From Candidatus Uhrbacteria bacterium (GTDB taxonomy: Bacteria; Patescibacteriota; Patescibacteriia; JACQRZ01): a stretch of 41,187 nt of DNA. Location: positions 1 through 41,187 of the forward strand of contig JACPMJ010000015.1 in assembly GCA_016186045.1 (NCBI GenBank), read 5' to 3'. Under the pieces are notes generated by a model that had not been told where the DNA came from, searched no databases, and saw only the letters and a list, made by a program, of their open reading frames with translations. The translations under genes and the position numbers were made by a program. The stretch's first letter is position 1. Each line of letters starts with the position of its first letter. Of the stretch, positions 1 to 41,187 are shown piece after piece.

Positions 1-39
1 ATGAGCGGCCGACTACACCATGTAGTCGATGCCGCTCAT
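1..39 (-). other. Long two-part hairpin overlapping the stop codon of the first GC-rich ORF
   Basis: ATGAGCGGC (1-9) pairs with GCCGCTCAT (31-39); GACTACA (11-17) pairs with TGTAGTC (21-27). The window edge hides whether a U-tract follows. Confidence 0.7.
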
Positions 40-264
40 GTAAATGGGAACCGGAATTGGCTGTGGCGCGAACTGCACCGGCCCAGGTCGCTGACTCTGT
101 CGCGAGGACAGTTCCAGCGTGTCCCGGGACGGCTTCTTTGCCGCCGCCTGGACAGGATTTTTGACGGCTTCGCGCTCGCGCGCCTGCCGTTCCTTGACCA
201 TGTCCCGGATCCACTCGTCACGGCCGAAACCATAAGAACGGTTCACAAATGGTGACCATCCCAT
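13..264 (-). CDS. Hypothetical GC-rich protein of 83 aa (MGWSPFVNRSYGFGRDEWIRDMV...YMSGIDYMV)
   Basis: Start at 264 is preceded by AAGGAG at good spacing (AAGGAGTTCAGACATG). A consensus promoter lies upstream on the same strand. No family recognised. Confidence 0.6.
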   Translation of the reverse strand: MGWSPFVNRSYGFGRDEWIRDMVKERQAREREAVKNPVQAAAKKPSRDTLELSSRQSQRPGPVQFAPQPIPVPIYMSGIDYMV

Positions 265-335
265 GTCTGAACTCCTTCTGCGCATTGCGCATACGCGGTC
301 GGATAAACCAAACCGCTGTAATCCCACAAACCTTT

Positions 336-403
336 GCTGTTAGCCGATTTCGAGAGAAATACCCCTCAGTTGAAGAGCACCCCTCCCAAAATCGGCCAAC
401 AGC
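336..403 (-). promoter_or_regulatory. Long-range stem in the 5' leader of the 83-aa ORF
   Basis: GCTGTTAGCCGATTT (336-350) and AAATCGGCCAACAGC (389-403) are inverted; 14/15 identical, the odd pair being a G-U wobble in the minus-strand RNA. Confidence 0.55.
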
Positions 404-466
404 CTTTTAAATGATGGATATACAAATGAAATTTCAATTTTCAAATAACGTACTATGATAAAAATA

Positions 467-495
467 AGTATAGCACGGATTCATATTCTTGTCAA
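467..495 (-). promoter_or_regulatory. Sigma70-type promoter
   Basis: Minus strand: TTGACA - 17 nt - TATACT. Confidence 0.75.
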
Positions 496-537
496 GTGGT
501 CACCTGACAAAATATCATAAAACATTATAAATATAAC

Positions 538-571
538 AAAAAAACCGCAATTAATAGACGGTTTTTTGTTT
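538..571 (-). terminator. Rho-independent terminator after tRNA-Lys
   Basis: AAAAAACCG...CGGTTTTTT hairpin with a T-run on the minus strand. Confidence 0.65.
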
Positions 572-581
572 TTAAATTTTC

Positions 582-657
582 TGGTGGGTCGGCTGGGAAT
601 CGAACCCAGAACCATCAGCTTAAGAGGCTGTTGCTCTGCCGATTGAGCTACCGACCC
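582..657 (-). tRNA. tRNA-Lys(CTT), CCA encoded
   Basis: Minus: GGGTCGGTAGCTCAATCGGCAGAGCAACAGCCTCTTAAGCTGATGGTTCTGGGTTCGATTCCCAGCCGACCCACCA. Cloverleaf is complete and the anticodon loop is CTCTTAA. Confidence 0.95.
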
Positions 658-722
658 ATATATATTTATACGGATAATCATACTATCTCTTTCTGAACTT
701 TGCAAGAATTTATCCTCTCAAT

Positions 723-751
723 AAAAAATCCGCCTCTTGTGTAAGACGGAT
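723..751 (-). terminator. Terminator after the lipoprotein gene
   Basis: Minus: ATCCGTCTTACACAAGAGGCGGATTTTTT. Confidence 0.7.
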
Positions 752-765
752 GTCGCGTAAAAAAT

Positions 766-2325
766 TTAGAAAAATACGAGTGTGCCCGCATTGACTGGCG
801 AGTCAAGTAGACGGAGCTGGATATTCGATCGAGTTGAGACCGCCTCAAAATCGGTCAAGGTTACGGCCGCCGCATTGGGAGTTGATTGTTTCAGTCCTAT
901 GGTATCCCCTCTCACGTCCAATGTCACAGATGAACCACTCGAGATGTAAAAAGAGGAGGTGAGTGTGATCTTTTGAGATGATCCACTTGAGATAGTTGCC
1001 GTTCCACTCACTATTTGGTTGGTAGTAGAATCGACAATCTTCACGTTTTGAAGCGTGCCGCCACCACTAGCGCTCAATGCGATAGTTATGTTCGTAAAGC
1101 TCGCATCTTCAAATGGAGCCATCGTGAAGCGGTATCGCGCGAGTAACGCGTTGTTTTGGAGTGTTGCACTCCCTGCCGGAGAGGAAGAATCAAGCGATGC
1201 GGACAGTACGCGGATAGCCAAAGGCATTCCGTTCACCGGCGCGCTCAATGCATGCCGCAATGCACTCCCTGATACACTTCCGACTCCCGTGAAGTCAACA
1301 AGACTCACCATGATCTTATCCATGGGAAGGAGAAGAGCATTACCATCCGGAGAGGTGATATCTCCCTGTATGGTGATGCTTTTCCGCGTATTCCGCACTA
1401 CGGACACGCCACTACCAAACGTCAATGTGATGTCTTTTACATCAGGCGTCAGAGAATTTGTCGCCGTCGATGCGCTCTCAATACCGGGAACCTGCCCAAT
1501 AACCGTAGACCCGTCAACGGCACGGATATTGGTGACATATTTCTGTGATTCGCGGCTATTCACCGTCAGACGAATGGTCGCTGATGTAAGAAGCATATCC
1601 TCTTCCGACGGGCCGGTGATGCCAAAAACGGCTAATGCCGCCTTGAGCGATCCCCATGACACGTTACCTATTGGCGTCTCTCCCGCAGATAACACCGCCT
1701 GCATAAGCGATGGAGGCATCAGAGTCGGAGTTGGGATAGGCGTCGGGGTCGGGGTCGGCGCCACTGTGGGAGTCGGGGTGGGTACCGGTGTCGGCGTTGG
1801 TGTAGGTGTCGGTGTCAAAGCAGAGGTGGGTACCGGCGATGGTGTCGGCGTTTCACTGATCGCCAATCGCATGGTAACATTGACGGCTCGATTCTCGATG
1901 ACCTCCACGGACTGACTCGCCTGCGCGGTCACCTTACCCGATTCGTCTTTTGCCTGAACAAGAAGGACGAGTGGTCCGACTGGCAGATAAGAGTCATAAC
2001 TTTCGGGAATCGTGATGGAGCTCATCGCGACACCAGACGGCCGAGAAACGGACGCCGAGGCGATCAGCGTGTTATCAAGCGTGAACGCCTGAAAAAGAAT
2101 ACTCTCGGTATCCATTGGAATGGTTTGGATGGTTCGCTCTGGCCAATGAATGACCAAGGTCGCATGTCTCACCCATGTCGGTGTGCTGATGATCGAAGGG
2201 AGATCATCAGCGCCATGCACCGGAATCGAGTCGACACTCTTTGCGGTAGTATCCGTTGGTCTGAATGGCAGTGCCACACAGCCGGTGATTGCTATGAACG
2301 CAAGGGGTATACTTTTTCTCAACAT
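766..2325 (-). CDS. Secreted lipoprotein with Thr-Pro linker and beta-rich C-terminal region
   Basis: N-terminal signal with a lipobox-like AITGC; (T/V/A/I)PTP repeat linker; Ser/Thr-rich repeated C-terminal half. Confidence 0.8.
   Translation of the reverse strand: MLRKSIPLAFIAITGCVALPFRPTDTTAKSVDSIPVHGADDLPSIISTPTWVRHATLVIHWPERTIQTIPMDTESILFQAFTLDNTLIASASVSRPSGVAMSSITIPESYDSYLPVGPLVLLVQAKDESGKVTAQASQSVEVIENRAVNVTMRLAISETPTPSPVPTSALTPTPTPTPTPVPTPTPTVAPTPTPTPIPTPTLMPPSLMQAVLSAGETPIGNVSWGSLKAALAVFGITGPSEEDMLLTSATIRLTVNSRESQKYVTNIRAVDGSTVIGQVPGIESASTATNSLTPDVKDITLTFGSGVSVVRNTRKSITIQGDITSPDGNALLLPMDKIMVSLVDFTGVGSVSGSALRHALSAPVNGMPLAIRVLSASLDSSSPAGSATLQNNALLARYRFTMAPFEDASFTNITIALSASGGGTLQNVKIVDSTTNQIVSGTATISSGSSQKITLTSSFYISSGSSVTLDVRGDTIGLKQSTPNAAAVTLTDFEAVSTRSNIQLRLLDSPVNAGTLVFF
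1735..1830 (-). repeat. Degenerate short repeat encoding a PTPTPTP linker
   Basis: Iterated GT(C/A/T)GG(C/G/T)GT-type hexamers on the + strand. Confidence 0.75.
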
Positions 2326-2421
2326 CGAATGATCTCCTCCTTTTCTCCTGTATTTTTCATGTTTTTAAAAAGAACACAATCATGAAGTATCCTATATGAC
2401 AAAAGAAAAGGTGTCAATAGG

Positions 2422-2880
2422 TCATGCCTTTTTTCGCTTCACCGCTGGTATTCCTATGACATCTTTTGGTTCTACTCGTTTGATGCCGGTTGTATCAAAA
2501 TCCTTATCATAAGAAATGATACAGGGATGTTCGCTCATAAGAAGCGCGTTTGAGACCACTAATGCATCAATAAATGCTATCTTACAGCGTTCATACAGCT
2601 CAAGCGCGCCATGGATATTCACTCGCTGAACGATTTTTACATTTCGCATACCTAATATTCCCCGAACAGTTTCATCTATTTCTTTGCGTTCTAGGTGATA
2701 CACACGCTCGCAAATAAGCTCAACCTCCGCGATGACCAATGACGAGGTCCACGCCTCAATATATCCCTCATTGCTGATCCGTTTTAATAAAAGCCGGCAC
2801 TCGCGCGCGCGTTTTGAGTCTTTTGAAATCAACGCCTCCAAAAAAATAGTGGTATCCAAAAAATAGCTTGTCTGTTTCAT
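2422..2880 (-). CDS. PIN-domain toxin (VapC-like)
   Basis: MKQTSYFLDTTIFLEAL...IAEVE...FIDALVVSNAL...ISYDKDFD: the acidic residues of a PIN domain. Directly downstream of an AbrB-like antitoxin. Confidence 0.85.
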   Translation of the reverse strand: MKQTSYFLDTTIFLEALISKDSKRARECRLLLKRISNEGYIEAWTSSLVIAEVELICERVYHLERKEIDETVRGILGMRNVKIVQRVNIHGALELYERCKIAFIDALVVSNALLMSEHPCIISYDKDFDTTGIKRVEPKDVIGIPAVKRKKA

Positions 2881-2894
2881 AGAGTCTCTCATAT

Positions 2895-3128
2895 TTATCG
2901 GTGTCGCGCGGTATGAGAACGCATGCGTTTCAGGCGTTTCAGGCGCCGTGACACACGATCGGCAACATCAAAAAAATCAACGGTCGAGCGCATCAAAACG
3001 CTCTTTTGGCCCAAGAGCGGCTCAAGAATAATTTTTCCCGTCGTGCCAATACTCAAATGATCCCGAAGTTTTTTTGGAATCGTGATCTGACCCTTACTCG
3101 TGACCGTGGCGTGATAGAGAGTATTCAT
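2895..3128 (-). CDS. SpoVT/AbrB-domain antitoxin (VapB-like)
   Basis: MNTLYHATVTSKGQITIPKKLRDHLSIGTTGKIILEP, a swapped-hairpin AbrB motif. Confidence 0.85.
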   Translation of the reverse strand: MNTLYHATVTSKGQITIPKKLRDHLSIGTTGKIILEPLLGQKSVLMRSTVDFFDVADRVSRRLKRLKRMRSHTARHR

Positions 3129-3203
3129 ATATGTAAAGCATACACGAGAAGCGCGTATCATGCAAATGTTGAGCGCATACTAAAAAAACATTACTTTTTA
3201 TTC

Positions 3204-3232
3204 TTTCCTTACTTCTATAAAAAGTAAGGAAA
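3204..3232. promoter_or_regulatory. Perfect inverted repeat upstream of the vapBC-like operon (possible operator)
   Basis: TTTCCTTACTT (3204-3214) / AAGTAAGGAAA (3222-3232). Confidence 0.5.
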
Positions 3233-3313
3233 TATATTTTTAAATGAATTTATTTCATTATAATTACAATGAAAAAAATAAGATACAGAAAATTATCCAC
3301 AGTTTAGCTCTTG

Positions 3314-3342
3314 ACGGATATCCTGCTATGCTGTAGCCTATG
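3314..3342 (+). promoter_or_regulatory. Possible promoter of the GC-rich transcription unit
   Basis: TTGACG - 17 nt - TAGCCT; the -35 is good, the -10 weak. Confidence 0.35.
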
Positions 3343-3380
3343 CACTATCGACGTTTCGGTTTTCAGATTTTGGATGGTGA

Positions 3381-3402
3381 CGTATGCGACGGATCGCGTA
3401 CG
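3381..3402 (+). promoter_or_regulatory. Leader hairpin of the GC-rich unit
   Basis: CGTATGCGA / TCGCGTACG, 9 bp with one wobble, CGGA loop. Confidence 0.5.
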
Positions 3403-3516
3403 CCGAACTCGACAATTCGAAACTTGACAACCTCGTTACCAAAAACATGTGTCCGTACTGAAACGCAGATGTCTCAGAACAGACACACGTACTCAACACA
3501 CAGAAAGGTACGCTCA

Positions 3517-4260
3517 ATGAGCCGTTTGAACCCTCGAGACTACGCAAGTACCACCGTGGACGGCCGCGTCTACGACGGCCGCAGTCAGGCCAATATCCCC
3601 TTCCTGGTGGAGATGTTTCAAAACTTCTCCAACACGGTCTCCAAGGCCAGTGGCCTGCGCAAGAAGCTTCGCCACGACGCGGGCTTCCTGGGCTTCCAGC
3701 GGCCCTCCGTGGACCAGACGTCCGCCGCCAAGGACGCCATCAAGGCGGCCAAGGTGGTGAAGAACGACTGGTACCAGAATCTTCCCCAGCAGACCCAGCA
3801 GGCGCTGGGCACGAACATGTCCGCTCAGGACTCGAGCAAGACCATCCTCACCATGGGCGCCAATCGCGTCCTCGGCCTGGATGCCGTCTTCGGACTCCTG
3901 GACGTGGGGAACGATGCCGCGCTCAAGGTGACGGTGATCAACACCCTCAACAGGATCACCGGCAACAAGACGCGCGTCGACTCCATCCAGGATCGGGACG
4001 TCAAGTCCATGCTGGAAAACCTCGACACGTCGGCGGCGCTCCAGATCCGGGAATACCGGCACTACAACAAACTCCAGCCCAAGCTGGATGAGCTCTGCAA
4101 GAACGTGGGGACCTCCATCGAGTCCTGCATCGACAGCAAGACGCATGGCATTCCCTCGTCCAGCCGCGCTCCCTCCGGCCATCACACCCCCTCGCACTTC
4201 GGTAGCGGCGCTGTCGCTCCCGGCGGCGCGGGTCGTCTCGCGGCCATGCCCGTCAACTAG
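3517..4260 (+). CDS. Hypothetical GC-rich protein of 247 aa (MSRLNPRDYASTTVDGRVYDGRS...RLAAMPVN)
   Basis: ATG preceded by AGAAAGG. In the 60 nt 3901-3960, 19/20 codons end in G/C (36/60 G+C), unlike the surrounding genes. No family recognised. Confidence 0.75.
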   Translation: MSRLNPRDYASTTVDGRVYDGRSQANIPFLVEMFQNFSNTVSKASGLRKKLRHDAGFLGFQRPSVDQTSAAKDAIKAAKVVKNDWYQNLPQQTQQALGTNMSAQDSSKTILTMGANRVLGLDAVFGLLDVGNDAALKVTVINTLNRITGNKTRVDSIQDRDVKSMLENLDTSAALQIREYRHYNKLQPKLDELCKNVGTSIESCIDSKTHGIPSSSRAPSGHHTPSHFGSGAVAPGGAGRLAAMPVN

Positions 4261-4398
4261 CTCACCAGAGCACAAAGACGGGACAACGCTCGCTCTCTCG
4301 AGAGAATGAGCTTCGCTTCAGGCTCGAGGCACGTCCTTGAGCCGGCGGATTTCAATGACGCCTCATCAAGGCTCATGTTCAACCTGCCATACGCTCAT

Positions 4399-4481
4399 CT
4401 GGCTTCCAGGGTAGGGATAAGGGATAAGGAGGAGAGGAAGCCAGAAGGTGTGACAGGTATTATGCGCTGATAAAAAGCGCA
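4399..4481 (+). ncRNA. Structured 3' region or candidate RNA downstream of the GC-rich ORF
   Basis: CTGGCTTCC (4399-4407) / GGAAGCCAG (4436-4444) around a G-rich GGGTAGGGATAAGGGATAAGGAGG loop, then hairpin TGCGCT-gataaaa-AGCGCA (4463-4481). Confidence 0.35.
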
Positions 4482-4554
4482 AGGGTAACGAAGTTGGTCC
4501 ATGTACGTGAGATGAGGCGAACGCGCCATTGTCCGCTACTGGATAAAAGCCAAC

Positions 4555-4597
4555 AGCCGGGTTGACCACCACAAAGGTCCCCGGCTTTACTCTTTTT
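4555..4597 (+). terminator. Rho-independent terminator of the GC-rich unit
   Basis: AGCCGGG-tt-GACC-accacaaa-GGTC-CCCGGCT followed by TTACTCTTTTT. Confidence 0.75.
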
Positions 4598-4613
4598 ACA
4601 GAATCAGCGGCTC

Positions 4614-5888
4614 CTATGAAGGATTCTGTATCGTTCCCATAAATAATATCTCTTGCGTTTGATTATCTCTAATCACAAAGAAGAAGGGACGATTGACCTC
4701 CATGTAGAATATTTGAGCGGGCTCGGCGGATGTTTCTCCAATATCAACACTCGTTACTGCGGCGGCCTCCGTCCCCTCTTCGTTTACATTAACATAGGTT
4801 TTATGTTTAACTTCGCTGATGTTTAAACTATCGCCAATACCAGTTAAATCAGCATTGTTCTGAAATGCTACTCCCATGCCTAATTGAGTCAATAATGGCA
4901 CCAATCCTTTTTCATATTCCATTTTGAATCGTGGAAGCACGATGGTACCCTCTGTCTTTTCGTATTGCTTCATCCAATCGTTCCATGTATTCGCGTCCAG
5001 ATTTTGAACAAAATTATTTAGGTTTTTTGGCAAAAATACAACCATACTCAATCGCTTGTTTTTACCATAGGACAGATTCACACTCTGGAAATCTTTTGTC
5101 TCCAAGTAAGGCATATCTCCATACTGCCGCATGAACGGATGTTTTTTGGAAACACCTTGAGACGTTGTGAATGTCCTATCTTCCGTAAGCGTCTTATCAA
5201 ATGCAGTAGTCCAGCTTCCTTTAAAATATACTGCGTTGATAAGATACATCACCGTATCACTAGGAATCGGCGGAGACACTATGCTTGGTATTTTCCCTTT
5301 GGTATTTTTACTAACCCACGCGTTTATTGTGTCCGCCGCATATGAGTTTGAAAAATCAAGAGTTGAAATTTCCGCGTTAAAATACCTCCCAACGACACTG
5401 ATAAAATCTTTCTTGAAATCTACGCCATTTCGTGCCCACACTGAATTTGCCACCGAAAGTTCTACGTTTGGATCGGGATTTTTCAAGCTATTGATAAGCC
5501 CTAAACTTTCTTGATTCACAGTTGCACTATCTAAATTTTTGAACTGCAACGTTTTCTGCATGGCGTTTTTTGTCTCCCCGTTCGCGCCGTTATAGACCAT
5601 GGACAGAGCTAAAGCAATACTGGAAGGTGAAATAAAAATATTTTTATTCCCCTCTTCTTTGGCGAGTATCTTAATGGAATGAATGCCAAACGTATTATGA
5701 GCGTACGGAATATTTTTAGGAGTCTTGGATTGAGCGGGTTGTTTTGGAATCGGAATCGGATGTGGCGCTGGCGCAGATTTTGACAATGACACTTGCCGAT
5801 TCAAAACAAAATAGCCACCCACTCCAACAATAGCGATGAGCGCGATAATAAATACTATGATGTTTGCAAATCCTTTGTGAGTATTCAT
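4614..5888 (-). CDS. Serpin (serine protease inhibitor) with N-terminal membrane anchor
   Basis: NIFISPSSIALALSMVYNGANGETKNAMQ, INAVYFKGSW, hinge VNEEGTEAAAVTSV, NRPFFFVIRDNQTQEILFMGTI; N-terminal hydrophobic segment IIVFIIALIAIVGVGGYFVL. Confidence 0.95.
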   Translation of the reverse strand: MNTHKGFANIIVFIIALIAIVGVGGYFVLNRQVSLSKSAPAPHPIPIPKQPAQSKTPKNIPYAHNTFGIHSIKILAKEEGNKNIFISPSSIALALSMVYNGANGETKNAMQKTLQFKNLDSATVNQESLGLINSLKNPDPNVELSVANSVWARNGVDFKKDFISVVGRYFNAEISTLDFSNSYAADTINAWVSKNTKGKIPSIVSPPIPSDTVMYLINAVYFKGSWTTAFDKTLTEDRTFTTSQGVSKKHPFMRQYGDMPYLETKDFQSVNLSYGKNKRLSMVVFLPKNLNNFVQNLDANTWNDWMKQYEKTEGTIVLPRFKMEYEKGLVPLLTQLGMGVAFQNNADLTGIGDSLNISEVKHKTYVNVNEEGTEAAAVTSVDIGETSAEPAQIFYMEVNRPFFFVIRDNQTQEILFMGTIQNPS

Positions 5889-5978
5889 ATTTAGTTATGT
5901 ATGAGTCAATAATTTTTAATTGTATGATTAAAAAAAAATTTCTTCCAAAAAATATAAAACCACTTGCAATTTCCGTAC

Positions 5979-6053
5979 TGGTGCCCCCGGAGGGAATCGA
6001 ACCCCCATCTACGGTTCCGAAGACCGTCGTTTTATCCATTAAACTACAAGGGC
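5979..6053 (-). tRNA. tRNA-Arg(TCG), CCA encoded
   Basis: Minus: GCCCTTGTAGTTTAATGGATAAAACGACGGTCTTCGGAACCGTAGATGGGGGTTCGATTCCCTCCGGGGGCACCA; anticodon loop CTTCGGA. Confidence 0.95.
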
Positions 6054-6126
6054 ATGTGTCTATGCGTAGTATAGCGAATAGCATACATAAAGCAACCGCC
6101 CATGAGGCGGCTGTTTTATTCTTGTC

Positions 6127-6147
6127 ATTCCCAACTTGATTGGGAAT
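6127..6147. repeat. Palindromic REP-like element
   Basis: ATTCCCAA-cttga-TTGGGAAT within TGTCATTCCCAACTTGATTGGGAATCCA; a related element is at 36407-36457. Confidence 0.5.
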
Positions 6148-6171
6148 CCAGTATTTTTTTTGACCGTCAGT

Positions 6172-7209
6172 TTATCTTTTTTTCATATCATCCAAGTACG
6201 TATGAAGCTCTTCTTCCGATATTTCACCGCGCGCATGGAGATCCGTGAGACTGCGCTCCAGCGGAATCATGCCAATCTCACTGTTTATCTGAATCAAGGC
6301 CGGTATCTGTTCTATCTTATTATCCCGAATAAGCGTGGCAATCGCAGGCGTATTGATAAGCACCTCGCGCGCCGCTACTCGCCCACCGTTTTGTGCACGA
6401 ATAAGTTTTTGAGAAATAATTCCGCGTAATGTCAGTGCGAGCTGACCGCGAATTTGATCCTGCTGTCCCTCTGGAAACATATCTATGATACGATGAATAG
6501 TCTGCGCCGCGTTGCCGGTATGGAGCGTGGAAAATACGAGATGCCCGGTCTCCGCGAGCGTCATCACGGTCGCCATGGTCTCATGGTCGCGAATTTCGCC
6601 TACCATAATCACATTGGGATCATGGCGTACCACATGTTTGAGCGCGTCTGAAAATGAGAGAAAATCTTGTCCCAGCTCCCTCTGTTTGATATATGATTTT
6701 TCTGATGGAAAGATAAACTCAATAGGATCCTCAAAGGTAATGATGTGTTCTGCTCTGTTTTTATTGATGTGATCTATCATCGCGGCAAGCGTGGTGGACT
6801 TCCCCTGCCCTGTCTGGCCGGTAATTAGCACGAGTCCGGATTTTGCTTGCGTAAAATGACCGGCATGCTCCGCGAGTCCCAGCGCATCCACGTTCGGAAT
6901 GTCTTTTTGGATTCTTCGCGCGACAAGACTGTCATTTCCTTTTTCCAAAAACATACTCACGCGAAAACGATTCTCATCATCCATCTGGCACGCGAAATCA
7001 AGCTCTTTTGTTTTTTGGAGAGCCTCTTTTTTTTGTTCATCGAGTAACGCGTATGCCAATACCTGAATATCCTCACTTGAAAGTACGGGAAATTGCTCTT
7101 GTTCGCTCAAAACACCCTGTATGCGAAATACCGGACGTTTACCCGCAATAAGATGAATATCAGAACCGTTGAGCTCGGAAAGAGTGCGAAAAATGTCGTA
7201 AATATGCAT
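6172..7209 (-). CDS. pilT: Type IV pilus retraction ATPase PilT
   Basis: Walker A GQTGQGKSTT, IITFEDPIEFIF, GEIRDHETM, HLVFSTLHTGNA; start set at MHIYDIFRTLSELNGSDIHL. Confidence 0.92.
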   Translation of the reverse strand: MHIYDIFRTLSELNGSDIHLIAGKRPVFRIQGVLSEQEQFPVLSSEDIQVLAYALLDEQKKEALQKTKELDFACQMDDENRFRVSMFLEKGNDSLVARRIQKDIPNVDALGLAEHAGHFTQAKSGLVLITGQTGQGKSTTLAAMIDHINKNRAEHIITFEDPIEFIFPSEKSYIKQRELGQDFLSFSDALKHVVRHDPNVIMVGEIRDHETMATVMTLAETGHLVFSTLHTGNAAQTIHRIIDMFPEGQQDQIRGQLALTLRGIISQKLIRAQNGGRVAAREVLINTPAIATLIRDNKIEQIPALIQINSEIGMIPLERSLTDLHARGEISEEELHTYLDDMKKR

Positions 7210-7384
7210 ACTTTTCTTTATAGTATCAATACGCCCAGTATAGCATATTTTCCCGATTTTGTCAATGGGATCACCTAAATCATATTTTCCTATGCTATGC
7301 CCCGTCAAAAGAAAAAAGTTATCAACAAAACCTCCCTATATCATACCCCCAAAGTATGTTAAAATCTTCTTGCTAATAACAATA

Positions 7385-7402
7385 CGCCTCAATATATAGG
7401 CG
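7385..7402. promoter_or_regulatory. Putative NrdR-box-like palindrome upstream of nrdA
   Basis: CGCCTCAATATATAGGCG contains CAATATATAG, matching the CWATATATWG core of NrdR boxes. Confidence 0.4.
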
Positions 7403-7426
7403 ACCCGCTTACCTATCTGTAATCCT

Positions 7427-10252
7427 ATGCCACTCGCAAAGATCAAAAAAAGAAATGGTGAAATTGTAGACTTTGATAGATCCCGCATTGAAGTAGCAAT
7501 TAAGAAAGCCTTCGACGAGATACAGGCGGCCTATGAACCAGCGCTTCTTATCTCGATAGTGGATAATGTCGTGGGAGAGCTGTCTGAAAAATTTTTTGAC
7601 AAACAACTTACCGTTGAGGATGTTCAAGATGTCGTGGAACACATGATCGTGCATAAGGGATTTTTTCGAGTCGCGCGCGCGTATATTATCTATCGCTATG
7701 AACATACCAAAATTCGCGAGAAAAAAAAGGAAGAAATAGTGGAAAAAATTGAAGAGGGTACGCTTTTCGTGACAAAAAAAAATGGATCAAAGGAACGATT
7801 TGATCTTGAAAAAATAAAAAAAACTCTTTCACGCCACACACAGGGTATCGAAAATGATATTGATAGTGAGATGATCATCAAACAATGCCAACGAGAGGTC
7901 TATGACGGCATTACGACGGAAGATGTAACCCGTACGCTGATTATGACGATGCGTTCACTTATTGAACGAGATCCCGCCTATTCAAAAATCACAGCGCGAC
8001 TTTTGCTTGCGAAAGTGTATAAAGATGTATTTGGCGCCGATACAGATTATTCTCATCTGAAAGAGGTGACCGCGCGCGTATTTATTAAACATATTGAGAG
8101 CGCGGTACACCATGGTCTTCTCGACGCGCGCATGCGTGAGTTTGATCTTGCAAAGATCGCATCATGTTTCATTCTTGAAAATGATGATTTGTTTGAGTAT
8201 ATGGGTCTTGAGATCTTAGTCTCGCGCTATCTTATGGAAGATCCGGAAACAAAAAAAACCATCGAGACGCCACAGATGTTTTGGATGCGTATCGCGATGG
8301 GAACGGCGATTGGTGAACGCACAGAAGATCGTGAACGTGTCGCCCGTGAGTTTTATGATGTTCTCTCTCACTTTTATTACACCCCCGGTGGACGGACACT
8401 CTTTGCGGCAGGGACAAAGAAAGCTCAACTTTCAAACTGCTTTTTGAATGTGGTTCCTGATTCACTTGAGGGTATTTTCAAGACACATGCGGATAACGCG
8501 CAGTATCTGAAGTGGTCTGGAGGGACGGGAACGTCATGGACTCCCGTGCGTGCGACCGGAGCGGCTATTGAGGGTACCGGTGTCAATAGCCAAGGACTCA
8601 TCCCCTTTTTGAAAATTGCGAATGACGTCAATGTCTCTATCAATAGAAGCGGAAAGCGGCGTGGCGCGGGGTGCGTCTATCTTGAGACATGGCACCTTGA
8701 TATTGAAGATTTTTTGGAACTTCGTAAAAATACCGGCGATGAACGGCGGCGAACCCATGATATCAACACCTCAAATTGGATTCCCGACCTTTTTATGAAA
8801 CGTGTCCAAAAAAATAGCACATGGACGCTCTTCAGCCCTGAAGAGGTTCCTGACCTTCATGAATTATATGGAAAAAAATTTGAGGAACGCTATGCTCAAT
8901 ATGAAAAGATGGCGGATGCAGGCACTCTGAAACTTTGGAAAAGAATTTCTGCGCTCGACCTTTGGAAAAAAATGCTCGCGATGCTTTTTGAGACGGGACA
9001 CCCGTGGATCACATGGAAAGATCCATGCAATATCCGCTCCCCGCAAGATCATGCGGGTGTTATCCATAGTTCAAACCTTTGCACGGAGATCACACTTAAT
9101 ACCGCACCAGATGAAACAGCGGTGTGTAATTTAGGATCGCTTAATTTTGCAAAATTCATCAAAGATGGAAAACTGGATAGGGAGCGTATCGAACGCGTAA
9201 CAAAGATCGCCGTGCGCATGTTGGACAATGTCATTGATATTAATTTTTATGCGACCGAAGACGCACGACGCAGTAACATGCGCCATCGGCCGGTTGGGCT
9301 TGGTATTCGAGGGTATCATGACGCACTCTATCAGCTTGGCATTGACTTTGACTCCGAACAAGCCCTTGCGTTCGCAGATGAATCTATGGAGGTCGTCGCT
9401 TTCTATACTCTCTTGGCATCCTCTCAACTCGCTAAAGAACGCGGCCCCTACTCCACCTACATAGGCTCCAAGTGGGATCGTGGCATTCTGCCCCATGATA
9501 CGATCGACCTTCTCGCGCATGAGCGCGGTGAAGAAATTCCAATATCAAGGAGCGGAACACTTGATTGGACAGTGGTGCGTGAATCCATAAAAAACTATGG
9601 AATGCGAAACTCAAATACCATGGCAATCGCTCCCACCGCAAGTACCGCAAATCTTGTAGGATGCATCCCGTGCGTTGAGCCGATTTATAAAAATATTTAT
9701 GTAAAGTCAAATAAAGAAGGAGATTTCCTCGTACTCAATACCTATCTTGTTCAGGCGCTTAAAAAAGCAGGCCTCTGGAATAACGACATCCTTAATAAGA
9801 TAAAATATTATGATGGAAGTATTCAAAAAATCACTGACATTCCATTGGACATTAAAAAAAGATTTAAAGAGGTCTTTGAGATTGATCAGAAATGGCTTAT
9901 TGACGCGGCGGCACGACGTGGAAAATGGATCGATCAGTCACAATCGCTTAATATTTTCTTTCGGAGCACATCCGGCAAAGAGCTGTCTGAGCTCTATTTC
10001 CATGCATGGACCAAAGGACTCAAAACAACCTACTACTTGCGCACTCTTGGCGCATCACAGGTAGAAAAATCCACAGTGAGCACCAAGGAATTTGGCTCGA
10101 CTCATATTCGTGAACAGATTTCAGCAAAAAAAAGTACAGAGATACAAGCTGAACACGTAGAGGTGTTCATACAGCGCCAGCCCCAGACAGATGAATTGGC
10201 ACGTGTTATGGCGGGAGAGGCGGTAGGAATCTGTGAGTCGTGCCAAGGATGA
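7427..10252 (+). CDS. nrdA: Class I ribonucleotide reductase large subunit with two ATP-cone domains
   Basis: Tandem ATP-cone-like N-termini (IKKRNGEIVDFD..., VTKKNGSKERFD...), SSNLCTEITLN, AVCNLGSLN, C-terminal CESCQG. Confidence 0.95.
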   Translation: MPLAKIKKRNGEIVDFDRSRIEVAIKKAFDEIQAAYEPALLISIVDNVVGELSEKFFDKQLTVEDVQDVVEHMIVHKGFFRVARAYIIYRYEHTKIREKKKEEIVEKIEEGTLFVTKKNGSKERFDLEKIKKTLSRHTQGIENDIDSEMIIKQCQREVYDGITTEDVTRTLIMTMRSLIERDPAYSKITARLLLAKVYKDVFGADTDYSHLKEVTARVFIKHIESAVHHGLLDARMREFDLAKIASCFILENDDLFEYMGLEILVSRYLMEDPETKKTIETPQMFWMRIAMGTAIGERTEDRERVAREFYDVLSHFYYTPGGRTLFAAGTKKAQLSNCFLNVVPDSLEGIFKTHADNAQYLKWSGGTGTSWTPVRATGAAIEGTGVNSQGLIPFLKIANDVNVSINRSGKRRGAGCVYLETWHLDIEDFLELRKNTGDERRRTHDINTSNWIPDLFMKRVQKNSTWTLFSPEEVPDLHELYGKKFEERYAQYEKMADAGTLKLWKRISALDLWKKMLAMLFETGHPWITWKDPCNIRSPQDHAGVIHSSNLCTEITLNTAPDETAVCNLGSLNFAKFIKDGKLDRERIERVTKIAVRMLDNVIDINFYATEDARRSNMRHRPVGLGIRGYHDALYQLGIDFDSEQALAFADESMEVVAFYTLLASSQLAKERGPYSTYIGSKWDRGILPHDTIDLLAHERGEEIPISRSGTLDWTVVRESIKNYGMRNSNTMAIAPTASTANLVGCIPCVEPIYKNIYVKSNKEGDFLVLNTYLVQALKKAGLWNNDILNKIKYYDGSIQKITDIPLDIKKRFKEVFEIDQKWLIDAAARRGKWIDQSQSLNIFFRSTSGKELSELYFHAWTKGLKTTYYLRTLGASQVEKSTVSTKEFGSTHIREQISAKKSTEIQAEHVEVFIQRQPQTDELARVMAGEAVGICESCQG

Positions 10253-10270
10253 AAAATATTTTTACTCATT

Positions 10271-11320
10271 ATGTTCTCACGATCTATGCCAATTACCATC
10301 GGAGCACAGCCGGTAGATATCAATAAGCGTCGCATTATTAACGGTGGGGATGCCGATGTGATGCAGCTCTATCCTATGCGCCACACGTTCGCATGGGATG
10401 CGTATAACGTGGGCAATGCAAACCATTGGCTTCCCACTGAGATATCCATGCAAAAAGATATCGAGCAATGGAAACATCCAACATTTCTTTCTCAGGATGA
10501 ACGAAAGGCGTTTGAGACGGTTCTTGGCTTTTTTACTACCGCGGACTCCATCGCGGCGAATAATGTCGTGCTCGCTCTCTATAAACATGTCACCTCCCCC
10601 GAGGTACGTATGTATCTCTTACGGCAAGGATATGAAGAGGCGAATCATACACACTCCTATCAGTACATCGTAGAGTCATTAGGCATGGATGAGTCCAAGA
10701 TTTTTAATATGTATCGGGAAATAGAGGCGATTTATAATAAAGACAATCTCGTCCTTACGCTCAATGATGGCATTTTTGATTCATATTTCAAAACAGGAAC
10801 ATTTGCGAGTGATCAAAAGTTTCTCGAGAATTGGATCGCCTTCGCGCTTATTATGGAGGGTATCTTTTTTTACAGTTCGTTCGCCGTCATGTTCGGTTTT
10901 CAGCGACAGAATAAACTTACCGGATCAGCAGAACAGATCCAATACATCATGCGTGATGAGTCCCAGCATCTGAACTTTGGCATCAACGTCATCAATAGCA
11001 TCAAAGAAGAACAGCCGGAACTTTGGACAAAAGAATTTCAGGACCATATCAGTGATCTTGTTCGCCGCGCCGTTGTGCTAGAGTATACATTCGCGACAGA
11101 GGTGTTTCCTACCGGTATCTTTGGCATGAATGCGGCAGGATTCAAGCAGTATATTGAGCACATTGCCGATCGGCGCCTTGAACGCGTAGGTCTTCCCGCG
11201 CAGTACCATGTGGAAAATCCGTTCCCATGGATGTCCGAGGCGATCGATCTCTCAAAAGAAAAGAATTTTTTTGAAACGCGCGTTACCGAATACAAAGTCG
11301 GCGGAGCTCTGGAGTGGTAA
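10271..11320 (+). CDS. nrdB: Class I ribonucleotide reductase small subunit
   Basis: TTADSIAANN, YEEANHTHSYQYI (E-x2-H and Tyr kept), IMEGIFFYSSFA, IMRDESQHL. Confidence 0.95.
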   Translation: MFSRSMPITIGAQPVDINKRRIINGGDADVMQLYPMRHTFAWDAYNVGNANHWLPTEISMQKDIEQWKHPTFLSQDERKAFETVLGFFTTADSIAANNVVLALYKHVTSPEVRMYLLRQGYEEANHTHSYQYIVESLGMDESKIFNMYREIEAIYNKDNLVLTLNDGIFDSYFKTGTFASDQKFLENWIAFALIMEGIFFYSSFAVMFGFQRQNKLTGSAEQIQYIMRDESQHLNFGINVINSIKEEQPELWTKEFQDHISDLVRRAVVLEYTFATEVFPTGIFGMNAAGFKQYIEHIADRRLERVGLPAQYHVENPFPWMSEAIDLSKEKNFFETRVTEYKVGGALEW

Positions 11321-13336
11321 TCAGTATCTTTTGCGCAGTTCCACACCGGTGTAATAATATTTCAAAATTTCCTCGGCTGTTTTTCCCTCCAATGCCATGG
11401 CTACCGCGCCGCGCGCGGATATGCCCACGCCATGTCCGAGGAGTGGAAGTCCTTTGCATGCCGGATCGTCTTTACTGACTAACCATGGCTTGGGTCCGCC
11501 AGCCCAGACCTCTTCCCAACTCCGTGTACGCCCATCGCTCTGCGAGTAATAGGGAGTGATGGCGAGCATATTATTATAAAACACCATCACTCCGCGAGTT
11601 TCTAAAACCGCTTGGCTTACTTTTGGCAGACGAATTTCAGAATTATATCCACGATATACCTGGTCCGCGTCGGTCGTGCGGACGGTAAATTGTTCGTCCG
11701 CATATTTTGTGCTCCGAGCGATATGATATTTCGCATAGGTTCGTGCCGCTATCGTCATGGTCTTTTGATATTCATATGGGGCATTATTTGATGTCTCCGC
11801 GATCCCTCGCAAATACTGTTCCAATGGCAAATCATTCACAATCCATAATTTGTCTGTTGAGGATGTATATCTAATCTCAAGCATCGCGCGATATTTATTA
11901 TCATTGAGCGACGAGCTCCATGACGGGCGATTTGAAAATGAAAGTATCTCAAAAATAACATCTTGATCCGGCGGCGTCTGCTCACCCATACTTGAAAAAG
12001 TGCTTGAGACATTTTGCGGCGATGTACTTGTCGCCTGTTCATTTTCTATCGCGGCGGCGATAAGTTTCCCGTTATTTTGTGCGCTTTGCGCCCCGAGAAA
12101 ACGAAAAAGACTTTGTGAGACAAACACGCCCTTGGGAGTAAGCGCAGAATATATTTTCGTAGAAAAATCAAACGTCACGGTACTCACTGATCCCGTTTCT
12201 TCAACGCTCATACGCGCACCGGTACCATCACGAATTTCATACGGAGCATTCGCAGTGATCTGGATCGGATCACGCGTGTATGTAATGCCAACGCGTATAT
12301 TTTGCTCTTGTTCCTGCATGTCATCAATAATACCGGGACGCACATATCCGTCAGGCGGCGCAAGCGCATACTGTGATTGGGACTGGTCTTCCCGTTGTGT
12401 TTGTAAAAAAGGAGTAGAAATCGCGAGCGCCGCAGGAGCTTTTGTGACGGTAATGGGAATACTGAAATCCGTGCCGGAAATTTTCATATCATCCGCAAAT
12501 AACGCAAGCCGTTCCTGATAATCTCCTGTCGCATATGGCGCCTCCAGAACAAATGTGAAATATCCGATCTGACCGGGCTCAACATTTTGAGAGAGTCCCG
12601 CGATACTGTTTGGCGATATCCACGACACATGATGAAAATAACTTTCTTTTTTCACCAATGAACGAAGCGTGAGCGCCGGAACCGTATCCGTTGTCCATAT
12701 AGTTGTCCCGGTATTTTTATATCCAACAGTAAATACCGCGGTCTGATACTGTGAAAGTGTGAGAAATTGCGCGCTCTGAATGAGTCTCAAGGCATGTATT
12801 GACGGCACCGAAACGTATTGTTGTCTTTGTTCAGCGCTCGCAATCTGATTTGGCGCATTTTTTGAAATCGGCGCTGAAAAAGAAACCCCTTTTTCCTTTC
12901 GATGTCCGGATACCGTCACGGTAAAACGGGCGTCCGTCCCTGTAATTTTTTTTCCTGCCGCATACAGCGCAAATGTTTCGCGGAATGTCCCTTCTTTTTT
13001 AGGCGCCTCAATATCAAATGTCACGTATGCAAGTTCTCCGGGTTTTGGCTGGGAAAAAATTTTTTTTACTCTGTTGCCGGATCGCCATGCGGACGCGCGC
13101 AAATAACTTTCGCCTTTCACGGATGCCCTGATCTCAAGAGTGCCGTCTTCGGATCGCCATGCCCGTGTGCCGATATTCTTAAATCCAACGGTTACCGTTG
13201 TGCGCGCAAAGGGATCCAGATGAATGTCTGATTGACTCTGAATGAGTTTCACCGCCTTGATTTGCCGAATAGAGGCGGCATAGGCGGTATGGGGCCATAC
13301 AAAAAGCACAAATGACAAAAAAACAGCGTATCTCAT
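11321..13336 (-). CDS. Secreted SpoIID/LytB-domain protein with NBR1-like Ig-type repeats
   Basis: Signal peptide MRYAVFLSFVLFVWPHTAYA; repeats of the type VGFKNIGTRAW...; C-terminal LPLEQYLRGIAE...AARTYAKYH...GHGVGISARGAVAMA. RBS AGGAGG before 13336. Confidence 0.85.
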   Translation of the reverse strand: MRYAVFLSFVLFVWPHTAYAASIRQIKAVKLIQSQSDIHLDPFARTTVTVGFKNIGTRAWRSEDGTLEIRASVKGESYLRASAWRSGNRVKKIFSQPKPGELAYVTFDIEAPKKEGTFRETFALYAAGKKITGTDARFTVTVSGHRKEKGVSFSAPISKNAPNQIASAEQRQQYVSVPSIHALRLIQSAQFLTLSQYQTAVFTVGYKNTGTTIWTTDTVPALTLRSLVKKESYFHHVSWISPNSIAGLSQNVEPGQIGYFTFVLEAPYATGDYQERLALFADDMKISGTDFSIPITVTKAPAALAISTPFLQTQREDQSQSQYALAPPDGYVRPGIIDDMQEQEQNIRVGITYTRDPIQITANAPYEIRDGTGARMSVEETGSVSTVTFDFSTKIYSALTPKGVFVSQSLFRFLGAQSAQNNGKLIAAAIENEQATSTSPQNVSSTFSSMGEQTPPDQDVIFEILSFSNRPSWSSSLNDNKYRAMLEIRYTSSTDKLWIVNDLPLEQYLRGIAETSNNAPYEYQKTMTIAARTYAKYHIARSTKYADEQFTVRTTDADQVYRGYNSEIRLPKVSQAVLETRGVMVFYNNMLAITPYYSQSDGRTRSWEEVWAGGPKPWLVSKDDPACKGLPLLGHGVGISARGAVAMALEGKTAEEILKYYYTGVELRKRY

Positions 13337-13446
13337 CACCCTCCTGTTCGTAGACCGCCCTTTTTCTTTTTCTCTTTCCTTGTGATACAATATCTGCATA
13401 TATTGCAAAAGCATTTTCTCTTATAAGTATAGCATTTTTACTCTTT

Positions 13447-14889
13447 ATTCACAGTCGCAAACATATTTCCCTTCGAAAAAAAATACTCCTCAACACCACC
13501 ATGCAAATCGCCGCGCGCGTCATCAGCGTGCTTCTTGGCGTCATTGCGTTTGGCATCATGGCGCGCTATCTGGGCCAGGAAGGATTCGGATGGTTCACGA
13601 CTACCATGGCATTTTTGAATTTTTTTGGCATCTTCGCGGACTTTGGATTGTCGCTTGTCGCCATTCAGCTTATGTCTGAAAAGGGATATGATCCGGAAAA
13701 AAGTTTTCAAAACATTTTTACGTTTCGGCTGATGACCGGAATATTTTTTTTGGGCGTTGCGCCACTTATCGCGCTGTTCTTTCCCTATCCTATTGAAATA
13801 AAAATCGGCATTGCCATTACCACCTCATCCATTCTTTTTTCTTCCCTGATTCAGATGTACACCGTGGTGTATCAGGTTCACCTGAACATGCTGATACCGG
13901 TCATCGCGGATATCATAGGACGTGTGATCACCATCGCGGGCATTATGTATGGAGTGCTGCTCAATAAGGGATTCTTTTTCATCCTTGCCGTCATTGCCGT
14001 AAACAACCTCGTGCAGGTTATCATGCTCCATTGGTACAGCGGTCACTATACGCGCGTCCGCCTTGCGTGCGATTGGCAGCTCTGGAAAGATATTTTTAAG
14101 CGCAGCTGGCCCATTGGGCTTTCAATTATTTTCAATATTATCTATCTCAAAGCTGATTCTGTTTTTCTTTCGTTCTGGCGCCCGCAAACGGAAGTAGGTA
14201 TCTATGGCGCGGCATACAATGTCATTCAGGTCCTCACCGCAGTGCCCTTTCTTTTCATCGGACTTGCCCTGGGAAGCTATACCGCCTCATGGTCCCAAGG
14301 CGATATGCCACGATTCAAGGCCCATGTCCAAAAATCATTTGATTTTTTGATACTTGGGGCAGCTCCATTGATAGTGGGAACACTTTTTTTGGCGCGTCCC
14401 ATAATGGTTATGATCGCAGGCCCGTCTTTTGAGCAATCCGGAGACATATTGAAAATCCTTATTCTCGCGGTTGGCGCTGTTTTTTTGAGCGTGCTTTTTG
14501 GAAGCCTTATCAATGTCATCAACAAACAACGGATCATGCTCATAGGATACATTGCCGGCGCCATGATCGGTGTTACTGGATACATACTTACTATTCCTAT
14601 ATATTCCTATTGGGGCGCCGCATGGGTGACAGTGCTTTCCGAATGTAGTATTTTATTGTTTGCATTTCTTATTTTTTACAAAAAAACGCGTATTGCCATC
14701 TCTCTGTTCCTCTCCGGGAAAGCGCTCCTCGCATCGCTTGCCATGGCGCTGTTTCTCTTCTTTTTTCACGGACATATCATCTTTGCAATTGTTCTGGCAG
14801 GAGGCATCTATGCGTGCGCGCTTATTCTTCTGGGAGGAATCTCCAAAAACGATCTTATACTCTTTTTCAAACGCCCATCAGCTGAATAA
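13447..14889 (+). CDS. Oligosaccharide flippase (Wzx/RfbX-like, MOP superfamily); start uncertain
   Basis: Polytopic; GVIAFGIMARYLGQEGFGWFTT. The first ATG is at 13501 but homology-like sequence extends upstream in frame (HSRKHISLRKKILLNTT). Confidence 0.8.
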   Translation: MHSRKHISLRKKILLNTTMQIAARVISVLLGVIAFGIMARYLGQEGFGWFTTTMAFLNFFGIFADFGLSLVAIQLMSEKGYDPEKSFQNIFTFRLMTGIFFLGVAPLIALFFPYPIEIKIGIAITTSSILFSSLIQMYTVVYQVHLNMLIPVIADIIGRVITIAGIMYGVLLNKGFFFILAVIAVNNLVQVIMLHWYSGHYTRVRLACDWQLWKDIFKRSWPIGLSIIFNIIYLKADSVFLSFWRPQTEVGIYGAAYNVIQVLTAVPFLFIGLALGSYTASWSQGDMPRFKAHVQKSFDFLILGAAPLIVGTLFLARPIMVMIAGPSFEQSGDILKILILAVGAVFLSVLFGSLINVINKQRIMLIGYIAGAMIGVTGYILTIPIYSYWGAAWVTVLSECSILLFAFLIFYKKTRIAISLFLSGKALLASLAMALFLFFFHGHIIFAIVLAGGIYACALILLGGISKNDLILFFKRPSAE

Positions 14890-15050
14890 TCATGGACCAG
14901 TGCAGGCTCTTGCCATTTTTTTTCTCTTCTGATATACTCTTGATAAGCCTATATCTTTGGTTTCCACATATCTTGCTTTCTTCTTTAATTTTAATCCTTT
15001 ATGATGCATATTCCTTTTCATAAGGAACGTATGCGATATGTATTTTATTT

Positions 15051-15716
15051 ATGAACCATTACGAAATCTTAGCGATTATCAGCGGAAAATATGCAGAACC
15101 AGAAGCTGCAGCTATCCTCACATCCGTTGAGCAAACAATAAAAAAACACGCGTCCGCATTCCATTATTCGCAAAATCTTGAACGAAAAAAGCTCGCGTAT
15201 CCTATCCAGCACCACTCCTATGGAACATACATTCTTATGGAGTTTGATGCTGACGCGCGTGCATTCGCATCCATTGACCATGAGATGCGGCATACCAATG
15301 AACTCATCCGATATACCATTGTCCGAAAAGAAAAAGTAGGGGCGCCAAAAGATCTCGAACGAAAAGAGCAAAGAATACAGAGCGCATCTGTACCCGGAAC
15401 AGCTCCCGTCTCTCCTCGCATGCACGTGCCAGTTCCTGTCTTTGCACAGACACGCGCGCCATCTGCCGACTTTATTCCTGCTTCACCTACCGCTCCCATC
15501 ATGCAGGCGCCGCTCCAAGAATCAGCGCCGATATCGCCCGTGTATCAGCCGGAAAAGAAAGAGGAGGTTATGCCAACGCTCGACCTTGACGCCGCGCTCA
15601 CTCCTCCAGAAGAACCACAAGCAGAATCAGAAGACACAAAGAAAAAACAAAAAAAAGTCACCTATGAAGAGCTTGACAAAAAGTTAGACGAAATTCTGAA
15701 CAACACTATTCTTTAA
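15051..15716 (+). CDS. rpsF: Ribosomal protein bS6 with long C-terminal extension
   Basis: MNHYEILAIISGKY...LERKKLAYPIQHHSYGTYILMEFDAD...ELIRYTIVRKEK, followed by about 120 aa low-complexity extension. Confidence 0.9.
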   Translation: MNHYEILAIISGKYAEPEAAAILTSVEQTIKKHASAFHYSQNLERKKLAYPIQHHSYGTYILMEFDADARAFASIDHEMRHTNELIRYTIVRKEKVGAPKDLERKEQRIQSASVPGTAPVSPRMHVPVPVFAQTRAPSADFIPASPTAPIMQAPLQESAPISPVYQPEKKEEVMPTLDLDAALTPPEEPQAESEDTKKKQKKVTYEELDKKLDEILNNTIL

Positions 15717-15731
15717 ATTTAAAAAAATCGT

Positions 15732-16163
15732 ATGGACCTCAATAAAGTCATGCTCATCGGCCGCCTGACAAAAAATCCCGAACTGCGATCTACGCCAAGC
15801 GGTCAAAGCGTCACATCATTTTCTTTAGCAACAAACCGCGTATTCACGGATGCCAACGGTCAAAAGCAGGAACGGGCGGAATTTCATAATATTGTCGCAT
15901 GGGGAAAGCTCGCGGAAATTTGCAGTCAATACCTTGCAAAAGGGCGGCGCGCGTATATTGAGGGCAGGCTTCAAACACGTGACTGGATGGGACAAGACCA
16001 GACAAAACGATACACCACGGAAGTTATCGCGGACAATATGATCATCTTAGACGCGCCATCCGGACAAGGGCAAAAACCCATTATTCCAAACGCGCCAAAT
16101 CAGTCGCCGCAAAAACAAACATCTCAAGACGAAGAACATATTATTGAAGAAATACCTTTCTAA
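15732..16163 (+). CDS. ssb: Single-stranded DNA-binding protein
   Basis: MDLNKVMLIGRLTKNPELRSTPSGQSVTSFSLATNR..., acidic C-terminal tip EEIPF. Confidence 0.95.
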   Translation: MDLNKVMLIGRLTKNPELRSTPSGQSVTSFSLATNRVFTDANGQKQERAEFHNIVAWGKLAEICSQYLAKGRRAYIEGRLQTRDWMGQDQTKRYTTEVIADNMIILDAPSGQGQKPIIPNAPNQSPQKQTSQDEEHIIEEIPF

Positions 16164-16175
16164 TATTCATGCTCT

Positions 16176-16406
16176 ATGGCAGCTCCACAAAAACAGCAAA
16201 ACAGAAAAAGGGATTGTTATTTCTGCGTACATGCGCAGGAAGAGATTGATTACAAGGAGGCCCAACTCTTACGCAGATTCATCTCTTCATATGGAAAAAT
16301 CGCCCCACGCAGGCGTACCGGCACCTGTGCCATGCATCAACGCAAGCTCAGCCATGCCATTAAGCGCGCACGTATCATGGCGCTTCTTCCATTTGTCATA
16401 CAATAA
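16176..16406 (+). CDS. rpsR: Ribosomal protein bS18
   Basis: [64 protein letters not shown]. Confidence 0.95.
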
Positions 16407-16420
16407 AGTTACACCTTCCT

Positions 16421-16987
16421 ATGGCGGTCCTTCCCTCTCTCAACTCAATACGCGTTGGCGTACGCATTCTTATCAATGGGGAGCCATGTCAAGTTGTTTC
16501 CGCAAACTTCATGCGTTGCCAACAGCGCCAGCCGGTCATGCAGACAAAGCTTCGAAATCTTATAAACGGAAAGGTCATTGAGATCAGTATTAAACCCGGT
16601 GATCGCATTGAAGAAGCGGATCTTGAAAAAAAACACGCGGATTATCTCTACAGCGATACCAAGGGCATCTACTTTATGGATACTGAATCCTACGAACAAG
16701 TATCTATTGATTCTGAAATCATCGGAGAGCGCAAAGAGCTTCTCAAAGAAGGAACTCAAATAGAGGTTCTTTATTTCAGAGAACAGCCTATTGCCGTAAA
16801 TCTTCCTCCAAAAATCGATCTCAAAGTAACAAGCGCACCCCCGGGCATTCGAGGTGACTCATCCGGCAATGTGACAAAGCAGATCACACTGGAAACAGGG
16901 CTCATAATCAATGCGCCTCTTTTTATTAAAGAAGGAGATATGGTGCGCGTGAACACCGATACCATGGAATATGTAGAGCGAGCCTAA
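16421..16987 (+). CDS. efp: Translation elongation factor P
   Basis: VRILINGEPCQVVSANFMRCQQRQPVMQTKLRNL...APPGIRGDSSGNVTKQITLETGLIINAPLFIKEGD. Confidence 0.93.
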   Translation: MAVLPSLNSIRVGVRILINGEPCQVVSANFMRCQQRQPVMQTKLRNLINGKVIEISIKPGDRIEEADLEKKHADYLYSDTKGIYFMDTESYEQVSIDSEIIGERKELLKEGTQIEVLYFREQPIAVNLPPKIDLKVTSAPPGIRGDSSGNVTKQITLETGLIINAPLFIKEGDMVRVNTDTMEYVERA

Positions 16988-16995
16988 GCAGCTTG

Positions 16996-17030
16996 TCCTC
17001 CTAAATTTTACGAAGTAAAATTTAGGAGGA
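16996..17030. repeat. Perfect 16-bp inverted repeat with 3-nt loop downstream of efp
   Basis: TCCTCCTAAATTTTAC-gaa-GTAAAATTTAGGAGGA. Confidence 0.8.
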
Positions 17031-17042
17031 TGAAGAGAAAAT

Positions 17043-17067
17043 AAAATCCGGCACAGCGCCGGATTTT
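17043..17067. terminator. Bidirectional terminator between efp and recA
   Basis: AAAATCCGGC-acagc-GCCGGATTTT with flanking A/T runs. Confidence 0.8.
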
Positions 17068-17096
17068 TTATATGTCACAAACACATTGTTTGTCGC

Positions 17097-18167
17097 CTAC
17101 TCCTCCGCCGCATCCGTATCGGCAACTGCGCGAATGGGTATCCGCTCTTCGCCGCTCCGCGCCGCATCCAGCACAGAATTTCTGACCCGTATGAGTATAT
17201 CTGAATTCGTTGCTAAAAATATCTTTGCTTGTTCCCTGCCCACGCCGAGTTTTGTATCCTCATGCGCATAGGTGTTCCCTGTTTTTGCAATCACCTTGTA
17301 CTCTACTGCGCTGTCTAAGATATCTCCGGCAATGGAAATACCCTCATTGTACATGATGTCAAATTCCGTTGTTTTGAAGGGCGGCGCAACTTTATTTTTC
17401 ACGATTTTTACCTTTGTACGGTTTCCAATAATCCGTTCACCCTGTTTGATATTCGCGGACCTGCGAACCTCTATACGCACTGACGAATAAAATTTCAGCG
17501 CCATGCCGCCGGTGGTTGTTTCCGGATTGCCAAAATACACACCGATTTTTTGCCGCGTTTGATTGATGAATACGACAATTGTTTTTGTCTTGCTCACAAT
17601 GGCGGTAAGTTTGCGAAGCGCCTGACTCATCAATCGCGCCTGCAGACCCATGTGTGAATCGCCGATATCCCCCTCCACTTCTGCTTTTGGCGTCAATGCG
17701 GCGACAGAATCCACCACTACCACGTCCACCGCGTTTGATCGCACAAGTGTCTCCACGATTTCCAGTGCCTGTTCACCATTGTCCGGCTGAGAGATGAGCA
17801 TCTCATTGATATTGATACCTAATCTGCGTGCATAATCCGGGTCCAAAGCATGCTCTGCGTCAACAAATGCCGCAACGCCACCCTCTTTTTGCACCTGCGC
17901 GATGATATGCTGAGCAAGGGTCGTCTTTCCGGATGATTCCGGTCCATAAATCTCAATAACACGGCCTCGCGGCACGCCGCCCACGCCAAGCGCAATATCA
18001 AGTGAGAGGCATCCGGTGGAGACAGATTCCACGTTCATGCTTTTTGCCTCGCCAAGTTTCATGATTGCTCCATCTCCGAATCGATCCTTTATCTGGTCAA
18101 TGGCTTCGCAAACCGCTTTTGCGCGATCTTTGTCAGATAGTTTCTCGTAGTCTTCGTATGTTGTCAT
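17097..18167 (-). CDS. recA: Recombinase RecA
   Basis: [73 protein letters not shown]. Confidence 0.97.
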
Positions 18168-18185
18168 ATTGATTTTTCTCAACCG

Positions 18186-18893
18186 TTAATTTTTATAGCT
18201 ATACGTTTTTTGTTTTTCAAATATCACCTTTCGTATCATGCTCTGCGGCCTGCTGAACTTTTTTGAGACAGTTACCGTGATCACGTTCATGCCGTCACTC
18301 AACGCAACTTCTTGAACAAACGTACCGTCCTGTTTCTTTGCCACCGCCTGACCGTTAATCGTGACGTGCGCCTCTTTTCTCGTTTGTCCGGAAACCACGA
18401 TTTGTTCGGCGTCGCTTGAGGTGAACTCCTCCTGTGGCTGAAAGATGACAAGCTGAGGCGGCTGAAGTGCGCTCCAACCAAGAAACGCGATATACAAAAA
18501 CCCCACACTTATTCCAATCGTCAGAAAAAAATTACGAATAATGTTCGGCGTGACCCATAATGATGATGTACGAATAGTACGATATGCCTGTGGTACGGTA
18601 TGCGCCTGTGGATCATGCGTATCATACAGTGCGCATTCTTCAACATATTGTGCCTTCACTTGCTCCCAATTCAATCCTAAATAGGTGCTGTATGTCTTTA
18701 AAAAAAGTTCACGATACAGCATTTCCGGAATGCGGGCGTATTCATTTTTTTCCAAATACTCCAAATTTCTTTTTTGAATGCAAAGACCCTCCGCAATATC
18801 TTCCAATTGCAGTCCGTTTTGCTCCCTGATCTCCTGCAGGAGTTGTCCGATTCGTTGAGGCAGCCGCGCTGCGCTTCTCTGAAAATGTGCCAT
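18186..18893 (-). CDS. RodZ-like protein (N-terminal HTH, single TM, C-terminal Ig-like domain)
   Basis: IGQLLQEIREQNGLQLEDIAEGLCIQKRNLEYLEKNEY; TM IIRNFFLTIGISVGFLYIAFL. Confidence 0.8.
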   Translation of the reverse strand: MAHFQRSAARLPQRIGQLLQEIREQNGLQLEDIAEGLCIQKRNLEYLEKNEYARIPEMLYRELFLKTYSTYLGLNWEQVKAQYVEECALYDTHDPQAHTVPQAYRTIRTSSLWVTPNIIRNFFLTIGISVGFLYIAFLGWSALQPPQLVIFQPQEEFTSSDAEQIVVSGQTRKEAHVTINGQAVAKKQDGTFVQEVALSDGMNVITVTVSKKFSRPQSMIRKVIFEKQKTYSYKN

Positions 18894-18973
18894 AAAAACT
18901 CTTTTCTTTATTGTAGAGAAAGAAAAAAAGATGGCAAGTGTACATCTTTGCGCTTCCTGAACACTTCTATGAC

Positions 18974-21226
18974 TCAAAAGTATACTTTCTCAATTTCCTC
19001 CTCTTCATCCTGCTCATCCTCTGACGCATATTCGTGTTCACTATCTCCTTGCACAAGTACCTGACGAGGTTTTGCGCCATCTCCCGGTCCAATGAGTCCT
19101 TGCTCCTCCAAAAGATCCAAAAGTCGTGCGGCTCGCGCATATCCCACGCGCAATCGACGCTGGAGCAGAGATGCGGATGCTTTTTTTGCTTGGAGAATGA
19201 CTGCACGCGCCTCTGACAAAAGATCGTCTTCTTCATCGTCATATCTCTCATCAGTTCCAGTCAAGGCGCTGCCATTTCCATTCCGTTCGGTAACACCCTC
19301 CTCATATGCCGGAGCGCCGCTTTCTTTTAATACCCCAACGACGCGCTCAATCTCCTCATCAGACACAAACGATCCCTGAATACGAACAGGTTTTGAAAGT
19401 TCCGCGGAGATAAAAAGCATATCCCCGCGTCCGATCAGACGTTCTGCACCCGGACAGTCTAAGATGGTGCGTGAATCCATTTGCGAGGCAACGGCAAACG
19501 CAATGCGCGATGTAATATTCGCTTTGATAAGACCGGTAATAACATCTACTGATGGCCGTTGAGTAGCAAGTATAAGATGGATGCCCACTGCGCGCGCCAT
19601 TTGCGCCAACCGGATGATGAGACTTTCCGCCTCTGGCCCGACTGTTGCCATGATATCCGCAAGCTCGTCAATGACAATAACGATATATGGAAGCTTCTCC
19701 TTATACGCGGCATTGTATGCGGCAATATCGCGTTTGCCATATTTTGACAGTACATCAAACCTGCGCTCCATCTCTTTCACTGACCAACGCAAAGAGTTGA
19801 TAGTCTTTTTTACATCTGTGATAACCGGCGTAATGAGGTGCGGAATATCATTATAACATGGCAGTTCCACACGTTTGGGGTCTATTAAAATAAACTTGAG
19901 CTCGTCCGGACCATTCTGAAATAACAGACTCATAATCACAGTATTGATACATACCGTCTTCCCTGATCCGGTGGATCCTGCGATAAGCAGATGCGGCATG
20001 GAAATAATGTTTGCAAGCCATGGTTTTCCGGAAACGTCTTTTCCAAGTATCATATGCATATTGTTTTTTCGCTTCTGGAACTCCTCTGATTCTAAAATTT
20101 GACGCAACGTGACAAGCGCGACTTTCTGGTTTGGTACCTCAATGCCAACCAATGACTTGCCGGGAATGGGCGCTTCTATGCGGATGGGATGCGCCGCAAG
20201 TGCGAGTGCGAGGTCATTATGAAGAGCAGTCAGCGATGTAAGTCGCACGCCTTCCGCCGGCTTGAGCGTAAACTGCGTCACCGTAGGTCCCACATTTACC
20301 TCCCCCATCTCCACGGGAATGCCAAAATTTTCCAACGTGCGCTGAATGACAATTTTTTTATTTTTTATGTCAACGCTCAATGGATCATATGCGACATGCT
20401 TCAAAAGATCCAATGGAATATTGATCTTGGGACGTTTTTTTGACTGAAGCATTCCAAGTTCCGGTTCTTTCTCAGATACATCGTCTTTTTTCTTCGAAAT
20501 TTTTTGTTCAATGAATTGTATGGTCTTCTTTGAAAAATCAGGCAGCTGCATAGATGATTGCGCGCTGGTGACTTCCCGCTGATCTATATGTGAAGAAGTG
20601 TCGGCATCCAATATGATGCGTTTCTCTTGCGCCTGTCCAAAACCAGGCAGTTTTATGCATCCCTTGCAGATCGCTCCCATGCGCTTCATGATCTCGTGCA
20701 GTGAAAGGTTACATACGATCAGCACCGCGCTGATAAAAATTGCAATCAGAATCACAAGCGCGCCCCAAAATCCTACAATCATCTGAAAGGAATACGATAA
20801 AAAATATCCGACAACACCGCCGCCTCCGCCGCCTAACGCGATCTTTAGCGCGTGTTCCGGTGTAAATCCAAGATGCCAAAAGGCAGTAAATGCGGAAAGT
20901 GCGAGTGCCAGGCCGATCATGTGTATGATATGAAGCTGTTGGGATTCTTTTCTTAATACAAGCAGTCCGAACAATACGATAGCAATGGGAATAAACACTT
21001 TTGTTGTGCCAAAGAGTATGCCGAGCCAATGCGCAATCCATATGCCTGCCCTGCCGGTAAGCCCCATCAAACTTAACGCAAAGAGTACGCCAAGTGTAAG
21101 GAAAAAAATGCTCGCAATGCCATGCCACACTTCCGGAGTAATATGTTCTTTGAGCATATGAAAAAATGCCCTCTGGCGAGGGGAAGACTGGCGGCTTTGT
21201 GACGAATATTTTTCTTTTCTCTTCAT
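18974..21226 (-). CDS. ftsK: DNA translocase FtsK/SpoIIIE
   Basis: TM segments; MPHLLIAGSTGSGKTVCINTVIMSLL; IVIDELADIM; C-terminal winged-helix (gamma) domain. Confidence 0.95.
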   Translation of the reverse strand: MKRKEKYSSQSRQSSPRQRAFFHMLKEHITPEVWHGIASIFFLTLGVLFALSLMGLTGRAGIWIAHWLGILFGTTKVFIPIAIVLFGLLVLRKESQQLHIIHMIGLALALSAFTAFWHLGFTPEHALKIALGGGGGGVVGYFLSYSFQMIVGFWGALVILIAIFISAVLIVCNLSLHEIMKRMGAICKGCIKLPGFGQAQEKRIILDADTSSHIDQREVTSAQSSMQLPDFSKKTIQFIEQKISKKKDDVSEKEPELGMLQSKKRPKINIPLDLLKHVAYDPLSVDIKNKKIVIQRTLENFGIPVEMGEVNVGPTVTQFTLKPAEGVRLTSLTALHNDLALALAAHPIRIEAPIPGKSLVGIEVPNQKVALVTLRQILESEEFQKRKNNMHMILGKDVSGKPWLANIISMPHLLIAGSTGSGKTVCINTVIMSLLFQNGPDELKFILIDPKRVELPCYNDIPHLITPVITDVKKTINSLRWSVKEMERRFDVLSKYGKRDIAAYNAAYKEKLPYIVIVIDELADIMATVGPEAESLIIRLAQMARAVGIHLILATQRPSVDVITGLIKANITSRIAFAVASQMDSRTILDCPGAERLIGRGDMLFISAELSKPVRIQGSFVSDEEIERVVGVLKESGAPAYEEGVTERNGNGSALTGTDERYDDEEDDLLSEARAVILQAKKASASLLQRRLRVGYARAARLLDLLEEQGLIGPGDGAKPRQVLVQGDSEHEYASEDEQDEEEEIEKVYF

Positions 21227-21286
21227 ATTGATCAAACATTGGCTGAATATAAACTAATCATATCATATTTTTTAATGTTTGAACAG

Positions 21287-21316
21287 AAAAAAACGCGCAT
21301 ATATATGCGCGTTTTT
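21287..21316. terminator. Terminator downstream of rpoC
   Basis: AAAAAAACGCGCAT-atat-ATGCGCGTTTTT. Confidence 0.8.
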
Positions 21317-21359
21317 CTTTTTTAAATTGACACTAAGTATTGAGTACTGGAGTACTATT

Positions 21360-24300
21360 TTATGTACCTTCGCGCACGCGGTATCCGGTTCCCACCGGTA
21401 TGAGTCTTCCAATGATAACATTTTCCTTGAGGCCCTCCAGACGATCCGGTTTCCCGGTAATCGCCGCATTGATAAGCACGCGGGCGGTCTCTTGAAATGA
21501 TGCCGCAGATAGCCAGCTACGCGTGGACAATGATGCCTTGGTAATGCCCATCAGCAACTCTTGCCCATGCGCCTCCTGTTTTTGTTCTGTATGTGCAATG
21601 GCGTTCGCTTCCAAAAACTCGGATAGTTCAACAATTTCTCCGGAAAGCAAATCCGTATCTCCGGTATCCAATACGTAGACGCGGGAAAACATCTGGCGCA
21701 CAATAATTTCAATATGCTTATCGCTCAATTTTTGCCCTTGAGAACTGTAAATCTTTTGAATTTCATTGATGATCAGTTTTTGTGTTTCCAGCTTGCCCCG
21801 ATATTTGTATATCAGCTGCAGGTCAGCGCTTCCTTCAGTAAGAAAATCCCCCGCGGCAACAAGATCGCCGTCCTTTACCACAAGGTATGCGCCGGGTGGA
21901 ATGATATATTCTTTGATATTGTGTGCGGATACCAGAACTTTTATGACATTTTTTTCACTACGCACCACGCCAGCACGTCGTGCCGCAATTTCATTACCAT
22001 CCTCGCTTATCCACAGAATAGCGCCTTCGGTAATTTCTTGACCATCTTTCACCAGAATTTCCGCCGACTTCTTTGCCTTGGCACTACGCTTCTTTTTCTC
22101 GTCTTCGTTTTTCTGCTGATTTGCTGATCGTTTCGAAAGCTTATACACATCTTCTTCCGTTCCTTCATAGGTAATGCTTACTATTCGCTGTCCGGCTCCA
22201 CTCTTCAGTACCTCTTTCCCGCTCTCAGCGCTGACAACAGATTTCTGTTTGTCTGAAATGGACACCTTTCCGCTTACCTCAACAATGACTGCTTTATTTT
22301 TTGGTATGCGCGCTTCAAACAGTTCTTCAACACGCGGTAAGCCTTGCGTAATATCCAATCCTGCGACTCCGCCGGTATGAAACGTACGCATTGTCAGCTG
22401 GGTTCCTGGCTCGCCAAGACTCTGCGCGGCGATAATCCCCACCGCAGTACCTGGCTTTGCCAAGATATTGTATGCAAGATCCACGCCATAGCATTTTTGG
22501 CATAACCCCTTTGATGCCTTGCAACTTAAAATAGATCGAATGCGCACCGTCTCAATGTGCGCGTCACGCAATACGCGAATATGCTCCTTGGTGATAAGCG
22601 CGCCCTTTGACACTATGACCGTACCGCTTGCATCTGCAATGCTTTCCGCAGCGGTTCTTCCAATAAGACGATCGTAAAAATTGATGTCAATCGCATCGCT
22701 TTCTTCTTTTATCATCAATGCGCCCTCACTATCCTTGCAATCATGAATGTTAATCACCACATCCTGTGATACGTCCACCAAACGGCGCGTGAGATATCCG
22801 GCGCTTGACGTGCGAAGCGCGGTATCCGCCAATCCCTTTCTGGCTCCATGCGTAGAGATGAAATATTCCAGCACGCCTAAGCCTTCCTTGAAACTGCTTT
22901 TTACCGCAAGCTCAATACACTCTGTGATAATCTTACTTCTTCGCTCTTGGAACGTGAGCAGTCCCATCTCATATTGCGTCTCTATCTCATCAATCTTTTG
23001 CTCTGCCTGTTTTATGATATCCGTCTTTTCTGAAAGAATAGGAATGTCATCCATGCCAAATGAAAGTCCTGACTGTGTCAGATAACGCCCGGAAAGCTCT
23101 TTGATATTATCCAAAATAACCGCAACTCGTTCCATGCCGCATCGTTCCAGACACTGCGCCACAATCTCCTGCATGTTTTTCTTATCCACGCGGTTGTTGT
23201 AAAACAGAATATCATTCGGCAAAATATTATTGAATAAAATTCTACCTACGGACGTTTCTATGAACCGCTTCTCCATGTCCTTTTCCGGAAGGCGACCGCG
23301 CAATTCCACTGATGGCCGCACAAAAATCCTCTCTCTCAAACCGATGCGTCCCATGGCATATTCAAGTTCTGCGGTTCGCTCATCGCTTATTTTCCGCACG
23401 TCTTGTTCTGCGCGCGCAAACTCTTCATCGGAAATATTCGTCATGTAAAATGCGCCCCATATCATGTCTTGCGTTGGGAGCGCGATTGGCTGGCCCGTTG
23501 CCGGCTTCAACAGATTCCTACTCGCGAGCATGAGGTCGCGCGCCTCCTGGCGCGCTTCTTCTGACAACGGAACATGAACTGCCATTTGATCCCCATCAAA
23601 GTCCGCATTAAATGCCGTACACACGAGTGGATGAATTTGGATCGCCTTTCCTTCAATAAGAATCGGCTTAAATGCCTGGATGCCTAACCGATGCAATGTC
23701 GGCGCGCGATTCAAAAGCACATATGATTCTTTCACGATTTCCTCAAGAATATCCCATACTTCGTCCCTGCCGGATTCTATAAATCGCGATGCGCTTCGAA
23801 CATTGTACACATACTCACGCTTAATAAGCTGGCTCATGATAAACGGCTTGAATAAATCCAACGCCATTTTTTTTGGCAATCCGCATTGATGCAGTTTCAA
23901 TTTCGGCCCCACCACAATGACGCTTCTACCGGAATAGTCAATGCGCTTTCCCAAAAGATTCTGGCGGAAACGACCGCGCTTCCCCTTGAGCATGTCCGCA
24001 AGGGATTTCAATACACGCTTTTGTCCAGTGGATGCAATGACTGTTTTCCCATGACGCGCGGAATTGTCTATGAGCGCATCCACTGCTTCCTGCAACATAC
24101 GCTTTTCATTTCGACAAATCACTTCTGGCGCTTTAAGCTCAACAAGCTGGCGTAACCGGTTATTCCTGTTTATGACCCGGCGATATAAATCATTCAGATC
24201 CGATGTTGCAAACCGTCCGCCATCCAACGCCACCATTGGGCGAAGATCCGGAGGAATCACCGGAATCGCGGTAAGTATTTCCCACTCCGGCCGGATGGCA

Positions 24301-25211
24301 TTTGTCATAAAACTTCGAATGAGTTTTGCGCGGCGCACAAGCTTTTCTTTTTTCACGCCCTGCGATTCTTCAATCTCTTTTTCAAGTGTTTGAGCAAGCG
24401 TAGGCATATCAAGCCGCGCAAGGAGCGTATGAATCGCCTCTGCGCCAATGCCTGCGCTGAAAATATGTCCATATTTCAATGATAGATCGCGATACGCGTT
24501 CTCACTCAAAATACGCATGGGTTTGATATTTTTCACTTCTTCTTCCGCACTGCGCACTTTTTCGTCAAGCGTATGCTGTGTCTCCGCCTTCATTTTCATA
24601 AGATCCTCAATTTGCCGCTCAATGCCTGTTTTTTCGTCTGCCTTTGTCTGCTGTTGGAGCTTTGAACGCAACTGATTGCCATGACGATTGTATTCATCGT
24701 CAAGCTGTTTACGCTTGGTTTTTGCCTCCTCGCGAACCTGCTCAAGCGTATGTGCCTTGAGCTCATCGTCAACATCAATAATGATAAAACTTGCGAAGTA
24801 AATGATTTTTTCCAAATTCTGGACGGAGATATCCAATGCCATGCCGATCTTGGATGGCACGCCGCGCAAAAACCAAATATGGGAAACCGGCGCCAAGAGA
24901 TCAATATGCCCCATGCGCTCGCGCCGTACAATGGACCGCGTCACTTCCACACCACACTTATCACAGACAATTCCCTTGTATCGAATTTTTTTATACTTTC
25001 CACAATAGCACTCCCAATCTTTGGTCGGCCCGAAAATGCGTTCGGAAAACAACCCGTCTTTTTCCGGACGTTGCGTGCGGTAATTGATGGTTTCCGGTTT
25101 TGTCACTTCTCCGTATGACCAACGGTGAATGTCATTCGGCGACGCAAGGCGCAGACGAATGGCGCTGAAGTCAAACGAGGAAATGGAATCTTTTGATTGT
25201 TCTTGCATCAT
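21360..25211 (-). CDS. rpoC: RNA polymerase subunit beta'
   Basis: [55 protein letters not shown]. Confidence 0.98.
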
Positions 25212-25214
25212 ACC

Positions 25215-28200
25215 CTAAGCGTTATATGATTCATGCTCTTGTTCACGACGATCTTTCACAATATCCACATCAAGCGCAAGGCCTTTGAGTTCGCGTACCA
25301 GCACGTTAAATGCTTCCGGCACGTTCAGCTTCATAATGCGCTCCCCTTTGATGATCGCTTCATATGCCTTTGAGCGGCCCGTGACATCGTCGGATTTAAT
25401 AGTCAAAATTTCCTGTAGGGTATGCGCCGCGCCATATGCCTCCAACGCCCATACCTCCATCTCTCCAAATCGCTGTCCGCCAAATTGTGCTTTTCCGCCT
25501 AATGGCTGTTGCGTGATCAATGAATACGGGCCAATGGAGCGCTGATGGATCTTGTCTTCCACCATATGGATGAGCTTCATCATATACATCACGCCCACCA
25601 CAGTTCGTTCTTGAAACGGATTTCCCGTGCGACCATCGTATAATTGGTGCTTGCCATCCGGCGCGTATTCAGCCTGTATGAGATTTTTCTTAATTACGGA
25701 TTCGGTGATGCCGTCCAGCGCAGGTGTTGCAACTTTGATATTGAGCTTCTGTGCCGCAATGCCCAGATGTGTTTCCAGAATTTGTCCCAAATTCATACGG
25801 GAGATAATGCCCAGCGGACTGAGCACAATATCCACTGGCGTGCCGTCTTTGAGAAACGGCATATCTTCCATGGGTACCACGCGGGAAATAACTCCTTTGT
25901 TTCCGTGGCGGCCTGCCATCTTGTCTCCCACCTGAATCTTCCGCAGGTGCGCAATAGTCACCTGAATGTTTTTAATGACGCCTGATTGCATTTTGTCTCC
26001 GTTTTCTCGCGAGAAAATTTTTATATCAATCACCTTCCCGTGTTCCCCATGCTCCAGATACAGCGACGAATCGCGGATGTCTTTTGCTTTTTCTCCAAAA
26101 ATCGCGCGCAAAAGTTTTTCCTCGGGAGAAAGCTCAGTCTCTCCTTTTGGTGTAATTTTCCCCACAAGAATATCTCCTGATTTTACCTCTGCGCCAATAC
26201 GCACGATGCCGTCTTCATCCAAATCTTTCAATTTTTCCTCACTCACATTGGGAATATCGCATGTCACAACTTCCGGACCAAGTTTTGTATCGCGTACCGG
26301 CAGCTGATAATTTTCAATGTGAATAGATGTAAAGCGGTCATCGTGCACAAGCCGTTCGGAAATAAGAATCGCATCTTCAAAATTTCCCAGCTCCCAGGAA
26401 AGAAACGCGACCGTGATGTTTTGTCCCAATGCAAGCTCTCCATTTTCCGTTGCTGGACCGTCTGCCAACACGTCTCCTTTTTGAATGGCAATCCCTTTGG
26501 AAATGACCGGCTTTTGATTGATACATGTTGATGCGTTTGACCGTAAAAATTTTGTCAATGGGTATTCATACAGACCGCCCTTGGCATCTTGCACCGTGAT
26601 CTGGTCCGCTTCCACGCCTATGGCAACGCCATCCACATCGCTCACGGTCAGCCTACCGGAGTCATACGCAATGCGCTCTTCAATGCCGGTTCCCACCAGT
26701 GGGCTTTGCGGCCGCACAAGCGGCACCGCCTGACGTTGCATGTTTGATCCCATCAATGCGCGTGCCGCATCATCATGTTCTAAAAATGGAATAAGAGAGG
26801 TGGAGACACTTACAATTTGATTGGATGCGACATCCATGTAGTCAATATTTTCCACATGTTCAAACGAGGGCTGACCGCATTTGCGGACTTCCGCCTTTTC
26901 ATTGACAAAACTCCCGGTGTCGGTGATTGGCGTTGTTGCCGCAGTTGTGGTGTTTTGCTCCTCAATAAATGCGTCCAGATATTCCACAGTATCAGACACT
27001 CGCGGAGCAATGGAGATTTTTTCTATTCCTGTTATCTGTGAGAGTTTTTTTGCAAGCACTTCATCAATGACAGTTCCCTTGGGGGTGATGACTTTTTTCG
27101 TGTCAGGCGCCACCACATCTTCGCGCACTGTCATGCCGATCGTCTCAGACGGATTATTATTCACTTTTTTTACAATCTTTTTAAATGGAGTCTCCAAAAA
27201 TCCGAATTCATTGATGCGTGCATATGAGGCGAGATGTCCTACAAGTCCGATGTTCGGCCCTTCCGGAGTCGCAATAGGACAAATCCTGCCATAGTGCGTG
27301 GGATGCACGTCGCGCACTTCAAATCCTGCGCGCTCGCGATTGAGCCCGCCGGGACCGAGCGCGGAAATGCGACGTTTGTGCTCCAGTTCGGAGAGCGGAT
27401 TTGTCTGATCCATGAACTGCGAAAGCTGGGATGACATGAAAAATTCTTTTACCGCGATAATCACAGGGCGCGCATTAATCAGTTTTGTGGGTGTCAGCGT
27501 ATCTACGTCAAGCGTACTCATTCTGTCCTTGATAATGCGCTCCATGCGCACAAGCCCGATGCGAAATTTATTCTGAATAAGCTCGCCAACTGCGCGAATG
27601 CGCCGATTCCCTAAATGATCAATGTCATCCGGTTCCTGCTGGGAAATATTTGATCTGATAATCTCACTGATAATCGCCGTTACGTCTTCCCGGTGTAGGA
27701 CGCGACCTTCTTTTGTCTTTGTTGAAAACGTCAAGCCAAAACGCTGATTCATCTTATGCCGTCCTACGCGGCCAAAATCATAGCGGTCAAACCGGAAAAA
27801 CATATCATGGATCAACGACCGCGCATTGTCTGCCGTTGCCATGTCTCCGGGACGGATGCGCTTGTAAATTTCCACAAAGCCTCCCGCCTCGTCTACCGCA
27901 ACGTCTTTCTCAAATGTTGATTCTATATATCTCGCATCCGGATGTGTATCCACTGCTTCAAACAAGCTCGTAATTTCCTCATTTGACCCATAGCCAAATG
28001 CGCGCAAAAGAGATGTTATCGCCACTTTTCTTTTTCGGTCAATCTTTACCCAAATGACATCGTTTTCATCAGTCTCAAACTCCAGCCATGCGCCGCGATT
28101 CGGGATAATCTTCGCCCCATACAGCCGTTTTTCTGTTCCCCGCTTCATTTCTGATGTAAAAAAAACGCCAGCTGACCGTACCAGCTGGGATACCACGACG

Positions 28201-28580
28201 CGTTCCACGCCATTGACAATAAACGTGCCACGATCCGTCATAAGTGGAAAATCGCCGAGATAAATATCCTGCTCTTTTACTTCATTTGTACGCTTGTTCA
28301 AAAGCCGGGAACGCACCCAGAGTGCGCTCTCATAGGTAAGATTTTTCGCAAGGCTTGTCTTCTCGTCAAATTTCGGCTCGTCAAAGTAATAGTCAAAAAA
28401 AGAAAGTTCCAAATCCCGGCCGGTAAAATCCCGAATAGGAGAGACTTCTTCCAAAAGCTCACGGAGCCCAATATCAATAAACCACTTGTATGAATCCTTT
28501 TGGATTTCCACTAAATGAGGGAGCTCAACAACTGATTTTCCCTGTGTAAAAAATGTTCTGCCCCGTTTTGAAATATGCAT
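25215..28580 (-). CDS. rpoB: RNA polymerase subunit beta
   Basis: LSQFMDQTNPLSELEHKRRISALGPGGLNRERAGFEVRDVHPTHYGRICPIATPEGPNIGL; GDKMAGRHGNKGVIS. Confidence 0.98.
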   Translation of the reverse strand: MHISKRGRTFFTQGKSVVELPHLVEIQKDSYKWFIDIGLRELLEEVSPIRDFTGRDLELSFFDYYFDEPKFDEKTSLAKNLTYESALWVRSRLLNKRTNEVKEQDIYLGDFPLMTDRGTFIVNGVERVVVSQLVRSAGVFFTSEMKRGTEKRLYGAKIIPNRGAWLEFETDENDVIWVKIDRKRKVAITSLLRAFGYGSNEEITSLFEAVDTHPDARYIESTFEKDVAVDEAGGFVEIYKRIRPGDMATADNARSLIHDMFFRFDRYDFGRVGRHKMNQRFGLTFSTKTKEGRVLHREDVTAIISEIIRSNISQQEPDDIDHLGNRRIRAVGELIQNKFRIGLVRMERIIKDRMSTLDVDTLTPTKLINARPVIIAVKEFFMSSQLSQFMDQTNPLSELEHKRRISALGPGGLNRERAGFEVRDVHPTHYGRICPIATPEGPNIGLVGHLASYARINEFGFLETPFKKIVKKVNNNPSETIGMTVREDVVAPDTKKVITPKGTVIDEVLAKKLSQITGIEKISIAPRVSDTVEYLDAFIEEQNTTTAATTPITDTGSFVNEKAEVRKCGQPSFEHVENIDYMDVASNQIVSVSTSLIPFLEHDDAARALMGSNMQRQAVPLVRPQSPLVGTGIEERIAYDSGRLTVSDVDGVAIGVEADQITVQDAKGGLYEYPLTKFLRSNASTCINQKPVISKGIAIQKGDVLADGPATENGELALGQNITVAFLSWELGNFEDAILISERLVHDDRFTSIHIENYQLPVRDTKLGPEVVTCDIPNVSEEKLKDLDEDGIVRIGAEVKSGDILVGKITPKGETELSPEEKLLRAIFGEKAKDIRDSSLYLEHGEHGKVIDIKIFSRENGDKMQSGVIKNIQVTIAHLRKIQVGDKMAGRHGNKGVISRVVPMEDMPFLKDGTPVDIVLSPLGIISRMNLGQILETHLGIAAQKLNIKVATPALDGITESVIKKNLIQAEYAPDGKHQLYDGRTGNPFQERTVVGVMYMMKLIHMVEDKIHQRSIGPYSLITQQPLGGKAQFGGQRFGEMEVWALEAYGAAHTLQEILTIKSDDVTGRSKAYEAIIKGERIMKLNVPEAFNVLVRELKGLALDVDIVKDRREQEHESYNA

Positions 28581-28608
28581 AGGACCTTATTATGTTTTTT
28601 TGCAGGCA

Positions 28609-28644
28609 AAAAACAAAAAATCACCGTTTGCCTCTGAATGGTGA
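28609..28644 (-). terminator. Terminator-like hairpin in the rpoB leader (possible attenuator)
   Basis: Minus: TCACC-attcagaggcaaac-GGTGA followed by TTTTTTGTTTTTT, about 30 nt before the rpoB start. Confidence 0.45.
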
Positions 28645-28719
28645 ATCTTAAAATGTCTTATGTTGCGTGCCACAGCATCATTATTGTATTCATGCAAAGG
28701 TGCACATGTACATCCAACT

Positions 28720-28747
28720 ATCCTATCATAAATAAAAAATCTGTCAA
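28720..28747 (-). promoter_or_regulatory. Promoter for rpoBC
   Basis: Minus: TTGACA - 16 nt - TAGGAT. Confidence 0.6.
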
Positions 28748-29122
28748 GGGTTTTAGGACAATAACCATTTTTTCTTATATTAAAAAGGATTTTTTGTCAT
28801 TTCGCCCCTATAAATCACGATTATTTTATCAAAACCTTTCCTGTGAATACTCTTATGTATCAACAGTTTTCCCATGTCTTCCACAACTTATCCACAGAAA
28901 AAAACGCCTATTCTACGCCTTTCTTTTTCGTTATCCCCCTTTTTTCTGGATAACGTACCGTTGATTTTATACAGAATTATCCTGAACACTTTTTGTGTCC
29001 TCAAATAGTGTTACATTTTCAATATCGTGATATCTATTTCTATTTTTATTATATTTTAAACGGTTTTTTCTGAATCAATTTTGTGTTCAAAGTATATTTC
29101 CACCTTGCCCTCCCATTTTCCC

Positions 29123-29194
29123 TGTCCTCACAAGGACTCGAACCTTGATCTTGAGCTCCGGAGGCTCACGCTCTATCCCTTGAGCTATGAGGAC
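29123..29194 (-). tRNA. tRNA-Arg(CCG), CCA not encoded
   Basis: Minus: GTCCTCATAGCTCAAGGGATAGAGCGTGAGCCTCCGGAGCTCAAGATCAAGGTTCGAGTCCTTGTGAGGACA; anticodon loop CTCCGGA; followed by GGG. Confidence 0.93.
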
Positions 29195-29225
29195 ACAAGA
29201 AAAATGGAAGGGTAAATGAAGATAT

Positions 29226-30236
29226 CTACCACCCTCTTCGAATGGCTCTGAACCATTTATACAGCGTATACAATGACAGGCGAAAAATCAAGTCAAAGGT
29301 TCCGCTGTACTCACGCATACTGCCGTCAAACCCTTGCTTAAACCGGGTAATGCCCGCCCATGGATGATGCGGATCGCCGCTTCCATCTATGCCTCCCATG
29401 TCATACCAATGAATACCTTTTTTCTTCATCTCCTCCATAATTTTCCAATGAAGAAAATGCGGCGCCATATTTTCCCGATATACCCCATCACTGCCACCAT
29501 GTATGTATGTCGCCGTATCTCCAAATCGTATAATAAGCGCGGCGGCGATATTTTTTCCACCTATCTGTGCGGTATATATGGACAGCTGTACCTCCCCTCC
29601 CTCCATACTCCTCACCATAGTCCTATAATATTCATCCGGATGCAGGCGAAATTCGCGGCGATGCGAGGTCTTTTTTGCGAGCGTAAGAAATGTCTCACAT
29701 GCGCGTATCCTATCTTCTTTGGTTTCTGTACACGAAACAGTTACTCCTTTTCGCTGGGCGAGACGGATGTTATATCGTGTTTTTGAGTGCATATCGGAAA
29801 GCAGTTGATCTGTACTTTTTGATACGTCTACGATCCATACGGTCTTGGGCTGAATATCTTTTGTCTGCCGTACCCACCTCTTACCAAAAAGCTCCTCTAA
29901 CTCCTGAAATACTTCTTTCTCCTCGCCTCCACTGCAGATGGGCTCAAAACGGAGAAAGACCGCGCCCTGCGCCATACTCCTTACTGCCGCGACCCATGCG
30001 GAGATATTCTTTTGAGTCAATACCAATCCACGAGGAATGTACCAGTATGAAAATCCAAAAGGAAACTCCATGCGTACCGCGGAAAAAAAGAATTCTTTTT
30101 CATATTCTCGCACTACCGTCCTACCAAGCGCATGCTGAAACTCTCCCCACTCATAGGATTGTAAAAATTCCGTATGCTCACATGCGGTTGCGCGCATGTT
30201 CCATTCTTTTTTTGTGATCTCCATACTGTGCGTCAT
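29226..30236 (-). CDS. FemAB-family aminoacyltransferase (peptidoglycan bridge formation)
   Basis: SYEWGEFQHALGRTVVR...SKTRYNIRLAQRKGV...AAALIIRFGDTATYIHGGS...HWYDMGGIDG...FKQGFDGSMREYSGTFDLI. Confidence 0.88.
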   Translation of the reverse strand: MTHSMEITKKEWNMRATACEHTEFLQSYEWGEFQHALGRTVVREYEKEFFFSAVRMEFPFGFSYWYIPRGLVLTQKNISAWVAAVRSMAQGAVFLRFEPICSGGEEKEVFQELEELFGKRWVRQTKDIQPKTVWIVDVSKSTDQLLSDMHSKTRYNIRLAQRKGVTVSCTETKEDRIRACETFLTLAKKTSHRREFRLHPDEYYRTMVRSMEGGEVQLSIYTAQIGGKNIAAALIIRFGDTATYIHGGSDGVYRENMAPHFLHWKIMEEMKKKGIHWYDMGGIDGSGDPHHPWAGITRFKQGFDGSMREYSGTFDLIFRLSLYTLYKWFRAIRRGW

Positions 30237-30832
30237 TATTTCCTCCCGAGTCCTTTCAACGCCGCTTTGAGCCGTGATTCAATATCTTGTTCAATGTCTT
30301 TTGGTAGAGAGTGCACCGCCTGCCGCGCCTCCATATTACTATATCCAAGTCCCATAAGCGCATCCATAAGTTCGCTATCAGATGTTCCTTGCATATCTCT
30401 CTCTCCATCCGTGGAAGAAATCCACACAGAAAAACCTTGCGCCTTACTCTTGAGCTCAATCACGATCCTCTCCGCTGTTTTTGACCCTATGCCTTGAATC
30501 TGTTTCAGAAGACTCGCATCTCCACGAATGATGGCGCGCGCGATGTCTTCCGGAGACGCGCAATTTAAAATATTCAGTGCCGTTTTTGGGCCGATGCCGG
30601 ATACCGAGGTGAGGTGCTCAAAAAGCTCAAGTTCTTTCTGTGTCAAAAATCCATAGAGATCTTGTGCTTGCTCACGGACTACGTGAAAAATAAAAAATTC
30701 TGCCGTGTCGCCGATATTTTTTTTGAATAATGTCGCTTCAGAGCAGTATACGCGATACCCAATATCCTCTACACACACTATACAGTTTGTTTGCTCAATT
30801 CGAAGTATGTTTCCACGAAGATACGCGATCAT
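30236..30832 (-). CDS. ruvA: Holliday junction branch-migration protein RuvA
   Basis: MIAYLRGNILRIEQ..., LTSVSGIGPKTALNIL, LLKQIQGIGSKTAERIVIELK. Confidence 0.95.
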   Translation of the reverse strand: MIAYLRGNILRIEQTNCIVCVEDIGYRVYCSEATLFKKNIGDTAEFFIFHVVREQAQDLYGFLTQKELELFEHLTSVSGIGPKTALNILNCASPEDIARAIIRGDASLLKQIQGIGSKTAERIVIELKSKAQGFSVWISSTDGERDMQGTSDSELMDALMGLGYSNMEARQAVHSLPKDIEQDIESRLKAALKGLGRK

Positions 30833-33792
30833 ACGGAGGTGGTATATATCTTTACAAATATCTTTTTTCCATTCACCTCAAGCGGTATCATCTCTTCTGT
30901 TTTTTCTTCAAAAACCTCGGATGCAAGTATGCTTCGCTGAATGTCTGCATGGTGCATCGCCATCATACTATGTATATCGGAATCGTCGGAAATATACTGC
31001 ACGCCCACTCTATCACGCACCGTAAGACCAAGTGTTTTTCTCTGCGCATTCACCTGTCGAACAAACTCACGATACAGTCCTTCCAACGCAAGCTCGCGCG
31101 TCACAAATGTATTAAGTGCAACCACACACTCTCCATGTCTGTGCACAGCCCAATCATCGCCGCCAGGCAAATCCGCGCATCGCCGTGCATGTTTCACGTT
31201 CACTTCTTCTGCGATGATGGTATACAACGCATCATCCAAATCGCGCGTACACACAAGCTCACCCAGCGGTTGACGCACTTTGATGCCTGCCCGCGCACGA
31301 AGCGCATGCACTGTCTCCACGATCTCACGTACTTCCTGCATCTGGCGTTCGAGCATATCATCCACTAAGTCTATTTTTGCAACAGGCCACTCCTCCAAAT
31401 GCACCGACTCTTTTTTATTTTGACGCGCTACCTCTTGATATATCTCTTCCGCAATAAATGGCGTAAACGGCGCCATACCTTTTGCAAGCGTATGGAGTAT
31501 CTCTGCCAATGTCTCTTGAGCGAATATTTTATCAGCCCCATCGTCTCCTTTGAATCGATCTCTCGAACGACGGATATACCATCCGGAAAGCTCTGAAATA
31601 AAATGTTCAATAGGTCGTATGGCTTCCCCAAGCTTGTACTCATTCATCTTATCTGTTATCTCTTGAATAAGTTTTTGACTCAAAGAAAGAATCCACCTAT
31701 CTAATATGTTTTTTGAAGGTTTTCTATTTGAATCAACTATGTGTTCAACGGGAAATAAGAGATAAAACTGCAAGACATTATAGAGTGTATTGATAATTTT
31801 ATTATAGGTCTCACGAAGACCTTGTTCCGAGAAATTCATATCTTCTGCGATGATGACTGGGGAAGAGAGAATATAATATCGCAAGGCGTCCGCACCATAC
31901 TTTTCCACCATCTCATTGGGATCGGGATAGTTCTTGAGCCGCTTACTCATCTTCTTCCCATCTTGTGCCAACACAATGCCATTTACGATGACATGTTTAA
32001 ATGCTGGCACCATGCCTCGCATTGGAATAGCGGGCGATTCTCCTCGTGTTAATGCGGTTGCGAGTACATGTAAAGAATAAAACCATCCGCGCGTCTGATC
32101 TTGCCCCTCGGCAATAAATTCCGCCGGAAACCCCGCCTCAAACTTTTCCTTGTTTTCAAATGGATAGTGCATCTGGCCATACGGCATGGATCCGGACTCA
32201 AACCAGCAATCCAACACCTCCGGAATGCGGGTGAATTTTTTGCCATTTTTTTCAATGACAATCTCATCAATGATATGCTTATGCAGATCCGTCACTCTCT
32301 TCCCCGATGCCGCCTCCAATTCTGCAATACTCCCCACGCATAACAGCTCTCCATCTTCGCTTTTCCATATCGGCAATGGTGTTCCCCAAAACCGATTTCG
32401 TGAGATCGCCCAATCTCGCGCGCCCTCCAGCCACGCGCCAAATCTGCCATCCTTCATATGCGCCGGCACCCAGTCAGTCTGCGTATTATTTTTCAAAAGA
32501 TCCTGTCGCATATCTTTTACACGGACAAACCATGTTTCTGCCGCATAATTCAAAAGCGGCGTATCGCACCGCCAACAATGCGGATAGCTATGTATGTATG
32601 CTTCACTAATCAAGATCTTGCCCTCACTTTTGAGTAAGGCGACAACTTCGCGATCGGTTTTTGTCGGATCGTTTTTCGGTTTTACCTGCATGCCACTAAA
32701 ATCTGTCACTTCAGAGGTAAACGTCCCATCCATGGCGACGTGCTGGACAAAACCCGTCTTTTCACGCTCGCCTATCGCATAATCATCCTCACCGAACGCC
32801 GGCGCAATATGCACAATACCCGTACCATCATCGGCCGTTACGAAATCCGCGGATACTACGCGAAATGCGTTTTTTGTATCTTTAAAATACGGAAAAAGCG
32901 GCTCATATATCAGACCTTCGAGTTGATCACTACTAATATTTTTTTCTTGTATCGTCTCATACTCACCTATAAAAACCCCCTCATAGGACGCCACTCGATC
33001 TCTTCCTACTATGACCGTCTCCTCTTCTCCAGTCTCCTTGGATTGCAATGTCAGCGCGACATAGGGAATTTTTTTTCCTATCGCAAGAAGCACGTTCCCG
33101 GGTAGTGTCCATGGCGTCGTCGTCCATGCCAGAAGCGATACCTCCCCGTTCATCCCTAATTTCTCCTGCGCGTTTTTTATCTTAAATTTCACCGTCACAG
33201 ATATATCCGTAATCTCCTTATATTCCTCCGCAACCTCATGCGTTGAGACTGGTGTGACACATCGGGGACAAATATGTATGGGACGTTTCCCTTCATAGAT
33301 AAGTCCTTTTTTCCAAAGCTGACTAAACACCCACCACACGCTCTCCATATATGTCACATCCATGGTTTTATACGCGTGTTCCATATCCACCCATCGCCCG
33401 ATGCGATGGATAAATTTCTTCCACTCTTCCACATACATGAGTACCGTCGCACGGCACGCCTCATTAAACTTAGCTATGCCATATTCTTCTATGTCTTTTT
33501 TTGACTTGAATTTCAACTGCTGTTCAATGATGTTTTCTATGGGCAAGCCATGGCAATCCCATCCCCATACGCGCTCCACACGGTACCCTCGCATCGTCCA
33601 ATACCGTGGCACCGCATCTTTCATGCATGAGCTTGGTATATGGCCGTAATGCGGCAGACCCGTAGCAAATGGCGGGCCATCATAAAACACGTACGGTTTT
33701 TCTGCCGGCCGTTCTTTCATGGACTTTTCAAATATCTTATGCGCGTCCCAAAACGCTAAGATATCCTTCTCTCTATCTGATACATGGGCCAT
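30829..33792 (-). CDS. ileS: Isoleucyl-tRNA synthetase, eukaryal-like (type 2) form
   Basis: YDGPPFATGLPHYGHIPSS, VWGWDCHGLPIE, KKMSKRLKNYPDPNEM. Confidence 0.95.
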   Translation of the reverse strand: MAHVSDREKDILAFWDAHKIFEKSMKERPAEKPYVFYDGPPFATGLPHYGHIPSSCMKDAVPRYWTMRGYRVERVWGWDCHGLPIENIIEQQLKFKSKKDIEEYGIAKFNEACRATVLMYVEEWKKFIHRIGRWVDMEHAYKTMDVTYMESVWWVFSQLWKKGLIYEGKRPIHICPRCVTPVSTHEVAEEYKEITDISVTVKFKIKNAQEKLGMNGEVSLLAWTTTPWTLPGNVLLAIGKKIPYVALTLQSKETGEEETVIVGRDRVASYEGVFIGEYETIQEKNISSDQLEGLIYEPLFPYFKDTKNAFRVVSADFVTADDGTGIVHIAPAFGEDDYAIGEREKTGFVQHVAMDGTFTSEVTDFSGMQVKPKNDPTKTDREVVALLKSEGKILISEAYIHSYPHCWRCDTPLLNYAAETWFVRVKDMRQDLLKNNTQTDWVPAHMKDGRFGAWLEGARDWAISRNRFWGTPLPIWKSEDGELLCVGSIAELEAASGKRVTDLHKHIIDEIVIEKNGKKFTRIPEVLDCWFESGSMPYGQMHYPFENKEKFEAGFPAEFIAEGQDQTRGWFYSLHVLATALTRGESPAIPMRGMVPAFKHVIVNGIVLAQDGKKMSKRLKNYPDPNEMVEKYGADALRYYILSSPVIIAEDMNFSEQGLRETYNKIINTLYNVLQFYLLFPVEHIVDSNRKPSKNILDRWILSLSQKLIQEITDKMNEYKLGEAIRPIEHFISELSGWYIRRSRDRFKGDDGADKIFAQETLAEILHTLAKGMAPFTPFIAEEIYQEVARQNKKESVHLEEWPVAKIDLVDDMLERQMQEVREIVETVHALRARAGIKVRQPLGELVCTRDLDDALYTIIAEEVNVKHARRCADLPGGDDWAVHRHGECVVALNTFVTRELALEGLYREFVRQVNAQRKTLGLTVRDRVGVQYISDDSDIHSMMAMHHADIQRSILASEVFEEKTEEMIPLEVNGKKIFVKIYTTSV

Positions 33793-33895
33793 ACTTCACT
33801 ATTGATATTTTAAACAAATATAGTATACTCAATTTGGTAGAATCGGGCAAGATGTGGTATACTTTTTAAAGATAATAATTAATAACTGTTTTTTT

Positions 33896-34480
33896 ATGGA
33901 CATGGATATACAACAGCCATCTGCACAGCCGCCTGTCTTGAAAACAAACGCGATAGCCCTTATCGTGGTCATAGTGCTCATTTTGGGGGTTGGTGCTGGC
34001 CTGGGATATGTGTTTACAAAAAAAGGCGGAAAAAATGTTTCGCAAGACACCCAAGTTACGGCGCCAACAACGCCCACTCCTCAGGTGAGCGAACAGCCCA
34101 TTGCTCCGCCACCGTCTGGCACGCAAATAGCCCAACCAGCTCCGCCGCCTCCGCCGCCATCAATAGGATTTTACGGCAAAGTTATGAAGCGTGATGGAAC
34201 CGCTGTCACCATCCAACAGCTACTTCCTCCCACCACGCCAGGAGGAAAACTGACTGAAGGAAAGACGTATACCGTCACTGCGGAAGAAACCATCTCATAT
34301 ATCAATCAGAAAAAGAATCCAAAGCCAAAACCGGGCGAACCGCCGTTTTCTCCGTCTCCCGGCTCGCTCTCCGGACTCACGAAAGGATTGTTTGTCTATA
34401 TTGAAACCGGCGATGATATCGCCACAAAAACAACGGTAAAAGCGAATCAGGTGATGTATTCAATAGAGAGTCCGTTCTAA
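33896..34480 (+). CDS. Hypothetical membrane-anchored protein with Pro-rich linker
   Basis: TM IALIVVIVLILGVGAGLGYVF, PPPPPP linker, small C-terminal domain; followed by a terminator. Confidence 0.7.
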   Translation: MDMDIQQPSAQPPVLKTNAIALIVVIVLILGVGAGLGYVFTKKGGKNVSQDTQVTAPTTPTPQVSEQPIAPPPSGTQIAQPAPPPPPPSIGFYGKVMKRDGTAVTIQQLLPPTTPGGKLTEGKTYTVTAEETISYINQKKNPKPKPGEPPFSPSPGSLSGLTKGLFVYIETGDDIATKTTVKANQVMYSIESPF

Positions 34481-34500
34481 GAAGCTCACGTCATTCCCAA

Positions 34501-34528
34501 AAAAAATGCCTCTACAGAGGCATTTTTT
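34501..34528. terminator. Rho-independent terminator
   Basis: AAAAAATGCCTCT-ac-AGAGGCATTTTTT. Confidence 0.8.
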
Positions 34529-34544
34529 CTTTCTTTCAGTCCGT

Positions 34545-34964
34545 TCAAAACGCAAGTTTCAATTCTTGTTTTATCCTTTGCAACGCAATCTCATGTTCAT
34601 ACGTTTTCTTTTTTTGATCCTCCACTTCTTTTTCCACTCTTCGCAACCATTCAATAGTAGCAAAACGCTCCTCGTCCAAGCGTTTTAAGATCGTAATCAT
34701 CTGATCGTTGGCGTTCATTTGTTCTTTTCTGAATGCTTCAAATTCTGTTTTTGTAACCGTCTGATCAAGACGCTCGCCATGCTCGATAACTACGGAGGTA
34801 AGTTTATCAAGCCGTTCGTCAATCTGAACAAACTTCGCGTCAACCCGATCAAAGCGTTCGTCTATCTGAACGAACTTCGCGTCAACCCGATCAAAGCGTT
34901 CGTCTATCTGAACGAACTTCGCGTCATGTTCGGTAAGTTTTTTGATGATGATATCTTCTTGCAT
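34545..34964 (-). CDS. Coiled-coil protein with 14-aa internal repeats
   Basis: DAKFVQIDERFDRV repeated about three times; heptad-like C-terminal half. Confidence 0.7.
   Translation of the reverse strand: MQEDIIIKKLTEHDAKFVQIDERFDRVDAKFVQIDERFDRVDAKFVQIDERLDKLTSVVIEHGERLDQTVTKTEFEAFRKEQMNANDQMITILKRLDEERFATIEWLRRVEKEVEDQKKKTYEHEIALQRIKQELKLAF
34815..34926 (-). repeat. 42-bp tandem repeat (about 2.7 copies)
   Basis: ttcgtctatctgaacgaacttcgcgtcaacccgatcaaagcg at 34815, 34857 and 34899 (last partial). Confidence 0.9.
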
Positions 34965-35049
34965 AGTGTATCTATTATCTAACAAAAAAACACTAAAGTC
35001 AAACCTCTCCCAGTGGATAAGTTTTTCCCTTTAAAACTTATGATTTTCA

Positions 35050-35103
35050 CCCTCACCTTCTTCTCCAGCTCATCAAGGCGCTTCTGGAGATTTTGATTTG
35101 TTT
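35050..35103 (-). repeat. Fibre-tail repeat copy D
   Basis: Minus translation TNQNLQKRLDELEKKVRVK immediately after the relE stop codon; matches the fibre C-terminus TNQDLQKRLDEIEKKVR. Confidence 0.85.
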
Positions 35104-35353
35104 ACTTATAAATATCCCGTCTGTGTCCGATAAGAAGAATAGTAATACTGTCTTTCTCACAATCGAAGATTACCCTATAATCACCGACGCGAAACCGATA
35201 ATTTCCCAGCTCGCTTCGCACGAGAGGTTCCGCAAACTCCATAGGGTCATCTTGGGAGCAATAAAAATCCAATTTTTTAATAATGCGAATCTGTATATCT
35301 TTCGGCAATTTCTGAATTTGCTTCAACGCCCGACACTTGACATAATACTTCAT
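35102..35353 (-). CDS. RelE/ParE-superfamily toxin
   Basis: MKYYVKCRALKQIQKLPKDIQIRIIKKL...PLVRSELGNYRFRVGDYRVIFDCEKDSITILLIGHRRDIY. Confidence 0.9.
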   Translation of the reverse strand: MKYYVKCRALKQIQKLPKDIQIRIIKKLDFYCSQDDPMEFAEPLVRSELGNYRFRVGDYRVIFDCEKDSITILLIGHRRDIYK

Positions 35354-35365
35354 ATATGAACGTTT

Positions 35366-35650
35366 TTACTCTATCCCAAGAATCTTTTTTACTTCACGGG
35401 CAGAGTATTTCTTCCGTTCGTTTCGCGCTTTGTGTATGTTCATACGATACGAGGGACTTGAAAGAGCCAGAAGATCCTCTGTCAGACTTTCAAACGTTGC
35501 GTTTGGCATAATGACCCCTATGGGTTTGCTACTTTTCAATACACGAATAAATGACCCTCGGGATTCAGCCGTTTTTAATAGTTTAGATATACCAGCTTGA
35601 ATTTCTTGTACGCTTGCGAAGTCTTCACGCTGAAATAGTTTTTTTTGCAT
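35366..35650 (-). CDS. Antitoxin (Phd/YefM or RelB-like)
   Basis: Directly upstream of relE; ...GISKLLKTAESRGSFIRVLKSSKPIGVIMPNATFESLTEDL, the Phd/YefM pattern. Confidence 0.75.
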   Translation of the reverse strand: MQKKLFQREDFASVQEIQAGISKLLKTAESRGSFIRVLKSSKPIGVIMPNATFESLTEDLLALSSPSYRMNIHKARNERKKYSAREVKKILGIE

Positions 35651-35668
35651 AAAAAAATATAATAATTA

Positions 35669-36109
35669 TTACAGAATTATTATAGATTTTTTTATCGTGC
35701 TTGTCAAATTTTTCTTCACCCTCACCTTCTTCTCCGGCTCTTCCAGACGCCTCCGGAGATCTTGATTTTTTTGCAGTTCTTTGATAATAACTTCAAGTTT
35801 TTTTCTTAATCGTGGAATATCTCTTTGCGCGGTATTCCAAACAATTCCCAGATCAACGCCAAAATATTCATGAATCAACATATCACGCATCCCCGCCATT
35901 TCTTGCCACTCAACATGCGGATGAGCATTGCGAAAATCCTTCGAAATATTTTTCACTGCCTCGCCCAAGATTTCAAACTTCCGCATAACTGCATCTTGTG
36001 TTTTAGTATCATCAAAAAATTCTTCTTGCGAGATATTTTTTGTCCATCTCTCTATATCTAAAATACTCTCAAGCATGTGTAATAAAAATATCTTAGGATC
36101 TTTCTTCAT
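35669..36109 (-). CDS. HepT-family HEPN toxin with a fibre-derived C-terminal extension
   Basis: RDMLIHEYFGVD = RX4HXY motif; C-terminal IIKELQKNQDLRRRLEEPEKKVRVKK matches the fibre tail. Confidence 0.85.
   Translation of the reverse strand: MKKDPKIFLLHMLESILDIERWTKNISQEEFFDDTKTQDAVMRKFEILGEAVKNISKDFRNAHPHVEWQEMAGMRDMLIHEYFGVDLGIVWNTAQRDIPRLRKKLEVIIKELQKNQDLRRRLEEPEKKVRVKKNLTSTIKKSIIIL
35719..35785 (-). repeat. Fibre-tail repeat copy C (in frame inside hepT)
   Basis: IKELQKNQDLRRRLEEPEKKVR vs fibre IKELQKTNQDLQKRLDEIEKKVR; one codon deleted and the stop codon lost. Confidence 0.85.
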
Positions 36110-36407
36110 AAATGATTTTTTGTTCTTCCATAATCCGCTCTTTTAGAAGCGGATGGATCGCATTATATGTAACAATGTCAACCTTCTTTTTTAGTTTTTT
36201 TTCAAGCTCTGCTTTCAACCGTACCATATCAAAAAGACTTTTCTTGCCTTTAAAACTCACTACTATATCAATATCGCTATTTTTTTTTGCCGTATTGCGC
36301 GCATATGAGCCAAAAAACGCCGCACGCGTCACTGCCGCCTTTTTAAGAACGGGGATAACTTTTTTTCTGACTGATTGAAGTGTCATATTTTTTATTTTAT
36401 TCTCCAT
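36093..36407 (-). CDS. MntA-family nucleotidyltransferase antitoxin
   Basis: AAFFGSYARNTAKKNSDIDIVVSF = GSxARx(n)DxD motif; overlaps the hepT start by 17 bp. Confidence 0.88.
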   Translation of the reverse strand: MENKIKNMTLQSVRKKVIPVLKKAAVTRAAFFGSYARNTAKKNSDIDIVVSFKGKKSLFDMVRLKAELEKKLKKKVDIVTYNAIHPLLKERIMEEQKIIYEERS

Positions 36408-36457
36408 GTCATCCTCGATCCCCAATCAAGTTGAGGACAGGCTTTGATCGAGGATCC
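36407..36457. repeat. Palindromic REP-like element
   Basis: TCCTCGATC (36412-36420)/GATCGAGGA (36446-36454); contains CCCAATCAAGTTG, the exact reverse complement of 6132-6144. Confidence 0.5.
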
Positions 36458-36464
36458 ATCCCCT

Positions 36465-36569
36465 CTACCTCACCTTCTTCTCCAATTCTTCCAGACGTTT
36501 CTGGAGATCTTGATTTGTTTTTTGGAGTTCCTTGATTGCCGCGGAGGTATTTTTTACTCCAATATTTAT
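36465..36569 (-). repeat. Fibre-tail repeat copy B
   Basis: 89/105 nt identical to copy A by hand count; translates to NIGVKNTSAAIKELQKTNQDLQKRLEELEKKVR* with the TAG stop kept. Confidence 0.9.
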
Positions 36570-36778
36570 CTCCTCTGCGACACAACAGCCTTCAAGGGAA
36601 TCTTTTGAAAATCTTTAGGAAGCACCTTTGACGCATCGAGAATTTCGATCGCAATGATCTTACCTTTTTTGTCATAATCAAAAATGATTCCCTCTTGCAC
36701 CTCTTCGCTTTCCGCGTATGCAGAATCTTTAAACTGAATACTTAGAGCGTCAATTTTCTTGTCATATTGAAACTTCAT
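36566..36778 (-). CDS. DUF2283 protein (antitoxin-like partner)
   Basis: MKFQYDKKIDALSIQFKDSAYAESEEVQEGIIFDYDKKGKIIAIEILDASKVLP. Confidence 0.88.
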   Translation of the reverse strand: MKFQYDKKIDALSIQFKDSAYAESEEVQEGIIFDYDKKGKIIAIEILDASKVLPKDFQKIPLKAVVSQRR

Positions 36779-37026
36779 ATGTATTTCTTTATCTTTGAAC
36801 TTATAAAGGCAGTCACAATACTTGTATCGGCATGCTCTTGTTTATCATAAATCACTATAAGGACATAACGTTTCTTGTCTTTCTTAAAAATTCGCATAGC
36901 TCTAAACCGAATCATTGTTTGCCGAACAACCTTATCTGGATGGACTATACAGTCGAGAATATCTTTCGATAAAATATTTCTTTCTTCTATTTGAAATAGC
37001 GCATGATCACTAAATAGTGTAGCCAT
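36775..37026 (-). CDS. DUF4258 protein (RelE-like or BrnT-like toxin candidate)
   Basis: FSDHALFQIEERNILSKDILDCIVHPDKVVRQ...YVLIVIYDKQEHADTSIVTAFISSKIKKY; 4-nt overlap with the DUF2283 gene. Confidence 0.82.
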   Translation of the reverse strand: MATLFSDHALFQIEERNILSKDILDCIVHPDKVVRQTMIRFRAMRIFKKDKKRYVLIVIYDKQEHADTSIVTAFISSKIKKYI

Positions 37027-37078
37027 ATTTTCCTTTCATGGAAATTGTACACTGAAATTTATATAAACACAAACCCTC

Positions 37079-37183
37079 CTACCTCACCTTCTTCTCTATC
37101 TCATCGAGGCGTTTTTGGAGATCTTGGTTTGTTTTTTGCAGTTCTTTGATCGCCGCGGAGGTGTTTTTTTCTCCGATGTTTAC
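37079..37183 (-). repeat. Fibre-tail repeat copy A (3' end of the fibre gene)
   Basis: Encodes VNIGEKNTSAAIKELQKTNQDLQKRLDEIEKKVR*; parent of copies B-D. Confidence 0.9.
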
Positions 37184-40100
37184 AAACACGAGCACCGTCC
37201 CGTCTCCCCAGCCGGAGTAGTTTTCCAGCGCGACGCCCACCGTATTTCCCGGTTCCGTGGCGCGCATGGCGACACCGGCGATACTGGAAGACGTGAGATA
37301 ATCTCCGCTATGAATGGGGCCGTTTTCCAAAGATACCTTTACCGGTACGCGACCGGCGAGGGCGACGGGTGGTTTTGTACCTCTTATAAATCTGTCCGGC
37401 TTTGAGCCGAGCTTCAGATCGCTTCCCTCAAAAAGCAGGGCGGGCGAACCGGAGACGATTCCCACTATCTCTCCCTGATAACTCTTTGATGATTTTTCTA
37501 ATTTTTTATCTTTCTCTCCTATCACGAGTACATCCCCTACCTCCACATCTTCGCTTGTCTCATACAGCTCCGCGACATCCAGACCAATGCGATCGCGTGA
37601 GAGTGCGAGCTTTTGTTTTGGATCAACCGCACTTAAGAGTCCTCTATCAAGAGCTGATACGTTTATTTCTCCACCGTTTACATCGAGCATAGCGAGGGGA
37701 TTTGTAGTGTTTATGCCGAGCTTGCCGTTCTTTACTATAATATCTCCATTAAACACGCCGGCATAATTTGCGGAACCTTTTTTTGCATAAAGCGCGGTCC
37801 ACCCCATTTTCAGTTCACTTTCAAGATGTGTAAGACCGGATAATTCCGTACCGTCTAAATTACCTCCGGGGTATGTAACCTTAAAATTTCTATTATTAAC
37901 GTCGCCTCGATTACCTACGATATCTAATGTCGCCCCGGGAGTCGCAGTGCCGATACCGACACTGCCATTTAACGTAAAAAATGTTTTTTTGACTTGGATT
38001 TGAACTTGGAAGAGTTGTTTAAACTTACTCCTCCTCCCCCTATAATTATAATAGCACCAATCACCATCTGTAGAATTTCCCGTATAGATATCTTCAGGTG
38101 AAGTATCTTTTATAGTAAAAGAACATTCTGGATTTCCAGTACCCCTTATAGCATTTCCACTCTTAGTATATTGCGTGATTGAAGACGAAACACTTATCTC
38201 CCCTTTTGACACGAAATTTCCCGTAATCTGCATATTGCCATTCACATCAAGCTTATACGCTGGCGTCGTAGTGCCAATGCCGACGTTGCCGCCGGTATAA
38301 TAAATGTCTCTGTTTGTTCCTGTCATAAACGGAGAGACTCCATTTATACCAGGCTGTCCCGGATCTCCTCTTTTTGCAAGAAGATTCCAATACTCCCATG
38401 CTTTATTATTATTAGAACTAGCATTAGCGCCTCCTGTTCCATTGCTGTCCGTGATCCGTTTCGTAGCAAAAGTGCCCCCTCCTAGCGCTGGTTTCGATGG
38501 TTGAATCCCTACTCCTCCACCCCATATCGGGGTTGTGCCTTTACTAGGAGCACCTTCAGTAGGGGCTCCACCACACGATGGTGGCGCTATTTTCCCATCA
38601 TTGTTTTGTATCGCAATCCATGAGGAATAGTCACAAAAAACCACGTCATTTATTTTATAATTTATATCTTTCTTCCACTCTCCTTTCCATACCATTCCGG
38701 GTGGACCTTGTAGTCCCGTCGGATCACCTTTCCATTTTCCAGTAGAATCAATTACTGTGCTTGTGCCTATTTTAAATTCCGTCGCCTGGATAGTGCCATT
38801 TACGTAAATATTACCACCAAAATTTGAACTCTGCCCATTTCCGCGAATTTCAGTAGCTGTCACACCTGATCCACCCAAATTAAGATAGCCATAATCTCTA
38901 TCTGCAATATGCAAACTGATCTTAGTATTTTTTCCGGCGGCACTCACAAGAAGACCATTGTTTCCGGAGCCATTAATATGAAGTATTTTTTCCGGCGTGG
39001 TGGTGCCAATACCGACACGTAAATTCTTCTGATCGGTGTATAACACATTTTGTATATTCCGTTCACCAATGTTCGCCACCCTATTCCTTAACATTTCTAA
39101 GTTACTTCCAGACATATATGATATCACGTTTCCAAGTATTTTCTGTCCGTTCGATGTTCCTGTTAAATACCCCGTCTGATCATGAAACCAAATACCACCT
39201 CTTTCGCTTTCACCGATAATGCCAGTGATTTTAGTAGGATCGCCCGTCTTTTTATAAAGTGCTATAAACTCTGAGGAAACAGAAGTGATAATTTTCCCAG
39301 TATCTCCATAGTCTCCAATATTTGTTGCAGAACGATAATTTCGTGTGATAATATGATTCGCATCCGCACTTGAGGCGTAACCAGACGTAGAACCCCATGT
39401 ATTTTTATTCCATTCGATATATCCGGTTATAGGATATGTTCCCGTATCACTATCATTTCCGATTGTAATCACATTCTTTCCATATTTTTTCCAAAGATCA
39501 TATGCTTTACTACTTGCATTACCAACACTCCATGCATAGTTATCTATAATATAAATATCATAATCCTTAGCGGCAAGCTGATCTGCGTTTAAAGAGATGT
39601 CTACGTCCGCGACAGAAAAATAGTTATTCTTTTTGAGCCATGTCCATGTTGGGGCTCCCTTATCGGGATCATTTGATCCTTCATTGGGATACCATGTCGC
39701 ATAACTTATAAGTAGTGCTCGCGGTTTTTCGCCAACATTTGAAATTTCACCCCACGCAGTTTTACAGTCGCCATTTATACAAAGCCCTGTCGAGCTGACA
39801 TTTCCCGAGACATTCACGTTTCCGGCGACATCCAGCTTCGCCCCGGGACTCGTAGTGCCGATGCCAACGTTGCCGCCAAAGTATCCGTTTTCGTATGTAT
39901 TTGGTCCTTTGGGTTGATACGCAGTTGCAATACTTCCACTTTCAAGTTGCGCCCCATATACATAATACGAAACTTCTGAATTAATATTCAGGTATACATG
40001 AAGGGCGGAATTATCTGAAAGAGAGCTATTATCCACCGTTCCGGCCGTTCCAGTCAGAATACAGCGCTTCCACGTGTTTGCAGTCAGCCCGCAGGTATTA

Positions 40101-41187
40101 CTTGCAAATGTGTCTTTATCTCCCGCCCGACGAAAGACACTTTGAATAGTCGTATCTACTGATGGCTTTACCCAAAATGAAAATGTGAATGTCTTACCGC
40201 GAACGTCAGCCATACCATGGCTTGCGGTATGTAGTTGAGTTCTATAGTCTCCCCCACTACCACCTGTCTGAAACAATTTTCCAACAGCTCCTGTTATGCC
40301 ATCTGGTCGCACTTGAATTTCTTGCGTCCAAATAATGGGAGCTTTCCCATAATTACAAGAGCTCCAATCATCTTCTGCGCCACCACAATTTACTGCGTTT
40401 GTCCCATTTGTATTTGTTCCAAGAGTATCTGTTTTGTGTACAAAATTTTGCGCGCTTGCCGAGCTTATTGAGCCCCAGTCTCTACAATCTCCTTTAATAC
40501 AAAGTTGATTGGATGTATTTATGTTTCCATTCACGTCAAGCTTATACGCTGGTGTAGTGGTGCCGATGCCGACTTTGCCTTCACTATCTATTACTATTCT
40601 CGGTCCTAAGGCATTACCTGTAAAGAATCTAAGGTTAGCACCGTCACTTAGTGTTTGAATAAACCCACCTGCACTGTCTGCTCCAAATTCTGCCTTCTTT
40701 CCGCCATTTTCTGTATCCGATACTCTGACCGCTACTTGGCCAACCCGTGAGATCTCAAGACCACCACCATTAATTGTCGGCTCCGCAGTCCCAATGCCGA
40801 CGTTGCCGGTGGTTCCGACGATAAGATTCGCGGTCGTGCCACCATCAGTCGATATGAGGAGTTTTTGACTCTGTGTTCTAAGTACAACATCGCCCACGGC
40901 GCTTCCCGTAATGAAGCCATTCGCCGCACCAGTGACACCGAAGAATCCTTTGTTTGTACTATTAAGACTCACAACAATCCCGGAATTACCGGTGCTATTT
41001 TCATCCACACGTACGAACTTACCTGTGCCACTCAAAGTTAGCAAGTCAGCCGGCGTAGTAGTGCCAATGCCTACGTTGCCTTTATCATTAATACGCATTC
41101 TTTCGGTAGCGCTTCCAGCGATACCTCCTGTGGTAAACGAAATATGACCTTGAGCGCCAACTTCAAGTTCTGCATCACCACCTTGCG
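37079..41187 (-). CDS. Giant modular fibre/adhesin-like protein (5' end outside the window)
   Basis: Iterated NVGIGTTxPxxKLDVxGN modules, collagen-like GxPGxxG stretches, LCIxGDC motifs. The frame stays open from the first ATG (41098) to the window edge (QGGDAELEVGAQGHISFTTGGIAGSATERMRIND). Confidence 0.88.
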   Translation of the reverse strand, partial: QGGDAELEVGAQGHISFTTGGIAGSATERMRINDKGNVGIGTTTPADLLTLSGTGKFVRVDENSTGNSGIVVSLNSTNKGFFGVTGAANGFITGSAVGDVVLRTQSQKLLISTDGGTTANLIVGTTGNVGIGTAEPTINGGGLEISRVGQVAVRVSDTENGGKKAEFGADSAGGFIQTLSDGANLRFFTGNALGPRIVIDSEGKVGIGTTTPAYKLDVNGNINTSNQLCIKGDCRDWGSISSASAQNFVHKTDTLGTNTNGTNAVNCGGAEDDWSSCNYGKAPIIWTQEIQVRPDGITGAVGKLFQTGGSGGDYRTQLHTASHGMADVRGKTFTFSFWVKPSVDTTIQSVFRRAGDKDTFASNTCGLTANTWKRCILTGTAGTVDNSSLSDNSALHVYLNINSEVSYYVYGAQLESGSIATAYQPKGPNTYENGYFGGNVGIGTTSPGAKLDVAGNVNVSGNVSSTGLCINGDCKTAWGEISNVGEKPRALLISYATWYPNEGSNDPDKGAPTWTWLKKNNYFSVADVDISLNADQLAAKDYDIYIIDNYAWSVGNASSKAYDLWKKYGKNVITIGNDSDTGTYPITGYIEWNKNTWGSTSGYASSADANHIITRNYRSATNIGDYGDTGKIITSVSSEFIALYKKTGDPTKITGIIGESERGGIWFHDQTGYLTGTSNGQKILGNVISYMSGSNLEMLRNRVANIGERNIQNVLYTDQKNLRVGIGTTTPEKILHINGSGNNGLLVSAAGKNTKISLHIADRDYGYLNLGGSGVTATEIRGNGQSSNFGGNIYVNGTIQATEFKIGTSTVIDSTGKWKGDPTGLQGPPGMVWKGEWKKDINYKINDVVFCDYSSWIAIQNNDGKIAPPSCGGAPTEGAPSKGTTPIWGGGVGIQPSKPALGGGTFATKRITDSNGTGGANASSNNNKAWEYWNLLAKRGDPGQPGINGVSPFMTGTNRDIYYTGGNVGIGTTTPAYKLDVNGNMQITGNFVSKGEISVSSSITQYTKSGNAIRGTGNPECSFTIKDTSPEDIYTGNSTDGDWCYYNYRGRRSKFKQLFQVQIQVKKTFFTLNGSVGIGTATPGATLDIVGNRGDVNNRNFKVTYPGGNLDGTELSGLTHLESELKMGWTALYAKKGSANYAGVFNGDIIVKNGKLGINTTNPLAMLDVNGGEINVSALDRGLLSAVDPKQKLALSRDRIGLDVAELYETSEDVEVGDVLVIGEKDKKLEKSSKSYQGEIVGIVSGSPALLFEGSDLKLGSKPDRFIRGTKPPVALAGRVPVKVSLENGPIHSGDYLTSSSIAGVAMRATEPGNTVGVALENYSGWGDGTVLVFVNIGEKNTSAAIKELQKTNQDLQKRLDEIEKKVR
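37947..41080 (-). repeat. Dispersed ~30-bp repeats encoding NVGIGT(T/A)xP
   Basis: Copies of gtgcc(a/g)at(g/a)cc(g/a)ac near 37947, 38271, 39003, 39855, 40559, 40788 and 41061. Confidence 0.85.

Follow-up and report, generated by a model that had tools for sequence, protein, structure and literature searches.

Organization of the Locus

The window analyzed here is an entire 41-kb contig (C15) of a 0.93-Mb genome that is ~92% complete and has a GC content of 44.7%. Its small size, together with numerous relatives of roughly 1 Mb, suggests that it belongs to a CPR/Patescibacteria lineage. The ORF at 3517-4260 stands alone on the forward strand, flanked on one side by a PIN-domain/MazE-like pair and on the other by a serpin gene; the genes on both sides are encoded on the reverse strand (Table 1). 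The first-pass annotation described a self-contained transcription unit equipped with a promoter, a structured leader, a ribosome-binding site (RBS), structured 3' sequence and its own strong terminator. The isolated position, the RBS-like site and the terminator agree with this description, but the candidate promoter is weak: its -10 element matches the consensus at only 3/6 positions, and a consensus scan did not call the promoter. The terminator is a strong, bulged 10-bp hairpin followed by a T-run, according to both fold prediction and sequence; a simple terminator scan missed the hairpin because of the bulge.

Table 1. Features of the putative transcription unit around the orphan ORF.
Feature	Position	Strand	Remarks
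Weak candidate promoter	3311-3339	+	TTGACG (3311-3316), 17-nt spacer, TAGCCT (3334-3339); read from the sequence
Untranslated leader	3340-3516	+	~170 nt; open in the frame of the ORF, without codon periodicity
RBS-like site	3503-3509	+	AGAAAGG, 5' of the ATG at 3517; read from the sequence
Orphan ORF	3517-4260	+	247 codons/amino acids; 26.7 kDa; pI 9.6
3' untranslated region	4261-4555	+	Several hairpins
Intrinsic terminator	4556-4597	+	Hairpin 4556-4585: GCCGGG-TT-GACC / loop / GGTC-CCCGGC, then TTTACTCTTTTT; T-run 4586-4597

An in-frame ATG at 3340 offers an alternative start. The GC content of the leader by codon position (0.41/0.51/0.49) reveals no excess at the third position, and the true start is therefore likely to be 3517.

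The supposed structure of the flanking RNA fared less well. With a fold z-score of about -1.2, the leader folds no better than is typical for control regions of the genome. Shuffled versions of the 3' region do fold less well than the region itself (z -4.3 over 340 nt), but its z-score over 220 nt is -3.2, which is also the lower quartile of this measure in 60 control 3' regions taken from the genome. Given this unexceptional 3' fold and the ordinary leader, we dropped the claim of a special RNA structure. No known RNA family was found with Rfam, and a DNA search with the 3' region returned only chance matches of 22-33 nt. A long hairpin in the 3' region carries a purine-rich loop, GGGTAGGGATAAGGGATAAGGAGGAGAGG (4408-4437), that may represent a G-quadruplex or a Shine-Dalgarno-like sequence.

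The downstream serpin (protease inhibitor) gene at 4614-5888 is complete and encodes an N-terminal hydrophobic segment. Its 71% identical homologue in the sister genus G005 is part of a longer protein and sits in a different gene neighborhood; the serpin and PIN flanks are not syntenic in the relatives compared.

Codon Signature and Coding Status

The composition of the ORF is extreme, as the first-pass annotation had noticed. Its GC content at codon positions 1, 2 and 3 is 0.58/0.44/0.87, and this GC3 is the highest in the genome (mean 0.448, sd 0.076, 709 ORFs); the 22 other tabulated genes of the window range from 0.37 to 0.54. Measured against its own genome, the ORF also has a codon-fit z-score of -7.8, and the tetranucleotide distance of its 1.2-kb region ranks about 7th among 2886 genome windows (z 5.4); codon usage and 4-mers alike are foreign to the genome. 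The overall GC content is 63% in the ORF, 47% in the leader and 51-56% in the 3' part.

The GC3 signal is a coding signal. The third codon position carries the GC excess along the whole ORF; in a per-position table built in 124-base steps, each of which shifts the frame by one base, the GC-rich column shifts along with it. It is very improbable that the region is a structured regulatory RNA with an incidental ORF, or that the real gene is the 253-aa antisense ORF at 3514-4275. That antisense ORF does exist and the 3' region does surpass its own shuffles, but the sense frame has a consistent GC2<GC1<GC3 periodicity that the leader lacks, its start is preceded by the RBS-like site, no Rfam match was obtained and a long ORF on the antisense strand is what a GC3-rich gene would be expected to produce.

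The first-pass annotation had offered unusual codon selection as one explanation. Understood as selection for high expression, this is not supported: EF-Tu-like, uS12, uS11 and GroEL-like genes of the same genome, picked by motif, have a GC3 of only 0.38-0.50, which argues against translational selection on the ORF.

The encoded protein ends in a low-complexity tail rich in Ser, Pro, His and Gly from about residue 210, which is probably disordered. The protein may be rich in helices, a prediction of low confidence because the AlphaFold model, computed on the single sequence without homologues, is uninformative (pLDDT 35).

Search for Relatives

The protein belongs to no recognized family, in agreement with the first-pass annotation: Pfam, PHROGs, NCBIfam, PADLOC and PDB yielded chance matches only. 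No homologue was detected at E <= 0.001 in whole-genome searches of 10 other genomes of the order (all of one family), 380 further genomes of the class and 379 further genomes of the phylum; no genome of the same genus surfaced in the search for relatives. Weaker matches in G016, G100 and G349 (E 0.004-0.02) were discarded: the one in G100 overlaps a gene that encodes a membrane protein from the other strand, while those in G016 and G349 are partial and low-scoring, one of them running through stop codons. Peptide-pattern scans, which detect close relatives only, were empty for genome contigs of 84,980 species and for IMG/VR, and tblastn found no match among phages (INPHARED) or plasmids (PLSDB). 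None of the collections searched contained a donor sequence for the ORF. Strong homologues in close relatives, which the first-pass annotation had named as contrary evidence, did not turn up either.

These results bear on two further explanations. A phage- or plasmid-derived remnant, i.e., a gene for a structural or anti-defense protein of a specific element, would suit a basic and, as modeled, helical protein in an accessory position adjoining a PIN/MazE-like pair, and a GC3-rich gene elsewhere in the genome (L039) matches phrog_4652. We nevertheless regard this origin as improbable, since PHROGs, INPHARED, PLSDB and IMG/VR gave no match and the neighbors of the ORF include no other recognized phage gene. 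Still less credible is a chimeric assembly or a contaminant fragment joined into the contig. Such an artifact would explain the abrupt shift of composition at 3300-3520 and the lack of homologues in relatives, but it requires two false joins 1.3 kb apart; the region has no vector, phage or plasmid match (a single 49-nt chance match was seen), and comparable genes are present elsewhere, both on further contigs of this genome and in different genomes.

GC3-Rich Stand-Alone Genes in the Same Genome

The ORF is a real orphan, yet it is no unique oddity in its genome. About eight further GC3-rich genes stand alone and have no confident Pfam assignment (L013, L017, L039, L053, L061/L028, L031, L060 and L014), which brings the set to about nine. 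Compared with other genes, GC3 outliers have a longer upstream gap (median 454 versus 88 nt) and more often a strong sigma-70 promoter: a score of at least 11/12 is reached by 6 of the 13 outliers and by 40 of 631 ordinary genes (Fisher p 1e-4), in a class that was defined post hoc and from one genome. These high-scoring promoters mostly lie 146-375 nt upstream of the gene. The promoter of the ORF at 3517-4260 stays below the score that several outliers reach.

There is no sequence link detectable by phmmer between the ORF and the other GC3-rich genes. A match of 83% over 47 nt to a GC3-rich gene in L013 was judged a coincidence of codon bias because the two proteins did not match in phmmer. 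In L039, positions 5858-11307 hold a codon-atypical gene cluster, likely a foreign island, in which one gene matches the phage family phrog_4652.

Known and Likely Retroelement-Linked Families and the Persistence of High GC3

One of the GC3-rich families leads to diversity-generating retroelements (DGRs), and a second likely does. The protein of L053 (10507-11031) has a 76% identical homologue in the sister genus G006 that adjoins a reverse transcriptase. The locus concerned (L080, G006:C41, 4271-6707) comprises this reverse transcriptase, a template repeat within 5701-5985 and a GC3-rich target gene at 6213-6707. Of 129 sites compared between the template repeat and the 3' end of the target gene, 25 differ, and 23 of these are template A positions; such A-specific substitutions are the mark of a DGR. 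The second family, that of L061, occurs in 56 of the 381 genomes of the class and is, by analogy, likely a DGR-type target. Its members in the genome of the window, L061 (1202-1846) and L020 (8951-9496), are paralogues with 75% identity, and their differences are not A-specific. When the reverse transcriptase of G006 was used as a query, the genome of the window gave no match, an empty result that proves little at ~92% completeness.

Both families show that high GC3 in such stand-alone genes is durable or repeatedly renewed. Only 31 of 67 fourfold sites are identical between the L053 family members of the two genera, while fourfold GC is 0.69 and 0.75. Likewise, 15 stand-alone homologues of L061 have a mean GC3 of 0.65 against a flank GC of 0.45, nine of them exceeding their flanks by >0.15; one reaches 0.66 within flanks of 29% GC. 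As GC3 remains high across genera despite strongly diverged synonymous sites, it cannot by itself date the acquisition of the ORF, and the "recently acquired" of the first-pass annotation does not follow. None of the papers searched joined DGRs with GC3.

A single recent horizontal transfer, by which the whole 1.3-kb unit from promoter to terminator would have been acquired all at once from a GC-rich donor without ameliorating since, has to be weighed against this background. The genome's top GC3, the outlying 4-mer composition, the proline codons (CCC in 9 of 10 cases and no CCG, unlike the genome) and the absence of the ORF from all 10 family members searched would agree with it. On the other hand, leader and 3' part are less extreme than the ORF itself, no donor-like sequence was found and the long-lived GC3 of comparable genes removes the implication of recency. 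We therefore consider such a transfer possible but rather unlikely.

Proposed Origin and Relation to Known Systems

In this study, we favor, with moderate confidence, that the ORF is a laterally circulating accessory ORFan and a member of the GC3-rich stand-alone class. The region would then be a monocistronic accessory gene with a promoter and a terminator of its own, whose product is predicted to be a soluble, basic and mostly helical ORFan with a probably disordered tail. The gene would join the stand-alone, Pfam-less set by its architecture and codon signature, not by sequence homology. This set may constitute laterally circulating accessory cargo from GC-rich sources, partly diversified by retroelements, and the ORF would be either a lineage-specific member or a fast-evolving relic of it. 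Its membership is one of resemblance only, because no similarity in sequence connects it with the other genes, its C-terminus lacks the signature of a variable region and its promoter is weaker. It may be expressed and take part in interaction with hosts, neighbors or phages.

ORFans of atypical composition are lineage-specific genes thought to be drawn from mobile gene pools, and they are often AT-rich. The present gene resembles them in being single, short, free of homologues and atypical in its codons, but it combines a high GC3 with a genomic GC content of 45%, and it is followed by a terminator of its own.

The other known system with which the ORF can be compared is that of the stand-alone CPR DGR targets (PMC8144416), represented in the same genome by L053 and, by resemblance, by L061 and L020. 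A Patescibacteria-restricted DGR clade has been described in which targets are without recognized membrane or other conserved domains (PMC8144416). The ORF shares with such targets the monocistronic organization, the high GC3, the lack of a Pfam family and the long leader, but it differs by having no recognizable C-type-lectin-like variable end, template repeat, nearby reverse transcriptase or sequence similarity. A repeat test did not give the result expected of a DGR target: region 3131-4660 has only weak, chance-level matches elsewhere in the genome, and no template repeat was found. The low-complexity tail and the missing Pfam match also speak against a C-terminal C-type-lectin-like fold, on which the structure model is uninformative.

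A broader and doubtful extension of these observations is that Patescibacteria share a recognizable class of accessory genes that stand alone, have strong promoters and long leaders and are partly diversified by retroelements. Active maintenance would hold their third codon positions at a high GC content irrespective of that of the host, and the ORF would be a non-DGR member. If so, a shared selective or mutational process would operate instead of repeated recent transfer. High GC3 is commonly taken as a sign of recent transfer, whereas some stand-alone accessory genes here have been GC3-rich for long, which matters for the identification of foreign genes in reduced genomes. They also point to a reservoir of genes that are candidates for being expressed and facing the host. 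The protein of the ORF itself forms a singleton family.

Another GC3-rich gene was seen in the sister genus G005 (L091, 2801-3631). It is Pfam-less, has a GC3 of 0.72 and is preceded by a TTGACA-like promoter ~370 nt upstream; the leader between them contains several RBS-like sites that are strong.

Follow-up and report, generated by a model that had tools for sequence, protein, structure and literature searches.

How do toxin-antitoxin (TA) modules come to lie between repeated copies of the 3' end of a giant surface-protein gene? This question is raised by the minus strand of one contig of a Candidatus Uhrbacteria genome (928 kb in 32 contigs), which was analysed over its whole length of 41,187 bp (contig C15, hereafter the window). 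Behind it stands an old open question, i.e., how tiny TA operons with neither transposase nor integrase spread between chromosomes; TA modules have been called highly mobile, and their fixation is not understood (PMC2654758).

Anatomy of the array

Read along the minus strand, the array runs from the fibre gene with its tail (copy A) through a DUF4258-DUF2283 pair, copy B, a hairpin repeat, an MntA-HepT pair, copy C and a Phd/ParE-RelE pair to copy D (Table 1). Pfam searches placed adjacent gene pairs in type II TA families (RelBE/ParDE, MntA-HepT), whose toxin and antitoxin roles are predicted, and genomic context makes the DUF4258-DUF2283 genes a putative TA pair. An initial annotation had described three TA modules interleaved with four truncated tail copies. 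The Pfam matches upheld the three pairs; only three of the tail copies are truncated, copy A (37079-37183) being the intact coiled-coil C-terminus with its TAG stop. The annotated gene order and nesting of the copies (B from NIGEKN, C from IKELQ, D from TNQ) were reproduced, as was the placing of TA stop codons at the homology edges of B and D: both DUF2283 and RelE retain their own stops, and in each case the TAA forms the junction with the tail copy.

Table 1. Coordinates, strand and supporting evidence for the features of the array, in minus-strand order
Feature	Position in the window	Strand	Evidence or remark
Giant fibre-like surface gene, 3' tail = copy A	37079..41187	-	C-terminal conservation and coiled-coil tail; 5' end lost at contig edge
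DUF4258 gene, 83 aa, first gene of TA-like pair 1, adjoins fibre gene	36775..37026	-	PF14076 E=2e-7
DUF2283 gene, 70 aa, second gene of pair 1	36566..36778	-	PF10049 E=5e-19
Tail copy B, 5'-truncated fibre 3' end, TAG intact	36465..36568	-	BLAST 86% to A
Dispersed hairpin repeat (GGATCCTCGATC...GATCGAGGATGACA) between copy B and MntA	36407..36458	-	Own-genome repeat search
MntA-type nucleotidyltransferase, predicted antitoxin of pair 2	36093..36407	-	PF18765 E=8e-21 (Polbeta)
HepT-type HEPN RNase, predicted toxin of pair 2	35669..36109	-	PF01934 E=6e-31 over residues 12-108
Tail copy C, lacking its 5' part and one codon (in-frame deletion), continues the HepT reading frame	35720..35785	-	BLAST 80% to A
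Phd/YefM-like predicted antitoxin of pair 3	35366..35650	-	PF02604 E=9e-6, 25.8 bits, just under curated cut-off of 29.8
RelE/ParE predicted toxin of pair 3	35102..35353	-	PF05016 E=4e-8
Tail copy D, the shortest and the farthest from the fibre gene; shares the RelE frame but lies past the RelE stop	35051..35103	-	BLAST 87% to A

Homologues of RelE and DUF2283 end at, or nearly at, the array junctions: the DUF2283 homologue in genome G001 matches residues 1-67 of 70, and full-length RelE/ParE homologues are present in G001 and G003, both of which also carry homologues of the Phd/YefM-like antitoxin gene. HepT is native over residues ~1-109; since its homologues stop at residue 108-109, the last 37 residues (110-146) represent copy C and read-through, as the placing of copy C at the 3' end of HepT had implied. 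Copy B does not share the reading frame of DUF2283 and lacks a normal start, and none of the copies contains a stop. By eye, the junctions share a few bases each, a microhomology too short to judge, and a consensus-like promoter (TTGACA-17-TATAAT) lies immediately behind copy C, before the Phd/YefM-like gene. The hairpin repeat occurs in the genome as seven copies or part-copies (six besides the array's own). Dispersed hairpin repeats, together with short palindromic repeats at contigs C1 and C31, were set aside as another kind of repeat.

Copies A-D were recovered by BLAST with E-values of 5e-11 or better. DNA and protein searches found no tail sequence elsewhere in the genome, and of the fibre relatives whose 3' end could be read, all 78 lacked a downstream tail copy or tail-TA array, which rules out that the tail is a genome-wide repeat or a repeat element in its own right. 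Copies A and B match at 89/105 nt, and their 16 nt differences comprise 11 synonymous and 4 non-synonymous codons, in agreement with the predominance of synonymous changes in the initial annotation; random mutation would be expected to yield ~11 non-synonymous codons, and 0 of 4000 simulations gave a number as low as 4. The same synonymous trend was seen for A-C, A-D, B-C and B-D (P 0.01-0.03), and C-D showed no synonymous bias (2 synonymous, 6 non-synonymous, P 0.83). Judged by these codon changes, coding-type divergence is clear for A versus B and weaker for A versus C and D, and copy B, at least, did not originate as a decaying fresh duplicate. Its proposed descent from a translated fibre paralogue therefore survives as far as the coding history is concerned, and divergence between lineages before recombination is a better reading than a paralogue in this genome. 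Because the similarities among the copies are mosaic (A and B versus C and D at the 3' end; A and D versus B and C in the middle), the order of events cannot be read firmly from them. Misassembly of the array is argued against by the 13-20% difference among copies and by the presence of the same layout in unrelated genomes.

The C-terminal 165 aa of the fibre protein are conserved in 8/11 family genomes (own included), and those aligned show a coiled-coil-like tail; sampling of the family is thin (11 genomes in 9 genera). The closest relatives of the fibre gene are found in Candidatus Uhrbacteria MAGs from groundwater, some relatives possess 2-3 fibre genes, and the downstream neighbours of the gene differ among related genomes. 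A viral origin of the fibre C-terminus was considered and discarded, as viral contigs gave no relative. In G001 (contig C32, locus L132, 8150-8530), an orthologous DUF4258-DUF2283 pair is located behind another giant surface gene. It follows a hairpin repeat and a coiled-coil tail that is truncated (LELEKKVALLEQKLQAA*), an arrangement suggestive of a pair that moved together with a fibre-like tail. Elsewhere in the window, a small coiled-coil gene (34545-34985) contains three 42-nt tandem repeats and has distant paralogues on contig C2, and a PIN-domain gene (2422-2892) with a small ORF (2895-3161) makes up a VapBC-like pair (2422-3161) without flanking direct repeats.

Recurrence at the ends of other genes

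The same layout was found elsewhere in the genome, of which 924 kb, i.e., nearly the whole, was searched. Behind doxX lie VapBC and then a 77-nt copy of the doxX 3' end (82%). For clpB the succession is an AbiE pair and then 41 nt copied from the clpB 3' end, and in the third case an AbiEii gene precedes a second AbiE pair, encoded on the opposite strand, and a copied stretch of 73 nt (88%). Among ORFs of 100-400 aa, 39/499 lie between repeats, a figure that was not used as a test because many of these are tandem paralogues; a crude scan of the 3' ends versus the 5' ends of all ORFs in the genome was uninformative owing to spurious ORFs and paralogues. Repeats on contig C14 were rejected as 3'-end copies, as they are actually 5' gene fragments around a DUF4143 ATPase. 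Two other regions were recorded. At 7335-11317 of contig C13 (L179), a 170-nt copy spanning one gene's 3' end and the start of the next now forms the C-terminus of an unrelated 301-aa ORF, with a transglutaminase gene in between. Contig C2 (16300-25500; L138, L186) contains AAA/DUF4143-like ATPase genes among paralogous lipoprotein-like genes, with several ~50-nt repeats.

Across 116 genomes of the class, TA loci were collected by family searches for HepT, PIN and AbiEii, with two non-TA families (NUDIX and acetyltransferase) as controls and 1.5 kb of flank on each side throughout. At 25/122 TA loci versus 2/77 controls, the gene lay between direct repeats scoring at least 20 (Fisher p=1.3e-4), and at a score of at least 30 the counts were 14/122 and 0/77 (p=8e-4); the top score with one flank reversed was 18. 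The 25 repeat-flanked loci come from 14 genomes in 10 families, loci from the same genome are not fully independent, and hairpins, promoter-like stretches or paralogues account for a few. The signal was weaker at AbiEii loci (3/29), probably because an AbiE operon almost fills the 1.5-kb flank in which repeats were sought. As ~80% of TA loci have no scar, other routes or erosion must exist. What lies between the repeats is also not always a TA module, since a HAD gene and a transglutaminase gene were found there too.

A clear host ORF could be assigned at 13 loci, the hosts including atpG, tatD, dihydrouridine synthase (dus), rmuC, a sugar transferase, an AhpC-type peroxiredoxin and a type II/IV secretion ATPase. 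Often, as with atpG (within atpG-atpD), tatD, dus and clpB, they are normally single-copy housekeeping genes. At 11 of these loci, the repeat ends at the stop codon or within 16 nt of it; at the remaining two, it extends 44 nt past the stop (L227) or corresponds to the 5' end of the gene (tatD). Codon differences summed over the 13 loci amounted to 64 synonymous and 28 non-synonymous, where decay of one copy would be expected to make ~78% non-synonymous (P about 1e-22; 2e-6 under a generous mixed-decay model). This ratio indicates that most of the divergence arose while both copies still served as genes, ahead of their joining, as expected of two functional orthologues. One of the loci, on contig C55 of genome G109 (L228, 96-2200), has MNT/HepT between atpG and atpD of the ATP-synthase operon, with a 46-nt copy of the atpG 3' end behind it.

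At tatD, an empty site was identified: in genome G080, cvpA and tatD are adjacent. Between cvpA and a full tatD, G109 (contig C21, L357, 1430-5643) carries inserts including HicAB and a HAD gene, the latter bracketed by its own 101-nt repeats (97%), followed by a 145-nt scrap of the tatD 5' end and MNT/HepT. The congeneric genome G043 (contig C8, L356, 1-3420) has a shorter tatD 5' scrap, then a Fic gene and two other ORFs, then full tatD. The cvpA-tatD junction is a hotspot of nested repeats whose cargo differs in sister species, and the tatD bracket is a 5'-end mirror image of the fibre array.

Since doxX, clpB, tatD, atpG, dus, rmuC and other genes show the same layout, TA insertion at gene ends leaves a general scar that is not specific to the fibre gene, and the array exemplifies it. 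What the initial annotation had proposed, i.e., a repeat-delimited TA cassette array growing by serial addition at the fibre tail, holds up except that the fibre tail is not special, and the search that it called for gave no background copies of the tail.

A route of entry and its alternatives

We propose, with a probability of about 65%, that the array is the trace of three serial imports of a fibre gene end with a TA operon from diverged relatives, by a combination of homologous and illegitimate joining. Incoming linear DNA would carry a diverged fibre 3' end with a TA operon behind it. The gene-end part would pair with the resident fibre gene by homologous recombination, and the other end, just behind the TA operon, would be joined illegitimately inside the last ~50-105 bases of the resident gene. 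The product would be an intact hybrid fibre gene, a new TA module, the old resident tail cut on its 5' side and, beyond it, the older array. With each import the newest module would come to adjoin the gene and the oldest to lie farthest away, so that pair 1 would be the newest module and copy D the oldest resident tail. Similarity would end near the stop codon because donor and recipient share no intergenic DNA, and TA addiction is a likely reason for retention of the insert, which may account for the frequency of TA modules among retained cargo. This single step accounts for the intact gene, the truncated resident end, the synonymous divergence, the tight fit of scrap to TA module and the stacking. 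In the window and at the class loci, homology is anchored on one side, with the anchor gene intact and a truncated scrap opposite, and the codon counts (11:4 for A-B as well as the summed 64:28) point to different lineages for anchor copy and scrap. The genome encodes the competence protein ComEC, and Patescibacteria are considered capable of DNA uptake (PMC12455944). No donor genome with the fibre tail and one of these TA pairs but without a scrap was found, in a family that is thinly sampled.

An identical end product with diverged coding copies would result if gene and TA module were integrated whole (gene' - TA - gene) and subsequent deletion spared no more than the tail of the now superfluous second gene; merodiploids are reported to form in transformation (PMC3784515). 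Such deletion should, however, often leave other parts of the gene, whereas clear scraps are nearly all terminal and close to the TA module, and we consider this course unlikely. Insertion by a site-specific or transposon-like process that duplicates its target, i.e., by a mobile TA cassette that uses an att-like site within gene tails, would explain why the gene-end position with a restored gene resembles integrase targets, and long target duplication is reported for restriction-modification (R-M) systems in the passages cited below. Yet the inserts have no visible recombinase, no common sequence was noticed among the target genes, the copies are synonymously diverged rather than identical, and the stop codon or its vicinity usually marks the limit of similarity, which together make it improbable.

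Collapse of a tandem array of fibre paralogues, each carrying a TA module, had been offered in the initial annotation as another possible cause. It could accommodate the coding-type divergence of copy B and the 2-3 fibre genes of some relatives, but those paralogues are not in tandem and have no TA module directly behind them in the same layout, and normally single-copy genes bear the same scar; we therefore regard it as very improbable. That the copies are translated or functional coiled-coil tags, such as a fibre-docking tail on HepT, can practically be dismissed: C is in frame with HepT, D is in frame behind RelE and the copies are free of stops, but B is in a different frame from DUF2283 and lacks a normal start, a stop precedes D, and the scraps elsewhere derive from enzymes and ATPases.

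Serial import thus remains our preferred reading of the array. More tentatively, and with the odds slightly against it, we suggest that recombination anchored on ordinary host gene ends is a main interspecies route for recombinase-less TA modules in Patescibacteria, leaving datable scars and, upon reuse of a site, stacked arrays. The gene-end scars in any case hint at a route by which TA genes without a transposase of their own enter genomes. As each insertion would retain a piece of the resident gene next to the donor version, it would record the source of the module, the divergence of the donor and the order of arrival; such scars can be searched for in any genome collection, and the step itself can be tested in competent laboratory strains.

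Comparison with known systems

A search of open-licence papers returned no description of TA modules with target duplication or illegitimate recombination. The orphan immunity-gene arrays of the Vibrio cholerae type VI secretion system (T6SS), for which an origin by homology-facilitated illegitimate recombination was proposed (PMC5361080), are alike in having serial modules behind a conserved gene part, older ones pushed 3'-ward, a shifted effector 3' end and a one-sided anchor. Unlike those arrays, the units here are complete TA pairs instead of orphan immunity genes, any host gene can serve as anchor, and no effector is displaced.

Passages in PMC3031569, PMC3874152 and PMC2654758, referring to Nobusato et al. 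2000 and Furuta et al. 2010, describe R-M systems inserting with a long and variable target duplication. As far as those passages go, the shared features are addiction-type genes with a long duplicated piece of the target, and both direct repeats (at the 25 TA loci) and an empty site (tatD in G080) were found here. The differences are that these are TA modules of Patescibacteria whose copies diverged mostly synonymously, end at stop codons and can stack; duplication of a single resident target does not fit this divergence, since its mainly synonymous nature implies that both copies parted as functional genes.

Displacement of Rhs/CdiA C-termini leaves orphan toxin-immunity modules, according to work cited in a passage of PMC5361080, and on that description it too places an array of modules, each with a gene fragment, behind a giant surface gene. 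It differs in that the TA proteins here are separate from the surface protein and each copy comprises only the last ~53-105 nt of the gene; instead of a toxic C-terminal domain with an immunity gene, the fibre ends in a coiled coil and the TA genes form separate small operons. Taken together, the gene-end scar is a variant of known displacement and target-duplication insertions.
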